A stretch of 64,000 bases of DNA from Lachnospiraceae bacterium P6B14 (GTDB lineage: Bacteria > Bacillota > Clostridia > Lachnospirales > Lachnospiraceae), in contig JHWZ01000005.1 in the NCBI GenBank assembly GCA_000687695.1, forward strand, positions 62,001 through 126,000. Reading direction: 5' to 3'. The translations under genes and the position numbers were made by a program. Below the pieces are notes generated by a model that saw nothing but the letters and a program-made list of their open reading frames with translations, did not search any database and was not told where the DNA came from. Below, piece after piece: positions 1-64,000 of this stretch (position 1 is its first letter; each line of letters opens with the position of its first letter).

Positions 1-200
1 TATTCCGACTAAACAAGCAGAAAAACCAAAAAAGTCGGAACGACCTCTGCTTCCAGGCCTCCTGCCCGACAGGGCAGGGAGAAACTATTCCGACTAAACA
101 AGCAGAAAAACTAAAAAAGTCGGAACGACCTCTGCTTCCAGGCCTCCTGCCCGACAGGGCAGGGAGAAACTATTCTGACTAAACGAGTAAAAAAACTAAA
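1..200. repeat. Structured 85-bp tandem repeats (two full, one decayed)
   Basis: Units span 1-85 and 86-170 and differ at a single base. A third, decayed copy starts at 171 and fades near 200. Each unit holds an inverted repeat TTCCGACT/AGTCGGAA (3-10 with 33-40 in unit 1) around a 22-nt loop, followed by a 7-bp hairpin CCTGCCC/GGGCAGG (61-67 with 72-78). No ORF or unique spacers are seen. The array runs off the left edge, so its full size is unknown. It may be an intergenic repeat family or a transcribed structured RNA. Confidence 0.85.
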
Positions 201-223
201 AATTCCGCCTAAATGAAACAAAT

Positions 224-258
224 AACCCCGGCAGCCTAGTGTCATAGCTGCCGGGGTT
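224..258. terminator. Perfect 12-bp hairpin, probable terminator
   Basis: AACCCCGGCAGC (224-235) pairs perfectly with GCTGCCGGGGTT (247-258) across an 11-nt loop. No good T-tract follows on the plus strand. On the minus strand a mixed T-rich stretch follows. It could end a gene lying left of the window. Confidence 0.5.
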
Positions 259-549
259 GGAGAGGTGGAGAAATAAGCGTATTGACATAATTATTATCGC
301 ATATCTTACACCTTATAAAATGTATTCTATCAGAGTTTGTCCTTGATTTGTTATGCCACAAGCATAATTAAAAACATTTTATTGACATCGATTTTTTTAT
401 AAAGTATCCTATAGTTATCGGATATTACGATTCTGTGTGTGAAATAAACAACGAGGTGCGCGCGAAACATATAAGTATAAAAATAAAAATGGCAAGCGCG
501 TGAGTGATACACATGTGACTGTCGGGTGGGGCTGATCCACGAGAGCCAC
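259..549. other. Gene-free leader region with a possible small RNA
   Basis: No credible coding region is seen. A TTGACA (382-387), 17 bp, TATCCT (405-410) promoter-like pair points right. Downstream, AAAATGGCAAG (486-496) can pair with CTTGCTATTTT (549-559, one G-U pair), and TTTTCCCTTTT follows. This could be a small RNA of about 150 nt ending just before, and overlapping, the promoter of the lipoprotein gene. The right arm of the inverted repeat contains that promoter's -35 box. Confidence 0.3.
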
Positions 550-578
550 TTGCTATTTTCCCTTTTGTGGAGTATAAT
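550..578 (+). promoter_or_regulatory. Sigma-A promoter of the cystatin-like lipoprotein
   Basis: TTGCTA (550-555), a 17-bp spacer, then a perfect TATAAT (573-578). The predicted start near 585 gives a leader of about 40 nt before the ATG at 626, with GGGAGGAAG as ribosome binding site. Confidence 0.7.
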
Positions 579-625
579 CTTCCCGTAAGGACAGTGTAAA
601 TCGAAACAAAATTGGGAGGAAGAAT

Positions 626-1033
626 ATGAGAACAAAAAAAGTCATAGCATGCACATGCTTAGCGGCAGCACTTGTTTTCGGACTTGCAGGATGCGGCGAT
701 AAAGAGCCTTCAGCGAATACTTCATCAGGCAACGAAGAAAGTGAACAGTTAAGTGGCGGCTGGTCTGACTCGAGCTCGACTGAGCTGACCGGAGAACAGG
801 AGGAAGTATTTAAAAAGGCGCTGGAGACGTCCGGTGGTGACTATACTCCCATCGCATATCTCGCGAGCCAGGTTGTAGCCGGTACAAATCATTCATTCCT
901 TTGTAAGTCGGGAGATGATCAGTTTTTTGTCATTAAAGTTTACGAGGATCTACAGGGGCACTGCGAGATCACCGAAGTTGATGATGCAGACATGAATAAA
1001 TACGGCGACCTGATAAGAAGCGCCTCAGAATGA
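626..1033 (+). CDS. Cystatin (stefin)-like lipoprotein
   Basis: A 135-residue secreted lipoprotein. The signal peptide ends in the lipobox LAGC with Cys23 as the predicted lipid anchor, followed by a Ser/Glu-rich linker. Residues 44-115 resemble a single stefin/cystatin domain: a Gly-Gly-Trp at 44-46 where cystatins have their conserved N-terminal glycine, a predicted helix, then QVVAGTN at 82-88, which is the cystatin first-hairpin signature QxVxG and identical to the stefin loop. A strand resembling stefin (IKVYEDL, 103-109) follows. Cystatins inhibit papain-like cysteine proteases by inserting these segments into the active site; inhibition here is inference. The cystatin second-hairpin Pro-Trp is absent, as in stefins. 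A two-domain relative lies at 42694-43662. The protein probably faces the outside of the membrane. The gene has its own promoter and stands alone. Confidence 0.8.
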   Translation: MRTKKVIACTCLAAALVFGLAGCGDKEPSANTSSGNEESEQLSGGWSDSSSTELTGEQEEVFKKALETSGGDYTPIAYLASQVVAGTNHSFLCKSGDDQFFVIKVYEDLQGHCEITEVDDADMNKYGDLIRSASE

Positions 1034-1035
1034 AA

Positions 1036-1068
1036 CTGGATACGCACGGGGAAAAGACGTTGGGGTGA
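1036..1068 (+). pseudogene. Remnant of the 3' end of an HTH-type gene
   Basis: These 33 bases translate to LDTHGEKTLG and a stop. The intact HTH gene at 6674-7102 ends LDAHGEKTLG and a stop, with matching nucleotides and similar following bases. This looks like the residue of a deleted paralogue left between the lipoprotein and PAP2 genes. There is no start codon or usable upstream frame. Confidence 0.6.
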
Positions 1069-1123
1069 GTCGTTGGGACTTGAATCAAAACAGTTTGTGA
1101 TTTATTTATAGGAGGTATGAACT

Positions 1124-2080
1124 GTGGATATTGATTATTTGTTGTTACTTCAGGGGCTTCGAGAGGCCACCGGCGGAATATTTGATGAGCTGTTTAATGC
1201 CATATCAAAGTTTGCCGTGGATATCCTTCCGTTTTTGCCATTCGTTGTTTTTTGGTGTGTGGATAAAAAATGGGGATATCGTTTCATCACGACTTTGTTT
1301 ACGGGTGAGGTGATAAATGGCGTAGTAAAGCTGACCGTGTGTGCGTACCGTCCCTGGATCAGATCGGATCTGATAGAACCCGCGGGCGACTCGAAGGTAG
1401 CTGCTACCGGGTACTCTTTCCCGAGCGGTCACACGATGTGTGCGACAACGATGTACGGCACGACCGCCGTGTGGCAGTGGAAAAGGAGGCGGGCCATCGC
1501 CATATTCTGTATCGTGATGATCGCCCTGACAGGGTTTTCGAGAAACTTCTTAGGTGTCCATACGCCGCAGGATGTGCTCGTGGGTATGGGCGAGTCGATA
1601 CTTATCGTATTGATAGTTGGATTTGTAGCCAAAAAGGTTGAAGGAAACGACAAGGCACTCGATATACTTACGCTTATCGGTATATTTTTCATAATAGCAG
1701 TTATATTATACGTTATGTTCAAGCCGTATCCGATGGACTATGTAAATGGCGAACTGCTCGTAGATCCGTTAAAGATGCAGAAAGACTGCTTCGGTGGTTG
1801 CGGTGGTGTCTTTGGTCTTTTGGTCGGAAGCTATATTGAGAGACATTTCCTGCATTATGAAATGCCGAAGGGAGCACCGAATCTCGCATTACTTTCATGC
1901 GTGGGTCTCGGGATCCTGATCGCTTGGGATCAGTGGTTCGCAGGTGCGACAGTCAAACTTCTTCTCGGCAGCAACTGGGGTACATACGTTACAAAATGCT
2001 TTATCTCACTGTTTGCCCTGCTTATATGGCCTTTGGTGATAAAGAAGTTCTGCGGTAAAAAAGAAGCAGCTGCGGAGTGA
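1124..2080 (+). CDS. PAP2-family membrane phosphatase
   Basis: A 318-residue multi-pass membrane protein with the three phosphatase signatures of the PAP2 superfamily: KxxxxxxRP at 69-77 (KLTVCAYRP), PSGH at 100-103, and SRxxxxxHxxxD at 139-150 (SRNFLGVHTPQD). Family members dephosphorylate lipid pyrophosphates such as undecaprenyl pyrophosphate, or phosphatidic acid; the substrate cannot be told here. The catalytic domain sits in the first 170 residues. Further hydrophobic segments fill the C-terminal half, which is longer than a minimal PAP2 protein. The start is GTG at 1124, eight bases after GGAGG. No terminator is seen between it and the converging radical SAM gene 35 bp away. Confidence 0.88.
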   Translation: MDIDYLLLLQGLREATGGIFDELFNAISKFAVDILPFLPFVVFWCVDKKWGYRFITTLFTGEVINGVVKLTVCAYRPWIRSDLIEPAGDSKVAATGYSFPSGHTMCATTMYGTTAVWQWKRRRAIAIFCIVMIALTGFSRNFLGVHTPQDVLVGMGESILIVLIVGFVAKKVEGNDKALDILTLIGIFFIIAVILYVMFKPYPMDYVNGELLVDPLKMQKDCFGGCGGVFGLLVGSYIERHFLHYEMPKGAPNLALLSCVGLGILIAWDQWFAGATVKLLLGSNWGTYVTKCFISLFALLIWPLVIKKFCGKKEAAAE

Positions 2081-2115
2081 TCGCATTGATGACGGGTAAA
2101 GGTCGATCATGATCG

Positions 2116-3219
2116 TCAGCTTAGAGCCGATACCAGGGCCTCTACCTGCGCGCGTTTTTCATAAAGGACACATCCTCCGTCGTGATCATCCATCAACAGA
2201 TCACCGGACTGAAGAGCGTTAAATAACGGCGATCTTATCGCTGATGCGAGAGACGTTTCCTTTACGTTTATATCCGAGTACGGAGAAAAAGGACATGGCT
2301 CGGCACCACCGTGCGAGTTAATATGGAAAAATCCCCTGCCGGCGGCTACACAGCCGCCGGAGTTTTTTTCGTCTCCCGGGAAAGATATGAAGACCATCTC
2401 TTCGTACGATCTGCGAAGTGAATCGATCGTGTTATGTAAGTCTGTTCTTTCTTTATCGTTTATTGCGAGTTCTTTGCTTTCATCTGAGACAGGTACATAC
2501 TCCACGTAGATCACGGCTTTGCAGTTTTTGTCCGCGAGTTCATCAAGAAAACCGTCAGATGTGACTTCATAAAAATTCTCCGTAGTTACCGTCACTGATA
2601 CTCCGAAGATCAGTCCTCTTTTTTTGAACTCCCTCATGTTCTTAATAAGGATATCATAGACGCCCTCGCCCCGACGCTCGTCAGTTGCGTCACTTCTGCC
2701 TTCTATACTAAGGATAGGGACCAGATTTCGATGCTTGTCAAACAGCTTAAAATAGCGCTCGTCCATATAGGTTCCGTTTGTGAATACCGGGAAGAGAATA
2801 TCCGATCTTTTTCCGGCGGCCTCGATCACATCTCTGCGCAGGAGCGGTTCGCCACCGGCTAAAAGAATAAAGCTGATACCGAGATCGGATGCTTCATCAA
2901 AAATACGTGCCCACTCCTCGGTTGACAGCTGGGAAACAGGCTCCTCATCAACAGTCGCTTCATTGCAACGAGAGTAGCATCCCGCACAGTGAAGGTTACA
3001 TTCACTGGTGATGCTTGTTATAAGAAAAGGCGGGATGTGTTGACCGGATTTCTCTGCCTTAGCTCTCTTTTTGGATGCAGCCTTACTGGAAGAAGCAAAC
3101 CGGAGCATAAAGGCGCTTTCTTTTGGGTTTTTGAGGGTCGCCTTGATGGCGTCGGAAACAACTCTTTCCACGCCTTTTGTCATGTATTCCTGTATGTTAA
3201 ATGATTTGTTTTCAGTCAT
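2116..3219 (-). CDS. Radical SAM protein with SPASM-like C-terminus
   Basis: A 367-residue cytoplasmic protein. Cys74, Cys78 and Cys81 in SECNLHCAGCYS form the CxxxCxxC motif that binds the radical SAM 4Fe-4S cluster. The motif GGEP follows in the expected place (LAGGEPLLRR). The C-terminal part has further cysteines (GGCVAAG, AEPCPFS, GGCVLYE) in a SPASM-like arrangement that could hold an auxiliary cluster. Such enzymes modify peptides or proteins, but there is no peptide precursor gene next to it, so the substrate is unknown. It is transcribed from its own promoter at 3287-3315, divergently from the symporter gene. Confidence 0.85.
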   Translation of the reverse strand: MTENKSFNIQEYMTKGVERVVSDAIKATLKNPKESAFMLRFASSSKAASKKRAKAEKSGQHIPPFLITSITSECNLHCAGCYSRCNEATVDEEPVSQLSTEEWARIFDEASDLGISFILLAGGEPLLRRDVIEAAGKRSDILFPVFTNGTYMDERYFKLFDKHRNLVPILSIEGRSDATDERRGEGVYDILIKNMREFKKRGLIFGVSVTVTTENFYEVTSDGFLDELADKNCKAVIYVEYVPVSDESKELAINDKERTDLHNTIDSLRRSYEEMVFISFPGDEKNSGGCVAAGRGFFHINSHGGAEPCPFSPYSDINVKETSLASAIRSPLFNALQSGDLLMDDHDGGCVLYEKRAQVEALVSALS

Positions 3220-3286
3220 ACTTTCCTCATTTCCGAATGGATCCGTACTCCGATCGTCATCCGCTTCAGTTGATTTGATTTTTTAT

Positions 3287-3315
3287 ATCATAAGATAAAT
3301 CGTATTAGTAGTCAA
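3287..3315 (-). promoter_or_regulatory. Sigma-A promoter of the radical SAM gene
   Basis: On the minus strand TTGACT (complement of 3310-3315), a 17-bp spacer and TATGAT (complement of 3287-3292). It lies back to back with the symporter promoter; the two -35 boxes are 24 bp apart. Confidence 0.7.
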
Positions 3316-3339
3316 GTTTTTAATGAATACAGTCGACTG

Positions 3340-3368
3340 TTGCAGACGGGACAAAAACGTGGTAAAAT
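3340..3368 (+). promoter_or_regulatory. Sigma-A promoter of the symporter gene
   Basis: TTGCAG (3340-3345), 17 bp, TAAAAT (3363-3368). It lies inside the longest open frame that starts at 3323. The symporter must therefore start downstream, at 3407. Confidence 0.65.
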
Positions 3369-3406
3369 GTGCTGTGTGTAGAAAACCTGAAAGGACTTAT
3401 CAGAAT

Positions 3407-4765
3407 ATGAAAGAAGGTTTTGGAAGCCGGTTAGGATTTATACTTGTAAGTGCGGGATGCGCGGTTGGAATCGGAAATGTTTGGAAGTTCCCTTATATTG
3501 CCGGACAAAACGGCGGGGCTATTTTTGTGCTGTTCTATCTGTTGTTTTTGGTACTTATGGGCGTTCCGGTATTAACTATGGAACTTTCCATCGGTCGTGC
3601 CACAGGAAAAACCATCATAGGTGCTTACAGATCGCTGGAGAAACCCGGACAAAAATGGCACATCCACGGGTGGCTCTGCATGATCGGGTGTTACCTGCTG
3701 ATGATGTATTACACCACAGTTGCCGGATGGATGCTCGCTTATTTTTGGAAGTTTTCGATCGGAGATTTTGAAGGTGTTTCTTCTGATGAGGTACCGAATG
3801 TATTTGGTGCCTTGCTTGAAAATCCGACGGAGATGATCATCTTCATGGGCATTGTAGTTGTCGTCGGGTTCCTGGTACTGAGTTTCGGAGTGAAAAATGG
3901 ACTAGAGCGCGTAAGCAAGGTGATGATGATCGGACTGCTGCTGCTGATCCTGGTTTTGGCTGTCAATTCCATATTGCTTCCGAATTCGGGAGAGGGGCTT
4001 AAGTTTTACCTGATGCCTAACTGGGCAAATGTCGAGAAATCGGGATTTTTCAAGATGATAACGGATGCGATGAACCATGCATTTTTCACGCTTTCTATCG
4101 GTATCGCGTCGATGGAGATTTTCGGAAGTTACATGTCAAAGAAAGAGTCGATCACCGGCGAAGCAATACGCATCGCCAGCCTGGATACATTTGTTGCGAT
4201 CATGGCCGGGCTTATTATTTTTCCTGCTTGTTTTTCTTATGGAATCCAGCCTGATCAGGGACCGTCGCTTATATTTGTGACTCTCCCGAGTGTATTTGTA
4301 AACATGCCCGGCGGACGCATATGGGGAACACTGTTTTTCCTGTTTATGGTATTCGCCAGCTTCTCGACGGTGACCGCCGTGTTTGAGAATCTCGTGGGTG
4401 GTTTAATTGATAATCTGAAGATTTCACGCATCAAATCCGTCCTGATAAACCTCGTGTTTATGCTGCTCGCGAGCCTTCCTTGTGTTCTCGGATACAACGT
4501 CCTTTCGGGACTCCATCTGATAGGAGGCAGAGATGTTCTTGACAGTGAAGACCTTATCGTAAGCAATGTTTTGCTTCCGGTAGGAGCGCTTGTATTCACT
4601 GTATTCTGCTCGTACAAATTCGGCTGGGGTGCAGACAGATATCTCGAGGAAACAAACACGGGCGAGGGCATAAAAATGAGCCGAAAGCTGACCTGGTATT
4701 TTAAGTTTGTTTTGCCGGTGCTGATCCTGATCATTTTTGTAACCGGACTGATTCCGCATGAATAA
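3407..4765 (+). CDS. Neurotransmitter:sodium symporter family transporter
   Basis: A 452-residue multi-pass membrane protein. The first helix carries the family signature AGCAVGIGNVWKFPYIAGQNGG, with the unwound GIGN segment that binds sodium and substrate in LeuT-type transporters. About eleven to twelve hydrophobic helices follow. Members import amino acids or related amines together with sodium; the substrate is not evident. The start at 3407 is preferred because AAGGA precedes it and because the promoter lies between the upstream in-frame ATG at 3323 and this site. The next gene has its own promoter starting seven bases after the stop. Confidence 0.9.
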   Translation: MKEGFGSRLGFILVSAGCAVGIGNVWKFPYIAGQNGGAIFVLFYLLFLVLMGVPVLTMELSIGRATGKTIIGAYRSLEKPGQKWHIHGWLCMIGCYLLMMYYTTVAGWMLAYFWKFSIGDFEGVSSDEVPNVFGALLENPTEMIIFMGIVVVVGFLVLSFGVKNGLERVSKVMMIGLLLLILVLAVNSILLPNSGEGLKFYLMPNWANVEKSGFFKMITDAMNHAFFTLSIGIASMEIFGSYMSKKESITGEAIRIASLDTFVAIMAGLIIFPACFSYGIQPDQGPSLIFVTLPSVFVNMPGGRIWGTLFFLFMVFASFSTVTAVFENLVGGLIDNLKISRIKSVLINLVFMLLASLPCVLGYNVLSGLHLIGGRDVLDSEDLIVSNVLLPVGALVFTVFCSYKFGWGADRYLEETNTGEGIKMSRKLTWYFKFVLPVLILIIFVTGLIPHE

Positions 4766-4771
4766 TAATTC

Positions 4772-4801
4772 TTGACCGAATTCTCGTATTTATGGTATAA
4801 T
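4772..4801 (+). promoter_or_regulatory. Sigma-A promoter of the kinase gene
   Basis: TTGACC (4772-4777), 18 bp, TATAAT (4796-4801). The -35 box coincides with a TTG that opens the longest frame, so that TTG is not the translation start. Confidence 0.75.
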
Positions 4802-4831
4802 GTTTGCGATTCTGAACAAAAGGAGTTTACC

Positions 4832-6646
4832 ATGTCAAACACGGCCGCAGATGAATATAAATACGAAATAATATCGGTCATTTCCGAAAACGAAAAGTCA
4901 AAGGTCTATTTGGCATCATCTCCGATATCAACTGAGCCCATCGTAGTAAAACTTCTGAAAAACGGCGACGTAAAGCTCGTAAAAAAGATCGCGGATATCA
5001 ATTCGCCATTTCTTCCCAAGATATACCATATAGAAGAGACGTCCGATAGTAACGAAACAGCCGGTCGTACACTGACTGTTTTTGAAGAATATATCGGTGG
5101 CGTTACTCTTGATAAGTACATAACGGATAACGAACTCACCGAAGCACAGATTGTTGAGCTGGTGATGCAGATCTGCGTCGGACTCCGTACGCTCCATACA
5201 CAGGAACCGCCGATCATTCACCGTGATCTGAAGCCGTCAAATATTCTGGTGCAGGTGACTGACGGTGCGCCTCTCGTAAAGATCATAGACTTTGACGCAT
5301 CCAGAGAGTATAAGCCCGATAAGCCGCATGATACCAGAGCGCTCGGAACCGATACCTATGCTCCTCCGGAGCAGTTCGGGTATTCGCAGACAGATATCAG
5401 GAGCGATATTTACTCGCTCGGATCGGTTCTCGACGAGATCACAAAGGATATCGAGATATCCGATGGACTTCGCGGTGTAATTGCGAAAGCGACCATGTTT
5501 AATCCGGATCACAGATATCAGAACATAGATGAGTTCACAAAAGCAATCTGCTCGTATGGCAGAAAGAAAGCGCGCAGGCTGCCAATTCTGATCGCCGCAG
5601 TATCTGTTTGTGTTTTGGCGATAGTTGCTGCATTCATTATTTTTATAGGAAACACCGGAGATGATCTCGCAAAAAAGAACATGGCTGGTGAAGAGATCCC
5701 CGTGCAGAGACTGGATACCATAGATCCTGAGACAGGCGCGATGGTCGACTGGGTGTTTTATTATCTGACAGAGACACCGGAGCTTTCGCCTCTTTCGATT
5801 CGACCGATGAATGCTCACGGTGAAGCTCTCGACATACGTGTTTCTTCAGATGTGGATCGCTACGGGAAAGAAATCGACACCGATTTTTGGAGCGAGGATG
5901 AAGATGGTTTTGTAACTATCGAAAATGAGTTTTTATCAACGCTTGATAAAAATATAATATATACTGTAAGTGTCAGTTTTACGGATGTAATGCTCGTGTT
6001 TGACCTGATGTGTATCGATGATAAGTCGATGGCGAAAATCAGCACTCCTGTCCTTAACCCGGGTTACACGGAGTTTATAAAAAAGACTCCCGAGAATATG
6101 GTTTTTCAGGCGGAAAATACATTCGGTAAAAAGCTTAAAGAACTAAAGAATCTCGATTCCGGAGAGGTGCTTACAAATGATGATTACAGCTATGATAATA
6201 AGACCGGAAGAGTGATCATTAATAAGGATTATTTTGAAAAGTTTAATGATGGTGACTACGTAAACCTGGCGTATATTTTTGACGATGATAACGATGCCGG
6301 GCAATCGGGTGAAGATATCCCATCGATAACAATTTGTGTTCGTGACGAACCTTACATCATTCCGGTGGTGAAAGAAAAGAGTATCGTGATCCATGAAGCA
6401 GACGATAAGGATGTAATGGTAGGCATCGAGTTTAACAGCGCAAAGGGTAAGCTTGAGGATGTTTTCCTTGAGGATAACAGCAAGCCTGATGATAAACCGA
6501 TAACTCTTTCGCGTAATGACTATGATGTAACAGATGTGGGTATCAACATAAAGGGAAACTATTTGAAAACATTGAAAAAAGGCGAGTACGCTTTTGACTT
6601 TGAGTTCGGCGATGTTGCCAGATCGATACAGCTTACAGTGACGTAA
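4832..6646 (+). CDS. Membrane-anchored Ser/Thr protein kinase (unusual motifs)
   Basis: A 604-residue protein starting at the ATG after AGGAG. Residues 10-240 form a Hanks-type kinase domain: likely ATP-binding Lys40 (VVKLL), catalytic loop HRDLKPSN at 130-137, DFD at 153-155 where DFG is usual, and APPEQFG at 177-183 (the APE region). The glycine-rich loop is replaced by SENEKS. A basic stretch precedes one membrane helix at about 250-272, and about 330 residues lie outside the cell. The extracellular part shows no PASTA repeats; it looks beta-rich and acidic and may be a sensor. HRD and the aspartate of DFD remain, so activity is possible. A small HTH gene follows 27 bp downstream and is probably co-transcribed. 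Confidence 0.85.
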   Translation: MSNTAADEYKYEIISVISENEKSKVYLASSPISTEPIVVKLLKNGDVKLVKKIADINSPFLPKIYHIEETSDSNETAGRTLTVFEEYIGGVTLDKYITDNELTEAQIVELVMQICVGLRTLHTQEPPIIHRDLKPSNILVQVTDGAPLVKIIDFDASREYKPDKPHDTRALGTDTYAPPEQFGYSQTDIRSDIYSLGSVLDEITKDIEISDGLRGVIAKATMFNPDHRYQNIDEFTKAICSYGRKKARRLPILIAAVSVCVLAIVAAFIIFIGNTGDDLAKKNMAGEEIPVQRLDTIDPETGAMVDWVFYYLTETPELSPLSIRPMNAHGEALDIRVSSDVDRYGKEIDTDFWSEDEDGFVTIENEFLSTLDKNIIYTVSVSFTDVMLVFDLMCIDDKSMAKISTPVLNPGYTEFIKKTPENMVFQAENTFGKKLKELKNLDSGEVLTNDDYSYDNKTGRVIINKDYFEKFNDGDYVNLAYIFDDDNDAGQSGEDIPSITICVRDEPYIIPVVKEKSIVIHEADDKDVMVGIEFNSAKGKLEDVFLEDNSKPDDKPITLSRNDYDVTDVGINIKGNYLKTLKKGEYAFDFEFGDVARSIQLTVT

Positions 6647-6673
6647 AGCGATAATATGAAAGGGATATATAAC

Positions 6674-7102
6674 ATGAGAAAGAATACTTCTGAATTATTG
6701 AATGAGATCACTGCTTCGAAATCAATGGACAACTGGACAAAGACTCACTCCGACGCGATGATCGACGAGATGACTTTGGCAGAGTATCTCGAAGGGCTTC
6801 TGGCGGAGCACGGAATAAAGAAAAATGAGATCATCAAAAGATCAAACCTTGACCAGACCTATGGATATCAGATATTCCAGGGCATCAAGAAAAACCCTTC
6901 TCGAGAAAAGCTTTTGCGCCTGGCACTGGCGTTTCCTCTTACCGTTGACGAGACGAAGCGCCTGCTTTACTACGGAGGTGCAGAAACCCTTTATCCTCGT
7001 GTTCCCAGAGACGCATACCTGATGTTCGCCATCCATAATAGGTTCACGGTCATCGAGACAGATGACTATCTGGATGCGCATGGAGAGAAGACATTGGGGT
7101 GA
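6674..7102 (+). CDS. Small HTH (XRE-like) protein paired with the kinase
   Basis: A 142-residue cytoplasmic protein. Residues 30-85 look like an XRE/Cro-type helix-turn-helix: LAEYLEGLLAEHGI, then IKRSNLDQTYGYQIFQG, then REKLLRLALAF. The start at 6674 is chosen because AAAGGGA lies eight bases before it; an in-frame ATG at 6656 lacks a site. It follows the kinase gene closely, so it may act downstream of or be phosphorylated by it; that is inference. The last ten codons closely match the vestige at 1036-1068. Confidence 0.7.
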   Translation: MRKNTSELLNEITASKSMDNWTKTHSDAMIDEMTLAEYLEGLLAEHGIKKNEIIKRSNLDQTYGYQIFQGIKKNPSREKLLRLALAFPLTVDETKRLLYYGGAETLYPRVPRDAYLMFAIHNRFTVIETDDYLDAHGEKTLG

Positions 7103-7209
7103 GAAACTAAACTCAGCCAATAGCTACTCGTTTTCCTTCTTTGACGGGTTTGGATAAAAAACGTTGGGGGAAAAACAATTCCGGGGTTGCCTCGGAGAAA
7201 GGGGCGCAT

Positions 7210-8712
7210 ATGACATATTCAAAACGTTTCTTATCGATCTTTATGACGGCGGTTTTGGCTCTCGGAGCGGTGGGGATGCTACCTGCAGAAAAGAAATCCA
7301 TTCCCGCGAAGGCAGTCGGTAGTGAGAGCATGTCCGGATACAAATCCATGAGAGTGAATGGAGCAGAAGAGGGGTATGATTTTCTGGTATACTATCCTGA
7401 TAAGTATGATATAAAGGAAAGTGATATCGTTTTGGACAGTTATGTCGAGGATCACTGCACCCTGCTCAAAGGAATCACTATCGGTGCTGATCTGCCGGGA
7501 GGATGGTTTAAGCTGGGTGTAAAGGTTTACGACAAGGTGTATAACAAGATCTCTCTGACGTATGATTCACAGGTTTTTTACCCTGATCTCGAGGAGGTCG
7601 GAAGTAAAGCCGAAATCGCACTGGAGACGCCGGGACACATGAAGAACAAAATGTTGACGGGGACCGGAGATTATTATAACGGAATCGAGTGGAAGGAGTG
7701 CTTCGAGGTATCAAAGGAAGAGAATCTTTGGAGATATAAAAACTTCGAAAAGGTAGTGATCGACATCGATGGCCCTGAGGTTCCATGGTATTATTATACT
7801 GCGAAACTAACAAATAAAAAAATAGACAGTCAGGCCGGCCTTTCATCAGCGGCAGATATGACATCCTTTTCCAAAAATGACCGCATTCACCTGAGTTATG
7901 GATCCACCTCCGAGGGCAAGGTTTATGAGGATCCGTTAAATGAAGATGCATTTGATCCGCCGTATGATATATTCAACAAGATGGTCGGAGATGTATCTGT
8001 TAACAGGCTGATAAAAGATGACAACGGTGAACTCGTATCTGATGTGACAGGCAGTTGGAATCCGAATTATAAAGGGCACGCTTCGGTAGACAGTATCCAA
8101 CCGGATGACTATTTCTGTCTGATGAGTACTGACAATGTGGGAGATTTTTGGGTAGATGCTTCTGCGCTCGGTCCCGGTACCTACGAGATGAAGGTTAATT
8201 ATGTCATCCAGTATTTCCCTCTTCTGAAGGAGCTATATAAGCGTTGGCCCGACTACAGTCAGACCGATATGGACGAGAACAGAAGCTATATTTACATGTT
8301 CAGATATGATTACAGTAAGACATTTAGATTCACTGTGGCAGGAAAGGAAACGCCCGTAGTAGATCCGACAGAGCCTACAGATCCGACTCCGGAAACAGTC
8401 ACACTTACCGTGACAGCGCCGAGGAAGACGGTTTCATTTAAGGCTACCAAAAGGAAGGGCGGGAAGAAGGTTCTTGCTAAGTCAAAAACCTTTACGATCA
8501 AGGCAAAATCAAATACATCTGTTAAGTATGCTGTTGTTTCGTGCCCGAAGGGGATGAAAAAGTATATCTCTCTTTCAAAAAAGAGCGGAAGTTCAACAAA
8601 AGTGACTATCAAAAAAGGTGCCGCAAGGGGCACTTACAAGATAAAAGTCATGGCAGTCACCGGCGCAGGTGGTGAAGCAGCGCCGATATACGTGACGGCA
8701 AAAGTTAAATAA
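7210..8712 (+). CDS. Secreted protein with basic Ig-like C-terminal module
   Basis: A 500-residue protein of unrecognised function. The ATG at 7210 follows GAGAAAGGGG and opens a signal peptide (hydrophobic FLSIFMTAVLALGAVGML, probable cleavage near the AKA before VGSES). The central 350 residues are rich in Tyr and Asp and match nothing I recognise. A Pro/Thr linker (DPTEPTDPTPE) leads to a lysine-rich beta module of about 100 residues ending YVTAKVK. A similar basic module ends the S41 protease at 43748-45880. Such modules may hold proteins in the cell wall. A terminator follows. Confidence 0.65.
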   Translation: MTYSKRFLSIFMTAVLALGAVGMLPAEKKSIPAKAVGSESMSGYKSMRVNGAEEGYDFLVYYPDKYDIKESDIVLDSYVEDHCTLLKGITIGADLPGGWFKLGVKVYDKVYNKISLTYDSQVFYPDLEEVGSKAEIALETPGHMKNKMLTGTGDYYNGIEWKECFEVSKEENLWRYKNFEKVVIDIDGPEVPWYYYTAKLTNKKIDSQAGLSSAADMTSFSKNDRIHLSYGSTSEGKVYEDPLNEDAFDPPYDIFNKMVGDVSVNRLIKDDNGELVSDVTGSWNPNYKGHASVDSIQPDDYFCLMSTDNVGDFWVDASALGPGTYEMKVNYVIQYFPLLKELYKRWPDYSQTDMDENRSYIYMFRYDYSKTFRFTVAGKETPVVDPTEPTDPTPETVTLTVTAPRKTVSFKATKRKGGKKVLAKSKTFTIKAKSNTSVKYAVVSCPKGMKKYISLSKKSGSSTKVTIKKGAARGTYKIKVMAVTGAGGEAAPIYVTAKVK

Positions 8713-8730
8713 TCAACATTACATGAAGAA

Positions 8731-8767
8731 AGCCCGGCAACCGCGTAGGCGGCTGCCGGGCTATTTT
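8731..8767. terminator. Bidirectional terminator
   Basis: AGCCCGGCA (8731-8739) pairs with TGCCGGGCT (8754-8762), and inner bases extend the stem. ATTTTTA follows on the plus strand. It separates the converging secreted-protein and MATE genes. Confidence 0.85.
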
Positions 8768-10185
8768 TACACCGTTATCTTCCTGATCCAGATGTTCTTG
8801 CAAACCATAATCAAGCCAATCGTCAGTTTTATCATCTCTACCATGTTGATTATGACATAAATCATAAGAACAGGCAATGCCGTAAACCTGCTCAATATGA
8901 ATGCAGTAGGCAAGCTGGCAGCCATCATAAATCCGCTGTCAAAGAAAAACGTGATGATGGTTCGGCCTCCCGCACGTATGGTAAAGTACGATGAGTGGAG
9001 CAGCGCACACTGAGGTGTAAATATCGCGTTGATCAGGATGATATGCATCGCGAGATCCTTTACAACAGGCGTCGTGTTGTATATGTTCGGGAAAAACATG
9101 GATGCGACAGCGAGCATACTTCCAACCACAATACCTGATGTAAGCGAGAATGCAAGTATCTTGTTGTCGGTATCCTTCGCTTCTTCCATTTTTCCGGCGC
9201 CGAGGAGCTGACCCACGATGATCGCAACGGCATCTCCCATGGCGAAGAACAGCGTATTCAAAAGGTTTCCAATAACGTTTGCTATGTTAAAGGCGGCTAC
9301 GACCTCCATCCCTCGGAGCGAGTAACACTGCAAAAGGAATGACATCCCTGTAGACCACAAGCCTTCGTTTACCAGGATAGGGAGCCCCTTTTTCAAAAAC
9401 TCTTTCGTATATTTCCAAGGCACGATAAGTGTTTTGTACGCGCCCTTCAGCCAGGTTATCTCTTTTGTTTTCGAGTGGCTGTAAATGACGATGATGCTCA
9501 TCTCCACAAATCGAGCGATCACTGTCGCGAGAGCCGCTCCCTTTACTCCCATCTCGGGGAGACCAAAATGCCCGAAGATCAGGGCATAGTCGAGCATCAG
9601 ATTTGTGAGTACCGAAACGATACTTGCAACCATCGGAAGCTTCGTCCGGCTGCAGTCTCGAAGCGTCATCGCGTAAACCTGTATGACCATGATCGCAGGC
9701 ATGGAAAAGAATATGACCGAGAGATAATCAAGTCCGTATCCGAGTGCTGCCTCGACATTTCCTACTGAGTTATCTCCATTCAAAAACAGTCCGATGATCT
9801 CTCTACCGAATATCAACAGTGCCAGGAAAACGATACCTGTTATCGCCGCTGACATCCATATCTTGAAACGGAAGGTATGACGCACGCCCTCATCATCACG
9901 CTGCCCATAGTACTGTGCGGTGAAAATTCCAACGCCTGAAAGTCCTCCGAACATGCAAAGATAGTACACAAAAATAAGCTGGTTCACAATAGCCACACCG
10001 CTCATCTGCTCGGTACCTACCTGACCAACCATTATATTGTCCAGCATGTTAACGAAATTCGAGATCGCGTTCTGAATCATGATCGGTACCGCTATGGTCA
10101 TCAGATGACGATAAAACCTGCGGTCACCAACGAACTTTCGTATTAAAGCCGGACGGGTATCCTGTTTCATAATCCTGCTTGTCAT
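8767..10185 (-). CDS. MATE family efflux transporter
   Basis: A 472-residue inner-membrane protein with about twelve hydrophobic helices in two similar halves. The first half has the typical MATE opening (MTIAVPIMIQNAISNFVNMLDNIMVGQVG) and the second repeats it (LPILVNEGLWSTGMSFLLQC). MATE proteins export drugs or metabolites in exchange for sodium or protons; the cargo is unknown. The start at 10185 lies after AAGGGTGAG; an in-frame GTG at 10194 overlaps that site and is less likely. A palindrome shared with the EAL gene overlaps the promoter, suggesting a dedicated repressor. Confidence 0.9.
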   Translation of the reverse strand: MTSRIMKQDTRPALIRKFVGDRRFYRHLMTIAVPIMIQNAISNFVNMLDNIMVGQVGTEQMSGVAIVNQLIFVYYLCMFGGLSGVGIFTAQYYGQRDDEGVRHTFRFKIWMSAAITGIVFLALLIFGREIIGLFLNGDNSVGNVEAALGYGLDYLSVIFFSMPAIMVIQVYAMTLRDCSRTKLPMVASIVSVLTNLMLDYALIFGHFGLPEMGVKGAALATVIARFVEMSIIVIYSHSKTKEITWLKGAYKTLIVPWKYTKEFLKKGLPILVNEGLWSTGMSFLLQCYSLRGMEVVAAFNIANVIGNLLNTLFFAMGDAVAIIVGQLLGAGKMEEAKDTDNKILAFSLTSGIVVGSMLAVASMFFPNIYNTTPVVKDLAMHIILINAIFTPQCALLHSSYFTIRAGGRTIITFFFDSGFMMAASLPTAFILSRFTALPVLMIYVIINMVEMIKLTIGLIMVCKNIWIRKITV

Positions 10186-10220
10186 TTTTCTCACCCTTTT
10201 GTAAAAAACGTATACGATTG

Positions 10221-10252
10221 ATTATACTCTTTGTGATGACAAACTTGTGTCA
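10221..10252 (-). promoter_or_regulatory. MATE promoter with palindromic operator
   Basis: On the minus strand a perfect TATAAT (complement of 10221-10226) lies upstream of the MATE gene. The -35 region holds no good hexamer and is covered by the palindrome TGACA-AACTTG-TGTCA (10237-10252). The same site with one base changed lies at 12568-12583. A regulator bound here would cover the polymerase site. Confidence 0.6.
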
Positions 10253-10285
10253 GGGTAAAAACTAATTCCTTGTAAGAAGTTTTCC

Positions 10286-10340
10286 TTGACAGAAGTTATT
10301 TCGTGTGTTAGTATGTGCCTTGGTTAGATATATCTAACCA
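10286..10340 (+). promoter_or_regulatory. Promoter with perfect 20-bp palindrome at the start site
   Basis: TTGACA (10286-10291), 17 bp, TAGTAT (10309-10314). The expected transcription start is the first base of a perfect 20-bp palindrome, TGGTTAGATA then TATCTAACCA (10321-10340). This is the usual position of a repressor operator. The GGTTAG/CTAACC arms recall sites of DtxR-family metal regulators but with a wider centre; the regulator is not identifiable. Confidence 0.75.
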
Positions 10341-10377
10341 TAGACAGTTAAACCTAACGAACAAGGAGGCATTACAA

Positions 10378-12246
10378 ATGAAACATTCAACCAAACAGCG
10401 CATACTCGCGCTCTCAATGGCAGGAGCCATGGTCTTTGGCATGGGCGTTGCCGAAGGACCACAGGTTAACGCCAAGAAATCAAGTATCGACAAGCTTTTT
10501 GCCAGAGGAAAAGGAACAAAGGCAAAACCTTACCAAATCAAAACAGCAAAACAGCTTGAAAATATAGGGAAGAATAAGACAACCCTGAAAAAACACTATA
10601 TTTTGAAAAAGAATATTGATTTCAAAAACAAGACAATCAAAAACATCGGAAGCGTTACGATGGATCAGATGAACAAGGGTGATATGTCACTTGCTTTTTC
10701 TGGAACTTTTGACGGTAAAGGTCACACCATCTCAAATGTAAAGGTAAATACCGAAAAAAAAGAACTCGGCGCCGGTCTTTTTGAAATAGTTACCGGAACC
10801 GTAAAAAACGTTACGGTTAAGAATGTCACTGCAACCGGATCTGATTCATCCATGTTTTCCGGCGGTGTCGTAGGAATGGCATACGGCAACAGTACAGTTT
10901 CGAACGTAAAAACTACAGGAAAGAGTAAGATTTCAGGTGTCAACTGCACAGGTGGTGTCGTAGGTGGCAGCTGGGGCGCTCAGGTAAAAAAATGCTCCGC
11001 AGACGGTGTTACAATCATCGTAAATGGTGACAATGATTTTTCGACAGGTGTTATCGAACAGGCTGATTCTGCAGAGACGGGCGGACTGATCATAGGCGGA
11101 GGTTTTACCGGGACCGTATCTGATTGTACGGCATCCGGAACAGTAAAAGCCACAGGAAATGAACCCGTAGGTCTCGGCGGTATCGGTGGATGCCTGCAGT
11201 GTATGGATCTCGTATCAGGTAACACTGCTACCGTAACAATACAAGGTAAAAATGGTCATGCCATCGGCGGACTTTGCGGATACGCTGGTGTTGGCGACGA
11301 CGGTGACGGAGTTATTCAGGATCCTGCAACCATCAAAGATTGTCATGTAAATGTAAAAATCGAGTGCGGAGGATCAGCGACTCATGTCGGCGGACTTATC
11401 GGAACAGGCCTTTATTATTATGGAATGGAAGACCGTTTTAATGTAGTCGACTGCTCGGTCAAAGGCTCTATCACAGGCGCAGTCACACCTGGTACTGTAG
11501 CCGGCCGCGCTACCGGAAGTACGATCACATCATGTGATGCGGATGTAACAATTGACGGAGTCAAGGGAACAGACCAGATTGGAACCACAACCAGACTCTA
11601 TATGAGTGGTGATCAGTATCCGGAAGGATCTAGTCAGGCAGCTGCAGTTCATCTCAAGAACCTTGCCGGTACATACCAGGGACTTTTTGAGACCATCTGT
11701 GATCAGAAATATGACAGCATTTGGGAAAAATACGCCGCAACAATCGTAGGCGCAGATGCAGCAGCTGCTACAGCTAAAGCACTTAAAGATAGTGTAACTT
11801 CAAAATACATGGGTTCTGAAGCAGTTGACTACTATACAAAGAATCCGGAAGCATCTATGGCATTTAATTGTTTCCTTACGCAGAATGTTGCATCTTTCAG
11901 CGTGGAAGGTGATGTTATCACAGGCTATGATAAATCAGGAACGAAACTGTTTTCTCATAGTTATAAGTTTGACAGCTATGCTCCTCTTATGGGCGAAATA
12001 GGATTAGATATCTATAAAACAGATGATAAAGATGCTGGTGAGTTTACCTACTTTGCTTTTGCAGGGGATACAATCCAGACATCTTATCACCTGGAGTTCC
12101 GTTATGGTGATAACTTGGAGGACATTAAACAGCCACTCACAGGCAAGTACGCATACTGGCTCGCTGCCGGTATTACAAAAGACCCAGACCCGATCTTGAT
12201 AGATCATGTTATCCAACTTTTTGTAATTGAGAACCTCAAACAGTAA
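10378..12246 (+). CDS. Secreted GLUG beta-helix protein with ZinT-like C-terminus
   Basis: A 622-residue exported protein. The start follows AAGGAGG by eight bases. A signal peptide (residues 1-31) precedes a GLUG-type opening (GKGTKAKPYQIKTAKQLENI). Residues 100-420 are GLUG-like repeats of a right-handed beta helix: GGVVGMAYGNSTV, GGVVGGSWGAQV, GGIGGCL, GGLCGYAG, GGLIGTGLY. Residues 440-610 resemble the ZinT/YodA lipocalin-like metal-binding fold, ending SYHLEFRYGDNLEDI and YWLAAGI. Only one of the clustered ZinT histidines is obvious, so metal binding is uncertain. The tightly placed palindrome in the promoter fits a metal- or ligand-responsive gene. The likely location is the cell surface. 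Confidence 0.7.
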   Translation: MKHSTKQRILALSMAGAMVFGMGVAEGPQVNAKKSSIDKLFARGKGTKAKPYQIKTAKQLENIGKNKTTLKKHYILKKNIDFKNKTIKNIGSVTMDQMNKGDMSLAFSGTFDGKGHTISNVKVNTEKKELGAGLFEIVTGTVKNVTVKNVTATGSDSSMFSGGVVGMAYGNSTVSNVKTTGKSKISGVNCTGGVVGGSWGAQVKKCSADGVTIIVNGDNDFSTGVIEQADSAETGGLIIGGGFTGTVSDCTASGTVKATGNEPVGLGGIGGCLQCMDLVSGNTATVTIQGKNGHAIGGLCGYAGVGDDGDGVIQDPATIKDCHVNVKIECGGSATHVGGLIGTGLYYYGMEDRFNVVDCSVKGSITGAVTPGTVAGRATGSTITSCDADVTIDGVKGTDQIGTTTRLYMSGDQYPEGSSQAAAVHLKNLAGTYQGLFETICDQKYDSIWEKYAATIVGADAAAATAKALKDSVTSKYMGSEAVDYYTKNPEASMAFNCFLTQNVASFSVEGDVITGYDKSGTKLFSHSYKFDSYAPLMGEIGLDIYKTDDKDAGEFTYFAFAGDTIQTSYHLEFRYGDNLEDIKQPLTGKYAYWLAAGITKDPDPILIDHVIQLFVIENLKQ

Positions 12247-12264
12247 AACCAATTAGTATAAAGC

Positions 12265-12283
12265 AGTCCGGTCGTGCCGGACT
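12265..12283. terminator. Short hairpin after the beta-helix gene
   Basis: AGTCCGG (12265-12271) pairs with CCGGACT (12277-12283) across a 5-nt loop. No T-run follows. It lies directly before the large palindrome at 12288-12447 and may act with it. Confidence 0.45.
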
Positions 12284-12287
12284 AATA

Positions 12288-12447
12288 AAAACCCATTTGA
12301 AAAGCATGTAACTGTGGGGAATGTGTATCATACGTCGTTGCGCAGGCGAGGTCAGGAAACTCGAAGAGTTTCCTTCGAGCCGCACAACGTGACGTATGAT
12401 AAAAAAGCGCAAGCGTGCCCCCACAGACATGCATTCAAATGGGTTTT
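12288..12447. repeat. 160-bp multi-stem palindromic element
   Basis: Nested pairing is seen: AAAACCCATTTGA (12288-12300) with 12435-12447, 13 of 13; GCATGT (12304-12309) with 12427-12432; CTGTGGGG (12312-12319) with 12419-12426; TATCATACGTC (12326-12336) with 12391-12401, 11 of 11; GTTGCGC (12337-12343) with 12382-12388, one mismatch; and a terminal hairpin GGAAACTC/GAGTTTCC (12355-12362, 12366-12373). T-rich bases follow both ends. It could be a structured RNA, a very large terminator or a small palindromic mobile element. The stretch 12247-12606 has no gene. Confidence 0.8.
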
Positions 12448-12515
12448 GTTATAGCTGAAAGAGTGAAGCTTCCATGTATCTGACAACTCCCCGAAATGCC
12501 AAACATATACTCTTC

Positions 12516-12583
12516 TTGACAGTTGCTCTATTTCTTATTATAATATATAAGATTATACGTTATATGTTGACAAACATGTGTCA
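12516..12583 (+). promoter_or_regulatory. Consensus promoter and downstream operator of the EAL gene
   Basis: TTGACA (12516-12521), 17 bp, TATAAT (12539-12544), a perfect consensus. Transcription should start near 12551. Within the leader lies TGACA-AACATG-TGTCA (12568-12583), nearly identical to the site at the MATE promoter. A protein bound here would block elongation. Confidence 0.75.
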
Positions 12584-12606
12584 TTACGCATATAAGGGAT
12601 GCAAAT

Positions 12607-14538
12607 ATGAAGTTTTATTACCTGGATTTCAGCGCTTTGCTGGTTATGCTGATACTGCTTTCCGTATTGTTCTTCAAGCGGATGATCAGGGGAGATATCA
12701 ATAGGTATTTCCTTCTGTTGTTGTGTGTCTCCATCGCTACTACCGTTGCAGATGTATGGGCCATCATGCTTGATAACGGGGTTATTGAGGGCGGTGAGAC
12801 CGCAAAATATATCGCACATTCGCTCTACCTGTTTCTTCATAACGCTACGACGCCTCTGTTTATCGTTTACTGCACGGCGCTCACGGACACATGGGTTGTC
12901 GGCAAGTACAGGATGATAAAAAAGATCCTGTTCTGGCTGCCGCTTGTGACGATATATGTTTTGCTGTTGTTCAATGGCAACTCACAAAAGATGTTTTACC
13001 TGGATGCTAACGGGGCTTACACCAGAGGACCGTGGTTCGGCATGCTTTATCTGATCACAGGCATTTATGTTGTGTACGGTATCGGAAAGGTCATAAGGTG
13101 TTGGATATATTTCGATATAGGACGTTGGGTGGCGTTGTTCTCAGGCATAGGGTTCATGCTGATCGCGACGGTTATCCAGTTTTTCCACAAAGAGCTCCGT
13201 ATCGAGATGTTTTCGGGAGCGCTGGCTCTGTTGTTCATCCTTCTGATGGTACACAGGCCTGAAGAGATGATCGATAATGAGACCGGACTCCTCACACAGA
13301 CAGCATTCAAGAATCTTATGTTTCGTTCTGAAAAGAGAAACAAATTAAAAAAGATCATCGTTTTCAGTGTGACAAATTATAAAAAGACTCATGCGAAGTA
13401 CAGATATGAGCAGGAGATCGTTCTCGGCCGCGGTATAGCGGATATCATGACCGGTTATACGGAAATGTTCAAGGAAAGAGCAGATGTCTACCATATTGGC
13501 AGCGGAAGATTTGCCATGGTTGCAAAGGCTGAGGAACCTTCGATAAATGTTGTAAATGTAGCGAGACAGCTTAATGAGACACTCAGCAAACCGTTTGAGT
13601 TAGATAATACGGAAGTATATTTTGAGCCGAATATCTGTGTTATACAGTTTCTGAAGGATATTCAGGATGCAAATACCCTTATGCATTTCATAGAGGATCT
13701 GGGTGGCACCGGGAAGACCGATGATGTTATATTCGCCAGAGATACATTCAAACAGGAACGATATGACATCCTGACCGAGATTGATGATATATTGGAAGAC
13801 GCCATCAAAAATAAAAAGTTCAAGGTGTATTATCAGCCTATCTACAGTGTGGAAGAGGGTTGCTTCAGAACAGCGGAGGCGCTCATCAGACTGTATGATG
13901 ATAAATATGGGTTTATCCCGCCGGATCTGTTCATACCTGCTGCCGAGAGGAGCGGGGCGATCCTTGAGATCGGAGATATCGTGCTGGAGCAGGTTTGCGA
14001 GTTCATCTCCAGCGAAGTGTACAAAAAACTCGGCCTGCACTATATCGAGGTAAACCTGTCCGTGGTTCAGTGTATGCATGAGGGCATGGTCGGAAACATC
14101 ATGGAACTGTTCGACAAGTATCATATCAGGTCTACGGACATCAATCTTGAGATCACGGAAACCGCAGTGAGTGATGGTCAGGAGATCATGGACAGAAACA
14201 TAAACGACCTTTTCAACGAGGGTATCTGTTTCTCACTCGATGATTTCGGGACAGGTTACTCGAACATGCAGCGTATCGCATCGTTGCCGCTTTCTATCAT
14301 AAAAATCGACAAAACCATCGTTGATGACGCAGGCAAGCTGAGCATGCAGATCGTCATCGAAAATACGGTGAAGATGATAAAGGCTCTCGGTATGAAGATA
14401 GTCGTAGAGGGTGTCGAGACCGAGCAGCAACTTAATCAGTTTATCTCACTTCGGTGTGATTATATACAGGGTTATTATTTTTCAAAACCGTTACCGAAGG
14501 ATGACTTCGTGACATTTTTGATGGATAAGGCCAGCTAA
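12607..14538 (+). CDS. Membrane EAL-domain c-di-GMP phosphodiesterase
   Basis: A 643-residue protein. The first 220 residues hold about seven membrane helices. A degenerate GGDEF domain follows (GSGRF in place of GGDEF, about residues 298-302), so it should not make c-di-GMP. The C-terminal EAL domain (about 390-640) keeps the catalytic set: EALIRL, EVNLS, EITET, DDFGTGYSN, IKIDK, VEGVET and QGYYFSKP. It should therefore hydrolyse c-di-GMP to pGpG, with the membrane part as a sensor. AAGGGA lies seven bases before the ATG. carB follows 18 bp after the stop with no terminator, so the two may be co-transcribed. The leader carries the shared palindrome. Confidence 0.9.
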   Translation: MKFYYLDFSALLVMLILLSVLFFKRMIRGDINRYFLLLLCVSIATTVADVWAIMLDNGVIEGGETAKYIAHSLYLFLHNATTPLFIVYCTALTDTWVVGKYRMIKKILFWLPLVTIYVLLLFNGNSQKMFYLDANGAYTRGPWFGMLYLITGIYVVYGIGKVIRCWIYFDIGRWVALFSGIGFMLIATVIQFFHKELRIEMFSGALALLFILLMVHRPEEMIDNETGLLTQTAFKNLMFRSEKRNKLKKIIVFSVTNYKKTHAKYRYEQEIVLGRGIADIMTGYTEMFKERADVYHIGSGRFAMVAKAEEPSINVVNVARQLNETLSKPFELDNTEVYFEPNICVIQFLKDIQDANTLMHFIEDLGGTGKTDDVIFARDTFKQERYDILTEIDDILEDAIKNKKFKVYYQPIYSVEEGCFRTAEALIRLYDDKYGFIPPDLFIPAAERSGAILEIGDIVLEQVCEFISSEVYKKLGLHYIEVNLSVVQCMHEGMVGNIMELFDKYHIRSTDINLEITETAVSDGQEIMDRNINDLFNEGICFSLDDFGTGYSNMQRIASLPLSIIKIDKTIVDDAGKLSMQIVIENTVKMIKALGMKIVVEGVETEQQLNQFISLRCDYIQGYYFSKPLPKDDFVTFLMDKAS

Positions 14539-14556
14539 AAACAGGGGGACAAAAAA

Positions 14557-17500
14557 ATGGCAAACAGAACAGATTTTCACAAGGTACTGATCATCGGCTC
14601 CGGCCCGATCGTCATCGGACAGGCGTGCGAGTTCGACTATTCGGGCACGCAGGCGTGTAAGGCGCTCAGGAAGCTCGGATATGAGATCGTCCTGGTCAAC
14701 TCGAATCCGGCCACTATCATGACGGATCCGGAGATCGCGGATGTGACCTATATCGAGCCGCTGAATGTCGACAGGCTCGAGCAGATCATCGCGAAGGAGC
14801 GCCCGGATGCGCTGCTGCCGAACCTCGGCGGACAGTCCGGCCTGAACCTTTGCTCAGAGCTGAATCAGAAAGGAATCCTTGAAAAATATAACGTAAAGGT
14901 CATCGGCGTGCAGGTCGATGCCATCGAGCGTGGAGAGGATCGTATCGAGTTCAAAAATACCATGAACGAGCTCGGTATCGAGATGGCCCGCTCACAGGTT
15001 GCATACAGTGTGGATGAGGCGCTGAAAATAGCTGATGAGCTCGGATACCCGGTAGTTCTTCGTCCGGCATACACGATGGGTGGCGCCGGCGGCGGACTTG
15101 TTTACAACAAGGAGGAGCTGCAGACCGTATGTGCCAGAGGACTGCAGGCTTCACTTGTGGGACAGGTTCTCGTCGAGGAGAGTATACTCGGATGGGAGGA
15201 GCTCGAGCTCGAGGTGGTACGTGACCGCGAGGGCAACAAGATAACAGTCTGCTTCATCGAGAACATCGATCCGATGGGAGTTCATACCGGAGACAGCTTC
15301 TGCTCCGCACCGATGCTCACTATCTCAGAGGAGACTCAGAAAAAGCTCCAGGAGCAGGCATACAAAATCGTCGAGGCCGTACAGGTCATCGGCGGAACCA
15401 ATGTTCAGTTTGCACATGACCCTGTATCTGACCGAATCATTGTTATAGAGATCAACCCGCGTACATCCAGATCCTCAGCGCTCGCGTCGAAGGCTACGGG
15501 CTTCCCGATCGCGCTCGTATCCGCGATGCTTGCCACGGGTCTTACGCTGAAGGACATCCCGTGCGGTAAATACGGAACACTTGACAAGTATTATCCGGAC
15601 GGCGACTATGTTGTTATCAAGTTCGCTCGTTGGGCATTCGAGAAGTTCAAAGGAATCGAGGACAAGCTCGGCACACAGATGCGCGCGGTAGGAGAGGTCA
15701 TGAGTATCGGAAAGACCTACAAGGAGGCATTCCAGAAGGCTATCCGTTCGCTCGAGACCGGACGCTACGGACTCGGACATGCAAAGGATTTCGATACACT
15801 TAGTAAGGATGAGCTTCTGAAAAAGCTCATCACACCGTCATCAGAGCGTCACTTTGTTATGTATGAGGCACTGAGAAAGGGCGCTACCGTAGATGAGATC
15901 CATGAGCTGACTCATGTGAAGAAATACTTCATCGAGCAGATGAAGGAGCTCGTTGAGGAGGAGGAAGCTCTTATCAAGGGTAAGGGAAGTCTTCCTGCTG
16001 ATGACGCTCTCATCACTGCAAAGAAGGACGGTTTCTCAGACCGTTACCTTTCAGAGATCCTCGAGATTCCTGAGGAGGATATCAGAAACAAGAGAATATC
16101 ACTCGGTGTGGAGGAGGCCTGGGAAGGCGTACACGTAAGCGGTACCGAAGACAGCGCTTACTTCTATTCGACCTACAATGCACCGGATAAAAACCCTGTA
16201 AATACTGACAAGAAAAAGGTCATGATCCTCGGTGGAGGACCGAACCGTATAGGTCAGGGTATCGAGTTCGACTACTGCTGCGTTCACGCGGCAATGGCTC
16301 TCAAAAAGCTCGGCTTCGAGACCATCATCGTCAACTGTAACCCGGAGACCGTATCTACTGACTACGATACATCGGATAAGCTCTATTTCGAGCCGCTGAC
16401 TCTGGAGGATGTGCTTAGCATCTATCACAAGGAGAAGCCGGTCGGTGTCATCGCTCAGTTCGGTGGCCAGACACCTCTTAATATAGCAGCAGAGCTCGAG
16501 AAGAACGGAGTACGTATCCTCGGAACATCACCGGCAGTCATCGATCTGGCTGAGGACAGAGATCAGTTCAGAGCCATGATGGACAAGCTCGGTATCCCGA
16601 TGCCGGAGAGTGGCATGGCAGTAAATGCCGACGAGGCGAAGGAGATCGCGAACAGGATCGGTTATCCTGTTATGGTTCGTCCGTCCTACGTTCTCGGCGG
16701 ACGCGGTATGGAGGTCGTATACGACGACGATGCGATGGTTGAGTATATGAACGCTGCTGTCGGAGTAACACCGGATCGTCCGATCCTCATCGACCGTTTC
16801 CTTAACCACGCTATGGAGTGCGAGGCAGACGCTATCGCGGATGGCGGACACGCATTCGTGCCGGCCGTAATGGAGCATATAGAGCTCGCCGGAGTTCACT
16901 CAGGAGACTCGGCCTGCGTGCTTCCGAGTGTACATATTTCCGAGAAAAATGTACAGATCATCAAGGAGTACACCAGAAAGATAGCTGAGGAGATGCATGT
17001 TCAGGGACTTATGAATATGCAGTATGCTATAGAGAATGATACCGTGTATGTACTCGAGGCTAACCCGCGTGCATCACGTACGGTGCCGCTTGTATCGAAG
17101 GTATGTAATATAAGAATGGTACCGCTCGCGACAGAGATCATTACCGCGGATCTCACCGGAAAGCCGTCACCGATCCACGACCTTAAGGAAGGAGAGATCC
17201 CTTACTACGGTGTGAAGGAGGCAGCATTCCCGTTCAATATGTTCCAGGAGGTAGATCCTTTACTTGGACCTGAGATGAGATCAACGGGAGAGGTCCTCGG
17301 ACTTTCCAAGTCCTATGGAGAGGCTTACTTCAAGGCTCAGGAGGGTGTAGGTTCAAAACTTCCTCTGTCAGGTACGGTCATGATCTCCGTAAACAGAAAG
17401 GATAAGGAAGAGGTCGTAGAGGTTGCGAAGCTCTTTGATGAGGTTGGATTCAAGATCGTAGCTACCGGAAAGACCTATGAGCTCATAAAGGAAGCAGGGA

Positions 17501-17778
17501 TACCTGCAGAGCATGTAAAGAAGCTGTATGAGGGACGCCCGAATACACGCGATATGATCACGAACGGCGAAGTGGATCTGGTCATCAACTCACCTGTCGG
17601 AAAAGACAGCGTACATGACGACAGCTACTTAAGAAAGGCAGCCGTAAAGGCCAAGATCCCATATCTGACCACGATGGCTGCAGCGAGAGCCTCGGCAGAG
17701 GGTATCCGTTATATCAAGGAGCACGGAAACGGCGAGCTTTCATCACTTCAGGAGTTGCATGCTTCGATAAAAAGATAA
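14557..17778 (+). CDS. carB: Carbamoyl-phosphate synthase large subunit
   Basis: A 1073-residue protein, the normal length for the family. It joins ammonia from the small subunit, bicarbonate and two ATP to make carbamoyl phosphate for arginine and pyrimidine synthesis. Two homologous ATP-grasp halves are visible, each opening with a nucleotide-binding motif ([21 protein letters not shown] and [21 protein letters not shown]). Arg/Asn-rich metal-binding segments [18 protein letters not shown] and [15 protein letters not shown] are present. The C-terminal regulatory MGS domain is complete. carA is not adjacent. GGGGG precedes the ATG. It ends at a terminator. Confidence 0.97.
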   Translation: [1073 protein letters not shown]

Positions 17779-17799
17779 AGAAAAGATAAGCAGAAAAAT

Positions 17800-17838
17800 A
17801 GCCCGAACCGGATCATAAACCGAGTCGGGCTGTTTTTT
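17800..17838. terminator. Terminator between carB and the ligase gene
   Basis: AGCCCGA (17800-17806) pairs with TCGGGCT (17825-17831), followed by GTTTTTTTA. It serves carB on the plus strand. An A-rich stretch on its left gives a T-rich tail for the minus strand, so it may serve both genes. Confidence 0.85.
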
Positions 17839-19814
17839 TATGCTTCAGATTTCTTACACATCGCTTCGGCTGCATATCCGCATCCGAGCATGATCCAGAA
17901 TATGGCAGCGGAGGTGATGGTCGAATCGTTCGCGAGACCGACTACCATATAGCCTGTAGTGGCCACCGCTGATACGATCACGAAGCTGTGAGGATCGAGT
18001 CCCTTGCCGGGAGTCGATCTGTTTTTGCCGCAGCACAGACGGAACGCTCGCACGATGAAAAGTCCGTAAAGGAACAACAGAGCCAACAGTGCGATGAGAC
18101 CGTCCTGCACCCAGATCTGCAGGTACATGTTATGAGGTTTTGTGACGGTCTGTGTTTCGTATCCCATGTAGCGCTTTCCGACGTAGTCATCGTTCGGGAA
18201 CTCATATACGAAGTTGTCACGACCGACGCCGAGGATCAGATGATCCGTAAGCATCGGGAACGTCCTCGACCAGATGTAACCTCGTCTGGAACCGAAATGA
18301 TAGTTCCCGGAGAATCCGATCTTTTCGATAGGATCGAGCGTATCAAGTCTTCCGAAATCATTGTAGATCATAAGCTTGCCGTCTACATCCGTAAATCTCC
18401 ATTCATAATGCCAGTCCTTGAAACAGAGGTAGTTGATGAAGCCCACACTGTCTTCGGTGACTGCATTTTCCTTTCCGGTGACACGTTTGTATTCCTCATT
18501 ATATACGGCAAGCTTGTTGGCATCAGGCTGTATGGTCACACCGGAGATAACGAACGGGTGATAACCGTCCTGTGATATGGTAAGCGAGTTTTCATCCTCG
18601 TTCTTTGTTGTATTTATCGGATTGCCGGCCTCGTCAGTGATGGATATGAGTGACTCGATAGAGGTACGTCCCCAGTCGGATCCGTTCGTTTTGCTTGTAT
18701 CCAGAGTAGCTATGATGGTCTTTCCGTCATCCTGATGGATGTTTAGGGATGAGTCGGTGCAGTCCATCGATTCAACGTAGTATTCCTCGCCACCTCTTAA
18801 GAGCTTTCCGATAAAGCCGGGGTAGAGAGTGACGAGCAGCAAGACTCCGATCACACATGAGCCAAGGAAAATGAAAGCAAGTGGCTTGGCTTTTTTGAGA
18901 ATGGGGATGATAAGGATAGTCAGAAGTATAACGCCGACTGCTATTCCCACGATACCCGTACGTGATCTCGATGCCAAAAGAGTCACCACCATAAGTCCGA
19001 CGGATGCTGCCGCGAGCAGTCTTCTGACGAGCTTCTCGCCGCGTACTATAAGATATGCACAGTACGGGATAACGAGCGCCGCGTATGTGCCGACGTAGTT
19101 CGGGTTGTACAGCGTCACGTAGCTCATACCCACGTCGAAGTTCAGCTTCACGTGGAAGTTTGAAAGATCCATCTGGTCTACGAGCTCCTGAGTGAGGATG
19201 ATCTTTGCCCAGTCACTTTGGATCCAGTCGATGCCGAGTGCCTGAAACGTTCCCAATATGCCGACGATTATCGAACCGACCAGGATCACGTCCAATATGA
19301 ACGTGAGAAGCTCCTTTGTCCTGAGAAATCCGAAGGCGATGTAGAAGCAAAGTATATAGGTGAGGACCACAAACCAGCCCTCAAACTGTTCATATCCTCC
19401 GAAAAATGCCACGGAAGTATGCTTTGACAGTATTGCCGAGAGGAGTGAGAACAGTCCGAATATACCTATCGCGACGGTCGGGGCGACGGTCTTTTTCTCC
19501 TTTAAAAAATCATTCTTCCCGTAAGGGAGCAGATAACAGAGACTGAAAAGGATGATGACGCCTATCAGTCTAAGGAAAAATGACTTGTAATATAGGAAGA
19601 AATCATAAAGCTTTCCGCCTACCGAGAACCACGGGTTCGTCTCGAGACCGCATACATATACGTGTATCACGGTGATCAGCGGCACGACCGCGATTGTGAG
19701 TATCAGCGGGATGAGCCACCATGTGAAGGTCCTGCTTTTGGCAGGCGCATTGTTCGCGGTATTTTTATTTGTATTCTTTTTAATATTCTTCGGTTTTGAA
19801 CTCATGGTTATCAT
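17838..19814 (-). CDS. O-antigen ligase-like polymerase (Wzy/WaaL family)
   Basis: A 658-residue multi-pass membrane protein with about a dozen hydrophobic helices. A central extracytoplasmic domain of about 180 residues (near 340-520) interrupts them. RGYIWSRTFPMLTDHLILGVGRDNF and KPHNMYLQIWVQDGLIALLALL resemble the periplasmic loop of O-antigen ligases, with the conserved HN. Such proteins polymerise or transfer lipid-linked sugar chains; in a Gram-positive it could serve a capsule or secondary wall polymer. Two close ATGs (19814, 19805) compete, with AAAGGA three or twelve bases away; I keep the first. Basic, Asn/Lys-rich N-terminus. Confidence 0.75.
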   Translation of the reverse strand: MITMSSKPKNIKKNTNKNTANNAPAKSRTFTWWLIPLILTIAVVPLITVIHVYVCGLETNPWFSVGGKLYDFFLYYKSFFLRLIGVIILFSLCYLLPYGKNDFLKEKKTVAPTVAIGIFGLFSLLSAILSKHTSVAFFGGYEQFEGWFVVLTYILCFYIAFGFLRTKELLTFILDVILVGSIIVGILGTFQALGIDWIQSDWAKIILTQELVDQMDLSNFHVKLNFDVGMSYVTLYNPNYVGTYAALVIPYCAYLIVRGEKLVRRLLAAASVGLMVVTLLASRSRTGIVGIAVGVILLTILIIPILKKAKPLAFIFLGSCVIGVLLLVTLYPGFIGKLLRGGEEYYVESMDCTDSSLNIHQDDGKTIIATLDTSKTNGSDWGRTSIESLISITDEAGNPINTTKNEDENSLTISQDGYHPFVISGVTIQPDANKLAVYNEEYKRVTGKENAVTEDSVGFINYLCFKDWHYEWRFTDVDGKLMIYNDFGRLDTLDPIEKIGFSGNYHFGSRRGYIWSRTFPMLTDHLILGVGRDNFVYEFPNDDYVGKRYMGYETQTVTKPHNMYLQIWVQDGLIALLALLFLYGLFIVRAFRLCCGKNRSTPGKGLDPHSFVIVSAVATTGYMVVGLANDSTITSAAIFWIMLGCGYAAEAMCKKSEA

Positions 19815-19844
19815 ATGTCCTTTCGGGTAAAGTTAACAAAGATG

Positions 19845-19874
19845 ATTATACTCCATGAGGGCTGTCTAAGTCAA
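19845..19874 (-). promoter_or_regulatory. Sigma-A promoter of the ligase gene
   Basis: On the minus strand TTGACT (complement of 19869-19874), 18 bp, TATAAT (complement of 19845-19850). Its -35 box is 10 bp from that of the divergent kinase-like gene, so the two may compete. Confidence 0.72.
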
Positions 19875-19884
19875 TAGATTTACC

Positions 19885-19913
19885 TTGCGCGAAAGCTTAA
19901 TTTGGTGTATAAT
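19885..19913 (+). promoter_or_regulatory. Sigma-A promoter of the cytidylate-kinase-like/gltX group
   Basis: TTGCGC (19885-19890), 17 bp, TATAAT (19908-19913). The -35 box coincides with a TTG opening the longest frame, which rules out that start. Confidence 0.72.
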
Positions 19914-19971
19914 AAAGCCTGAAGTACACATCAGTACATATGCGCTGTGGCGCTTGAACGAGGAGAGGTAT

Positions 19972-20592
19972 ATGAACAAAGTTATAACGATCAACAGACA
20001 ATACGGCAGCGGCGGACGTGAGATAGGGCGCAAGCTCGCGGAGATCTACGATATCCCGTTCTATGATAACGAGATCATAAGCCGTGCCGCGAAGGAGAGC
20101 GGATTCGCCGAGGCTGCCTTTGAGAATGCCGAAGAAAAGGCGACGAACAGCCTTCTGTATCAGATTGCGATGGGCATGAACATCTTTACCGCGCAGGAGA
20201 TCGGCTATGCGGGGTTGTCGCTCGATGACCGTATTTATCTGGCTCAGGCAAACGTGGTGCGCAAGGTGGCGGAGAGCGGCCCGTGCGTCATCGTAGGCCG
20301 TTGCGCCGATCATATCCTCAGAGAGCGCGAGGATTTGATAAATCTGTTCATATTCGCATCGGTGGATTTTCGTATCCATCGTTCCATAGAGATCGATATG
20401 CTTCCGCAAGCCCGTGCAGCTGAGATAGTTCTGAAAAAGGACAAGACACGCGCAAACTACTACAAGTATCACGTGGGTGAGCGCTGGGATAATGTCCTTA
20501 ACTACGATCTTTCCATAAGGAGTGACCTGGCCGGTATCGACGGCACGGTCGCTGCTCTGAAGGCATATCTGGATGCCCTGGATTCGGTATGA
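19972..20592 (+). CDS. Cytidylate kinase-like family protein
   Basis: A 206-residue cytoplasmic protein. The N-terminus VITINRQYGSGGREIGRKLA holds a P-loop variant (GSGGREIG) typical of the cytidylate-kinase-like family found next to unrelated genes in many Firmicutes. VIVGRCADHIL and a late LDLSIRSD-like segment (YDLSIRSDLAG) also fit. It is not the standard cmk: the CMP-binding insert is short, so the true phosphate acceptor is unknown. The start at 19972 follows GAGGAGAGG. gltX follows 54 bp downstream with no terminator. Confidence 0.8.
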   Translation: MNKVITINRQYGSGGREIGRKLAEIYDIPFYDNEIISRAAKESGFAEAAFENAEEKATNSLLYQIAMGMNIFTAQEIGYAGLSLDDRIYLAQANVVRKVAESGPCVIVGRCADHILREREDLINLFIFASVDFRIHRSIEIDMLPQARAAEIVLKKDKTRANYYKYHVGERWDNVLNYDLSIRSDLAGIDGTVAALKAYLDALDSV

Positions 20593-20646
20593 TCCGGGTC
20601 CGGTACATTTTTATTTTCGCATAACATAGACAGGAGAATACATATC

Positions 20647-22116
20647 ATGAGTAACAAAATCAGAACACGTTTTGCGCCGAGTCCCACGGGAAGAATGCAC
20701 GTCGGGAACCTGCGCACGGCACTTTACGCCTATCTGATCGCAAAGCACGAGGGAGGAGATTTCCTGCTTCGTATCGAGGATACAGACCAGGAGCGGTTCG
20801 TCGAGGGTGCGGTCGAGCTTATCAACAGGACCATGGCCAAGGCAGGACTCGATCATGATGAGGGACCGGACAAGGACGGCGGAGTCGGCCCTTATGTTCA
20901 GAGTGAGCGAGTGGAGACGGGCGTATATATGAAATATGCAAAGGAACTCGTGGAGAAGGGAGAGGCTTACTACTGCTTCTGTACGAAGGAGAGACTTGAA
21001 AAACTCCATGAGGACGCCAAGGCGCGCGGAGAGGACGCGGCGAAGTATGACAAGCACTGCCTCTCGCTTTCAAAAGAAGAAATAGAGAAAAATCTCGCGG
21101 ACGGCGTTCCTTATGTCATCAGACAGAATAATCCTACAGAGGGTGAGACGTCCTTTGATGATGTGATCTACGGAACCATCACCGCTCCGAACGCGGAGCT
21201 CGATGATATGGTGCTGATAAAGTCCGACGGGTATCCCACATATAACTTTGCAAACGTGGTCGATGACCATCTGATGGGCATCACACATGTGGTCAGAGGA
21301 AATGAGTACCTGTCCTCGGCGCCGAAGTACAACCGTCTTTATCAGGCGTTCGGATGGGACATCCCGGTTTACATTCACTGCCCGACGATCACTGATGAGG
21401 AGCACAAGAAGCTTTCAAAGAGATCGGGAGCATCATCATTTGAGGATCTGATGGAGCTGGGATTTTTGCCGGAGGCAGTGGTGAACTATGTGGCACTGCT
21501 CGGCTGGTCGCCTGACAGCGATCAGGAGATATACTCACTTTCTGAGCTTGTTAAGGTATTTGATTACAAGAGGATCAACAAATCTCCTGCGGTCTTTGAC
21601 ATGACGAAGCTCCGCTGGATGAATGGCGAGTATATCAAGGCGATGGATGACGAGACCTACTATGAGTACGCGATGCCGGTGATCGATGAGGTCATCAAAA
21701 AGGACATGGACAAGCGTACCATCGCAGACCTCGTAAAGACGAGAATAGAGGTATTTCCGGACATCAAAGAGAAGATTGACTTCTTTGAGGAGTTGCCTGA
21801 CTACTCTACAGAGATGTATACACACAAGAAAATGAAGACCAATTCCGAGAACTCACTGGCGGCGTTAAATGAGATGTTGCCTGAGCTCGAGGCGGTCACC
21901 GATTGGGGACATGATTCGATCGAGAAGGTTGCCATGGATTATGTGGCGGCGCACGAGTGCAAAAACGGACAGGCGCTCTGGCCGCTGAGGACAGCTGTGT
22001 CCGGCAAACAGATGACACCGGGAGGTGCGTACGAGATCATGGAGATCCTCGGGAAGGAAGAATCGTTAACCCGCATCAGAGAGGGGATCAAAAAGTTAAG
22101 TGCAGCAGTCGAATGA
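20647..22116 (+). CDS. gltX: Glutamyl-tRNA synthetase
   Basis: A 489-residue class I aminoacyl-tRNA synthetase that charges tRNA-Glu, and in many Firmicutes also tRNA-Gln for later amidation. [15 protein letters not shown] near the start holds the HIGH-type motif (HVGN) and KKLSKRSG is the KMSKS loop. The length is normal. AGGAG precedes the ATG. The last 17 bases overlap the start of the helicase gene, which suggests translational coupling. Confidence 0.96.
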
Positions 22117-23962
22117 GGCACAGTTTGAGGCCATCCATCATGGCGAAGGACCTATGATGGTTTTGGCCGGGCCCGGTGCCGGGAAAACATTTGTCATAAC
22201 AAACCGTGTTGCGTATTTGATCACGGAGCTAAAGGTGCCACCGGAAGAGATTCTGGTGGTTACTTTTTCACGTGCAGCAGCGGAGGAGATGAAGGAGCGT
22301 TTCGATGCGCTCACGAATTATTCCTGTTCCGGCGTTCGGTTCGGGACATTTCATTCTGTATTCTTTGAGATTCTGAAGAAGGCTTATCACTATGAGGCGA
22401 AGGACATAGTCACTGACAGCCTCAAGTTCCGGTTTATATCAGAGGCACTTACCGACTCCGGCTTTGAAGTAGAGGACAGGCAGGAGTTTTTGGAGGCCCT
22501 TGAAAAAGAGATATCAAAGGTCAAGGGTGACGGGATTGACGTGGAGAACTACTACTCGGCGTCGTGTCCTGATGAGGTCTTTCGGAGTATATTCAGGGGA
22601 TACAGGGACAGACTGCTGAAGCACAGAGCCCTTGATTTCGACGATATGGTGGTCTATACGTATGAGCTTTTGACAAAAAGGCACGATATCCTGCGGGCAT
22701 GGCAGGAGAGGTTCAAATACGTGCTTATCGATGAGTTCCAGGATATAAACAGGCTGCAGTATGAGAATATCAGGATGCTGGCGGCGCCGCAGAACAATAT
22801 CTTTATCGTGGGTGACGATGACCAGTCGATATACGGCTTCCGCGGGGCGAGACCGGATATCATGCTGAGCTTCCCGGAGCAGTATCCGGAGGCGAAACGT
22901 GTGACTCTGCGGATCAATTACAGGTGCTCACCGCACATCCTTGAGGCGGCGGGTAGGCTTATCGGGCACAATTCAAAAAGGTACAAAAAGGATATCGAGG
23001 CTCTCGATCGTGAGACGGAGCCCGTGAGGATGAAGTATTACACGGATCTCGCGTCTGAGGCCGAGGGGGTATGTGAGCATATCAGGACATATATGGGGCT
23101 CGGGATCAGACCGGAGCAGATTGCGGTTTTGTTCAGGACGAATCTCCAGATGAGGACGATAGCCGGAAAGCTGATGGATCACAATATCCCGTTCCGTATG
23201 AAGGAGGCGATCCCGAACCTGTTTAAAAGCTTTCTCGCAAAGGATATCATCGCGTATCTGCAGATAGCAAGCGGTGATGATTCGAGGGAAACCTTTTTGC
23301 AGATCATGAACAGACCGCTCAGGTATATCAGCAGAAAAGCGCTTGATAAACCTGAGATTGATTTCCGCGAGATCAGGGATTATTATATGAGGCAGAAGCA
23401 GCATTGGATGATAGAAAGGATACAAACCCTCGAAAAAGATATAAACTCCTTACGAAAAATGACACCGCTCACCGCAATCCATTATATTCGTAAGCAGATC
23501 GGGTACGAGGACTTTTTGAAAGAAAGAGCCGCTGAGCGCGGTGTAAAGCCCGATGACTGGTTCGAGACTCTCGAGGAAATCGAGGAGTCCGCTACGGGTA
23601 TGATGTCCATCAGGGAGTGGCTTGAATACGTGGAGAGCTACGGTGAGGAGCTCGAAAAAATGCAGAATGAGGATAAGCAGGATGTGCCCGAGGGCGTGGA
23701 ACTCATGACCATGCATGGGGCAAAGGGGCTTGAGTTCGATGTAGTCTTTATCCCGACCGTAAATGAAGGAGTGTGCCCGTACAGAAAGGCATCACTTGCT
23801 CCTGAGATAGAGGAGGAGAGGCGAATGCTCTACGTGGCGATGACCAGAGCGGGGTATCACCTCCACATGTCGTACGTGGGCAGACGATTCAATAAAAAAG
23901 CAGAGCCGTCCAGGTTTATCGCGGAGATAGATCCTGACGGCAGAAATCGAAGCGAGTCGTAA
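22100..23962 (+). CDS. UvrD/PcrA-type superfamily 1 DNA helicase
   Basis: A 620-residue ATP-dependent helicase. In order: Q-motif region ([12 protein letters not shown]), Walker A AGPGAGKT at 23-30, [13 protein letters not shown] (Ia), LIDEFQD (II), [13 protein letters not shown] (III), RINYRC (IV), [13 protein letters not shown] (V) and [10 protein letters not shown] (VI). It is shorter than PcrA and lacks a C-terminal Tudor-like tail. The GTG start lies inside gltX, which keeps the Q motif in frame. A role in repair or recombination is inferred. It converges on another helicase gene with only nine bases between the stops. Confidence 0.92.
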
Positions 23963-23971
23963 GAGGCCATG

Positions 23972-26383
23972 TCAGCCTGCGGTATCATCGCCCCAGAATG
24001 AATCAAGTGCATCATTAAGTGTATCAATAGTTACGGTTTCATGGGAGTTCCATTCTCTGGGGAACTCCTTCATATATTCCTGACGTAAAAATCTATCGTC
24101 CAAAAGCAGGACTACACCTCTGTCCTCGGAAGTTCTTATCACGCGGCCGCCCGCCTGGAAAACCTTGCCGAGTCCCGGATAGAGGTAGGCGTAGTCGAAG
24201 CCGTTCCCTTTTTTCTCATCAAAATATCTTCTGAACAGCTCCCTCTCATCGCAGACCATGGGAAGTCCCGTGCCGACGATGGCAGCGCCGATCAGGCGGT
24301 CGCCCGTCAGGTCTATCCCCTCCGAGAATATCCCGCCCATCACGCAGAGTCCGACCACGTTGTCGGAGTCAAAGGCAGCCAGAAAATCCTCGCGCTCCTG
24401 TTCCCTCATGCTCCGCCCCTGAGTGAGCAGAGTGATGTCATCAGGCAGGTCGATGAACGTAGCCACATCTTCCATAAATTTATATGAAGGAAAGAATACA
24501 AGATAGTTTCCCCTCTTTGCGGTAACGAAGCGCTCTATATAGGTCGCGATCCGCTCGTACATCTTCGGGCCGCGGCTTTTGTACAGGCTGGTCACATCCC
24601 GGGCTATGAGGATCAGACGCTGATCATCGGTGAAAGATGATCTGGCGTAGACCGCGTCGTCATCCGGATCACCGCCGAGCTGCTCCTTGTAGTAGCGGAT
24701 AGGGAGCAGAGTCGCCGAGAAAAATATCCCGGCTCTCGCCCTGTCGCATACCTCACGAAGTCTCGTTGACGGATCCATGCACTGAAGAGTTACGCGGAAG
24801 TTTCCATCCGAATCATAGTTCGCGTAGGTCATATAATGATCATCATACTCCTCCCACACGACTATGGCTCTTCTTACATTAAAGTAAAACTCCAAAAAAA
24901 GATCTCTGTCCGGGAGAACCGGATTCTCTGCAGCCATAAGCTCGTAGTTTGCTACCACTCTTAGGAGCTTGAAGCCGATGGATGAAAAATCCTCCACCTC
25001 AAGAAACGGATCACACTGTCTTTTTAATTCGAGCAGAGCCCTGTTCACGCTTTCGACAGAGCTTATAAACTGTCTCAAAGAGTACACCGCATCAGGTCGG
25101 CGTTCTTTTTTTAACATGGCCTTGGCAGACCTCGCCACAGCCAGAAAGTCTTCCTTAACTATGGTCGCCGAGTACATCTCGCGACCGCGCTCGACCAGGT
25201 TGTGCGCCTCATCTATAAGAAGGACCATGCGGCCCTTTTTCTGCGGACTGAAGAAACGTCTCAGATAAACATTCGGATCAAATACGTAGTTATAGTCTCC
25301 TATGACCGCGTCAGCGAACAGCGCTGCATCCAGACTCAGCTCAAACGGACACACCATATGCCTGTCGGCGTACGTGATCACGATGTCGCGCGATATGCCG
25401 GTCTCGTGGGTGAGCAGGTCATAAAGAGCGTCGTTAACCCTGTCAAAATGTCCCTTCGCGCGGGGGCAGGTAGCAGGATCGCAGGCGGGCTTGTCAAGTA
25501 TGCAGAGCTTTTCCTTCGCGGTGAGAGTGATGGGCTTGAAGCAGGCGTCATCACCCACCGAGTCCTTCAAAAGACTGAAGCAATCCTCTGCGACCGTCCT
25601 TGTGATAGTCTTTGCCGTCAGGTAGAATATGCGGTCTATGAGCCCCTCGCCCATGGCTTTTATGGAAGGAAAGACCGTGGTTATCGTTTTACCGACGCCT
25701 GTGGGCGCCTCTATAAAAAGTCTTTTGCCTTCGTTTATTTTTTGATAAGTAAAAGCGGTCAGATCGTCCTGGCCGGGTCTGTACGGGAAAGGAAAGTCCA
25801 TTTTTTCGATGGAGTCGGATCTTTTTTTTGCCCAGTCAAACTCATACACCGCCCATGGCTTGTAGCTTTCGATCAGGTCAAAAAACCATTTGGTGATCTC
25901 ATCGGAGGTAACGGTTTCCTTAAATCGCTTTATCCTCTCATTTTCCATGTTGCAGTAGGTGATCTGTACGTCGATCTCATCGAGCCCCTCATCAGTCGTC
26001 ACCATATAAGCATAACACTTGGCCTGTGCCAGATGGACGGGATCAGGCTCCTCGAGCTCGGCCAGATCCTTATATACACCCTTTATCTCATCGATAAGAA
26101 CTATGTCATCATCGCGGAAAATCCCGTCAGCCCTGCCCTCGACGGTGAGCGTAAACTCCTCCTTAGTTTCCGGTGAGGAGATATTTACGCACGTAAATAA
26201 AGGGACCTCGGCCTCATAACCGATGCCCATGGAGGATTGGATCTTGCGATGAATACGGCTGCCCTCCTGCATAGCCTCGAGGTTCTGTACCCCGGTGCCG
26301 GTGGAGCTTAGGTCTCCCGAACGCAGGATGAACTCAACCAGATTTCTTACAGATATCTTGACTACTTGTGTTTCTTCGTTCAT
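23972..26383 (-). CDS. XPD/DinG-like helicase fused to PD-(D/E)XK nuclease domain
   Basis: An 803-residue protein. Residues 1-200 look like a PD-(D/E)XK nuclease of the Cas4/RecB type: VEGRADGIFRDDDIVLIDEIKG carries the Asp and the Glu-x-Lys of the active site. The rest is a superfamily 2 helicase of the Rad3/XPD group: Walker A APTGVGKT, DEAHNLVE, and a C-terminal GGIFSEGIDL and QAGGRVIRT. Cysteines in KLCILDKPACDPATCP fit the XPD iron-sulfur cluster. It probably unwinds and trims DNA in repair. The start at 26383 fits the promoter position, giving an mRNA with almost no leader; an in-frame ATG at 26440 lies upstream of the promoter. Confidence 0.85.
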   Translation of the reverse strand: MNEETQVVKISVRNLVEFILRSGDLSSTGTGVQNLEAMQEGSRIHRKIQSSMGIGYEAEVPLFTCVNISSPETKEEFTLTVEGRADGIFRDDDIVLIDEIKGVYKDLAELEEPDPVHLAQAKCYAYMVTTDEGLDEIDVQITYCNMENERIKRFKETVTSDEITKWFFDLIESYKPWAVYEFDWAKKRSDSIEKMDFPFPYRPGQDDLTAFTYQKINEGKRLFIEAPTGVGKTITTVFPSIKAMGEGLIDRIFYLTAKTITRTVAEDCFSLLKDSVGDDACFKPITLTAKEKLCILDKPACDPATCPRAKGHFDRVNDALYDLLTHETGISRDIVITYADRHMVCPFELSLDAALFADAVIGDYNYVFDPNVYLRRFFSPQKKGRMVLLIDEAHNLVERGREMYSATIVKEDFLAVARSAKAMLKKERRPDAVYSLRQFISSVESVNRALLELKRQCDPFLEVEDFSSIGFKLLRVVANYELMAAENPVLPDRDLFLEFYFNVRRAIVVWEEYDDHYMTYANYDSDGNFRVTLQCMDPSTRLREVCDRARAGIFFSATLLPIRYYKEQLGGDPDDDAVYARSSFTDDQRLILIARDVTSLYKSRGPKMYERIATYIERFVTAKRGNYLVFFPSYKFMEDVATFIDLPDDITLLTQGRSMREQEREDFLAAFDSDNVVGLCVMGGIFSEGIDLTGDRLIGAAIVGTGLPMVCDERELFRRYFDEKKGNGFDYAYLYPGLGKVFQAGGRVIRTSEDRGVVLLLDDRFLRQEYMKEFPREWNSHETVTIDTLNDALDSFWGDDTAG

Positions 26384-26390
26384 ACTATGG

Positions 26391-26419
26391 ATTATAAACT
26401 TTTTTAAAAATGTTTGCAA
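26391..26419 (-). promoter_or_regulatory. Promoter giving a leaderless helicase mRNA
   Basis: On the minus strand TTGCAA (complement of 26414-26419), 17 bp, TATAAT (complement of 26391-26396). Only seven bases separate TATAAT from the ATG at 26383, so transcription should start one base before the start codon. No ribosome binding site is present. Confidence 0.65.
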
Positions 26420-26448
26420 CACTTTGCATATAAGCTGCATCTTATAGA

Positions 26449-26476
26449 TGAACCAAGCGGGAAGGACACCCGGAAT
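26449..26476 (+). promoter_or_regulatory. Possible ECF-type promoter
   Basis: TGAACC (26449-26454), 16 bp, CGGAAT (26471-26476) resembles the AAC-type -35 and CG-containing -10 of ECF sigma promoters. ECF genes often control themselves. The match is weak and based on spacing and the AAC core only. Confidence 0.3.
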
Positions 26477-26520
26477 GATAACCGCAGATCCTTCACATCG
26501 CTTCAGAAAGGAGGGTTTTT

Positions 26521-27033
26521 ATGACCGATATGGAATGGGCATTGGTCTCGCAGGCAAAGAAAGGGGACGCCCACGCTTTTGCACTGCTGTATGAAAAATA
26601 CTACAAAGACCTTTACCGGTTTGCACTGTGTTATCTGAAAAATACCGCGCAGGCAGAGGACGCAGTGAGCCAGGCCGTATTAAAAGCATACGAAAAATTG
26701 CCGAATCTTCAGAAAGAAACATCTTTTAAAAGTTGGTTGTTCCAGATAACAGCAAATGAATGCAAGATGCTTTTCAGAAATAACAAAGAGGTTTCACTTC
26801 CTGAGGACTTCGAACAGCAGACTACAGAGGAGGGCTACTCAGAGCCCGAGATAGATGATCTGTTGCAGGTACTGAATGATGATGAAAGAATGGTGATCAC
26901 GCTGAGCGTGTTCTCAGGCTACAGATCCACGGAGATATCGAGGATGCTGACCATGAGACCAGGGACAGTGAGATCGTTAAAGAGCAGGGCGCTTGACAAG
27001 CTTCGCACAGCCATGGCACCTGCGATGAGTTAA
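26521..27033 (+). CDS. ECF-type RNA polymerase sigma factor
   Basis: A 170-residue sigma-70 family factor of the extracytoplasmic group. Region 2 is seen at about 8-75 (FALLYEKYYKDLYRFALCYLKNTAQAEDAVSQAVLKAYEKL) and region 4 at about 112-165, with the helix-turn-helix STEISRMLTMRPGTVRSLKSRALDKLR. Regions 1.1 and 3 are absent, as expected. AAAGGAGGG precedes the ATG. The next gene, 20 bp downstream, has a cytoplasmic N-terminus and one membrane helix, so it is a good candidate for the anti-sigma partner. Confidence 0.92.
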   Translation: MTDMEWALVSQAKKGDAHAFALLYEKYYKDLYRFALCYLKNTAQAEDAVSQAVLKAYEKLPNLQKETSFKSWLFQITANECKMLFRNNKEVSLPEDFEQQTTEEGYSEPEIDDLLQVLNDDERMVITLSVFSGYRSTEISRMLTMRPGTVRSLKSRALDKLRTAMAPAMS

Positions 27034-27053
27034 GAAAGGAAGGAGGTAGAAAA

Positions 27054-29264
27054 ATGTCAGAATATAATGAAAACGATAAAAATATTACGAACAATGAAGA
27101 GCCGAAGATCTGGTCGGCAGGAAATGATGCTGGACTTCCGCAGCCGGATCAGCTGACCGAAGAGGACATCTACCGGATTCTCCAGGATGATGCGCAGGAT
27201 ATCGAGCCGCCGGCATCGCTCAGCCCGGCTCAGATAGAGAAAAAGCTTCAGAACGTAGTTCAGGATGAGACCCGAAAGAGATCACCGTGGGTTTACGTTG
27301 CCGGTTTGGCGGCATGCCTCGTGTTCGGTGTGATGGCAGGACTGCTTACATTTTCTCTTATAAATAGGGGTGGCGATGAGCAGGGAGAGATGCAGACGGT
27401 TATGCCGGATAAGGTAGCCCAAAGCGACGTATCGAATGAAAAGAGTGAGGATACCGCCGAGGAGACAGAGTCGGAGGTACATGAGGGCTCACTCAGCTAC
27501 GATGAGGTATGCGATATCATAAACAAGTACAACGCCGAGACCCGCCAGCAGTATAAGGGCGATATCGAATACATGGTTGAGGACGCCGATATGGTAGAGG
27601 AGGCAGCTCCGGCCGTTGAGGAGGCAGCTCCTGCTGCAAATGATGCTGCCGGGGATGCATCAAAGAGTGAAACAAGCGATAGGTTTGATACGACCGGAGA
27701 CTACTCCGAGACCGACAAGCAGGTTGAGGGAGTGGATGAGGGAGATATCGTAAAGACCGACGGAAAGCATATCTTTACGGTTGAGCCTTCTACCTTCGGG
27801 TTCAGGATCCATGTGATAGAGCCAAACGGAAACAAGTCAACAGAGGTCGGAAGAGTCGAGGTTCCCCAAAGCAACTGTCAGGAAATGTATCTGGTTGGAG
27901 ACAGGATATTTGCGATCGGTACCGGGTGGAGTGACGGTTCTGACCTGAGAAACGGTGAGTACGATTACAAATGGTATCGCGGATCGGAGCTCAGCAGGAC
28001 TCGTACAGTAACGACAGTTATCGATATATCGGATGCTACAGCGCCGAAGATCATTAAATCTCATACCCAGACGGGCAGATACAATACATCAAGAATCTGC
28101 GACGGTTTCCTCTATGTATTTACCGAGGATTGGTATGAGAGAGATACTGACTATGAAAAGGACAAGCCTGAGGAGTTCGTACCGCAGATCGATGGTGAGA
28201 TCTGTGCACCGGGATGCATCGTGAGGGCCGGAGATAAGTACATAAACAACTACATGGTCATGACATCACTCTCTGTTGATGATCCGGATCGTATCACAGA
28301 CAGACTTGCGGTACTGGGTGGCGGAGCTACTTATTATGTAAGTACGGAGAACATCTATATCGCCAGACCTGATGGCAGCAATAACTATGGATGGTTCGGA
28401 ATATCGGCTTCAGACATCACTTCCATTACGAAGTTCAGATACAATGACGGAAAGATCAAAAGAGTTGCTGAGACCACCTTCCGCGGTACTATCTCAAACT
28501 CATACTATATGCATGAGTATCAGGGTAACTTCTGCTTCGTATATACGAGCAGAGGAAGATCGGGAGCCACCACAAACGGACTCTGTGTACTTGACGGAGA
28601 CTTAAAGCCTCTCGGCGAACTCGACAAGATAGCAGTCGGAGAGGAGATATATGCATCCTACTTCATCGACAGCATGGCATACTTCGTGACCTACAGAAAC
28701 ACTGATCCGGTATTCGCGGTAGACATCTCGAATCCGTCCATGCCGGTACTGAAAAGTGAGCTGAAGCTCCCGGGATTCTCATCCTATCTGCACAGCTTCG
28801 GTACCGACAAGCTCATCGGAATCGGTTACGGTGACAGCACGAAGGATGGTGAAGGCTGGGATAACACTGCGAAGCTCTCACTCTTCGAGATCGGAAAGGA
28901 TTACAGTATAACTGAGCTTTCGAAAATATTTGCCGAGTTTGGAGCAAATCACATTGCAGATTCAAACCACAAGGCAATATTCGTAGATGAGGAAAGAGGT
29001 CTCGTGGGACTCGCACTCATGAGCGACGGCTATGATAAAGATACCGGTGAGTATACTTTCCTTCAGCATTATGTGGTATATGAGCTCGTAGGCAAAAAGT
29101 TCGTAAAGGTTATGGATGATAAAAATGAGAATATGAACGACGGAATCTCATATGAGAATCTCCGCGGAGTGCGTATAGGAGAAACCTTCTACGTATGCGA
29201 CCCGACAGGAGTTCAGACTGCTTATACTATCTCAGGGGATGGAAGTAAGTGGAAAAAGGCGTGA
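27054..29264 (+). CDS. Membrane protein with extracellular beta-propeller, candidate anti-sigma factor
   Basis: A 736-residue type II membrane protein. The first 78 residues are acidic and cytoplasmic (LTEEDIYRILQDD, SLSPAQIEKKL). A membrane helix spans about 79-103. An acidic linker with a repeated VEEAAPA leads to a 500-residue beta-propeller domain like those of the 'beta propeller domain' Firmicute family: TDKQVEGVDEGDIVKTDGKHIF opens it, with repeating VGDRIFAIGT, FLYVFTEDW and DKLIGIGYG strands. The direct pairing with the ECF gene suggests that the N-terminus holds the sigma factor while the propeller senses the envelope. No canonical zinc anti-sigma motif is visible, so this role is inference. 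Confidence 0.78.
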   Translation: MSEYNENDKNITNNEEPKIWSAGNDAGLPQPDQLTEEDIYRILQDDAQDIEPPASLSPAQIEKKLQNVVQDETRKRSPWVYVAGLAACLVFGVMAGLLTFSLINRGGDEQGEMQTVMPDKVAQSDVSNEKSEDTAEETESEVHEGSLSYDEVCDIINKYNAETRQQYKGDIEYMVEDADMVEEAAPAVEEAAPAANDAAGDASKSETSDRFDTTGDYSETDKQVEGVDEGDIVKTDGKHIFTVEPSTFGFRIHVIEPNGNKSTEVGRVEVPQSNCQEMYLVGDRIFAIGTGWSDGSDLRNGEYDYKWYRGSELSRTRTVTTVIDISDATAPKIIKSHTQTGRYNTSRICDGFLYVFTEDWYERDTDYEKDKPEEFVPQIDGEICAPGCIVRAGDKYINNYMVMTSLSVDDPDRITDRLAVLGGGATYYVSTENIYIARPDGSNNYGWFGISASDITSITKFRYNDGKIKRVAETTFRGTISNSYYMHEYQGNFCFVYTSRGRSGATTNGLCVLDGDLKPLGELDKIAVGEEIYASYFIDSMAYFVTYRNTDPVFAVDISNPSMPVLKSELKLPGFSSYLHSFGTDKLIGIGYGDSTKDGEGWDNTAKLSLFEIGKDYSITELSKIFAEFGANHIADSNHKAIFVDEERGLVGLALMSDGYDKDTGEYTFLQHYVVYELVGKKFVKVMDDKNENMNDGISYENLRGVRIGETFYVCDPTGVQTAYTISGDGSKWKKA

Positions 29265-29314
29265 CCATAAAGCCATAGCGGAAGGATCCATAGATGGTCA
29301 GCCCCAAAAAAGGG

Positions 29315-29346
29315 GGAGCTCTGAAATATCAGAGCTCCTCCAGTTT
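29315..29346. terminator. Bidirectional terminator
   Basis: GGAGCTCTGA (29315-29324) pairs perfectly with TCAGAGCTCC (29329-29338). A T-run follows on the plus strand after TCCAG. The right arm overlaps the last codons of the converging DUF1292 gene; on the minus strand CCCCCTTTTTT follows. Confidence 0.85.
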
Positions 29347-29751
29347 TTTGTTTATGAACTGATCCCAATATGCGTCATCATCGTCTCCCGGGAGTTTCTG
29401 TACGTGTGAGCCTGTGCCCGGATCGGATGCCGGCTCGATCGTCACGCCTTCAGGCAGGTCTTCATCGTCCGAAGCCTCCTCCATGATGCTCTCAAATACT
29501 TTGGAGACCTCCTCGAGTACGGATGGATCATCGATGTTCTCGATGGTGAACTCCATCTCGTCTCCCTGGTCCTCGATTGTCACGCCGAACAGATAAGCCT
29601 CGGCGATGTTTTCATCTGTAGGTGTCAGTGCCGCGTAAGCCTTGTCCTCGTATTCAAACATGCAGATGACCTGGCATTCGGTTTGTGTACCATCGTCCTC
29701 CTCTATGGTTACGATGATGTCATCAAGTTCGTTAAGATCGGGTAATTCCAT
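29329..29751 (-). CDS. DUF1292 protein
   Basis: A 140-residue very acidic cytoplasmic protein. The core DIIVTIEEDDGTQTECQVICMFEYEDKAYAALTP matches the DUF1292 family common in Firmicutes; its function is unknown. FTIENIDDPSVLEEVSKVFESIMEE completes the usual domain. About 40 extra residues follow, ending LEEL. The start at 29751 follows AGGAGG by seven bases; an in-frame ATG at 29784 has no such site. Confidence 0.85.
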   Translation of the reverse strand: MELPDLNELDDIIVTIEEDDGTQTECQVICMFEYEDKAYAALTPTDENIAEAYLFGVTIEDQGDEMEFTIENIDDPSVLEEVSKVFESIMEEASDDEDLPEGVTIEPASDPGTGSHVQKLPGDDDDAYWDQFINKKLEEL

Positions 29752-29785
29752 TTGTTTTCCTCCTGAAATCGATTTCTTGTCCACA

Positions 29786-29814
29786 ATTATAATACATTTT
29801 CTTCACAAAGTAAA
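29786..29814 (-). promoter_or_regulatory. Promoter of the DUF1292 gene
   Basis: On the minus strand TTTACT (complement of 29809-29814), 17 bp, TATAAT (complement of 29786-29791). Confidence 0.6.
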
Positions 29815-29824
29815 CACAAATTAC

Positions 29825-29833
29825 TGCTAGAAT
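29825..29833 (+). promoter_or_regulatory. Extended -10 promoter of the HtrA gene
   Basis: TGC followed by TAGAAT (29828-29833) forms an extended -10 element. No good -35 hexamer lies 17 bp upstream; TTCACA is 20 bp away. Confidence 0.45.
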
Positions 29834-29898
29834 GGCAAACGTAATCAGGAAAACAACGTGTTTAAAGCGTTTATCAAAACAAAGGAAGGTGAAAAGAT

Positions 29899-31458
29899 AT
29901 GGAGAATCAGGAAGGACGTTATATCATCGAGTATGACACCCAGACGGGTGAACCTATCTATAGCGACGGCTACAGAGAGGGCAGACAGCAGAATGAATAC
30001 AGGTCTTCCGAGACCGGACCGGAGTACAGAGCGCACGAGCCGGAGTACAGAGCACCGGAGCCGGAGTACAGATCGCCGGAGCCGCAGCCGATGCCTGAAG
30101 GAAATGTATATCGTTTCCAAAACACTGAGGCACTCAGACCTAAAAAGGTCAGGAAGGGCTGGACGATGCCGAAGGTTGCTCTCGGCGCCGTGATGTTCGG
30201 AGTGATCGCAGCCGGATGCTTTTTCGGAGTAAATGCGGGACTAAACGCTCTCACGGGTGGAGCAGGTGAGAGCAAGCCTGCAGAGGAGATCTCGCAGACG
30301 AGAGTTGAGGCACATACGGATGACTCAAAGGCAACAGGTACTGTGGCAGCGGGCGTTTCGGATATCGTTGACGCAGTGATGCCGTCTGTAGTCGGAGTTG
30401 CAAATACTACTGTCGTTCAGAACTTCTTCGGACAGCAGTATGAATCAAAGGGTGAGGGTAGCGGTTTTATTGTAAAGCAGGATGGCGATGAGCTTTTGGT
30501 AGTGACCAACGCGCATGTGGTCCAGAACGCAAAAGAGATCGAGGTCACATTCTGTGATAATGAAAATGTGAAGGCTACGGTAAAGGGCACCAGCGAGTCA
30601 AACGATATCGCGCTCCTTACCATTGATATGAAAAATATCAAGGACTCCACCAAAAAGGAAATCAAGGCTGCAACCTTGAGATCAACAGATGACGTAAAGG
30701 TCGGTGAGATGGCTATCGCGATCGGAAACGCAAACGGAAGCGGACAGTCAGTGACAGTCGGATATGTGAGCGCAAAGGATCGTACATTTATCATCGGAAC
30801 TACTGATTCAGACGGAAAGAGCAATACCCGTCCGATGCTTCAGACAGACGCGGCTATCAACCCGGGTAACTCAGGCGGACCGCTTATCGATTCGAAGGGT
30901 CGTGTTATCGGTATCACGACATCCAAGGAGTTTACGGCGGTTGACGGAAGAGATATCGTAGGTATGAACTATGCTATCCCGATGTCTGACGGTGTATCGA
31001 TCATAAATGATCTGATGAACCGTGAGGTTCTGAAGGACAGAGAAAAAGGATATCTCGGAATCACCGGTGAAAACATCGACTCTGAGGCAGCTAAAAAATA
31101 CAACATGCCTGAGGGCGTATATGTGAAGTCGCTCTCCGATACAGGAGCTGCTGCGAAGGCGGGCATCTATCAGGGCGACATCATCACAAAGATCGACGGA
31201 ACCCAGGTTAAAAAGATAGAGGATGTCAGAGAGATAGTAAACTCAAGACGTGTCGGAACTACCATCGAGGTTACCGTACAGCGCTCAAACGGAAAAGAGT
31301 ACGAGGAGCAGAAGATCAAGGTGAAGCTCGCGTCAAAGGATACGCTGGATGGCCTTCCTGAGGAGCAGTATGACGATGGCTCCGATGAGAATCAGGAGCA
31401 GCAGCAAATGCCGAATGACGGCGGTGACCAGATCATCCCGTGGGGATTCTTCCAGTAA
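29899..31458 (+). CDS. htrA: HtrA/DegP-like S1C serine protease with PDZ domain
   Basis: A 519-residue membrane-anchored protease for envelope quality control. The cytoplasmic N-terminus has three seven-residue repeats (PEYRAHE, PEYRAPE, PEYRSPE, about residues 41-61). A membrane helix spans about 91-113. The trypsin-like domain carries the triad His206 (TNAHVV), Asp236 (ESNDIALL) and Ser325 (NPGNSGGP). One PDZ domain follows (about 345-460: GYLGITGENI, AAAKAGIYQGDIITKIDG). The tail is Glu/Gln/Asp-rich and ends IPWGFFQ. AAGGAAGG precedes the ATG. It ends at a terminator that overlaps the hisC promoter region. Confidence 0.93.
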   Translation: MENQEGRYIIEYDTQTGEPIYSDGYREGRQQNEYRSSETGPEYRAHEPEYRAPEPEYRSPEPQPMPEGNVYRFQNTEALRPKKVRKGWTMPKVALGAVMFGVIAAGCFFGVNAGLNALTGGAGESKPAEEISQTRVEAHTDDSKATGTVAAGVSDIVDAVMPSVVGVANTTVVQNFFGQQYESKGEGSGFIVKQDGDELLVVTNAHVVQNAKEIEVTFCDNENVKATVKGTSESNDIALLTIDMKNIKDSTKKEIKAATLRSTDDVKVGEMAIAIGNANGSGQSVTVGYVSAKDRTFIIGTTDSDGKSNTRPMLQTDAAINPGNSGGPLIDSKGRVIGITTSKEFTAVDGRDIVGMNYAIPMSDGVSIINDLMNREVLKDREKGYLGITGENIDSEAAKKYNMPEGVYVKSLSDTGAAAKAGIYQGDIITKIDGTQVKKIEDVREIVNSRRVGTTIEVTVQRSNGKEYEEQKIKVKLASKDTLDGLPEEQYDDGSDENQEQQQMPNDGGDQIIPWGFFQ

Positions 31459-31467
31459 AACTGACAC

Positions 31468-31496
31468 TTGCAAGATAGCAATAATTAAGGTATAAT
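31468..31496 (+). promoter_or_regulatory. Sigma-A promoter of hisC, upstream of the htrA terminator
   Basis: TTGCAA (31468-31473), 17 bp, TATAAT (31491-31496). The expected start near 31503 lies within the left arm of the htrA terminator, so hisC transcripts would begin inside that stem and escape a full hairpin. Confidence 0.7.
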
Positions 31497-31498
31497 TA

Positions 31499-31530
31499 AC
31501 CCGTCGGCATTTGCCGGCGGGTTTTGTTTT
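31499..31530 (+). terminator. htrA terminator
   Basis: ACCCGTCGGC (31499-31508) pairs with GCCGGCGGGT (31513-31522), one G-U pair, then TTTTGTTTT. Confidence 0.88.
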
Positions 31531-31553
31531 AAAACGCATTATTGGAGGGTGCT

Positions 31554-32636
31554 ATGTATAAATGGGAGGAAAACATCAGGAAAGTAGAACCTTATGTTCC
31601 CGGTGCGCAGCCGAGACAGAAGGATATTATAAAGCTTAATACGAATGAAAACCCGTATCCGCCGTCGCAGAAGGTGATAGACGCGATACGTGAGAGTGAT
31701 CTCGATACAGCCATGAGAAAGTATCCTGATCCGACGTCAAACGAGCTTACAAAGGCGATAAAGGAGTATTATGGTCTTGAGGATGAACAGGTATTCGTCG
31801 GCACAGGTTCGGATGATGTGTTGTCCATAGCATTTTTGACATGCTTTAACTCGGATAAGCCGATAGTATTTCCGGATGTGACATATTCCTTTTACCCCGT
31901 TTGGGCGAAGGTTTACGGTATCCCGTATCGTGAGATCCCCGTGGATGACGGGATGAGAGTGAGAGTAGAGGATTACGGAGTCGGTGAGGGAAAACACGAG
32001 CCGAACGGAGGAGTGGTTATAGCCAATCCGAACGCTCCTACGGGCATCGCTCTTTCACGCAAGGAGATACTCGAGGTCGTGGAAGCGAACCCTGATGTTG
32101 TCGTGATCGTGGATGAGGCGTATGTTGATTACTCTGGTGAGAGTGCGCTGCCGCTTTTGATGGATCATGAAAACCTTTTGATCGTGAGGACATTCTCGAA
32201 ATCAAGAGCTATGGCAGGGGCGCGTATAGGCTTTGCGATCGGATCGCCGAGGCTTATCGGTGCGATGAATGATGTCGCCCAGTCGATCAACTCATATACC
32301 AAGCCGACACTGTCTCTTACGGCAGCGGTCGCGTCCATAGCAGATGAGGAGTACTTCAGAGCCAGGATAGATGATGTTCTTAAGACCCGTGCGAGAACCG
32401 TGCTTGAGCTGAAAAAAAGAGGCTTTTCCGTTCTGCCGTCGTCGACCAATTTTGTATTCGCGGCGCCAAGCAGGATTGATGCGGGCCTGCTTTATGAGGA
32501 GCTCGGCGACAGAAAGATCTATGTGAGACATTTTAACGGGGAAAAGACGAAAAAGTATCTCCGTATAACCATCGGCACGGACCGGGAGATGGATTCGTTG
32601 TTCGCTGCGATAGATGAGATAATGCATACGTATTGA
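31554..32636 (+). CDS. hisC: Histidinol-phosphate aminotransferase
   Basis: A 360-residue PLP-dependent class I/II aminotransferase that converts imidazole-acetol phosphate to histidinol phosphate in histidine synthesis. LNTNENPYPPS near the start, ANPNAPTG, VDEAYVDYSG and the PLP-lysine segment TFSKSRAMAGARIGF are typical. C-terminal RITIGT also fits. Related enzymes act on aromatic amino acids or cobalamin intermediates, but the motif set favours HisC. The start at 31554 follows GGAGG; an in-frame TTG at 31542 lies in that site. No other his genes are adjacent. Confidence 0.88.
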   Translation: MYKWEENIRKVEPYVPGAQPRQKDIIKLNTNENPYPPSQKVIDAIRESDLDTAMRKYPDPTSNELTKAIKEYYGLEDEQVFVGTGSDDVLSIAFLTCFNSDKPIVFPDVTYSFYPVWAKVYGIPYREIPVDDGMRVRVEDYGVGEGKHEPNGGVVIANPNAPTGIALSRKEILEVVEANPDVVVIVDEAYVDYSGESALPLLMDHENLLIVRTFSKSRAMAGARIGFAIGSPRLIGAMNDVAQSINSYTKPTLSLTAAVASIADEEYFRARIDDVLKTRARTVLELKKRGFSVLPSSTNFVFAAPSRIDAGLLYEELGDRKIYVRHFNGEKTKKYLRITIGTDREMDSLFAAIDEIMHTY

Positions 32637-32670
32637 TCGTTGTTATATTCTGATAACTGTTGGAGGGTGT

Positions 32671-35600
32671 ATGCCGGGAGATTTTTTTGAAAAAAAGGTC
32701 GCGAACCCGAGTGTGTTTATGGAAAACAGGCTCGATCCGCACGCGGAGTTCGAGACCTTCATAGACGGGAAGACCAATCGAATCCTTAGTCTGGATGGCG
32801 AGTGGTCTTTTTCCTATGCTGACAGACCGGCAGGCGAAACCGAAGGGTTCGAGGCGGAGGATTTTGACCACAGCTCGTGGGCTACCATAAGGGTACCCGG
32901 TCATATCCAGTTGCAGGGCTATGACAAGCCTCACTATACCAACACGGCGTATCCGTGGGACGGACGCGAGGCGCTCGGACGCGGATGGACACCCGATGAG
33001 TTCAATCCGGTAGCGGAGTATATAAAGACATTTGAGATTCCGAAAAAACTGGTCGGTACCGGCATGAGACTGTCGTTCCAGGGTGTGGAGAGCTGTGCCG
33101 GAGTATGGTTAAACGGAGAGTACGTGGGATATTTTGAGAACAGCTTTGATCCCGCGGAGTTTGATATAACAAGGTTTATAAAAAAAGGCAAAAACAAGCT
33201 TGCCGTGCGTGTATATAAATGGTGTGCGGGCAGCTGGTGTGAGGACCAGGATTTTTTCAGATTCTCGGGGATATATCGCTCTGTTTATATTTATACCGTG
33301 CCTGATGTGCATATGGAGGATATCAGGATCAGAGCGCTTCCGGATGAAGTATTTAAGGACGGTACGCTGGAGGTAAAGGTAAGCGTGTCGAATCCGGGGA
33401 ACGTGAGATTTTTGCTTACGGAGCCCAATGAGGCAGAGGATGAGGAGGATAAGGTCGTATATGACTCTGGCGAGCATCCTGTGGGACAGGAGCGCGGAAA
33501 GGCCGATCTGTATACGATGAAGATCACATCGCCGAAGCTGTGGAGCGCGGAAAAGCCGAATCTCTATAAACTCGGGGTGTATGTTTCTGATCCAAGCGGA
33601 AAGAAAAAAGAGTATTCGTCGTTTAATGTAGGCTTCAGAAGGTTCGAGCTGAAGAACGGACTGATGCTGATAAACGGCAAAAGGATAGTGTTTAAGGGTG
33701 TAAACAGGCATGAGTTCAGCTCGGACAAAGGACGTATGGTCACTGACGAGGAGCTTCTTACCGACATCCTTACGATGAAAAAGAATAATATAAACGCGAT
33801 CAGGACGAGTCACTATCCTGATGACGTGAGAATATATGATCTGTGCGATGTATATGGTTTGTACATGATCGCCGAGAACAACATGGAGACGCACGGGACC
33901 TGGAATATGCATGATCCCATCGCGCGCCTCGGTGACAGTACTCCATCGGATTTTGAGAGTATCAATGAGTATGCCGAACAGGTCATCGACAAGGTAATCC
34001 CGGGGGACGATGAGAGATGGGCACCTATGCTCCTTGACAGAGTGAGGTCATGTTATCACAGGGATAAAAATCATCCGTCGATCCTCATTTGGTCTATAGG
34101 TAACGAATCCTTCGGCGGGTCGGTGCTCCAGAGTATGACGGATCTTTTCCATGCGCTCGATCCGGACAGGTTGGTGCACTATGAGGGGATTTTCCATGAC
34201 AGGAGATACCCGAATACGAGTGATATCGAGAGCCAGATGTATCCGTCGGTGGCGGACATCGAGGCATTTTTGGAGGCGCATCCGAAAAAGCCTTTCATTT
34301 GCTGCGAGTACACCCATGCTATGGGAAACAGCTGTGGAGGGATGCATAAATACACGGATCTTTCAGAGAGGGAACCGAGGTATCAGGGAGGCTTCATCTG
34401 GGATTATATAGATCAGTCGTTGGACGCTGAGACGGTTTACGGAGAGCCTTATCAGGCATACGGCGGTGATTTCGGTGACAGGCCGGCATCGTATGAGTTT
34501 AGCGGAAACGGAATAGTATACGGCCCGGACAGAACCCCCTCGCCGAAAATGCAGGAGGTCAAGGCAAACTATCAGGGAATACACGTGGAGTTTTTCAATG
34601 ACGGGGTTAGACGTGGGAAAAAGCCGCTGCTTCCGGGCATGATGAGGATAGTGAACAACAACCTGTTTACGTCGACCTCGGAATATATGTGCCGTATCGA
34701 TCTGCTCTTCGAGGGTGAGCGTGTCGATATGGAGGTTATAGATACCGATGTGGCGCCCATGAGCGAAAAGGTGATGAAAATCCCGTTCTATGGCAATGAA
34801 AAAAAGCCGGGAGAGTACGCTTTCATAGTTTCCTTCATGGAAAAGGAGGACAAACCATGGTGTAAGGCCGGATATGTGGCAGCGTTCTCACAGTGGTGCT
34901 ACACCGTAGAGTATGGGATTGATGACGATGAAGAAGAGGAGGAGACCGAGCAGGCGCCGGATACAGTCTTTGGTATCGAGAGAGCAGGTGGGCTTGAGAT
35001 CATCCGCGGCGAAGAAAATATCGGTATCAGAGGCGACAGCTTCTTTGCACTGTTTTCAGGTCCCATGGGAGGACTCGTTTCCTATAACTGCAGGGGAAGA
35101 GAACTGATTAGTGTCGTTCCGAAGCCGAACTTCTGGAGAGCTCCCACTGATAATGACAGAGGGGCGTTTTCGCAGATGAGATATGCGCAGTGGAAGACAG
35201 CAAGCCTGTACCAGCGGCCTGTTTACGCAGGAGAGCCACGGATACTCTACCCTTGGATGGTGGATTATGATAAAAAATATGGAATGGGAGCAGAAAAACG
35301 TAGTGACAGAACGGTTTTCATAAGATTTAAATATATTATAGCTACCAGTCCCGAGACAAATGTGGACGTCAGCTATACGGTTCATCCGAATGGCAGGATA
35401 AAAATGGAGCTTGATTATGATCCGGAAAAAGATATGATAGAGATGCCGGAGTTCGGACTTATGTTTACCCTGGATAAGGCCTTCGACAGGCTGGAGTGGT
35501 ATGGTCTCGGACCTGAGGAGACCTACGCGGACAGAAAGAGAGGCGGTCGCCTCGGCATCTGGAAAAACAAAGTAGAGGATAATATGGCACGCTATCTGGT

Positions 35601-35907
35601 TCCGCAGGAGTGCGGGAACAAAGAAGACGTGCGGTATATAAAGGTGATGGATAAAAACGGCTATGGGCTGATATTCACCGCGAGTGAGGGCTCGATGAGC
35701 GCTTCGGCGCTGCCCTATACACCACACCAGCTGGAACTCGCGGCGCATGCGTACGAGCTGCCGAAGGTGTATAACACGATAGTTCGTGTGTCAAAGGCTC
35801 AGATGGGAGTCGGCGGTGACGACACCTGGGGGGCGCGAGTTCATCCCGAGTATCTGCTCGATGTGAGCGGACATATGCATTTTGAGGTAATGATTGGAGG
35901 CTTATAA
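32671..35907 (+). CDS. lacZ: GH2 beta-galactosidase (LacZ type)
   Basis: A 1078-residue cytoplasmic glycoside hydrolase, close to the normal length of LacZ. In order: sugar-binding jelly roll (TNTAYPWDG), Ig-like domain, TIM barrel with NRHEFSSDKGRMV and RTSHYPDD, the acid/base glutamate in IWSIGNESFGG (about residue 478), the nucleophile glutamate in CCEYTHAMGN (about 547), and the C-terminal small-chain domain with FWRAPTDND and WYGLGPEETYADR. It should cleave terminal beta-galactosides such as lactose. No signal peptide. GGAGG precedes the ATG. Its stop shares one base with the clpX start (TAATG), and no transporter or regulator is adjacent. Confidence 0.94.
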   Translation: MPGDFFEKKVANPSVFMENRLDPHAEFETFIDGKTNRILSLDGEWSFSYADRPAGETEGFEAEDFDHSSWATIRVPGHIQLQGYDKPHYTNTAYPWDGREALGRGWTPDEFNPVAEYIKTFEIPKKLVGTGMRLSFQGVESCAGVWLNGEYVGYFENSFDPAEFDITRFIKKGKNKLAVRVYKWCAGSWCEDQDFFRFSGIYRSVYIYTVPDVHMEDIRIRALPDEVFKDGTLEVKVSVSNPGNVRFLLTEPNEAEDEEDKVVYDSGEHPVGQERGKADLYTMKITSPKLWSAEKPNLYKLGVYVSDPSGKKKEYSSFNVGFRRFELKNGLMLINGKRIVFKGVNRHEFSSDKGRMVTDEELLTDILTMKKNNINAIRTSHYPDDVRIYDLCDVYGLYMIAENNMETHGTWNMHDPIARLGDSTPSDFESINEYAEQVIDKVIPGDDERWAPMLLDRVRSCYHRDKNHPSILIWSIGNESFGGSVLQSMTDLFHALDPDRLVHYEGIFHDRRYPNTSDIESQMYPSVADIEAFLEAHPKKPFICCEYTHAMGNSCGGMHKYTDLSEREPRYQGGFIWDYIDQSLDAETVYGEPYQAYGGDFGDRPASYEFSGNGIVYGPDRTPSPKMQEVKANYQGIHVEFFNDGVRRGKKPLLPGMMRIVNNNLFTSTSEYMCRIDLLFEGERVDMEVIDTDVAPMSEKVMKIPFYGNEKKPGEYAFIVSFMEKEDKPWCKAGYVAAFSQWCYTVEYGIDDDEEEEETEQAPDTVFGIERAGGLEIIRGEENIGIRGDSFFALFSGPMGGLVSYNCRGRELISVVPKPNFWRAPTDNDRGAFSQMRYAQWKTASLYQRPVYAGEPRILYPWMVDYDKKYGMGAEKRSDRTVFIRFKYIIATSPETNVDVSYTVHPNGRIKMELDYDPEKDMIEMPEFGLMFTLDKAFDRLEWYGLGPEETYADRKRGGRLGIWKNKVEDNMARYLVPQECGNKEDVRYIKVMDKNGYGLIFTASEGSMSASALPYTPHQLELAAHAYELPKVYNTIVRVSKAQMGVGGDDTWGARVHPEYLLDVSGHMHFEVMIGGL

Positions 35908-37361
35908 TGAGTGAGAATGAATTAAATACGACAAATAATGACTCCGGAAACGGCACCGGAGGTAACGATAACGGAGGCTATGAGCGCGTATGCTATATGT
36001 GCCATCGCCCTGAGAGTAAGGTCGACAAGATGATCGTGATCCCGAACAATATCTGTATCTGTTCAGACTGCATGCAGAACACGCTTGACCAGATCTCGGC
36101 ATCGGGCTTTCCGGGTATGCAGGGACTCAGCCCACAGGACATCATGAACATCAGCGGGATGGGTATCGTGCCGCCCGATGAGTTCCAGATGAAGCATGCC
36201 GTAAAAAAGAAAAAGAAAAAGGAAGAGCCGAAGGAGTCGCCTGCACTTGATATCAAAAATCTCCCCGCACCGCACGTTATCAAGGGCAATCTTGATGAGT
36301 ATGTGGTCGGACAGGAGCACGCGAAAAAGGTTCTCGCGGTCGGCGTCTACAACCATTACAAGCGAGTTATGGCGGAGATCTCCGAAAACGAGGAGAGCGA
36401 TGACGATTCGACCGTGAAAAAGGGAGTTAAGCTCGACGGTATCGAGATCGAGAAGTCAAACATGCTGATGCTCGGACCGACAGGTAGCGGAAAGACGTTT
36501 ATGGTAAAGACCATGGCAAAGCTTTTGCAGGTACCGCTCGCGATCACGGACGCCACAGCGCTCACCGAGGCCGGATATATCGGTGATGACGTGGAGAGTG
36601 TGATCAGCAAGCTCCTTTCCAACGCAGGGAATGATGTCGAGCTCGCAGAGCGCGGGATCGTCTATATCGACGAGATAGACAAGATCGCAAAGAAGGCAAA
36701 TGCCCACAATCGCGATGTATCGGGTGAAGCCGTGCAGCAGGCACTCCTAAAGCTTTTGGAGGGCGCTGATATCGAGGTGCCTGTGGGTGCCACAAATAAA
36801 AATGCCATGGTACCGATGACCACGGTCAACACCAGCCATATCCTCTTCATCTGCGGGGGTGCATTCCCGGGACTTGAGGATATCATCAAGAAAAGGCTGT
36901 TAAGCAGCGGAACCATGGGCTTCGGCTCAGTCCTCAAAGATAAATATGATGAAGATAATGATATTTTTAGTAAGGTTGAGACAGAAGATATACGTGAGTT
37001 TGGACTGATTCCGGAGTTCATAGGAAGGTTACCGATCGTCTTTTCTCTGGCTGATCTTGATGAGGATATGCTCGTAAAGGTTCTCACTGAGCCGAGAAAC
37101 GCTATCGTCAAACAGTATCAGAAACTCCTCGAGATGGACGAGGTTAAGCTGACGTTCGAGGATGATGCGCTCAGAGAGGTGGCAAAAAAGGCTGTAGAGA
37201 AAAAGACGGGAGCGAGAGCGCTCCGCTCCATCATAGAGGACTTCATGATGGATATCATGTACGAAATTCCGAAGGATGATTCCATCGGAGAGGTCACGAT
37301 CACGAGGGATTACATCCTCGGAAAAGGTGCTCCACAGATAAGGATGCGCGGAAGCTATTGA
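35907..37361 (+). CDS. clpX: ATP-dependent Clp protease ATP-binding subunit
   Basis: A 484-residue AAA+ unfoldase that feeds substrates to ClpP. The N-terminal zinc domain has CYMCHRP and CICSDC. A flexible linker with a Lys-rich run follows. Walker A is GPTGSGKT, the pore loop is EAGYIGD, Walker B is VYIDEIDKI, and TMGFGS matches the IGF-type loop that docks on ClpP. A Glu/Asp-rich insert (SENEESDDDSTVKKG) makes it longer than E. coli ClpX. Its ATG overlaps the lacZ stop by one base, so the two are translationally coupled. clpP and tig are not adjacent, which is unusual. AGG-like GGAGGC lies just upstream inside lacZ. Confidence 0.96.
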   Translation: MSENELNTTNNDSGNGTGGNDNGGYERVCYMCHRPESKVDKMIVIPNNICICSDCMQNTLDQISASGFPGMQGLSPQDIMNISGMGIVPPDEFQMKHAVKKKKKKEEPKESPALDIKNLPAPHVIKGNLDEYVVGQEHAKKVLAVGVYNHYKRVMAEISENEESDDDSTVKKGVKLDGIEIEKSNMLMLGPTGSGKTFMVKTMAKLLQVPLAITDATALTEAGYIGDDVESVISKLLSNAGNDVELAERGIVYIDEIDKIAKKANAHNRDVSGEAVQQALLKLLEGADIEVPVGATNKNAMVPMTTVNTSHILFICGGAFPGLEDIIKKRLLSSGTMGFGSVLKDKYDEDNDIFSKVETEDIREFGLIPEFIGRLPIVFSLADLDEDMLVKVLTEPRNAIVKQYQKLLEMDEVKLTFEDDALREVAKKAVEKKTGARALRSIIEDFMMDIMYEIPKDDSIGEVTITRDYILGKGAPQIRMRGSY

Positions 37362-37386
37362 TTTTCACTAAAAGATATGATATAGT
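37358..37386 (+). promoter_or_regulatory. Promoter of the broken tRNA-Gln
   Basis: TTGATT (37358-37363), 17 bp, TATAGT (37381-37386), about 20 bp before the tRNA fragment. The -35 box overlaps the clpX stop codon. This is probably the original promoter of the tRNA locus. Confidence 0.6.
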
Positions 37387-37407
37387 GATGTAGTTTGTTA
37401 CAAACGT

Positions 37408-37568
37408 TGGCCCATCGCCAAGCGGTAAGGCACAGGACTTTGACTCCTGCACTCGTGGGTTCGGTCTCCGCTTTGCTCTTGGCTGCACAGCAGACAATGT
37501 CTGCATCGAACAGGATGTGCCAACTGTCAACTTCGTTGACAAGGCATTCCCTCGCCCCGCTGGCCCGG
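37408..37568 (+). pseudogene. tRNA-Gln copy broken in the T-loop
   Basis: 37407-37463 is identical over 57 bp to the intact tRNA-Gln at 42537 and covers acceptor 5' strand, D-arm, anticodon TTG and half of the T-loop. It then diverges at 37464. After 92 bases a tRNA-like 3' end appears (CCCGC TGG at 37556-37563, then CCCG), which would pair with the T-stem and, with one mismatch, with the acceptor stem. The 92-base insert has hairpins GCAGAC/GTCTGC (37490-37504) and TGTCAAC/GTTGACA (37525-37541). It cannot be a normal tRNA. It marks the left end of the island. Confidence 0.75.
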
Positions 37569-37680
37569 TTTTTCTTAAAAAAGTTCCGAAAAACCGTACA
37601 TTCTGAGGTTTTTTTACTTCATAATAGACTCTAAAAAAATGATAAAATTCTATGAAATTTAACAAAATCTGATGGCAAAT

Positions 37681-37715
37681 TGGGGTAAAATTGGGGTAAA
37701 ATGCCTGGGGTAAAA
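37681..37715 (+). repeat. Three TGGGGTAAAA direct repeats
   Basis: Exact 10-bp copies start at 37681, 37692 and 37706. Short direct repeats about 220 bp from an att-like tRNA end resemble arm-type binding sites of tyrosine integrases. That role is inference; no integrase gene is in the window. Confidence 0.7.
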
Positions 37716-37779
37716 CAATATATCAATTGACACATGTTGCTGCTCTGCCCAATCTCAAATAATCTAAAAGTGACATATT

Positions 37780-37849
37780 TCATTTCCGGAAATGATTGAA
37801 TATGAATTCCTGTTTTTCTCTTGACAATCCGTTTGATTAGGCGTAGAAT
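37780..37849 (+). promoter_or_regulatory. abiE promoter with upstream palindrome
   Basis: TTGACA (37821-37826), 17 bp, TAGAAT (37844-37849). Upstream lies a perfect 16-bp palindrome TCATTTCC/GGAAATGA (37780-37795). AbiEi antitoxins repress their own operon through inverted repeats, so the palindrome is a candidate operator. Confidence 0.65.
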
Positions 37850-37912
37850 ATTTACAACAACGGCAGTAATTCCGATTTGCTGCCGAAATGGTGAAACGAG
37901 GGGGTGGATGAT

Positions 37913-38629
37913 TTGAATAACGAGCCGATTCCCGACAAATCCATTTTTTCAAGAAACGACTATTACAAGATCCTGATTGATAAATATGGAATTAACTCAA
38001 GGGATGCCCTTTCATACGCGCTTCGCAGGGATTTGGCGGGTGGAATAATCGTACATGTGGGAAGAGATCAGTATTCGTATCCTCAGGGAAAAAGAGTTTA
38101 CTCCCACAACTACTCAGATGAAGCTGCGCGTATTGCGGAAGAAATCCACTCTCATTACGCCGAAGTAGATTATCAGATTTTTGAACTCACGCAGCTAAAT
38201 GCTTTTGTCAACCACCTGATTGCCCGGAATACCATTTTTGTCTCTGTGGAAAATGATGCAATAGATTATGTCTTTGAAACGCTAAGAAATATATACCCCG
38301 GGCAAACAATGATGAAACCGACTGTGGATGACTACTACAGGTATTTGGTAGATGATCAGATTGTTGTGGGTAGGCTTCCCTCCGAAACTCCAACAGGAAC
38401 TCCAGAACCGTGGATGAGCAAGCTTGAGAAGATTCTGGTGGATATATCCGTAGATAAATTGCTTTCCCGTATTGTTTCAGAAAGCGAATACGATTCCATA
38501 TTTCAGGAAGCGTTTGATCGATATATCCTAGATCTTAAAGCAATGCAGAGGTATTCCAACAGGAGGGGGGCATCTACAAAATTTCGATCGATATTTGATA
38601 AGCATTGCGGCATGATCTTGGAAGGATAA
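37913..38629 (+). CDS. AbiEi-like antitoxin of a type IV toxin-antitoxin pair
   Basis: A 238-residue protein placed directly before an AbiEii-type toxin gene. The N-terminus (SRNDYYKILIDKYGINSRDALSYALRRDLAGGIIVHVGRDQYSYP) looks like the winged-helix DNA-binding domain of such antitoxins. The rest (EEIHSHYAEVDYQIFELTQLNAFVNHL) is a nuclease-like core without an obvious active site. In AbiE systems this protein represses the operon and counteracts the toxin without binding it directly. TTG at 37913 is chosen since GAGGGGGTG precedes it; GTG at 37904 lies within that site. It is recognised partly by its neighbour. Confidence 0.72.
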   Translation: MNNEPIPDKSIFSRNDYYKILIDKYGINSRDALSYALRRDLAGGIIVHVGRDQYSYPQGKRVYSHNYSDEAARIAEEIHSHYAEVDYQIFELTQLNAFVNHLIARNTIFVSVENDAIDYVFETLRNIYPGQTMMKPTVDDYYRYLVDDQIVVGRLPSETPTGTPEPWMSKLEKILVDISVDKLLSRIVSESEYDSIFQEAFDRYILDLKAMQRYSNRRGASTKFRSIFDKHCGMILEG

Positions 38630-38631
38630 GT

Positions 38632-39684
38632 ATGATTTCAAAAGACAATTACGGTGCTGAGCACATTCGGCAGATACAAAATGATAACCACAGCGATCCG
38701 GCACTGATTGAAAGGACGCTTTTTGCGTTCGGATTGTTAGAGGCGCTGGCAAATGTCGGTCTGAATTTCATCTTCAAAGGCGGGACCAGCTTGATGCTTC
38801 TCCTCCCCAAACCAATGCGGTTGTCCACAGATATCGATATCGTCGTTGCTCCGGGAACAGATATCGATTCATATATCGAGAAAGCCAGAACAATCTTCCC
38901 TTTTAAGGATGGAGGAGAACAAGAACGTCGAAAAGGCGGCAACATCGAAAAACGACATTTCAAATTCATATATGACTCACCTGTGAGTTCCGATGACACA
39001 CTGTATATTCTGCTTGATATTCTGTTTGAAGAAGACAATTATGAACAGACCATTCAAACAGAAATCAAAAACGACCTTCTTCTCACGGAAGGCGAGAACT
39101 TATCCGTGAGGATTCCTTCGATCGATTGTGTCCTTGGAGATAAACTTACTGCGTTTGCGCCACATACAACGGGGATTCCGTTAGGAAATAAGAATCTTGA
39201 GGTGATGAAGCAATTCTTTGATGTGAGCTCTTTAATTGATGAATGCTCTGATTTTGAGAGCATTCGGAATACCTACAACAGGATTTCGAGTACTGAGATT
39301 TCCTATAGAGATATAAATATCACACCGAAGGATGCTCTGAAGGATTCCATCCGTTCTGCCATATGTATAGGCTCCAGAGGCGCATTGGCGCCGGAAGACT
39401 TTCTGCACTATCTGGATGGTTCCCGCAGAATCGTCCAGCACATTTTTTCTATGAGATTCAGTATGGAGGAGGCTGCCAAGATGGCGCCTAAGATAATTTA
39501 TATGGCTGCGTGTCTGCTTACTGACACTCCATTTCAGTCTATAGATAATCCGGCTGATTACAAGCAGGAATCGCTCGCGCAGAAGGATTTCCAGCTGCTA
39601 AAAAAGATACGTAAACCAAATCCTATGGGATATGCTTATCTTGTCAAAGCAGATCGTTTGTTGTCAGATTACGAAAAACCGTAA
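38632..39684 (+). CDS. AbiEii/AbiGii-family nucleotidyltransferase toxin
   Basis: A 350-residue nucleotidyltransferase. FIFKGGTSLMLLL and RLSTDIDIVV (about residues 47-75) give the family motif GG..L..N and the D-x-D metal site. VRIPSIDCVLGDKLTAFAP holds a conserved Asp/Lys segment of the family. Known AbiEii toxins add nucleotides, for example to tRNA, and stop growth during phage infection. AAGGATAAGT precedes the ATG, two bases after the antitoxin stop, so both are one operon. It sits within the tRNA-Gln island, as defence genes often do. Confidence 0.88.
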   Translation: MISKDNYGAEHIRQIQNDNHSDPALIERTLFAFGLLEALANVGLNFIFKGGTSLMLLLPKPMRLSTDIDIVVAPGTDIDSYIEKARTIFPFKDGGEQERRKGGNIEKRHFKFIYDSPVSSDDTLYILLDILFEEDNYEQTIQTEIKNDLLLTEGENLSVRIPSIDCVLGDKLTAFAPHTTGIPLGNKNLEVMKQFFDVSSLIDECSDFESIRNTYNRISSTEISYRDINITPKDALKDSIRSAICIGSRGALAPEDFLHYLDGSRRIVQHIFSMRFSMEEAAKMAPKIIYMAACLLTDTPFQSIDNPADYKQESLAQKDFQLLKKIRKPNPMGYAYLVKADRLLSDYEKP

Positions 39685-39753
39685 AACAGTCCCCATTCTT
39701 TATAGATCTATTAAATCCATATCTTCTCTTGTATGCACTTTCCTTATACAGTA

Positions 39754-39780
39754 AAAGCCTTGCTCCCGCAAGGCTTTTTT
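39754..39780. terminator. Bidirectional terminator
   Basis: AAAGCCTTGC (39754-39763) pairs perfectly with GCAAGGCTTT (39768-39777) around TCCC, followed by TTT on the plus strand and by T-rich sequence on the minus strand. It separates abiE from the converging transglutaminase gene. Confidence 0.88.
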
Positions 39781-39816
39781 GAATACCATTTTATCACTAA
39801 CCACATATGCCATCGA

Positions 39817-41100
39817 TTACTTTGTTACAAATGATCTTTTTCCGTTCTTTGCTATCTTACAATGCTTAATGAGTTCTCTCCCATTCTCGTCATATAAAAT
39901 GACCTCTTTAAGATTGTTGTATTTTTTACTTTTGCATTTAGGGTAGCTCTTTTGATCATATGCCCCATGTTCTGTTTTGTTTTTGAGAAAAATCCTCTGG
40001 GTCGAATCAATCTGATACCAATTCTTCCCTAATTTTACAAGGTTCCATGCATGTTCTTTTTTTGCACTAGAAACCCATTTGCAAGGGATTCCCAGTTTAT
40101 CCATAAAATACTTAAATGCCATGGCAAAATTACCACATATCCCTGTTCCTGTAGTTAGAATATATTTTGAAGTGTTATATCCTGAGGAATGAACAATACT
40201 TGCTACTTGTCTATAATCTAATGGATAGAAATGATTTAGGTTGATCCACCCATATATAGCTTCTATCTTTTCAAATCTTGTCATTCCATTTCTTATCACT
40301 TTATTTAGGACATATTTAGTCACATTCTTCGTTGTTCTCTTTTTGATGGTAACTACAGATGAATACTTCTTTCCATTCAATTTTGCCGTGACTGTCGCTT
40401 TACCCGGCCTCCCCATTCCAAGCAAGCCAACATCTTCACTAGATACATATAATACTTTCTTATTTGAGGATTTCCATTTTGGTTCTGCTGTTTCATTTAC
40501 CAAAAAGAAATGCTGATTGAAATAAGGATATCCTGTTGTTTTTTCCGGAATAATTCTTGATTCATTGCTTTCTGTAGCAATGTTCCCATAGTCAAATGCG
40601 TATTTCCAAGCGGCTGAGTTTCTTGGTGCTACCACCACAATATCTAGATCTGGAAATGCTTTTGGTTCTATTGTGCAGTCTCCGGATTCAAACTCCAAAC
40701 AGGTAATATACTTGGTATCAATAGTTACCCTACCCAGCTTTGGACTTTTTGCTGCTTTAGCCTTAATCAATCTGACAGATGACGGAATATAGAACTTCAT
40801 GTATTCCTTTTCCCCGAAGCTTTTTATCGTTGTAATTGTATCAGGTATTCTTACTTCATGGCTTGTTCCCGTATATCCAACCATAGTTGAAGGATCATCC
40901 TCGGCGCAAATTATACCGCTATCATCTTGTTGTCTGGCTATATCTTCAGATAAATCGTTATTCTCACTTACTGTCGCATATGCAATCATCTCATTTTTAT
41001 CGATGGACGCCGCCACAGATAAATCAGAATTAACAACTGCCACTAATACAAAAGCAACAGCCAGTATTGATTTCTCTTTTTTCAATAAATTGACAAACAT
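39817..41100 (-). CDS. Secreted LRR, Ig-like and transglutaminase-like protein
   Basis: A 427-residue exported protein. A signal peptide (LLKKEKSILAVAFVLVAVVNSDLSVAA) precedes BspA-type leucine-rich repeats (VRIPDTITTIKSF, FYIPSSVRLIKAKA). A BIG2-like Ig segment follows (WKSSNKKVLYVSSEDVGLLGMGRPGKATVTAKLNGKKY). The C-terminal transglutaminase-like domain has Cys in GTGICGNFAMAF, His in KEHAWNLVK and Asp in WYQIDST, the papain-like triad. It may act on cell-surface peptides. The start at 41100 follows a G-rich site; an in-frame ATG at 41115 lacks one. It lies 54 bp after the next gene on the same strand, so both are probably one operon. Low GC and the island position suggest transfer. Confidence 0.8.
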   Translation of the reverse strand: MFVNLLKKEKSILAVAFVLVAVVNSDLSVAASIDKNEMIAYATVSENNDLSEDIARQQDDSGIICAEDDPSTMVGYTGTSHEVRIPDTITTIKSFGEKEYMKFYIPSSVRLIKAKAAKSPKLGRVTIDTKYITCLEFESGDCTIEPKAFPDLDIVVVAPRNSAAWKYAFDYGNIATESNESRIIPEKTTGYPYFNQHFFLVNETAEPKWKSSNKKVLYVSSEDVGLLGMGRPGKATVTAKLNGKKYSSVVTIKKRTTKNVTKYVLNKVIRNGMTRFEKIEAIYGWINLNHFYPLDYRQVASIVHSSGYNTSKYILTTGTGICGNFAMAFKYFMDKLGIPCKWVSSAKKEHAWNLVKLGKNWYQIDSTQRIFLKNKTEHGAYDQKSYPKCKSKKYNNLKEVILYDENGRELIKHCKIAKNGKRSFVTK

Positions 41101-41154
41101 ATATCCCCCGATCATATTACTATCTATTCCTTTGCTGTTAACCTACATAAGAAA

Positions 41155-41955
41155 TCAAGATGCACTCTCTGAAGAAGGCAATCTCACATATGAGATTGTA
41201 TTTTTGCCTCTTTTATAGCAAGCCGTACTTCCCCACTTCCATGGTTTTTTAATCTCATTATCGTCGTCATCATAATCAGTATAATACCCGGAATCCCATC
41301 CTTCGTCCTTACTCAGGCCATCCTCATAAGAAGACCAGTCATTTCCATTATCATTATAGAAGCCGATTCCTACACAAGCATCTCCGTAATTTCTCGGATA
41401 GGTGACCGTAAAGGAATACGAAGCACTTTTTTTGTTTCTATACCAGTCTTTATAGGGTTTGACTTTATGCTTTAAAATCTGTTTTTTATAATACTTGATT
41501 TTTGTCTTCCCGTTCTGATTCACAACAACATTTTTATCATTTTCTATCTCAAGATTGTACCCGGTTGCATAATCAAAAACGGAGTATATTATTTGGGGTT
41601 CAATTGTTCCGTAACCATATCCCTTTACCGTCTTTTTTGTAAACTTCGGATTGTTTTTGAATTTGTATGACACATTGAATGTCACGGAATAATTGTCGCC
41701 GTCTTCAACAGGTTCTGTGCTTTCGACAGTATAGTTAATTTTTATGTTCTTTGCCTTGGTCAAGAATCCACCATAGCCTTTGGCTCCGTGCTTTAATTTT
41801 CCTGTTCCTGAAAACGTCTGCTTTTTTTCGAGTGTTATCTTGTTGTTTAAATATTTCAGCTTATCACCGTATGTTGCTGCGCTTGAAGGCTTTGACGGTG
41901 TGATAATACTGATGATTAAACATAGTGATAAAATAACAGATACAAATCGCTTCAT
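41155..41955 (-). CDS. Secreted protein of unknown function
   Basis: A 266-residue exported protein. A signal peptide (VSVILSLCLIISIITPSKPSSAA) is followed by a basic, Lys/Tyr-rich region and an acidic stretch with YTDYDDDDNEIKKP near the C-terminus. It has features of a beta-sandwich (NYSVTFNVSYKFKN, YSFTVTYPRNYG). I recognise no family. AGGAG precedes the ATG. A near-consensus promoter lies upstream. It is probably co-transcribed with the transglutaminase-like gene, so it may be a substrate or partner. Confidence 0.65.
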   Translation of the reverse strand: MKRFVSVILSLCLIISIITPSKPSSAATYGDKLKYLNNKITLEKKQTFSGTGKLKHGAKGYGGFLTKAKNIKINYTVESTEPVEDGDNYSVTFNVSYKFKNNPKFTKKTVKGYGYGTIEPQIIYSVFDYATGYNLEIENDKNVVVNQNGKTKIKYYKKQILKHKVKPYKDWYRNKKSASYSFTVTYPRNYGDACVGIGFYNDNGNDWSSYEDGLSKDEGWDSGYYTDYDDDDNEIKKPWKWGSTACYKRGKNTISYVRLPSSESAS

Positions 41956-42001
41956 CCTCTTTTTCTCCTAGAATTATGCATGATTAAAAGTTGCACATAT
42001 C

Positions 42002-42030
42002 ATTATATGTATATATGTATATATTGTCAA
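42002..42030 (-). promoter_or_regulatory. Consensus promoter of the secreted-protein operon
   Basis: On the minus strand TTGACA (complement of 42025-42030), 17 bp of alternating AT-rich sequence, TATAAT (complement of 42002-42007). Confidence 0.8.
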
Positions 42031-42220
42031 GGCTTTTCCGGAGGCTTTTCAACTGTCTCTTTCACCGTTTTCTCAAGTCCTTCTATCCTCACCTGATCAC
42101 TCACGCCGCCGTAGCATTTGGCGATGTCTTCGCCTGAGAGCTCGAAGCTGCCGCCGTTCTTTCTGGACGAGTGAAGGCGGGATACGGTGGTGTCGGCGTC
42201 CTTGTGAAGGAAGGTACGCG
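42027..42220 (-). pseudogene. 3' fragment of an unidentified gene
   Basis: About 62 minus-strand codons (HKDADTTVSRLH to EKPPEKP and a stop) have coding character and higher GC than the flanks. The upstream part of the frame runs antisense across the excisionase start and has no plausible start or ribosome binding site. I do not recognise the family. It looks like the tail of a mobile-element gene cut by a deletion. Confidence 0.4.
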
Positions 42221-42224
42221 GATT

Positions 42225-42241
42225 GTTCGACTTCGTCGAAC
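42225..42241. repeat. Hairpin GTTCGAC-TTC-GTCGAAC
   Basis: A perfect 7-bp stem with a TTC loop, 41 bp before the excisionase ATG. The left end of the island has a similar TTC-loop hairpin (37525-37541). It may be part of the recombination site or the end of the truncated gene. Confidence 0.6.
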
Positions 42242-42282
42242 ATCCTGATATACTCAAAGAAAAACGAAGGGGAGGGATGACT

Positions 42283-42528
42283 ATGAATGAAGTACCAATC
42301 TGGGAAAAGGCAGCGCTCACGATAGAGGAGGCATCAGCCTACAGTAGCATCGGTATCATGAAACTCCGTGAGCTGACGAAGGATTCCCGATGTCCTTTTG
42401 TGCTCCACGTGGGCCAGGGGAAGAGAATCATCAAACGTAAAGAGTTTATCGATTTCATTTCAAAAAAAACGAGAGATAGCGAAAAATCGTTGAAATTATG
42501 TTCCGTCTATGTTATAATGGCTCGGTAA
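42283..42528 (+). CDS. xis: Tn916-type excisionase
   Basis: An 81-residue small basic protein. VPIWEKAALTIEEASAYSSIGIMKLRELTKD and GKRIIKRKEFIDFIS match the Tn916 Xis family, which bends DNA at element ends and directs excision with a tyrosine integrase. The family is usually about 67 residues; the last 15 or so residues here run into the tRNA-Gln promoter and look unrelated to the family. The start at 42283 follows GGGGAGGG; ATG at 42277 is closer to it. An integrase gene normally follows, but here the tRNA follows directly, so the element cannot move by itself. Confidence 0.82.
   Translation: MNEVPIWEKAALTIEEASAYSSIGIMKLRELTKDSRCPFVLHVGQGKRIIKRKEFIDFISKKTRDSEKSLKLCSVYVIMAR
42490..42518 (+). 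promoter_or_regulatory. tRNA-Gln promoter inside the xis gene
   Basis: TTGAAA (42490-42495), 17 bp, TATAAT (42513-42518). It lies fully within the last codons of xis and 18 bp before the tRNA. The living tRNA therefore uses a promoter that belongs to the island. Confidence 0.8.
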
Positions 42529-42536
42529 TGTCATTT

Positions 42537-42608
42537 TGGCCCATCGCCAAGCGGTAAGGCACAGGACTTTGACTCCTGCACTCGTGGGTTCGAATCCCGC
42601 TGGGCCAG
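42537..42608 (+). tRNA. tRNA-Gln (TTG)
   Basis: 72 nt. The acceptor stem TGGCCCA pairs with TGGGCCA (42601-42607), with discriminator G. The anticodon loop CTTTGAC (42567-42573) gives anticodon TTG. The T-arm GTGGG-TTCGAAT-CCCGC is complete. CCA is not encoded. The first 57 bp are repeated at 37407-37463. Confidence 0.96.
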
Positions 42609-42624
42609 TGTATTATCAAAAGAA

Positions 42625-42666
42625 CAAGGCGCTAAACCTAATCGGTTTATGCGCCTTGCTTTTTTG
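42625..42666 (+). terminator. Terminator after tRNA-Gln
   Basis: CAAGGCGCTAAACC (42625-42638) pairs with GGTTTA and GCGCCTTG (42644-42658, one bulged T), then CTTTTTTG. Confidence 0.88.
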
Positions 42667-42693
42667 TTGAATATTCGTTTAGCTTGTTATTTG

Positions 42694-43662
42694 TTATACT
42701 GCAAGCTCGTAAGCGTACTTAACGCTTGTTATATCTGCTCCGCTGAGATCCGGCTTGATCGCTACATCAACAAATGCGTATGAAGGATTGTCTCCCGGAT
42801 CGCTGTTCGGGATCTCGTACTCGCAGATCACCTTGTATGTGCCTGTGGAAGCCTGGTTCTCAACGATAGCTACCGGCTTGAGGTTTGCTTCTTTGTGTGA
42901 GGCGAACAGTGTAGCTGCTGCAGTTTTTACAACATCAGGGATGTTCACATCCTTAGATCTTTCCCAACCGCCCGGGATAACTTCCTCGGGAGCAGCCTCA
43001 AGACTCATATCGAACACACCACCTGTTAATCCCTGCTCAACGGGACTTGCGTTGCCATCGAGATCTACGTAGAACTCAACGATCGAGTAGGTAGTTTTCT
43101 TTGCGGGGGTGGTTACGTTTTTTCTGCAGAGAACTCTGTAGTTTGTTCCTGCTACGACCTGTGTAGCCAAAAGAGCTACCGGCTCATATGAAACGCCGTT
43201 GTTAGGATCTTTGAGAAGGAAATCGATAAAGCCCGCAAGATCACTTACGTCTCCCGGTTTATCGCATGTTTCCCATCCGCCGTCAATACCCGGTGCGGCG
43301 ATAACGGTTACCTTACACTTCAGAGTGAACTTTGTTACTTTTTTCTTTCCCTTGGCAACAGCCTTAACTGTGGCAGTGATGGTTGCCTTACCCGGAGCAA
43401 TACCCTCTACAACTCCCTTTTTGTTAACCTTTGCTATGGTCTTGTCGCTGGATGCCCACTTGATGGACTTGATCGTGAAGCCGTTCTTCTTTACGGAGAG
43501 CTCATCTGCCAGACCTTCTTCGATCCTGGTTGTTGACTTGTTAAGCTTTGGCTTCTTGGCGCTCTTTGCTGCGGATACCACAGGGCTTACAGCCAGAGCC
43601 ATCGCACAAACGAGAACGACAGCCAGTGATTTCTTAGCAAAGGCTGAGATTGTGTTTTTCAT
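42694..43662 (-). CDS. Secreted protein with Ig-like and two cystatin-like domains
   Basis: A 322-residue exported protein. Signal peptide at 1-32 (ending VVSAA). Residues 38-120 form a BIG2-like bacterial Ig domain (WASSDKTIAKVNKKGVVEGIAPGKATITA). Two cystatin-like domains follow, each opening with Gly-Gly-Trp (128-130 and 231-233). The first has the full inhibitor loop QVVAGTNY at 168-175, identical to stefins. The second has QASTG at 270-274, where the central Val is lost, so it may be inactive. Cystatins block papain-like proteases; inhibition is inference. It is related to the lipoprotein at 626-1033. The start at 43662 follows AGGAGG; the promoter is at 43712-43740. Confidence 0.8.
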   Translation of the reverse strand: MKNTISAFAKKSLAVVLVCAMALAVSPVVSAAKSAKKPKLNKSTTRIEEGLADELSVKKNGFTIKSIKWASSDKTIAKVNKKGVVEGIAPGKATITATVKAVAKGKKKVTKFTLKCKVTVIAAPGIDGGWETCDKPGDVSDLAGFIDFLLKDPNNGVSYEPVALLATQVVAGTNYRVLCRKNVTTPAKKTTYSIVEFYVDLDGNASPVEQGLTGGVFDMSLEAAPEEVIPGGWERSKDVNIPDVVKTAAATLFASHKEANLKPVAIVENQASTGTYKVICEYEIPNSDPGDNPSYAFVDVAIKPDLSGADITSVKYAYELAV

Positions 43663-43711
43663 ACTTATTACCTCCTGCTTCTGAATAATAATGGAACAAT
43701 ACAACAGTTAA

Positions 43712-43740
43712 AGTATATCATCGCACGAAACGGATGTCAA
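43712..43740 (-). promoter_or_regulatory. Promoter of the two-domain cystatin-like gene
   Basis: On the minus strand TTGACA (complement of 43735-43740), 17 bp, TATACT (complement of 43712-43717). It starts seven bases after the S41 peptidase stop, so the inhibitor gene can be expressed separately. Confidence 0.78.
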
Positions 43741-43747
43741 ACAATGA

Positions 43748-45880
43748 TTATACTACCTTTATCTTTACAGTGACTGTTTTAGTGGCCGGAAGGAAGTTTT
43801 TGTTTCCGGCAGCAGCGATATTTACCTTCACCTTCAAAACGGTGCCTGCTTTGTACTTGCCTTTTTTGATGGTGATCGTGCCGTTTTTGTCGATAGAATA
43901 CTTCTTCGATGTGCATTTGTAGGTCACCTTTCCCTTGCCGCTTTTCACCTTGATCGCCTTTTTGATGGCCACATCAGCTTTTTTCAGCTTTATGGATTTA
44001 ATAGTCTTTGTATCGGCCTTAACAGTCATCTTCTGTTGTTTTATGGACGGGTTAGCGGCCGCTTTGCCGAGAACATCCAGGTCGTAGAAAAGTGAATAAT
44101 CCTTATTTCCTTTTGCGTCAGTCTGTACGAGGTTAACGTTTACGGCTGCTCCGCCGTCTAAATCTGTTTTTCCGTCGGAATGCATTGATTTTATCGGACC
44201 TGAGATTAAATTGCACGTGTAATCAGACATATGCATGATACTTAACATGCAGGTTCCACCGGAGCTTTTTTCCCCTATGATGGGAATACCGACCTCCGAG
44301 GACAGACACGGGAGGGTGTTTGCCGCTGAATATGAATACTCTGACGTGAGAATCGCAAAATCGAAATCATATTGAAGTTCCTTGTCTGCTTCATCAAATT
44401 TTCCATCCAGGTTCAAATCGTAATCACATGCGTCGTAAGCCAACGATCCGGATATGGCATCTATGCTAACATCTGTGAATATCGTATTCTTCGTATTGTT
44501 TTTGATTTTATCAAGGATGGTACACATATAGTAACAGGCTACGAGCAGTCCACCTCCGTTATTTCCGAGATCGATTATGAAACTCCCTGCGCCCTTTTCC
44601 CTGGCCAGATCCAGAGCCTCTTTAAACGCATATATACTTGCTTTATCAAACTCATCAAAGGAGAACAGTGCAGTCGTACCTTCCATTATGAGTACCTGAC
44701 CGCCTTTTCCTGCATTTATCGAAGCTATACCACCATTCCACTCTTTGAGAACAGTTTTTTTGCCATACGCGTCATCAAATGCATGTATACGTATATCGGT
44801 CAGACCGGAAGTCTTATTCGCGACCTCCGCCGAAGTATCTACACCGAGACGTGCAGCCTGTGCAAGAGGATCCTTTCCGGGATTCATAATCTTATCAATA
44901 AACCCCTTATACACCGGGCTTTCCCTGTACTGACCCAAACTTCCTGCTAAGTTCGTATGTCCCTGGTCGTAGAAATAATTCATGAGAGCGAGCATGGCAA
45001 GATTGTTTTCAACACGGTTAGTGCTTTTAAGCGAAGCCTTCAATCCCGGGACTTCTTTATCCAGCTCATCAAGAGTTTTATCAAGCCCCACAGACTCAAC
45101 GGATGAAGCAATCTTTGCCTGAGTAGGCTTGCCATATATATGATCTATCATAAAGCAAAACTCGTTATAATTGAAAGCGGCAAACGTCTCTGAAAACTCG
45201 GATGATTCATAGAGCGACGACTGCTCCTCGGCGCAGTAGACAGGTGTCCCGCCTGACATACCTTCTAACAAATCCATTGTATGTATGAAATACAGTTTTC
45301 CGTTTAAGTACTCTGCTGCGTTGTAGGTAGCTATAAACAGATCGTTCAGCGTCGGCAGAGGCAGATAAGCCTTATCATCCTTTTCTATGAGATCTATACC
45401 ATAGTCGCTCAAGGCAAGAGTTACCGGCTTGGCGGATATATGAGATAAATCGTCGGCTCCCCTGACCGGAAGATCAGTTGTGTCTTCGATACCATCCTGG
45501 TTAGTCCTGTTGCCGCAAATGAATACATAAATTGAACTGGAACTCAGGCTATCTTTGTTTACGTCGATCGTCATAGTCGCGTCATGGTCGTCCTTTATCT
45601 CGTAAACCCCGGAATCTGTCTTTTTCTCTTTGAAATCGGTTTCATATATCGTATCGAGGTAGTTCTCCACGCTTACGTAGGGAACCTCAGGAAGGTCGCT
45701 CGGGATATAAATATCCATCTTTCCTGTTTTTTCTTTACTAAACAGATATGTGGTTACCGTTTTCTTTTCGTAGGTCACCTTTTCTTCTGCTGCTATAGCC
45801 TGCTTTGTAGCAGGGATGCTCGCAATCGTACCGAATACCAGCGAGAACATGAGCAGCAAAGACATTAGTTTTCTCTTCAT
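43748..45880 (-). CDS. Secreted S41-family peptidase with basic C-terminal module
   Basis: A 710-residue exported protein. Signal peptide at about 1-31. The C-terminal-processing-peptidase (S41) core lies at about 370-600: FIIDLGNNGGG, the serine segment EYSYSAANTLP, and the lysine segment IGEKSSGGTC. Its N-terminal 350 residues are not recognised. A lysine-rich Ig-like module of about 90 residues ends the protein (IKKGKYKAGTVLKVKVN, TVTVKIKVV) and resembles the one at 7210-8712. The usual PDZ domain of CtpA is not evident. AGGAGG precedes the ATG. The cystatin-like gene follows, on its own promoter. Confidence 0.82.
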   Translation of the reverse strand: MKRKLMSLLLMFSLVFGTIASIPATKQAIAAEEKVTYEKKTVTTYLFSKEKTGKMDIYIPSDLPEVPYVSVENYLDTIYETDFKEKKTDSGVYEIKDDHDATMTIDVNKDSLSSSSIYVFICGNRTNQDGIEDTTDLPVRGADDLSHISAKPVTLALSDYGIDLIEKDDKAYLPLPTLNDLFIATYNAAEYLNGKLYFIHTMDLLEGMSGGTPVYCAEEQSSLYESSEFSETFAAFNYNEFCFMIDHIYGKPTQAKIASSVESVGLDKTLDELDKEVPGLKASLKSTNRVENNLAMLALMNYFYDQGHTNLAGSLGQYRESPVYKGFIDKIMNPGKDPLAQAARLGVDTSAEVANKTSGLTDIRIHAFDDAYGKKTVLKEWNGGIASINAGKGGQVLIMEGTTALFSFDEFDKASIYAFKEALDLAREKGAGSFIIDLGNNGGGLLVACYYMCTILDKIKNNTKNTIFTDVSIDAISGSLAYDACDYDLNLDGKFDEADKELQYDFDFAILTSEYSYSAANTLPCLSSEVGIPIIGEKSSGGTCMLSIMHMSDYTCNLISGPIKSMHSDGKTDLDGGAAVNVNLVQTDAKGNKDYSLFYDLDVLGKAAANPSIKQQKMTVKADTKTIKSIKLKKADVAIKKAIKVKSGKGKVTYKCTSKKYSIDKNGTITIKKGKYKAGTVLKVKVNIAAAGNKNFLPATKTVTVKIKVV

Positions 45881-45928
45881 ATGAATCCTCCTGAATAGTT
45901 ATATCAAAACGCAGGTGTCATTAACAGA

Positions 45929-45958
45929 AGTGTATCATGTTTTCTCTTGTTTTGTCAA
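45929..45958 (-). promoter_or_regulatory. Promoter of the S41 peptidase gene
   Basis: On the minus strand TTGACA (complement of 45953-45958), 18 bp, TACACT (complement of 45929-45934). Its -35 box lies inside the spacer of the divergent reductase promoter, so the two cannot be occupied together. Confidence 0.6.
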
Positions 45959-45987
45959 TTTACATGTGATATAGTTTACATATGTAA
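45947..45987 (+). promoter_or_regulatory. Reductase promoter with TTACATATGTAA palindrome
   Basis: TTGTTT (45947-45952), 17 bp, TATAGT (45970-45975). Directly after the -10 box lies the perfect 12-bp palindrome TTACATATGTAA (45976-45987). A related TTTACATGTG lies at 45959-45968, 16 bp before TTTACATATG at 45975-45984. These are candidate regulator sites. Confidence 0.55.
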
Positions 45988-46023
45988 TCGTATTTGTTTA
46001 CCGTTATGAAGGGAAGGTGCTCT

Positions 46024-47160
46024 ATGGATTTCAGACCAGAAAAAAAACTTGGTTTCGGCCTGATGCGTATGCCTCAGCTGGACCCGAAGGATGCAGCAAA
46101 GGTTGATGTCAATCAGGTTTGTAAGATGGTCGATATGTTTATCGAAAACGGTTTTACGTATTTCGATACGGCGTGGATGTACAACGGATTTGCAAGTGAG
46201 AGTGTTGCGAAAAAGGCTCTCGTCGACAGACATGATAGAGACAGCTTTACATTGTCCACGAAACTTCACTGCGGATTCTTTGATTCGGAAGCAGAGCGCG
46301 AAAAATACTTCGAGACTCAGCTTACAAATACCGGGGCAGGATACTTTGATTATTATCTCATACACGGAATAGAAGGAGAGATGATAGATAAGTACGAGAA
46401 GTTTGACTGCTTCGGATGGCTCCTTGAAAAGGTAAAGGAAGGACTGGTTCGCCATCCGGGATTCTCGTTCCACGATAAGCCGGAACTTTTGGACAAGATC
46501 CTTACTGATCATCCCGAGATGGAGTTTGTTCAGTTGCAGATCAACTATCTCGACTGGGAGAGCGAGTGGGTCAGATCAAGGGAATGCTATGAGGTCGCCG
46601 TAAAACACGGAAAGCCTGTCATCGTGATGGAGCCTGTCAAAGGCGGAACCCTTGCAAACGTACCTGCTGAGGCGAAGGCATTGTTTGATGAGCTTGATCC
46701 GTCTATGAGCGTTCCGAGCTGGGGGATCCGATTCGCGGCGAGCCTGCCCGGTGTCATGCTGGTACTCTCGGGAATGTCAAATATAGCTCAGATGCAGGAT
46801 AACATGAGTTATATGAAAGACTTCACCCCGCTTACCGAGGATGAGAAAAAGGTATGCTTTAAGGTGGCTGACATTATCAACTCACAGATCACCGTGCCGT
46901 GTACCGCATGCTCGTATTGTACCGGCGGATGTCCGCAAAAGATAGCCATCCCTCAGTATTTTTCCATGTATAATGAGGATATGCGAGAGAACATGGATGA
47001 GAAGGGTTGGACCGTCAATATGTCGAACTACGAAACGCTTACCCACTCGTTTGGAAGCGCGGGTGAGTGTATAGAGTGCGGACAGTGTGAGAGCGTGTGC
47101 CCGCAGCATCTGACGATCATAAAATATCTGAAGGATGTCGCGGCTTACTACGGAAAGTAG
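46024..47160 (+). CDS. Aldo/keto reductase with 4Fe-4S ferredoxin domain
   Basis: A 378-residue cytoplasmic oxidoreductase. The N-terminal TIM barrel has the aldo/keto reductase opening KKLGFGLMRMPQ, YFDTAWMY (Asp and Tyr of the active site), the lysine segment LSTKLHC, and the His of YLIHGI. The C-terminus has two cysteine clusters, CTACSYCTGGCP and CIECGQCESVCP, which fit two 4Fe-4S clusters. It reduces a carbonyl with NAD(P)H; the substrate is unknown. The start at 46024 follows AAGGGAAGG; an in-frame ATG at 45994 lies inside the promoter region. Confidence 0.92.
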   Translation: MDFRPEKKLGFGLMRMPQLDPKDAAKVDVNQVCKMVDMFIENGFTYFDTAWMYNGFASESVAKKALVDRHDRDSFTLSTKLHCGFFDSEAEREKYFETQLTNTGAGYFDYYLIHGIEGEMIDKYEKFDCFGWLLEKVKEGLVRHPGFSFHDKPELLDKILTDHPEMEFVQLQINYLDWESEWVRSRECYEVAVKHGKPVIVMEPVKGGTLANVPAEAKALFDELDPSMSVPSWGIRFAASLPGVMLVLSGMSNIAQMQDNMSYMKDFTPLTEDEKKVCFKVADIINSQITVPCTACSYCTGGCPQKIAIPQYFSMYNEDMRENMDEKGWTVNMSNYETLTHSFGSAGECIECGQCESVCPQHLTIIKYLKDVAAYYGK

Positions 47161-47166
47161 TCCGGT

Positions 47167-47195
47167 TTGACAAAAATAAGCCGATAGTGTAGTAT
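47167..47195 (+). promoter_or_regulatory. Promoter giving a leaderless MATE-RsbW mRNA
   Basis: TTGACA (47167-47172), 17 bp, TAGTAT (47190-47195). The expected start base is 47202, the A of an in-frame ATG. There is no ribosome binding site. Confidence 0.7.
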
Positions 47196-47201
47196 ATGTC
47201 T

Positions 47202-48962
47202 ATGATTAAAAACGTATTCAAGCAGATGATATGGACTCAAATTCTGTCCGCCATGACGGTTACGCTCTGCCTTTTGGTAGACAACATCATGATCGGGCGT
47301 TTTTTGGGTGAAGATTCCATAGCTGCTTACGGACTTACATCTCCGGTGCTTCTTATATTCGCAGCATTCGGAGCCATGGTCTCGGCGGGTATCCAGGTCG
47401 TTTGTTCAAAGACGATGGGAAAAGGCGATGAAAAAGGTACTGACGCATGTTATACCATGTCGATCCTTTTATGTGTGGGAATATCAGTAGTGGCGCTGGC
47501 GCTCGTGTTTATCATGCCGGAGCAGATATGTTCACTGCTGGGAGCCGGTAATCCGACGCCGGATAACACCGTATTCTGGCTTACAAAGGATTATCTGATA
47601 GGATTTATCATCGGCGCGCCCGCGTTTATCCTTGCACAGATAATGGTGCCGTATGTACAGATTGTGGGAGAGCAGAAGAGACTTATAATGGCGGTTGTTG
47701 CAATGACGGTCGCTGATATCGGATTGGACCTTTTGAATGTGCTTTTGGTGAAGGCCGGTATGTTCGGAATGGGACTGGCGTCCTCGATCAGTTATTTTAT
47801 CGCCGTGGGAGTCGGACTCACATATTTCATCAGCAAAAAGTGCATATTCAGATTTCGTATAGTAAAGGATAAGATGTTAAAGACGACAGGAAGACTTTTA
47901 AAAGAGGGTTTTCCGACTGTTGTGAACCAGATAAGCCTGGTGCTTTTGGTTTATGTTTTGAACAGGCTTCTTTTGGATGTGGCAGGAAACTCGGGAGTAG
48001 CTGCCTACGCGGTCATATCGACAGTATCAAACATATGCTACTGCTTCGGTTCAGGTATAGCGGCAGTCGCTCTTACGTTGTCGTCCATGTTCTATGTGGA
48101 GCAGGACAAGACATCGCTCTTTGAAGTGGTCAGAACGATGACCAAATACGGCATAGTTATAAACGCTGTGGTTACGGCGGTAGTATTTTTGATAGCTCCG
48201 TTACTCATAGGTGTATTCCTTTCGGATCCGACGTCCGGCGTGAGGGATATGGCGGTGTTCGGATTGAGGCTGTTTTCACTGTCGTTAGCGTCGTGCGGTA
48301 TGTGTACCACTTTGAAAAACTATTATCAGGGGACGGGACGTACGGGGTTCACCCAGCTGATCTCGATACTTCAGAACTTTGTATTTGTTGTATTGTTCGC
48401 ATTCGTGCTCAGCAGATTTTTCGGGACAACAGGAATATGGATCGCATTCTTTGCGGGAGAGACGACAACATTTATCGTAACACTGTGCATCATCTTTTAT
48501 AAAAGAAAAGAGGCCCGGGTTACCACGGAAGCACTCGCTTTGTTAGATGAGGATTTCGGTGTTCCGGACGAGGATGTTTTTGAGTCTGAGGTGTCAACCA
48601 GAGAGGAGATATCTGCCGCATCCATAGCGCTCGGAGAGTTCTGCAAGGCGCATGGTGAGGATGACAAAACGAGTTATTATATATCGCTTTGTATGGAAGA
48701 AATAACAGCTAATATAGTTAAGTACGGATTCGTAAAAGACAACAAGGAACACAAGATAGATATCAGATATGTGATCAAAAAGAAAAAGAGAACGCTTCGC
48801 GTCAGGGATGACTGTCAGATATTCGATCCGGTCAGCTATTTTGAGCGTCACGAGGATGATGCTCCGGCTGAGAGTATCGGAATAAGAGTGGTCATGTCAC
48901 TCGCTAAGGATGCGAATTATATAAACTCACTTGGACTGAATAACCTTACATTGGTGTTTTAA
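47202..48962 (+). CDS. MATE transporter fused to an RsbW-like ATPase domain
   Basis: A 586-residue fusion. Residues 1-435 form a MATE exporter with about twelve helices (MIWTQILSAMTVTLCLLVDNIMIGRFLG opens the first half; GFPTVVNQISLVLLVYVLN the second). After an acidic linker, residues 460-586 form a GHKL/HATPase_c_2 domain of the RsbW/SpoIIAB type: N-box MEEITANIVKYGF, G1 box VRDDCQIFDP, and a final GIRVVMSLAKDANYINSLGLNNLTLVF. RsbW-type kinases bind sigma factors and phosphorylate STAS antagonists; none is adjacent. ATG at 47202 is preferred over 47196 because it coincides with the transcription start. The GH3 gene follows 31 bp after the stop. Confidence 0.88.
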   Translation: MIKNVFKQMIWTQILSAMTVTLCLLVDNIMIGRFLGEDSIAAYGLTSPVLLIFAAFGAMVSAGIQVVCSKTMGKGDEKGTDACYTMSILLCVGISVVALALVFIMPEQICSLLGAGNPTPDNTVFWLTKDYLIGFIIGAPAFILAQIMVPYVQIVGEQKRLIMAVVAMTVADIGLDLLNVLLVKAGMFGMGLASSISYFIAVGVGLTYFISKKCIFRFRIVKDKMLKTTGRLLKEGFPTVVNQISLVLLVYVLNRLLLDVAGNSGVAAYAVISTVSNICYCFGSGIAAVALTLSSMFYVEQDKTSLFEVVRTMTKYGIVINAVVTAVVFLIAPLLIGVFLSDPTSGVRDMAVFGLRLFSLSLASCGMCTTLKNYYQGTGRTGFTQLISILQNFVFVVLFAFVLSRFFGTTGIWIAFFAGETTTFIVTLCIIFYKRKEARVTTEALALLDEDFGVPDEDVFESEVSTREEISAASIALGEFCKAHGEDDKTSYYISLCMEEITANIVKYGFVKDNKEHKIDIRYVIKKKKRTLRVRDDCQIFDPVSYFERHEDDAPAESIGIRVVMSLAKDANYINSLGLNNLTLVF

Positions 48963-48993
48963 TAGTATGTTCAAATTGAGGAAGGAAAAATAC

Positions 48994-50886
48994 ATGAAGA
49001 TGAAAAGATTTTTAGCACTTTTACTGACGCTGATTCTGGCACTGTCTTTGGCAGGCTGTGGTGACGAAGAAAAAAAGCAGAGTACGGCGAGCGGTACTGC
49101 GGCGACCGTAGAAACAGATGCCGAGGAGGTATCCGAAGAGGCTTCCGAGGAGGTTTCCGAGGACGGAAACAGATACGCAGGGAAGACTCCCGAGGAGATA
49201 CTATCAAAGCTTACATTAGAGCAGAAGGCAGCTCAGATGGTACAGCCTGCCATCTACATCCTGGATGATCCCGAGGCTCAGATGTCAAAGCATGATTACG
49301 GAAGTATCCTTTCCAAATTTGACTCGCTCACAGCACCTTCATGGATGGATCTGATCGACAATCTGCAGAGGGCAGCACTTTCATCGGAATCAGGTGTTCC
49401 GTTTGTATACGGGCAGGATGATGTTCACGGAGTTAACTATTGTTCCGGAAGTGTGATCTTCCCTCACAATATAGGTATGGGGGCTACAGGTGATGAAGAT
49501 CTGATGCATGAGGTAGGTCTTGCAACTGCCGATGAGGCGAAGCTCTGCCATATGCTGTGGAACTTCGCACCCTGTGTGGCACAGTCCGTAGATCCCAGAT
49601 GGGGACGTACCTACGAGAGCTACGGCTCGGACCTCGAGTCGATCAAAAAGCTCAGCGTGGCATATACAAAGGGACTTATAGAGGGAGGCCTTATAGCCTG
49701 CCCGAAGCACTTTTTCGGAGACGGAAACGTTCAGTACGGAACAGGAGAAAAATCCGATACGGCACGTCTCATAGACCGAGGAGACGCCGAGCTGAATGAT
49801 GATGAGATAAACGATCTGCTCAGTGTATATCAGGCTCAGATTGACGCCGGGGCGCAGACGATCATGATCAGCCATTCTTCCGTAAACGGTGTAAAGATGC
49901 ATGAAAATGCTCAGTATATCCAAAAACTGAAAAACGAGATGGGCTTTAAAGGATTCATCGTCAGCGACTGGGATTCGATACAGAACCTGAAACTGAACTC
50001 CTATGTGGATCAGGTCGTAACTGCGATCAACTCAGGGATAGACATGCTGATGGAGGTTGAGAGATTCGAGGAGGCCAGAACGATAATCGTGGCTGCCGTA
50101 AGTGATGGCAGGATCCCCGAGGATCGTGTAGATGATGCAGTACTTCGCATACTTCGCGTAAAGAAGGAAACCGGCATCATCGATGATCCCCTCGGTGAAA
50201 AAATGCAGACCAAGCAGACCGAGACCGGATCCGAGGAGTACAGAGAGATAGCAAGACGCGCCGTGGAGGAGAGTCTCGTTCTTCTTAAAAATGAAAAAAA
50301 TGTCCTTCCGCTGAAAAAGGGCACAAAGGTATATATCATGGGACCGGCAGCGGACAGTGCCAGAGCACAGTGCGGAGGATGGACTATCGACTGGAATCAG
50401 AGTCCGAGTGAGATCATCGACGGAGTCACCACGATCAGAGCAGCGTTTGAGCAAGCTGCAGGTGACTACGGAGTAACCGTGACGGATGATCCTGATGATG
50501 CGGATGTAGTTCTCCTCGCGGTAGGTGAGAGGGCATACGCCGAGTGGAATGGTGATACCCAGGATATGGATCTGTGTGGTGATATGGCGCTGGAAGGAAA
50601 TGAGGACGCCATCAAGGAAGCAAAGAAGCTTCGCAAGTCCGGCAAGAAGGTTGTTGCCTGCCTCATAGCAGGACGCCAGATCCTCATAGATAAATACGTA
50701 AACGACTGGGATGGAGCGGTTATGTGCTACCTTCCGGGCTCCGAGGGAACGGGCATTGTTAACGTCCTTTGCGGCAAGTCGGATTTCAAAGGAAAGCTCC
50801 CGAGCCCGTGGTATAAAAATCTCGAGCAGCTCGGCACGGATGAGTGCGAGTGGGAGGTCGGATACGGCCTGACATATAAAGGTTAA
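48994..50886 (+). CDS. GH3 beta-glucosidase-like lipoprotein
   Basis: A 630-residue surface lipoprotein. Signal peptide with lipobox LAGC, then a Ser/Glu-rich linker with repeated SEEASEEVSED. The GH3 N-terminal barrel follows (GVNYCSGSVIFPHNIGMGAT, CPKHFFGDG) with the nucleophile Asp in FIVSDWDSI. The C-terminal alpha/beta sandwich is present (VLLKNEKNVLPLKKGTKVYIMGPAAD, GRQILIDKY). No FnIII domain. It probably removes beta-linked glucose or related sugars outside the cell. The start at 48994 follows GGAAGGA; the in-frame ATG at 48967 lacks a site. It is likely co-transcribed with the MATE-RsbW gene. Confidence 0.92.
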   Translation: MKMKRFLALLLTLILALSLAGCGDEEKKQSTASGTAATVETDAEEVSEEASEEVSEDGNRYAGKTPEEILSKLTLEQKAAQMVQPAIYILDDPEAQMSKHDYGSILSKFDSLTAPSWMDLIDNLQRAALSSESGVPFVYGQDDVHGVNYCSGSVIFPHNIGMGATGDEDLMHEVGLATADEAKLCHMLWNFAPCVAQSVDPRWGRTYESYGSDLESIKKLSVAYTKGLIEGGLIACPKHFFGDGNVQYGTGEKSDTARLIDRGDAELNDDEINDLLSVYQAQIDAGAQTIMISHSSVNGVKMHENAQYIQKLKNEMGFKGFIVSDWDSIQNLKLNSYVDQVVTAINSGIDMLMEVERFEEARTIIVAAVSDGRIPEDRVDDAVLRILRVKKETGIIDDPLGEKMQTKQTETGSEEYREIARRAVEESLVLLKNEKNVLPLKKGTKVYIMGPAADSARAQCGGWTIDWNQSPSEIIDGVTTIRAAFEQAAGDYGVTVTDDPDDADVVLLAVGERAYAEWNGDTQDMDLCGDMALEGNEDAIKEAKKLRKSGKKVVACLIAGRQILIDKYVNDWDGAVMCYLPGSEGTGIVNVLCGKSDFKGKLPSPWYKNLEQLGTDECEWEVGYGLTYKG

Positions 50887-50893
50887 AAAGTTG

Positions 50894-50922
50894 TTGACTT
50901 GACCGATAAAACGTGTTATAAT
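50894..50922 (+). promoter_or_regulatory. tRNA-Pro promoter
   Basis: TTGACT (50894-50899), 17 bp, TATAAT (50917-50922), 42 bp before the tRNA. Confidence 0.8.
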
Positions 50923-50964
50923 CACGCATGTTGTGTGGCTGAATAAAGCCATGGCAGCGTGAAT

Positions 50965-51039
50965 CGGGGTATAGCTCAGCTTGGCTAGAGTGCTTGATTT
51001 GGGATCAAGAGGCCGCAGGTTCGAATCCTGTTACCCCGA
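50965..51039 (+). tRNA. tRNA-Pro (TGG)
   Basis: 75 nt. The acceptor stem CGGGGTA pairs with TACCCCG (51032-51038), with discriminator A. The anticodon stem CTTGA/TCAAG encloses TTTGGGA, giving anticodon TGG. The T-loop TTCGAAT is normal. CCA is not encoded. Confidence 0.96.
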
Positions 51040-51051
51040 GGTGAGAACGGT

Positions 51052-51096
51052 CCTCAAATTCTCGCTGATCGGGTGAGAATTTGGGGGCGTTTTTTC
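51052..51096 (+). terminator. tRNA-Pro terminator
   Basis: CCTCAAATTCTC (51052-51063) pairs with GAGAATTTGGGG (51075-51086, one G-U), then GGCGTTTTTTCTT. Confidence 0.88.
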
Positions 51097-51120
51097 TTAT
51101 GTCAGTGTATGCCTGATTTC

Positions 51121-51149
51121 TTGACAAATGTACACATGTAGTGTATAAT
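51121..51149 (+). promoter_or_regulatory. Promoter of the surface polymer cluster with inverted repeat
   Basis: TTGACA (51121-51126), 17 bp, TATAAT (51144-51149), a perfect consensus. The spacer holds TACAC-ATGTA-GTGTA (51131-51145), which reaches into the -10 box and could be an operator. Confidence 0.78.
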
Positions 51150-51196
51150 ACGATAAGGTATACCACTTTTTGAGTTGAGGTCGAGAGGAAAGACAG

Positions 51197-52612
51197 ATGA
51201 ACGATCTTCATAGAAAGAGATTCGTAGCTGCCAAGCTTCTGCATATGGTGCTGTCTATCGCTGCATTCTATGTCGCATGGCTTTTGTTCAGGTACGGCGA
51301 GTTTTGGTATAGAGGTGATATCGCCTACCGTTATAACTACTATGTATGTGCAGGCTACACTGTGATCCTGTTCTTCTTCAACAGGACTTATAACGCATAT
51401 CTTCTCGGTTTCAGCAGGATCAGATCGCTCGCGATGTCGCAGTTCTTTGCGCAGGTCTTCAGTATAGGAGCGATCTATTTTGTTGTCAGCCTAAGCTGGA
51501 ATCAGTTCAAAAATCCCCTTATTTTCTTACCGATGCTTCTCGCGCAGGCTGTGATCGATTGCTTTTGGTCATACTTCGCGAGCATGGTATATTACAAGTC
51601 AAATCCGCCGAAAAAGACCATCCTTATCTATCGAAGCGAGATAGACAAAAGGAGATTCGGTTCGGTCATGGGTAAGCCCGTAGGCCGTATATACAAGGTT
51701 GTCGAGGAGTTCGAGTACTCCGGAGACAAATTCCATGAGGTCAGAGACAGGATCGAAGGATTCGAGGCGATATTCGTTGCGGGCGTAAGGAGCAGATGCC
51801 GAAACGGTATCTCAAAGTATTGCGTCGAGAACAATATCCCGGGCTTCTTTCTCCCTCATATCGGAGACGTCCTGATGCGCGGCGCTACGCATATCCAGAC
51901 ATTCTCATCGCCTGTGTTTTATTTCTCACACAAGCAGGTGGAGCCGGAATACGTCTTCATAAAGAGAATATTTGATTTCGTATTTGCGTTGGTCGGGATC
52001 ATCATCTCGTCACCTTTCATGCTTATCACCGCGATCGCGATCAAGGTCTATGACAGAGGCCCTGTCATCTACAAGCAGGTCAGACTTACAAAGGACGGAA
52101 AGAGATTCAATATCTATAAGTTCAGGAGTATGAGAGTCGATGCCGAAAAGGACGGAGTTGCCAGACTCTCCACCGGTGAGAATGACGACCGTGTGACTCC
52201 GATCGGAAGGTTTGTAAGAAAATGCAGAATAGATGAGATACCACAGCTTTTCAACATACTTAAGGGGGATATGAGTTTCGTGGGACCGAGACCGGAGCGC
52301 CCGGAGTTGGCTGAAAAATACTATGAGCAGTTCCCGAGTTTCAAGCTCAGACTCCAGGTGAAGGCCGGGCTTACGGGGTACTCACAGGTTTACGGTAAAT
52401 ACAGTTCCGATCCGTATGAAAAGCTCGAGTTTGATCTCCTTTACATTAACGATATCAGCCTCGCGACGGATCTCAGACTGATATTCGCGACGTTCAGTAT
52501 TCTCGGAAAGAAGGAAAGCACCGAGGGCGTCAAGGAAGAAGCGGCGACGGGTGATAACTACATAGGGTCACCGGAGGTTGATGAGAGCAAGGTCGAAGGA
52601 GAAGAAAACTGA
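51197..52612 (+). CDS. Polyprenyl-phosphate sugar-1-phosphate transferase
   Basis: A 471-residue membrane enzyme of the exopolysaccharide polyprenyl glycosylphosphotransferase group. The N-terminal third has four or five membrane helices, then a CoA-binding-like region, a further helix (FVFALVGIIISSPFMLITAIAI), and the C-terminal sugar transferase: GPVIYKQVRLTKDGKRFNIYKFRSM, RKCRIDEIPQLFNILKGDMSFVGPRPERPE, and AGLTGYSQVYGKYS. It starts a lipid-linked sugar chain on undecaprenyl phosphate. It is the first gene of the cluster and follows a strong promoter; its stop overlaps the next start. Confidence 0.93.
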   Translation: MNDLHRKRFVAAKLLHMVLSIAAFYVAWLLFRYGEFWYRGDIAYRYNYYVCAGYTVILFFFNRTYNAYLLGFSRIRSLAMSQFFAQVFSIGAIYFVVSLSWNQFKNPLIFLPMLLAQAVIDCFWSYFASMVYYKSNPPKKTILIYRSEIDKRRFGSVMGKPVGRIYKVVEEFEYSGDKFHEVRDRIEGFEAIFVAGVRSRCRNGISKYCVENNIPGFFLPHIGDVLMRGATHIQTFSSPVFYFSHKQVEPEYVFIKRIFDFVFALVGIIISSPFMLITAIAIKVYDRGPVIYKQVRLTKDGKRFNIYKFRSMRVDAEKDGVARLSTGENDDRVTPIGRFVRKCRIDEIPQLFNILKGDMSFVGPRPERPELAEKYYEQFPSFKLRLQVKAGLTGYSQVYGKYSSDPYEKLEFDLLYINDISLATDLRLIFATFSILGKKESTEGVKEEAATGDNYIGSPEVDESKVEGEEN

Positions 52613-53358
52613 TGGGCTCCTATGATGTATCCGTGGTGATACCTGTTTACAATGGCGAGAAACACATCAGGCAGGCAGTAGAGAGTGCGCTCGCACAGGA
52701 TGTAAGTCTCGATGTGTTCGTGATAGACGACGGCTCGACCGACGGGACGGCTGATGTGATGAAGTCGTTTGAGTCCGATCCCCGCGTGCAGTATCTCAAA
52801 AATGAAAAGAACTCAGGTGTTGCTCAGACCAGAAACAGAGGAGTAAAACTCGCGGATGCCGAGTACGTGGCATTTTTAGACGCGGATGACTGGTGGAAAC
52901 AGGACAAGCTGAAAGAGCAGCTCGCGCTGATGAAAGCGAAAAACGCGGTGCTGAGTTCGACGGCGAGAGAGTTGATAAATGCCGACGGGACGAGCACCGG
53001 CAGGGTAATAGGAATCCCGGAGCGGATAGAGTACAAGGATATCCTGAAGCACAACATGATATCATGCTCAGCGGTTATGGTAAAAAAAGAAGCCATGTTA
53101 AAATATCCCATGGAGCATGATGACAGCCATGAGGATTATATAACATGGATAAAGATGATCAGGGAGTACGGTTTTGCAGTAGGATTAAACAAACCGTTTC
53201 TGAAATACAGACTCAGTGAAAACAGTAAGTCCGGTTCGAAGTTCAAATCAGCGCGTATGACATATACGGCGTTCAGATACGCCGGACTGGGAGTTTTTTC
53301 ATCGATACTGCACTTCATATCATACGCATTTAATGGAGTTAAAAAATACTATGGCTAA
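52612..53358 (+). CDS. Family 2 glycosyltransferase
   Basis: A 248-residue GT-A fold enzyme. VSVVIPVYNGEKHIRQAVESAL, VIDDGSTDGT, YVAFLDADDWW (the DxD-type metal site) and an HEDYITW segment after HDDS are typical of GT2. It should add a sugar to the lipid-linked chain. The start codon shares the TGATG overlap with the previous stop, so translation is coupled. A C-terminal hydrophobic stretch may touch the membrane. Confidence 0.9.
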   Translation: MGSYDVSVVIPVYNGEKHIRQAVESALAQDVSLDVFVIDDGSTDGTADVMKSFESDPRVQYLKNEKNSGVAQTRNRGVKLADAEYVAFLDADDWWKQDKLKEQLALMKAKNAVLSSTARELINADGTSTGRVIGIPERIEYKDILKHNMISCSAVMVKKEAMLKYPMEHDDSHEDYITWIKMIREYGFAVGLNKPFLKYRLSENSKSGSKFKSARMTYTAFRYAGLGVFSSILHFISYAFNGVKKYYG

Positions 53359-54481
53359 GTCCGGATTTGCGATCAAACAAAGAGCAAAGATGCTCATGCA
53401 GAGTGTGGTACTGCCTCTGGCTTACAGAGTAGGATGTATCCGAAAAGTTGATAAAAAATTGGTTGTATTTTGTGACGCTCATCACAATGAGAGACCTGTC
53501 AGCATGGACAGGCTATGCAGAGCCCTGCGTGCCACGCATCCGGAGTATCATATCGTCGAGAGGTACAGAGATTACGCTGATCTCGGATATGTGGGACAGG
53601 TGATCGACGCGATCAGGTTTATGTGGCTCTACGCAACGGCAGGATGCGTAATAATATGTGATAATTATCTTCCCGTGGCCGCGTGTAAAAAGAGAAAAAA
53701 TACAAAAGTAATTCAGCTTTGGCACGGCCCGGGTGCATATAAAAGATTCGGTTATGATTCGGCGGATGATATCCCTCAGTATTATAAAGGGAACGTTTTC
53801 AAAAACTACAGTCTGGTGACTGTATCAGGCGAAAAATGTATCCGACCGTTTACTTCGGCGATGAGGCAGAAAAAAGGTATCGTTCGCGCTATGGGCACCA
53901 GCCGTATGGACGATTATTTATCTGAGAGATATGTTAATGAGTGTCGGGATATTTTTAGGAAAAAGTATCCGGAGGCGGCAGGTAAAAAGGTGGTTGTTTG
54001 GGCACCGACCTTCAGAGGTAACGCCGGTGAGCCGAGGCTCGAGGGACTCGCTGATATAGACAGACTTGAAAGTGAGCTGGGTGATGGATGGTGCGTGATA
54101 AAGAGTATCCACCCGCATCTTTTTCACAAGTATGACAGGGCGGATCTGAAAGGCCGCATTCCGACGGAGAAAATGCTGCCGATAGCGGATGTGTTTATCA
54201 CGGATTATTCTTCGATACTCTATGACGCATGCATACACCGCTGCAAAATGCTGATGTTCGCACCGGACCTACGTGAGTTTGAGAGGGCCAGGGGAACATA
54301 CATGCAGATGAGTGAGTTTCCGGGGGAGATCATAACGGACGGGAGAGAGCTTGCGGCCGGAGTAAAAAGAGCATATGACAGCTATGACGCAGACAGACAG
54401 AAGGAGTTTACCGAGGGGTATCTGGGAGCCTGTGACGGTCATGCAACAGAGCGAATCATACATTATATAACCAAAACTTGA
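53351..54481 (+). CDS. CDP-glycerol glycerophosphotransferase family protein
   Basis: A 376-residue peripheral membrane enzyme of the TagB/TagF family. VIQLWHGPGAYKRFGYD has the conserved HG, and GTSRMDDY, VVWAPTFRG, SIHPHLF and FITDYSSILYDACIHR fit the catalytic region (the second conserved His in HPH and the DYSS motif). It transfers glycerol phosphate, or ribitol phosphate, from its CDP form to a growing polymer, as in teichoic acids. The start at 53351 has GGAG upstream and overlaps the previous gene by eight bases; ATG at 53333 has no site. Confidence 0.88.
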   Translation: MAKSGFAIKQRAKMLMQSVVLPLAYRVGCIRKVDKKLVVFCDAHHNERPVSMDRLCRALRATHPEYHIVERYRDYADLGYVGQVIDAIRFMWLYATAGCVIICDNYLPVAACKKRKNTKVIQLWHGPGAYKRFGYDSADDIPQYYKGNVFKNYSLVTVSGEKCIRPFTSAMRQKKGIVRAMGTSRMDDYLSERYVNECRDIFRKKYPEAAGKKVVVWAPTFRGNAGEPRLEGLADIDRLESELGDGWCVIKSIHPHLFHKYDRADLKGRIPTEKMLPIADVFITDYSSILYDACIHRCKMLMFAPDLREFERARGTYMQMSEFPGEIITDGRELAAGVKRAYDSYDADRQKEFTEGYLGACDGHATERIIHYITKT

Positions 54482-54506
54482 CCGACACCACAAAGTATGG
54501 TATAAT
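54478..54506 (+). promoter_or_regulatory. Internal promoter before the ABC exporter genes
   Basis: TTGACC (54478-54483), 17 bp, TATAAT (54501-54506). The -35 box overlaps the stop of the CDP-glycerol transferase gene. Confidence 0.75.
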
Positions 54507-54557
54507 ACGCGATGGTCGCGTGAAGCAGAAAAAGTGAAATGAAAGGTGTTTGATCTC

Positions 54558-55337
54558 ATGACAAAAGCGATGAAAAGTTTTTGGAAATACAGATTTCTGA
54601 TGAGGGAGCTCGTGATAAAGGGCATCCGTCTGAAGTACCGCAAATCTTATCTCGGTATCATCTGGTCTCTGATCGAGCCTTTGATGACTACATTCGTACT
54701 TGTGCTCGTGTTCGGTACTCTCTTTAACAAGTTTAAAGATCCTACATTCGCAGTGTATATCATGTGCGGAAGACTTTTGTATTCATTCTTTTCGTCTGCG
54801 ACGAAGGGCTCCTGCAAGGAGATCCGCAAGCAGGCATCCATGATCAAAAAGGTTTACGTTCCCAAGTATTTATATCCGTTATCAAACGTGGTATTTAACT
54901 TCGTGATATTTTTGATTTCATTGGTCGTACTGATCCCGGTCATGATCTATTCACAACAGATGCCGACATGGATGATCTGGCAGGTGTTCCCGGCGTTAAT
55001 CGAGCTGTTTGCGCTGTCGCTGGGACTGGGATTTATACTCGCCGTACTCGATGTGTATTTCAGGGATACCGAGTATCTTTGGAACGTCGTATGTATGGTC
55101 ATCATGTATATGAGCGCTATATTCTATCCTGTTGAGAGGCTCGCGAAAAGCGGACATGCATGGATATTAAAATACAATCCTCTGTACTGCATCATCGATC
55201 AGATGCGAGGAGGCATGCTCGGCTATCAGGTAAGCCTGTGGGAGTATCTGTATCCCGCGGCTGTAGCAGTGGTAGTTCTGGCGATCGGAATAATTGTATT
55301 CAAAAAGAAGCAGGATAATTTTATCCTTTATATATAG
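54558..55337 (+). CDS. ABC-2 type polysaccharide/teichoic acid export permease
   Basis: A 259-residue membrane protein with six predicted helices, like TagG and Wzm. LVIKGIRLKYRKSYLGIIWSLIEPLMTTFVLVLVF at the start and a late YNPLYCIIDQMRG are family hallmarks. It forms the pore that moves the finished lipid-linked polymer across the membrane. The start at 54558 lies 11 bases after AAAGG; a GTG at 54546 abuts that site. The ATP-binding partner follows 11 bp after the stop. Confidence 0.92.
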   Translation: MTKAMKSFWKYRFLMRELVIKGIRLKYRKSYLGIIWSLIEPLMTTFVLVLVFGTLFNKFKDPTFAVYIMCGRLLYSFFSSATKGSCKEIRKQASMIKKVYVPKYLYPLSNVVFNFVIFLISLVVLIPVMIYSQQMPTWMIWQVFPALIELFALSLGLGFILAVLDVYFRDTEYLWNVVCMVIMYMSAIFYPVERLAKSGHAWILKYNPLYCIIDQMRGGMLGYQVSLWEYLYPAAVAVVVLAIGIIVFKKKQDNFILYI

Positions 55338-55348
55338 GAGGAAGGCAG

Positions 55349-56329
55349 TTGGCTGCAAAAAACAAACCAACCATCGAGGTTGCCGGTCTCAGTATGAGAT
55401 TCAACCTGAGTCAGGAGAAGCACGACTCACTGAAGGAAGCATTCATTAATATTTTCCGCTCCAAAACAAAACGTGAAGGGGAGGAGTTTTGGGCGCTTCA
55501 GGATGTGAGTTTCAAACTGTATGCCGGTGACAGGATCGGTATACTGGGTCTCAATGGTGCCGGAAAGAGTACATTGTTGAAGGCTATCGCCGGCGTATAT
55601 AAACCGACTGAAGGTCTCGTTAAGCGCAGAGGAAGCATAGCACCTTTGCTTGAGCTGGGTGCGGGCTTTGACAAGGAGTATACCGCCAGAGAGAACATAT
55701 ATCTTTACGGTGCGGTGCTCGGATATACCAGAGAGTTTATCGACTCAAAGTTCGATGAGATAATCAAGTTTGCTGAGCTGCAGGATTTCGTGGATGTTCC
55801 GCTGAAAAACTATTCATCCGGAATGAAGTCCAGACTCGGCTTTGCCATATGTACCGCCGTTCATCCTGATATCCTTATCCTCGATGAAGTACTCTCCGTA
55901 GGTGATGCCAGATTCAGGAAAAAGAGTGAGATGAGGATCAGGGAGATGTTCGAGGGAGATGTAACGGTACTCTTCGTATCACATTCGCTCGCGCAGGTTA
56001 GAAACATCTGTAACAAAGCGATGATACTCGATCACGGAAGGCTCGCTCATTTCGGTGATATCGAAGAGATATCCGAGATATATGAGGCGATGATCGCAAA
56101 TGATGAAGAATCTCAGAAGGCTCTCGCCATCGAGCGCAGGAGCAAGAGAAGGATCAAACGTCAGGCGAGATTTGTCGATGCGTACAGGATCATGCAAAAG
56201 ATGAACCTGTCTGTCGATGAGGTCCTCGATTTGATGGATATTCCTGAGGCAAAAAGACAGCACTATATAGAAGGTATAGAAAAAGAAAAAGCAAAAGCAG
56301 AAAAGAATAAAGAAAAGAATAAAGGGTAA
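55349..56329 (+). CDS. ABC transporter ATPase for polysaccharide/teichoic acid export
   Basis: A 326-residue ATPase like TagH and Wzt. Walker A LGLNGAGKST, Q-loop LELGAGFD, signature YSSGMKSRLGFA, Walker B ILDEVLSVGD and the switch His in FVSHS are all present. After the nucleotide-binding domain comes a basic extension of about 90 residues (RRSKRRIKRQARF) ending in a Lys/Glu-rich coiled coil. No carbohydrate-binding Wzt C-domain is seen. The start is TTG at 55349, placed after AGGAGGAAGG. Confidence 0.93.
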   Translation: MAAKNKPTIEVAGLSMRFNLSQEKHDSLKEAFINIFRSKTKREGEEFWALQDVSFKLYAGDRIGILGLNGAGKSTLLKAIAGVYKPTEGLVKRRGSIAPLLELGAGFDKEYTARENIYLYGAVLGYTREFIDSKFDEIIKFAELQDFVDVPLKNYSSGMKSRLGFAICTAVHPDILILDEVLSVGDARFRKKSEMRIREMFEGDVTVLFVSHSLAQVRNICNKAMILDHGRLAHFGDIEEISEIYEAMIANDEESQKALAIERRSKRRIKRQARFVDAYRIMQKMNLSVDEVLDLMDIPEAKRQHYIEGIEKEKAKAEKNKEKNKG

Positions 56330-56333
56330 TAAT

Positions 56334-57164
56334 ATGGAGATTCAGCTTACAAAAGAGCAGCTTCACGAAGAGCTCTTTGATATGCTATGCAAATATGTCG
56401 ACTTCTGTGAAGCGCACGGACTGAGATACTATCTGGTCGGTGGAACGCTTCTCGGTGCGGTCAGACACAAGGGTTTCATCCCCTGGGATGACGATATCGA
56501 TGTCGGCATGCCGAGACCGGATTACGAGAAGTTTTTGGAGCTCGTGGCTCGTGAGCCTATAGGACCGAATCTGGTAGTCAGATCGAACAGGGATCATTCC
56601 TTCCCGAACCCGTATGCCGAGCTTCACAATGACAACATCCGTCTCGAGCGTCGCTCGTCAAAATACATCGAAAATGAGTATCAGGTATTCAGCATGTTTC
56701 TTGATATTTTTCCGGAGGACGGATGGCCTGCAAACGAAAAAAAGGCACGCAGGATAGCGAAGCTGATGATAGCTCTCAGATATATGAATACGTTTTCGAG
56801 AGCAAGATTTTTTCATGGGACGACGAAGTTCCGCGCCATCACAAAAACGCCTATCATCCTTTTGGCAAAGATCATTTCGAACCGCAGGATAGTCGCTTTG
56901 ATGGAAAACATCGCGCTCAAATATCCTTTTGAAAAATGTAAATATGTCGGTGCTCTGACGTACGGCCTGTACGGTTTCGGAGAGAGATGTTTGAGAAAGG
57001 ATTTCATAAAAGAAAGGACAGTAACATTTGAGGGGAGAGAGTTCAAGGCTCCCGGCTGTATAGAGGATTACCTTACCGGTTTGTACGGTGATTATATGCA
57101 GATACCGCCTGAGTCCGAGAGAGAGGACCACGGCCTGATAGTTTGGAAGAAAGGAAATGACTGA
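56334..57164 (+). CDS. LicD family phosphotransferase (first copy)
   Basis: A 276-residue cytoplasmic protein. LRYYLVGGTLLGAVRHKGFIPWDDDIDVGMPRPDYEKF is the LicD nucleotidyltransferase-like core, with the DDDID metal site. The rest matches the family (MFLDIFPEDG, GLYGDYMQIPP). LicD proteins move phosphocholine or other phospho-alcohols from CDP carriers to surface glycans. It starts four bases after the ATPase stop and overlaps the next LicD by eight bases. Confidence 0.93.
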   Translation: MEIQLTKEQLHEELFDMLCKYVDFCEAHGLRYYLVGGTLLGAVRHKGFIPWDDDIDVGMPRPDYEKFLELVAREPIGPNLVVRSNRDHSFPNPYAELHNDNIRLERRSSKYIENEYQVFSMFLDIFPEDGWPANEKKARRIAKLMIALRYMNTFSRARFFHGTTKFRAITKTPIILLAKIISNRRIVALMENIALKYPFEKCKYVGALTYGLYGFGERCLRKDFIKERTVTFEGREFKAPGCIEDYLTGLYGDYMQIPPESEREDHGLIVWKKGND

Positions 57165-58086
57165 GATGAGAACTTATAATTATGATAACCTGGCTGATCT
57201 CGCCACGCCGGAGCAGCACAAAGCAAACCTCGTGAAAATGATCACGGAGTTTGACAAGTTCTGCAAGGAGAACGGCCTCAGATATTATCTGTCGGGAGGA
57301 ACGCTCCTCGGTGCGATCAGACACAAGGGGATCATACCGTGGGACGATGATATCGATATCAACATGCCGCGTCCCGACTGTGAAAAAATGCAGGAGATCG
57401 CGAAGGGACACATCGGACCTTATGAGCTTTTGGAGCCGAACTACAGCCAGATGTTCCATGCATATCACTGGAAGCTGTATGATGACTCGATCCTCGTCGG
57501 AAAGAGAGTGGGAAACAGCGGAAAGCTCGGTAAAAAGGTTTATCCGATCTTTATGGATATCTTCCCGATCGACGGACTTCCGTCAACAGAGGAAGAAAAC
57601 ATAAAGCATTATGAGCAGATCATCTATAAAAAGAAATGGGCGAATCTCAACTGGCAGAAAAACCCGTATAAAAACCCGATCAAAAAGATAAAAAGAGCGA
57701 TCCTTCGCAGAGTTGCAAGAAGAAAGGGAGTTGAGAACTGCTTTAACGCTGTTATCGAGCACGCGAAGTCGATTCCTTTTGACGAGGCAGAGTACATCGG
57801 TGTTATGATGACGAACGTTCACACCACTGAGGAGCGTGTCAAAAAAGACGAGTATCTGCCTGTGGTAGAGGTAGAGTTCGAGGGAGGTATGTTCCCGGCA
57901 CCGGCCAACTACGATACATATTTACGTCAGCTGTATGGTGACAGCTACATGGAGCTTCCGCCGGTACATCAGCGTATCACCAGACACGGCCTGATCCCGT
58001 TCATCTCAGTACTTGATGATAATAATGGAGCAGGTGAATCAGGAGCGGATGACGAAGACTGGAATCCTGAGGATGATGACGAATAA
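57157..58086 (+). CDS. LicD family phosphotransferase (second copy)
   Basis: A 309-residue paralogue of the preceding gene. LRYYLSGGTLLGAIRHKGIIPWDDDIDINMPRPDCEKM repeats the LicD core, and PIFMDIFPIDGLP and LYGDSYMELPP follow. It has about 30 extra acidic C-terminal residues. Either the ATG at 57157 or that at 57166 could be used; AAAGGA lies before both. Sequence divergence over the middle third suggests a different donor or acceptor from the first copy. Confidence 0.92.
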   Translation: MTEMRTYNYDNLADLATPEQHKANLVKMITEFDKFCKENGLRYYLSGGTLLGAIRHKGIIPWDDDIDINMPRPDCEKMQEIAKGHIGPYELLEPNYSQMFHAYHWKLYDDSILVGKRVGNSGKLGKKVYPIFMDIFPIDGLPSTEEENIKHYEQIIYKKKWANLNWQKNPYKNPIKKIKRAILRRVARRKGVENCFNAVIEHAKSIPFDEAEYIGVMMTNVHTTEERVKKDEYLPVVEVEFEGGMFPAPANYDTYLRQLYGDSYMELPPVHQRITRHGLIPFISVLDDNNGAGESGADDEDWNPEDDDE

Positions 58087-58101
58087 AAAGGGGATTTGTA
58101 A

Positions 58102-59376
58102 ATGAAAATTGCAATATGCGGTTTGATAAAAAGTGAGAATATCGGAGAGCAGTTCATAGCCAGAAGCCTCGAGTATCTGATCGAGACCGAGGCTAAAAAG
58201 AGAAACCCCGACATCGATATCGAGTTTGTCGAGGTGGATCTTCTCGGGCGCAATGACGAGGTTATCGAAGCCATCGATCCTCTGGAAAAGAGACTCCTTA
58301 ATTATTATGATTATAAAGAGAGCGGTCTTTTTATGGAGAGAGCGAACTTAAAGCTCAAAAGAATGTGGGCAGCCTCTGATAATCAGCTTTACAAAAATCT
58401 CATCGCCAGGAGCAGGCACAGCATCTGGAAGCATGGTGCCAACTTCAGAAAGAGAATGAGATCATTTTTCAATATGAGACTCGAGGGAGTCGACTTCATC
58501 GTAGTGGATGGAGCAGGTCTTCTTGAGTACAGCTACAATGAGTATCACTGGGCGCTCATGCTGATCAGTGAGTATGCCGAGAAGCACGGACTGAATGTCG
58601 TATACAACGCGATCGGACGTGCGGGAGCATTTAACGAAAAAGACTTCGGAACAAAGACGCTTAAGAGAGCTCTGCAGTCTGACGCGGTTAAATATGTGTC
58701 GGCCAGAGACAGTGTTGAGACCGTGCAGATATGTGCGGGTGACAAGCATAAGGTTAAGCTTTTAGCCGATGCGGCTTTCTGGATGAAAGAGACCTACGAT
58801 ATGAAGCCGGCACCGGAAAACAACAAGATCGGTATCGGACTGATAAGAGGAAACTCACTTACCGGTTATGGAGTTAATTTCAACGGTAAAGCATGGACAA
58901 CTCTTTTTGCGGGTATCGCGACCGAGCTCGAAAAGAGGGGCTATGAGTATGAGTTTTTCACCAACGGACTTCCGGGTGATGTGAAGCTCGGGGAAAAGGT
59001 ATTAAAGAGGATGGGACTTCCTCCGGAGAAGCTGGTAAAAAGACCTCTCGTTGATACCGAGCTTTATGACACCATAAACGGTTACAAGGCTTTGGTCACA
59101 TGCAGGATGCATTCGTCCATCGCGGCATTTACCATGAAAATCCCGGCAGTGATCCTGTCGTGGAACGATAAGGTGGACAAGCTGATGGATATCATCGGGT
59201 ATCCTGACAGAGCTATTCCTCTTTCGGATTTCGAGCCGGTACACATAGTGGATATGATGGAAAAAGCGATAAATGAGGGTGTGTCCGACGAGAAACTCAA
59301 CGCGATAAAGGCGAAATCACTTGAAAGTGTAGATGATTATATAGATTTGATCCTCGAGGTAGGATCCGCAAAATGA
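58102..59376 (+). CDS. Polysaccharide pyruvyl transferase family protein
   Basis: A 424-residue cytoplasmic protein. The opening IAICGLIKSENIGEQFIARSLEYLI and the C-terminal segment GYKALVTCRMHSSIAAFTMKIPAVILSWNDKVDKLM match the pyruvyl transferase family (CsaB-like), which adds pyruvate ketals from phosphoenolpyruvate to surface sugars. VDFIVVDGAGLLEY fits the usual 'xxGGG' glycine site only loosely, so the donor is uncertain. GGGG precedes the ATG. It lies in the polymer cluster after the two LicD genes. Confidence 0.85.
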   Translation: MKIAICGLIKSENIGEQFIARSLEYLIETEAKKRNPDIDIEFVEVDLLGRNDEVIEAIDPLEKRLLNYYDYKESGLFMERANLKLKRMWAASDNQLYKNLIARSRHSIWKHGANFRKRMRSFFNMRLEGVDFIVVDGAGLLEYSYNEYHWALMLISEYAEKHGLNVVYNAIGRAGAFNEKDFGTKTLKRALQSDAVKYVSARDSVETVQICAGDKHKVKLLADAAFWMKETYDMKPAPENNKIGIGLIRGNSLTGYGVNFNGKAWTTLFAGIATELEKRGYEYEFFTNGLPGDVKLGEKVLKRMGLPPEKLVKRPLVDTELYDTINGYKALVTCRMHSSIAAFTMKIPAVILSWNDKVDKLMDIIGYPDRAIPLSDFEPVHIVDMMEKAINEGVSDEKLNAIKAKSLESVDDYIDLILEVGSAK

Positions 59377-59390
59377 AAGGAGACAGTATC

Positions 59391-60113
59391 ATGACAATTG
59401 CGCTACTCACAGCAGCCGGAACAGGCTCGAGAATGCATCAGGAGATCCCGAAGCAGTTCATCCATGTGGAGAATAAGCCTCTTATCATCCACACGCTTGA
59501 GAAGTTTCAGAACCATCCAAGTATCGATGCGATCATCGTGGTGACTCTGCCGAACTGGACAGAGGTTCTGCAGGCTTATGCAAGACAGTTTGGTATCACG
59601 AAGCTTCGCTGGGTTGTCCCGGGAGGAGCGACAGGTCAGGAGTCCATACATAACGGCCTTATGAAGCTGAAGGAAGAGGTCGGTGAGGATAATGTTGTAA
59701 TGATCCATGACGGAAACAGATGCATGGTATCATCCGAGATCATCTCGAACAGCATCGTATGCTACAAGGAGCATGGAAGCGCTGTTGCCGCTATCCCCTG
59801 TGTGGAGGCGGTGTTCAGAAGTAATGATGACGGACAGTCCTCTACGGTATCCATCCCGAGAGAGCAGCTTTTCAGAACTCAGACTCCTCATACTTATGAT
59901 CTTTCAAAGCTTCTCTGGGCGCATGAGGAGGCTGCTAAGCGCGGGATCAAGGAGACCGCTGCTTCATGCGTGCTGATGTGCGAGCTCGGAGAGACCGTAT
60001 ACTTTTCTGACGGATCTGAGGAAAATATAAAAATCACAACGCAGGATGATCTGCGCATCATGAAAGCATTTTTGAAATCACACAAATCAGACGGAAGCAT
60101 GGATGTCTTCTGA
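59391..60113 (+). CDS. IspD/TarI-family cytidylyltransferase
   Basis: A 240-residue enzyme. ALLTAAGTGSRMHQEIPKQFIHVENKPLIIHTLEKF is the CTP-binding signature of IspD and TarI, and IPCVEAVFRS, QLFRTQTPHTYD and NIKITTQDDLRIM follow. IspD makes CDP-methylerythritol for isoprenoids; TarI makes CDP-ribitol for teichoic acids. Its place among LicD and CDP-glycerol transferase genes favours a TarI-like or other CDP-alcohol role. The start at 59391 follows AAAGGAG; an ATG at 59373 overlaps the previous stop. Confidence 0.85.
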   Translation: MTIALLTAAGTGSRMHQEIPKQFIHVENKPLIIHTLEKFQNHPSIDAIIVVTLPNWTEVLQAYARQFGITKLRWVVPGGATGQESIHNGLMKLKEEVGEDNVVMIHDGNRCMVSSEIISNSIVCYKEHGSAVAAIPCVEAVFRSNDDGQSSTVSIPREQLFRTQTPHTYDLSKLLWAHEEAAKRGIKETAASCVLMCELGETVYFSDGSEENIKITTQDDLRIMKAFLKSHKSDGSMDVF

Positions 60114-60128
60114 TAGGAAGTGATAGTA

Positions 60129-61154
60129 ATGAGTGACATCGTTTCTGTCATAATACCTGCTTATAATGCAGCAAAAACTCTGCCTCGTATGCTCAGGTGT
60201 ATTCTCGCCCAGACATACGAGGCATTGGAAATAATACTGGTAAATGACGGGTCGAAGGATCGTACCGCCGCGATCATGCACGACGCTGCGGAAGCAGATC
60301 CACGTATCATCGTCATCGACAAGCATCACGCCGGAGTCGGAAACGCCAGAAACGCGGGACTTGAGCGCGCTACCGGTAAATACATTTGTTTCTTTGATGC
60401 GGATGACGCGGTACCCCCGAGAGCGGTAGCGCGAATGGTCAGAGTGGCGAAAAAGACCCACGCGGATCTCGTCATCGGCAAAGTAAAATACATGGACTAT
60501 GAAGATAAGTCAGTGACTGCCTCTACGGAGAGACTCGGAGACAGTGCGCGTATCGGCAAGTTCAATCACAATATTATAGCAAATCTCTCGATATGGAACA
60601 AGCTTTTTAAATCAGATATCATCAGGGAAAATTGTATACGTTTCAACAGTACAAGACGAGGGGAAGATAGCGTCTTTTTCTTTTATTATTGGCAGTACTG
60701 TACGAAGATATCCGGCTGCCCGTATGTGGTATATCACTACGAGAGGAGAAAGATAAGAGGTAAAAAATCCCTTAGTCAAAAGACTACATTGAGTGCACTT
60801 GAGCAGATGCATCACAACTATAAAGAGATGATCGCGGTCATAGATTCCGCAATAGAAAAAGAGATAAATTATCTCGAAACGGAAACCGAAATAACTGAAG
60901 AAGAACTGAAAGAAAAGACAAAAAGACTGGATTCGTTCAGATCGCTTCTTTGCAGAAAAGCGATATTAACACTGGTAAATAAATACTACAGATCGATACC
61001 CGAACCGTCACCGACCAGGATAAAAACAGTTGAGAGGATGGTTCGTGTTTACAGAAAAAAAATAACCGAAGCCGACTGGGAGACAGTTGTTATAAAGGCT
61101 GAGGGTATCATGGATGAGGAAGGAAGGCTCGCACAGACAGAGCATATAGTATAA
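60129..61154 (+). CDS. Family 2 glycosyltransferase
   Basis: A 341-residue GT2 enzyme. VSVIIPAYNAAKTLPRMLRCILAQTYEALEIILVNDGSKDRT and YICFFDADDAV carry the nucleotide-sugar and metal sites; RRGEDSVFFFYYW fits the later catalytic segment. A Lys/Glu-rich, probably helical stretch lies near 240-285. It likely adds a sugar to the surface polymer. The start at 60129 follows AGGAAGTG; ATG at 60120 lies within that region. Confidence 0.88.
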   Translation: MSDIVSVIIPAYNAAKTLPRMLRCILAQTYEALEIILVNDGSKDRTAAIMHDAAEADPRIIVIDKHHAGVGNARNAGLERATGKYICFFDADDAVPPRAVARMVRVAKKTHADLVIGKVKYMDYEDKSVTASTERLGDSARIGKFNHNIIANLSIWNKLFKSDIIRENCIRFNSTRRGEDSVFFFYYWQYCTKISGCPYVVYHYERRKIRGKKSLSQKTTLSALEQMHHNYKEMIAVIDSAIEKEINYLETETEITEEELKEKTKRLDSFRSLLCRKAILTLVNKYYRSIPEPSPTRIKTVERMVRVYRKKITEADWETVVIKAEGIMDEEGRLAQTEHIV

Positions 61155-61176
61155 TAAAAAGGTGGATGAAAGTATC

Positions 61177-64000
61177 ATGAAAAACGTAACTGCAAATCAT
61201 AGTTTCAGGATTATTATTATATCGGCACTTATAGTGTTTGTCCTGCCGTTTTTATACTCGCCGAAAACAGCAGCGGCAAAGTTCGACGGGCTGGCATATC
61301 TAAAGGTATTATCAACGACAGATCTTCACGGACAGAGTATCAGATACAGTTATGATTCCGCGTCCGATCACGTGGGCAGTCTCGCTCAGATTTCAACAGT
61401 TGTAAAACAGGAAAAAAAGAAAAATAAAAAGCACGGGGTAACACTTTTGGTTGACTCGGGTGATGTGCTTTTTGGTCGTGCCGCAGAGGGTATCAGAAAC
61501 GGTGAGTTTTCCGGAACTCAGTATATGTATAAGATAATGAAGAACATGGGTTATGATGCCATGACGCTCGGAAACCATGATTTTGACTACGGTTTCTCGC
61601 ATACAAAGGAGGCGCTCGCTCAGGCGGGGCTTTCGAATAAGATTGTTCTTTCAAATGTTGTAAACGCAAAAACAAAAAAATACATATACGCGACCAGCAG
61701 GATATTAAAAAGAAAAGTAAAAACCACCAAGGGAAAGAAAAAGCTCGTAAGAATAGGTATAACAGGCTGTGTTACTCCGAACCTGGGAACGTTTTCGGAT
61801 CTGACCGGTGAGGTGCAGACACAGGATATTATTAAATGCGTAAAAGCAGAGGTAAAAAAGCTTAAAAAGAAAAAAGCGGACGTGATCATCGTGCTGTCAC
61901 ACAGCGGTATGGGCCCGCAGAGAAAAGAGAAAAAAATGCAGACTAACGTGAGCTACAGGATCGCCATGCTCGATGACGTCGATCTGGTCTGCGCGGGACA
62001 TTCTCATTTTGACTATCCGAGTACCACGAGCGGAAACGCGAAGGTGCTTGATTATGACCTGGTAGATCCTGATACGGGAATGGTTGATGAGACCATACTT
62101 GTTGAGGAGGCGGACCACGGCGTATCACTCGGAATATCCTCCATCGCTCTTAAGTTCTACGGTAAAGAGGTTGAGGTGGTAACAAAGGGTGCAAAGATAA
62201 GAAAGATAAAGGATACCGATAAAGAGGATCCGAAGGTATTGAAGTGGAACAGCGCGTATGACAAGACCTACAGAAAGATGTACGACGCGCCGCTGGCCAG
62301 CATGGGCGGTGTTACAAATAACTACTTCGGAATGCTCGAGGATAACTCTTTGGTACAGCTTGCAAACGAAGCAAAGATATCCTACGGAATAAAGCTTAAA
62401 CAGGAGCTGCCTGAAGAGTTCGCGAACTGTCCTGTTATAGCAGCGACTGTATATAAGAATGCGGGCGGTATATCAGGTTCTGACTATATCGCGTCCGAGG
62501 GAAGTATCACATACGGAACATTGTTAAAGCTTCAGACCTACGGACAGAAGCTCGCCAGAGCCCACTATTTGACCGGAGCACAGTTGAGGGAGTGCCTCGA
62601 GTGGTGCGCGGCATCGGTATACAATGATCCGAACAGCGAGCTGCCGTATTCGGGTTCCGATTTCAATATGAAAACACTCGCGGAGATAGGCGGGATCACG
62701 CCTTTGGTGTCCGCGGAATGGGAAAACTGGAAGGGTATGCTTGTTTTCGACGGAGTTGAATACTCCATCGATGCGACTCAGCCGCCGAGGTATAACAAGG
62801 CCGGAACTCAGATAATAAATGATTCGCACAGGATCAAATCGATAACGATAAACAATGTTCCGCTTAAGGATACCGACAGGGTTATTCTTATTTCAAATAC
62901 GGTACAGCCGGAGGACGGTATTCTTCCTGCGCTGAAAAATCAAATAGCGGATCAGCTGGTTATGAACACCAGCGGAGAGCACCTTACACAGATCCTCGAG
63001 GACTATCTCGCTGAGCAGAGTATGGGTGGAGTCGTGCCTGTAGCGGAGGACTCAAACTGGTCTGTAGAGTTCGATCCGGAGAAAACCTATCTGCTCAGGT
63101 CCTCTGATAGCTCACAGCAGCATGGTATGGGCAAAAGCTGGTATCAGAACATCATGCTGAACTCCGGCGGATACACATACTATATTTCACGTTTTGATAA
63201 TGTATCAGAGGATACGTCAGGACCGATGCTCGCGGTATCAAAGCTTACCGATGATATCCAGGGCGAGCCTATAGGAGTAGGCGTGCAGGTATCAGATATC
63301 TCAGGCATAAGCTCACTCGAGTACAGGCTCGGAACGTACTCATACACCGATGAGTGGACGGGCGGAACGAAGATATACAACAACAGTTTCCTTGTAGATG
63401 AAAACGGTATTTATACGGTTCGTGCCGTGGATGGAAAGGGAAATGTTTCACTCCGTTATGTGGCTGTTACAAACCTTGATACCGATGTTGCAAATACGCC
63501 AAAGGTAAACAGTATTACGAACAGAGGCAGGTTGATCTCGGGAATTGTTTCCCCGAACGCGACCGTATTCATAAAAACAGAGGATGATACTCTCGAGTCC
63601 GTGGCGGACGAAGAAGGATATTTTGAGTGTGCGACTGATTATCTGCCGGCTGAGTCTGTCATCAAGGTATGGCAGGTGGACGGGATCGGCAGAACGAGCG
63701 TGATCGTGGATGTCACGGTAGAAAGGGAGTGCGCTAATTTCCCTACCATATCCGATGTAACAAATAAAAATACCGTGATAAAGGGTACGCTTGATGATTC
63801 GAAATACTGTAAGATAGCTGTTGTCAGAGGCAAAACGGTGTATGTTCCAAAGGGGCAGGAAGCTGTCGTAAAGGCTGCAGGCTTTTATAAAAAGACAATG
63901 GATATCGAGGAAGTAAACTACAAATATAACGAGAAAAAGAAAAAGTTCTCGATAAGGATACCGAAACTCTACGCGGACCAGAAGCTGGATGTTTATTCCT
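61177..64000 (+). CDS. Secreted 5'-nucleotidase-type phosphoesterase (3' end missing)
   Basis: An open frame of 941 codons that runs off the window without a stop. Signal peptide at about 1-35 (IIIISALIVFVLPFLYSPKTAAA). The metallophosphatase domain follows: TTDLHG (about 47-52), DSGDVLFG, GNHDFDYG, LSHSG and CAGHSHFD, the metal-binding set of the 5'-nucleotidase/2',3'-cyclic phosphodiesterase family. A 5'-nucleotidase C-terminal domain comes next (YKNAGGISG, ITYGTLLKLQTYGQKL), then Ig-like modules (VQVSDISGISSLEYRLG, TVRAVDGKGN, GIVSPNATVFIKTEDD). It should release phosphate from nucleotides outside the cell. AAGGTGG precedes the ATG. It may belong to the polymer operon only by position. Confidence 0.9.
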   Translation, partial: MKNVTANHSFRIIIISALIVFVLPFLYSPKTAAAKFDGLAYLKVLSTTDLHGQSIRYSYDSASDHVGSLAQISTVVKQEKKKNKKHGVTLLVDSGDVLFGRAAEGIRNGEFSGTQYMYKIMKNMGYDAMTLGNHDFDYGFSHTKEALAQAGLSNKIVLSNVVNAKTKKYIYATSRILKRKVKTTKGKKKLVRIGITGCVTPNLGTFSDLTGEVQTQDIIKCVKAEVKKLKKKKADVIIVLSHSGMGPQRKEKKMQTNVSYRIAMLDDVDLVCAGHSHFDYPSTTSGNAKVLDYDLVDPDTGMVDETILVEEADHGVSLGISSIALKFYGKEVEVVTKGAKIRKIKDTDKEDPKVLKWNSAYDKTYRKMYDAPLASMGGVTNNYFGMLEDNSLVQLANEAKISYGIKLKQELPEEFANCPVIAATVYKNAGGISGSDYIASEGSITYGTLLKLQTYGQKLARAHYLTGAQLRECLEWCAASVYNDPNSELPYSGSDFNMKTLAEIGGITPLVSAEWENWKGMLVFDGVEYSIDATQPPRYNKAGTQIINDSHRIKSITINNVPLKDTDRVILISNTVQPEDGILPALKNQIADQLVMNTSGEHLTQILEDYLAEQSMGGVVPVAEDSNWSVEFDPEKTYLLRSSDSSQQHGMGKSWYQNIMLNSGGYTYYISRFDNVSEDTSGPMLAVSKLTDDIQGEPIGVGVQVSDISGISSLEYRLGTYSYTDEWTGGTKIYNNSFLVDENGIYTVRAVDGKGNVSLRYVAVTNLDTDVANTPKVNSITNRGRLISGIVSPNATVFIKTEDDTLESVADEEGYFECATDYLPAESVIKVWQVDGIGRTSVIVDVTVERECANFPTISDVTNKNTVIKGTLDDSKYCKIAVVRGKTVYVPKGQEAVVKAAGFYKKTMDIEEVNYKYNEKKKKFSIRIPKLYADQKLDVYS

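Follow-up and report, generated by a model that had tools for sequence, protein, structure and literature searches.

Stefin A (cystatin A), which we take to belong to MEROPS class I25A, starts with Gly-Gly, as does the domain described here. Stefins in the strict sense consist of a single domain of about 100 residues and have no disulfide bridges. The second hairpin carries Leu-Pro in stefins and Pro-Trp in cystatins, and type 2 cystatins have two conserved disulfides in addition to the Pro-Trp hairpin. The chagasin fold differs from the cystatin fold. Kininogens contain two inhibitory cystatin-like domains, according to the available part of PMC10380794. Stefins have been described as signal-less, intracellular proteins, and chagasins (I42) as inhibitors of papain-like enzymes that are found in bacteria (available text of PMC2784779). 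The same source, published by Kordis & Turk in 2009, reports bacterial stefins from eight phyla, and among Firmicutes from Clostridia only. Horizontal spread was proposed there for these patchy bacterial stefins and host proteases were proposed as their targets, while an endogenous role was thought unlikely, as chagasins would serve it. Bacterial stefins, including those of Clostridia, have thus been reported before, and the idea of a bacterial stefin is itself not new. Among the matches listed in literature searches and judged by title, none was an assay of a bacterial stefin.

The window analyzed here is the whole 64,000-nucleotide stretch of DNA. It contains, near its start, a gene for a stefin-like lipoprotein that is composed of the following parts.

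626..1033, + strand: gene for a 135-residue stefin-like lipoprotein (ORF, stefin A match at E = 3e-4, predicted fold)
626..694, + strand: putative lipoprotein signal peptide with an RTKK n-region, a hydrophobic core and the lipobox LAGC (residues 20–23) with Cys23, assigned by eye
695..751, + strand: polar/acidic linker from the lipid anchor to the domain, from the sequence; codons 1–42 are the fastest-changing (pN 0.27)
755..763, + strand: Gly-Gly-Trp (residues 44–46; SGGW at 43–46), at the position of the cystatin N-terminal glycine, from the sequence
791..832, + strand: central helix of the AlphaFold2 model (model residues 16–29; about 56–69 of the protein)
869..883, + strand: predicted first inhibitory hairpin QVVAG, residues 82–86 (QVVAGTN at 82–88), from sequence and constraint
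947..961, + strand: second hairpin DLQGH, residues 108–112, between model strands 59–67 and 73–80

The ORF start is immediately preceded by GGGAGGAAG, which is ribosome-binding-like by eye. The N terminus of the protein reads MRTKKVIACTCLAAALVFGLAGC and is, also by eye, consistent with a lipoprotein signal. Read against the lipobox consensus, the positively charged n-region, the hydrophobic stretch and the lipobox ending in Cys are all present, and LAGC with Cys23 agrees with an earlier sequence-only reading of the gene as encoding a bacterial lipoprotein. Lipoprotein models in Pfam and NCBIfam give weak, sub-threshold matches to the signal region. On this basis, the product is probably exported and membrane-anchored. 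The conserved N-terminal glycine of the cystatin superfamily (I25) is matched by G44 and G45. Cys93 and Cys113 are the only two cysteines in the stefin-like domain. In the phmmer alignment, DLQGH pairs with the SLPGQ stretch of stefin A; the glycine is kept, without Pro-Trp or Leu-Pro. Ahead of the gene, positions 1–202 of the window form a tandem repeat with a unit of 85 bases and 2.4 copies.

The protein was compared by phmmer with 177,635 distinct PDB sequences. Cystatins and stefins are the best 8 of the 12 matches listed, and stefin A is matched at E = 3.2e-4 with QVVAGTN identical in the alignment, in line with the stefin A-like strand and loop claimed earlier. The reversed mature sequence, used as a control, gave five PDB matches, no cystatin and no passing stretch; its best E value was 6.2e-3, so that the noise floor falls short of the real match by roughly an order of magnitude. 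At E ≤ 1, a profile built from 13 family domains (A1) reached 21 PDB sequences; 18 of these bear the name cystatin, stefin or sialostatin, and the best E is 0.0019. Other single family members match the PDB weakly, at E = 0.6 (first domain of the gene at 42694–43662) and E = 0.4. The Pfam Cystatin model (PF00031) has no match in the 626–1033 protein or in seven further family proteins scanned. In the whole source genome it has none above the cut-off and a single one below it (E 0.26), in a four-domain paralogue. NCBIfam gave the 626–1033 protein only sub-threshold matches, mostly to lipoprotein signal regions. With PDB sequence matches on one side and a silent Pfam model and weak single members on the other, the kinship of the protein to stefins is, from sequence, real but distant. 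The family is probably under-annotated, since none of the eight family proteins scanned received the name cystatin from Pfam, and the 626–1033 protein received no name from NCBIfam.

The first hairpin of the cystatin superfamily carries QxVxG, which is present as QVVAG at residues 82–86. Read in six frames, the window has 264 open stretches of at least 70 residues (44,141 residues in total). The pattern QxVxG occurs five times in them, three times in unrelated frames. The stricter QVVAG occurs twice in these stretches, both times within stefin-like family members.

The structure of the domain was predicted by AlphaFold2 from a five-row alignment of the window protein, its relatives at loci L032 and L033, and the two domains of the 42694–43662 gene. 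The model has a pLDDT of 89.2 and a pTM of 0.81. It is sequentially composed of strand 6–8, helix 16–29, strands 34–43, 47–55, 59–67 and 73–80, and helix 83–94. The predicted structure matches the superfamily fold of one helix and an approximately five-stranded antiparallel sheet in the order β-α-β-β-β-β. A Foldseek search of the PDB with this model returned 310 matches at E ≤ 10, none of them at E ≤ 0.001. The first 12 of the 50 listed rows are all stefins or cystatins, with TM scores by query length of up to 0.61. Stefin A ranks first, with an E of 5.6e-3, a probability of 1.00, a TM score of 0.59, an rmsd of 4.2 Å and 26% identity. The model thus has the cystatin topology and is moderately close to PDB cystatins. 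The sequence-only reading had foreseen a helix wrapped by a sheet and the order GGW, helix, QVVAGTN, strands. The prediction and Foldseek, in which stefin A is the top-ranked PDB fold, bear out the former, and all elements follow in that order in the ORF translation and the model.

The protein was further compared with two relatives. That at L033 (ONKC01000002.1, 'uncultured Clostridiales bacterium isolate RUG381', in which RUG presumably denotes a rumen genome) shares 73% identity with the window protein along the best segment when the full-length proteins are compared, and 82% within the domain stretch; its lipobox is less regular (CVGC). Between the two genes, codons 70–96, which hold the QVVAG loop, differ by 13 synonymous and 0 nonsynonymous changes. 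Nonsynonymous differences number 10 in codons 43–69, 11.5 in codons 97–135 and 26 in codons 1–42 (signal and linker). Synonymous sites are near saturation, so the ratios are rough, but the contrast between codon blocks is still clear. Constraint within the gene is strongest in the loop block. The protein at L032 (CAMVOY010000051.1, uncultured Lachnospiraceae bacterium) is 98% identical to the window protein, and the ORFs of this record equal those of contig C51 in genome G061. A gene for 142–148 residues lies between the stefin-like and PAP2 genes in L032 (1344–1772) and after a kinase gene in the window (6656–7102).

A chance resemblance in an unrelated lipoprotein could account for the silence of Pfam, for a reversed control that reaches E = 6e-3, and for the first domain of the 42694–43662 gene, which matches the PDB at E = 0.6 and yields a model too weak for use (pLDDT 64.0). 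The motif order, the fold, the constraint on the loop, the paralogues and a bacterial relative in another phylum nevertheless agree with one another. The phmmer match to stefin A, the cystatin rows of Foldseek and the reversed control led us to reject a chance match, which we regard as hardly credible.

The ORF, the lipobox, the stefin kinship, the predicted fold, the loop constraint and the paralogues with the same loop are directly supported. The predicted fold, stefin A as the best fold match, the lipobox and the conservation of the loop also support the earlier view of the protein as a cystatin-type inhibitor. From sequence and model, we consider it likely that the product is a surface-held wedge inhibitor of papain-like proteases. 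A lipid on Cys23 would hold the cystatin-fold protein on the outside of the cell membrane. Together, the N-terminal Gly-Gly segment and the two hairpins, QVVAG and DLQGH, would make up a wedge that would enter papain-like cysteine proteases close to the cell surface and plug their active-site cleft. Surface proteins may be protected in this way.

A second family member is encoded in the window, and the source genome contains 12 stefin-like domains in six proteins (profile A1, E ≤ 0.001). The sequence-only reading mentions neither this second gene nor the paralogues. The other members are listed below.

42694..43662, − strand: exported protein that combines two stefin-like domains with an Ig-like Big_2 domain, from profile and Pfam
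43030..43284, − strand: stefin-like domain 1 of this protein, QVVAGTN kept
42715..42975, − strand: stefin-like domain 2 of this protein, loop degenerate (NQASTG)
L110, about 31 kb upstream: 237-residue paralogue with one domain and Big_2
L111: two paralogues, one of 630 residues with four domains and Big_2, the other of 335 residues with two domains
L036: paralogue, a 233-residue frame with two domains

For the gene at 42694–43662, the ATG at 43662, which lies behind GGAGG, is preferred as start over the TTG at 43704. The gene is directly adjoined by one for an S41-type peptidase (window 43748–45880, − strand; PF03572, E 8e-10). In G061 (L104), a like 710-residue ORF stands beside the two-domain stefin-like gene, judged by ORF ends only. 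In two genomes, the gene for the exported one-domain stefin-like protein has a DUF4317 gene as its neighbor (L110:7535–8665, assigned by Pfam, and L103:9196–10323, judged by ORF ends only).

QxVxG is kept in four of the 12 domains, including that of 626–1033, and in 24 of the 59 distinct domain stretches across all loci examined, near-identical relatives being counted in. The fold thus also serves without the classical loop, which is missing from the other eight domains of the source genome. These eight favor a cystatin-fold binding or spacer module that does not inhibit proteases and whose conserved loop binds another partner. So do the Big_2 scaffolds that carry stefin-like domains and a frame in genome G022 that combines such a domain with Amidase_3 and NlpC/P60. 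Loss of inhibition is also stated to have prevailed in vertebrate families (available text of PMC2784779). The 626–1033 copy, however, keeps the Gly-Gly, QVVAG and the glycine of the second hairpin, and its loop block is the most constrained, which makes a non-inhibitory module rather unlikely for this protein. The G022 frame (L121:273–3149; 959 residues) consists of Big_2, a cystatin-like domain, Amidase_3 and NlpC/P60. Its composition raises the idea that the domain keeps NlpC/P60 enzymes, papain-fold cell-wall peptidases of the same cell, in check, a role that IseA plays in Bacillus subtilis. The loop of this fusion is degenerate (QTDIGQ) and it is one case only; we find such a role improbable. 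Inhibition of papain-like proteases at the cell surface remains our preferred reading of the 626–1033 protein.

Profile A1 finds the stefin-like family in 12 of the 39 genomes of the genus. In a sample of the phylum, it occurs in four of 398 genomes, the source genome included, one of the four being a 44-residue frame with an internal stop. A 109-residue relative is present in a phylum member (L117). A plasmid of Persicobacter sp. JZB09 (CP012852.1), the only matching record among 72,556 plasmid records, carries an unannotated stefin-like ORF of 100 residues (L163:3968–4270), which is 43.6% identical over query residues 1–71 (E = 2e-7). A viral origin was considered and set aside: two scans of viral_contigs returned 5 and 11 stretches that match a pattern, and at that sensitivity no relative was confirmed. 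A match in a phage collection to the first domain of the 42694–43662 gene (E = 5e-3, 36 residues, an unverified clone) was dropped, because no ORF of at least 60 residues on that strand covers the matched stretch. An rpoB tree covers 34 of the 39 genomes and nine of the 12 carriers; G003, G007, G008, G010 and G061, three of which are carriers, have no rpoB row. Seven of the carriers in the tree cluster together; the other two are G014 and G033, whose stefin-like proteins are short and have no obvious signal. G021, which bears neither the stefin nor the C1 trait, sits on a huge branch, probably owing to a wrong frame for a short stretch. The patchy distribution fits horizontal spread.

The proteases that the predicted wedge would target may be foreign or the cell's own. 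The family of papain (C1, PF00112) is matched in the source genome in three places at E ≤ 0.001, five at E ≤ 0.1 and seven at E ≤ 1, in five frames. Three of its C1 proteins (L112, L113 and L114) have exported-looking N termini and Cys in a catalytic context. A further C1-family protein (L115:3156–4511, contig C13) is lipoprotein-like, and its catalytic Cys-Trp reads Gly-Trp (RTGWVYA); judged by this replacement, the catalytic Cys seems lost and the protein is possibly a pseudo-protease.

Staphostatins shield against the cell's own staphopains. In the same manner, the lipoprotein could be an endogenous regulator that protects the cell against the C1 proteases it secretes itself, a role suggested by the three exported-looking proteins. 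Chagasin (Inhibitor_I42, PF09394) was found in none of the 39 genomes of the genus at E ≤ 0.01, so the argument of Kordis & Turk against an endogenous role has no force in this genus. Genes for C1 and for stefin-like proteins also co-occur, with C1 in nine of the 12 carriers and six of the 27 non-carriers (Fisher p = 0.0035), and in 8/9 versus 4/17 of the 26 genomes of at least 90% completeness (p = 0.003). A further C1 protein in carrier G008 brings the former count to 10 of 12. As proof of an endogenous target, however, this co-occurrence was rejected, because it is confounded by descent. Counts of S8 proteases differ at the same level of significance, being lower in carriers (medians 5.5 versus 10, p = 0.0035), and on the rpoB tree the stefin trait needs only three changes and gives two independent pairs, too few for a test.

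Two other observations argue against endogenous regulation. The gene neighborhood with C1 is loose in the two near pairs found (G011:C6 and G009:C99), which are separated by other ORFs. In addition, G061, a near relative that is 96% complete, keeps both the 626–1033 and the two-domain genes and has no PF00112 match at E ≤ 1. It has no match to L113 at E ≤ 1e-5, and its match to L112 is limited to residues 588–774, outside the C1 domain. G061 yields three domain matches and lacks nine of the 12 stefin-like domains of the source genome, so the missing C1 may reflect a loss or gap of broader extent. We regard endogenous regulation as a real possibility, with a chance somewhat short of even.

Between foreign proteases and the cell's own secreted C1 enzymes, the balance is about even, with a bare lean to foreign papain-like enzymes, namely cathepsins of ciliates or the host. 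The rumen ciliate literature, in the texts available, describes expression of cathepsins B and F and of cysteine proteinases with signal peptides in Entodinium caudatum (PMC6925433), and inhibition of rumen protozoa by iodoacetamide, used as a cysteine-protease inhibitor, which was the least effective of three inhibitors tried (PMC6908469). A broader and doubtful scenario is that gut-type Clostridia of one clade acquired a stefin of eukaryotic type, placed it on the surface and multiplied it into proteins of one to four domains. These would serve as armor against cathepsins, either from ciliates that feed on bacteria or from the animal host, and the degenerate copies would be diversified relatives. 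As the genus has exported C1 proteases and a stefin-like family that is exported and constrained in its loop, and no chagasin was detected in it, the question of own versus foreign targets is directly testable. Should a cathepsin of a ciliate or of the host prove to be the target, the family would offer a molecular way into the question of how bacteria of the gut withstand digestion.

The known inhibitors can be compared with the 626–1033 protein in turn. A chagasin identity was rejected, as the protein has no PF09394 match. Like type 2 cystatins and kininogens, it appears to be exported; unlike type 2 cystatins, its domain has only two Cys and no Pro-Trp. Stefin A is the best match in both sequence and fold, and shares the helix, the identical QVVAGTN and the order of strands. 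The 26% identity in the structural alignment, the lipoprotein signal, the linker and the C-terminal helix set the protein apart from stefin A. Its domain is of stefin size but follows the lipoprotein signal LAGC at residues 20–23, so by sequence the protein is stefin-like rather than a stefin (I25A) in the strict sense. The Persicobacter ORF resembles it in its LLGGW, its QVVAGMN and the glycine of the second hairpin, and differs in having no obvious signal peptide and in belonging to another phylum (Bacteroidota). The bacterial stefins of Kordis & Turk share the patchy presence, the QxVxG loop and Clostridia among the carriers (PMC2784779). In the main text of that paper the word lipoprotein has no occurrence, and its available part describes a triplicated cystatin domain in Polaribacter, but no Big_2 scaffold or multi-domain stefin. 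Judged by that paper's description, the exported, lipid-anchored and multi-domain forms described here look like a variant of the known bacterial stefins.
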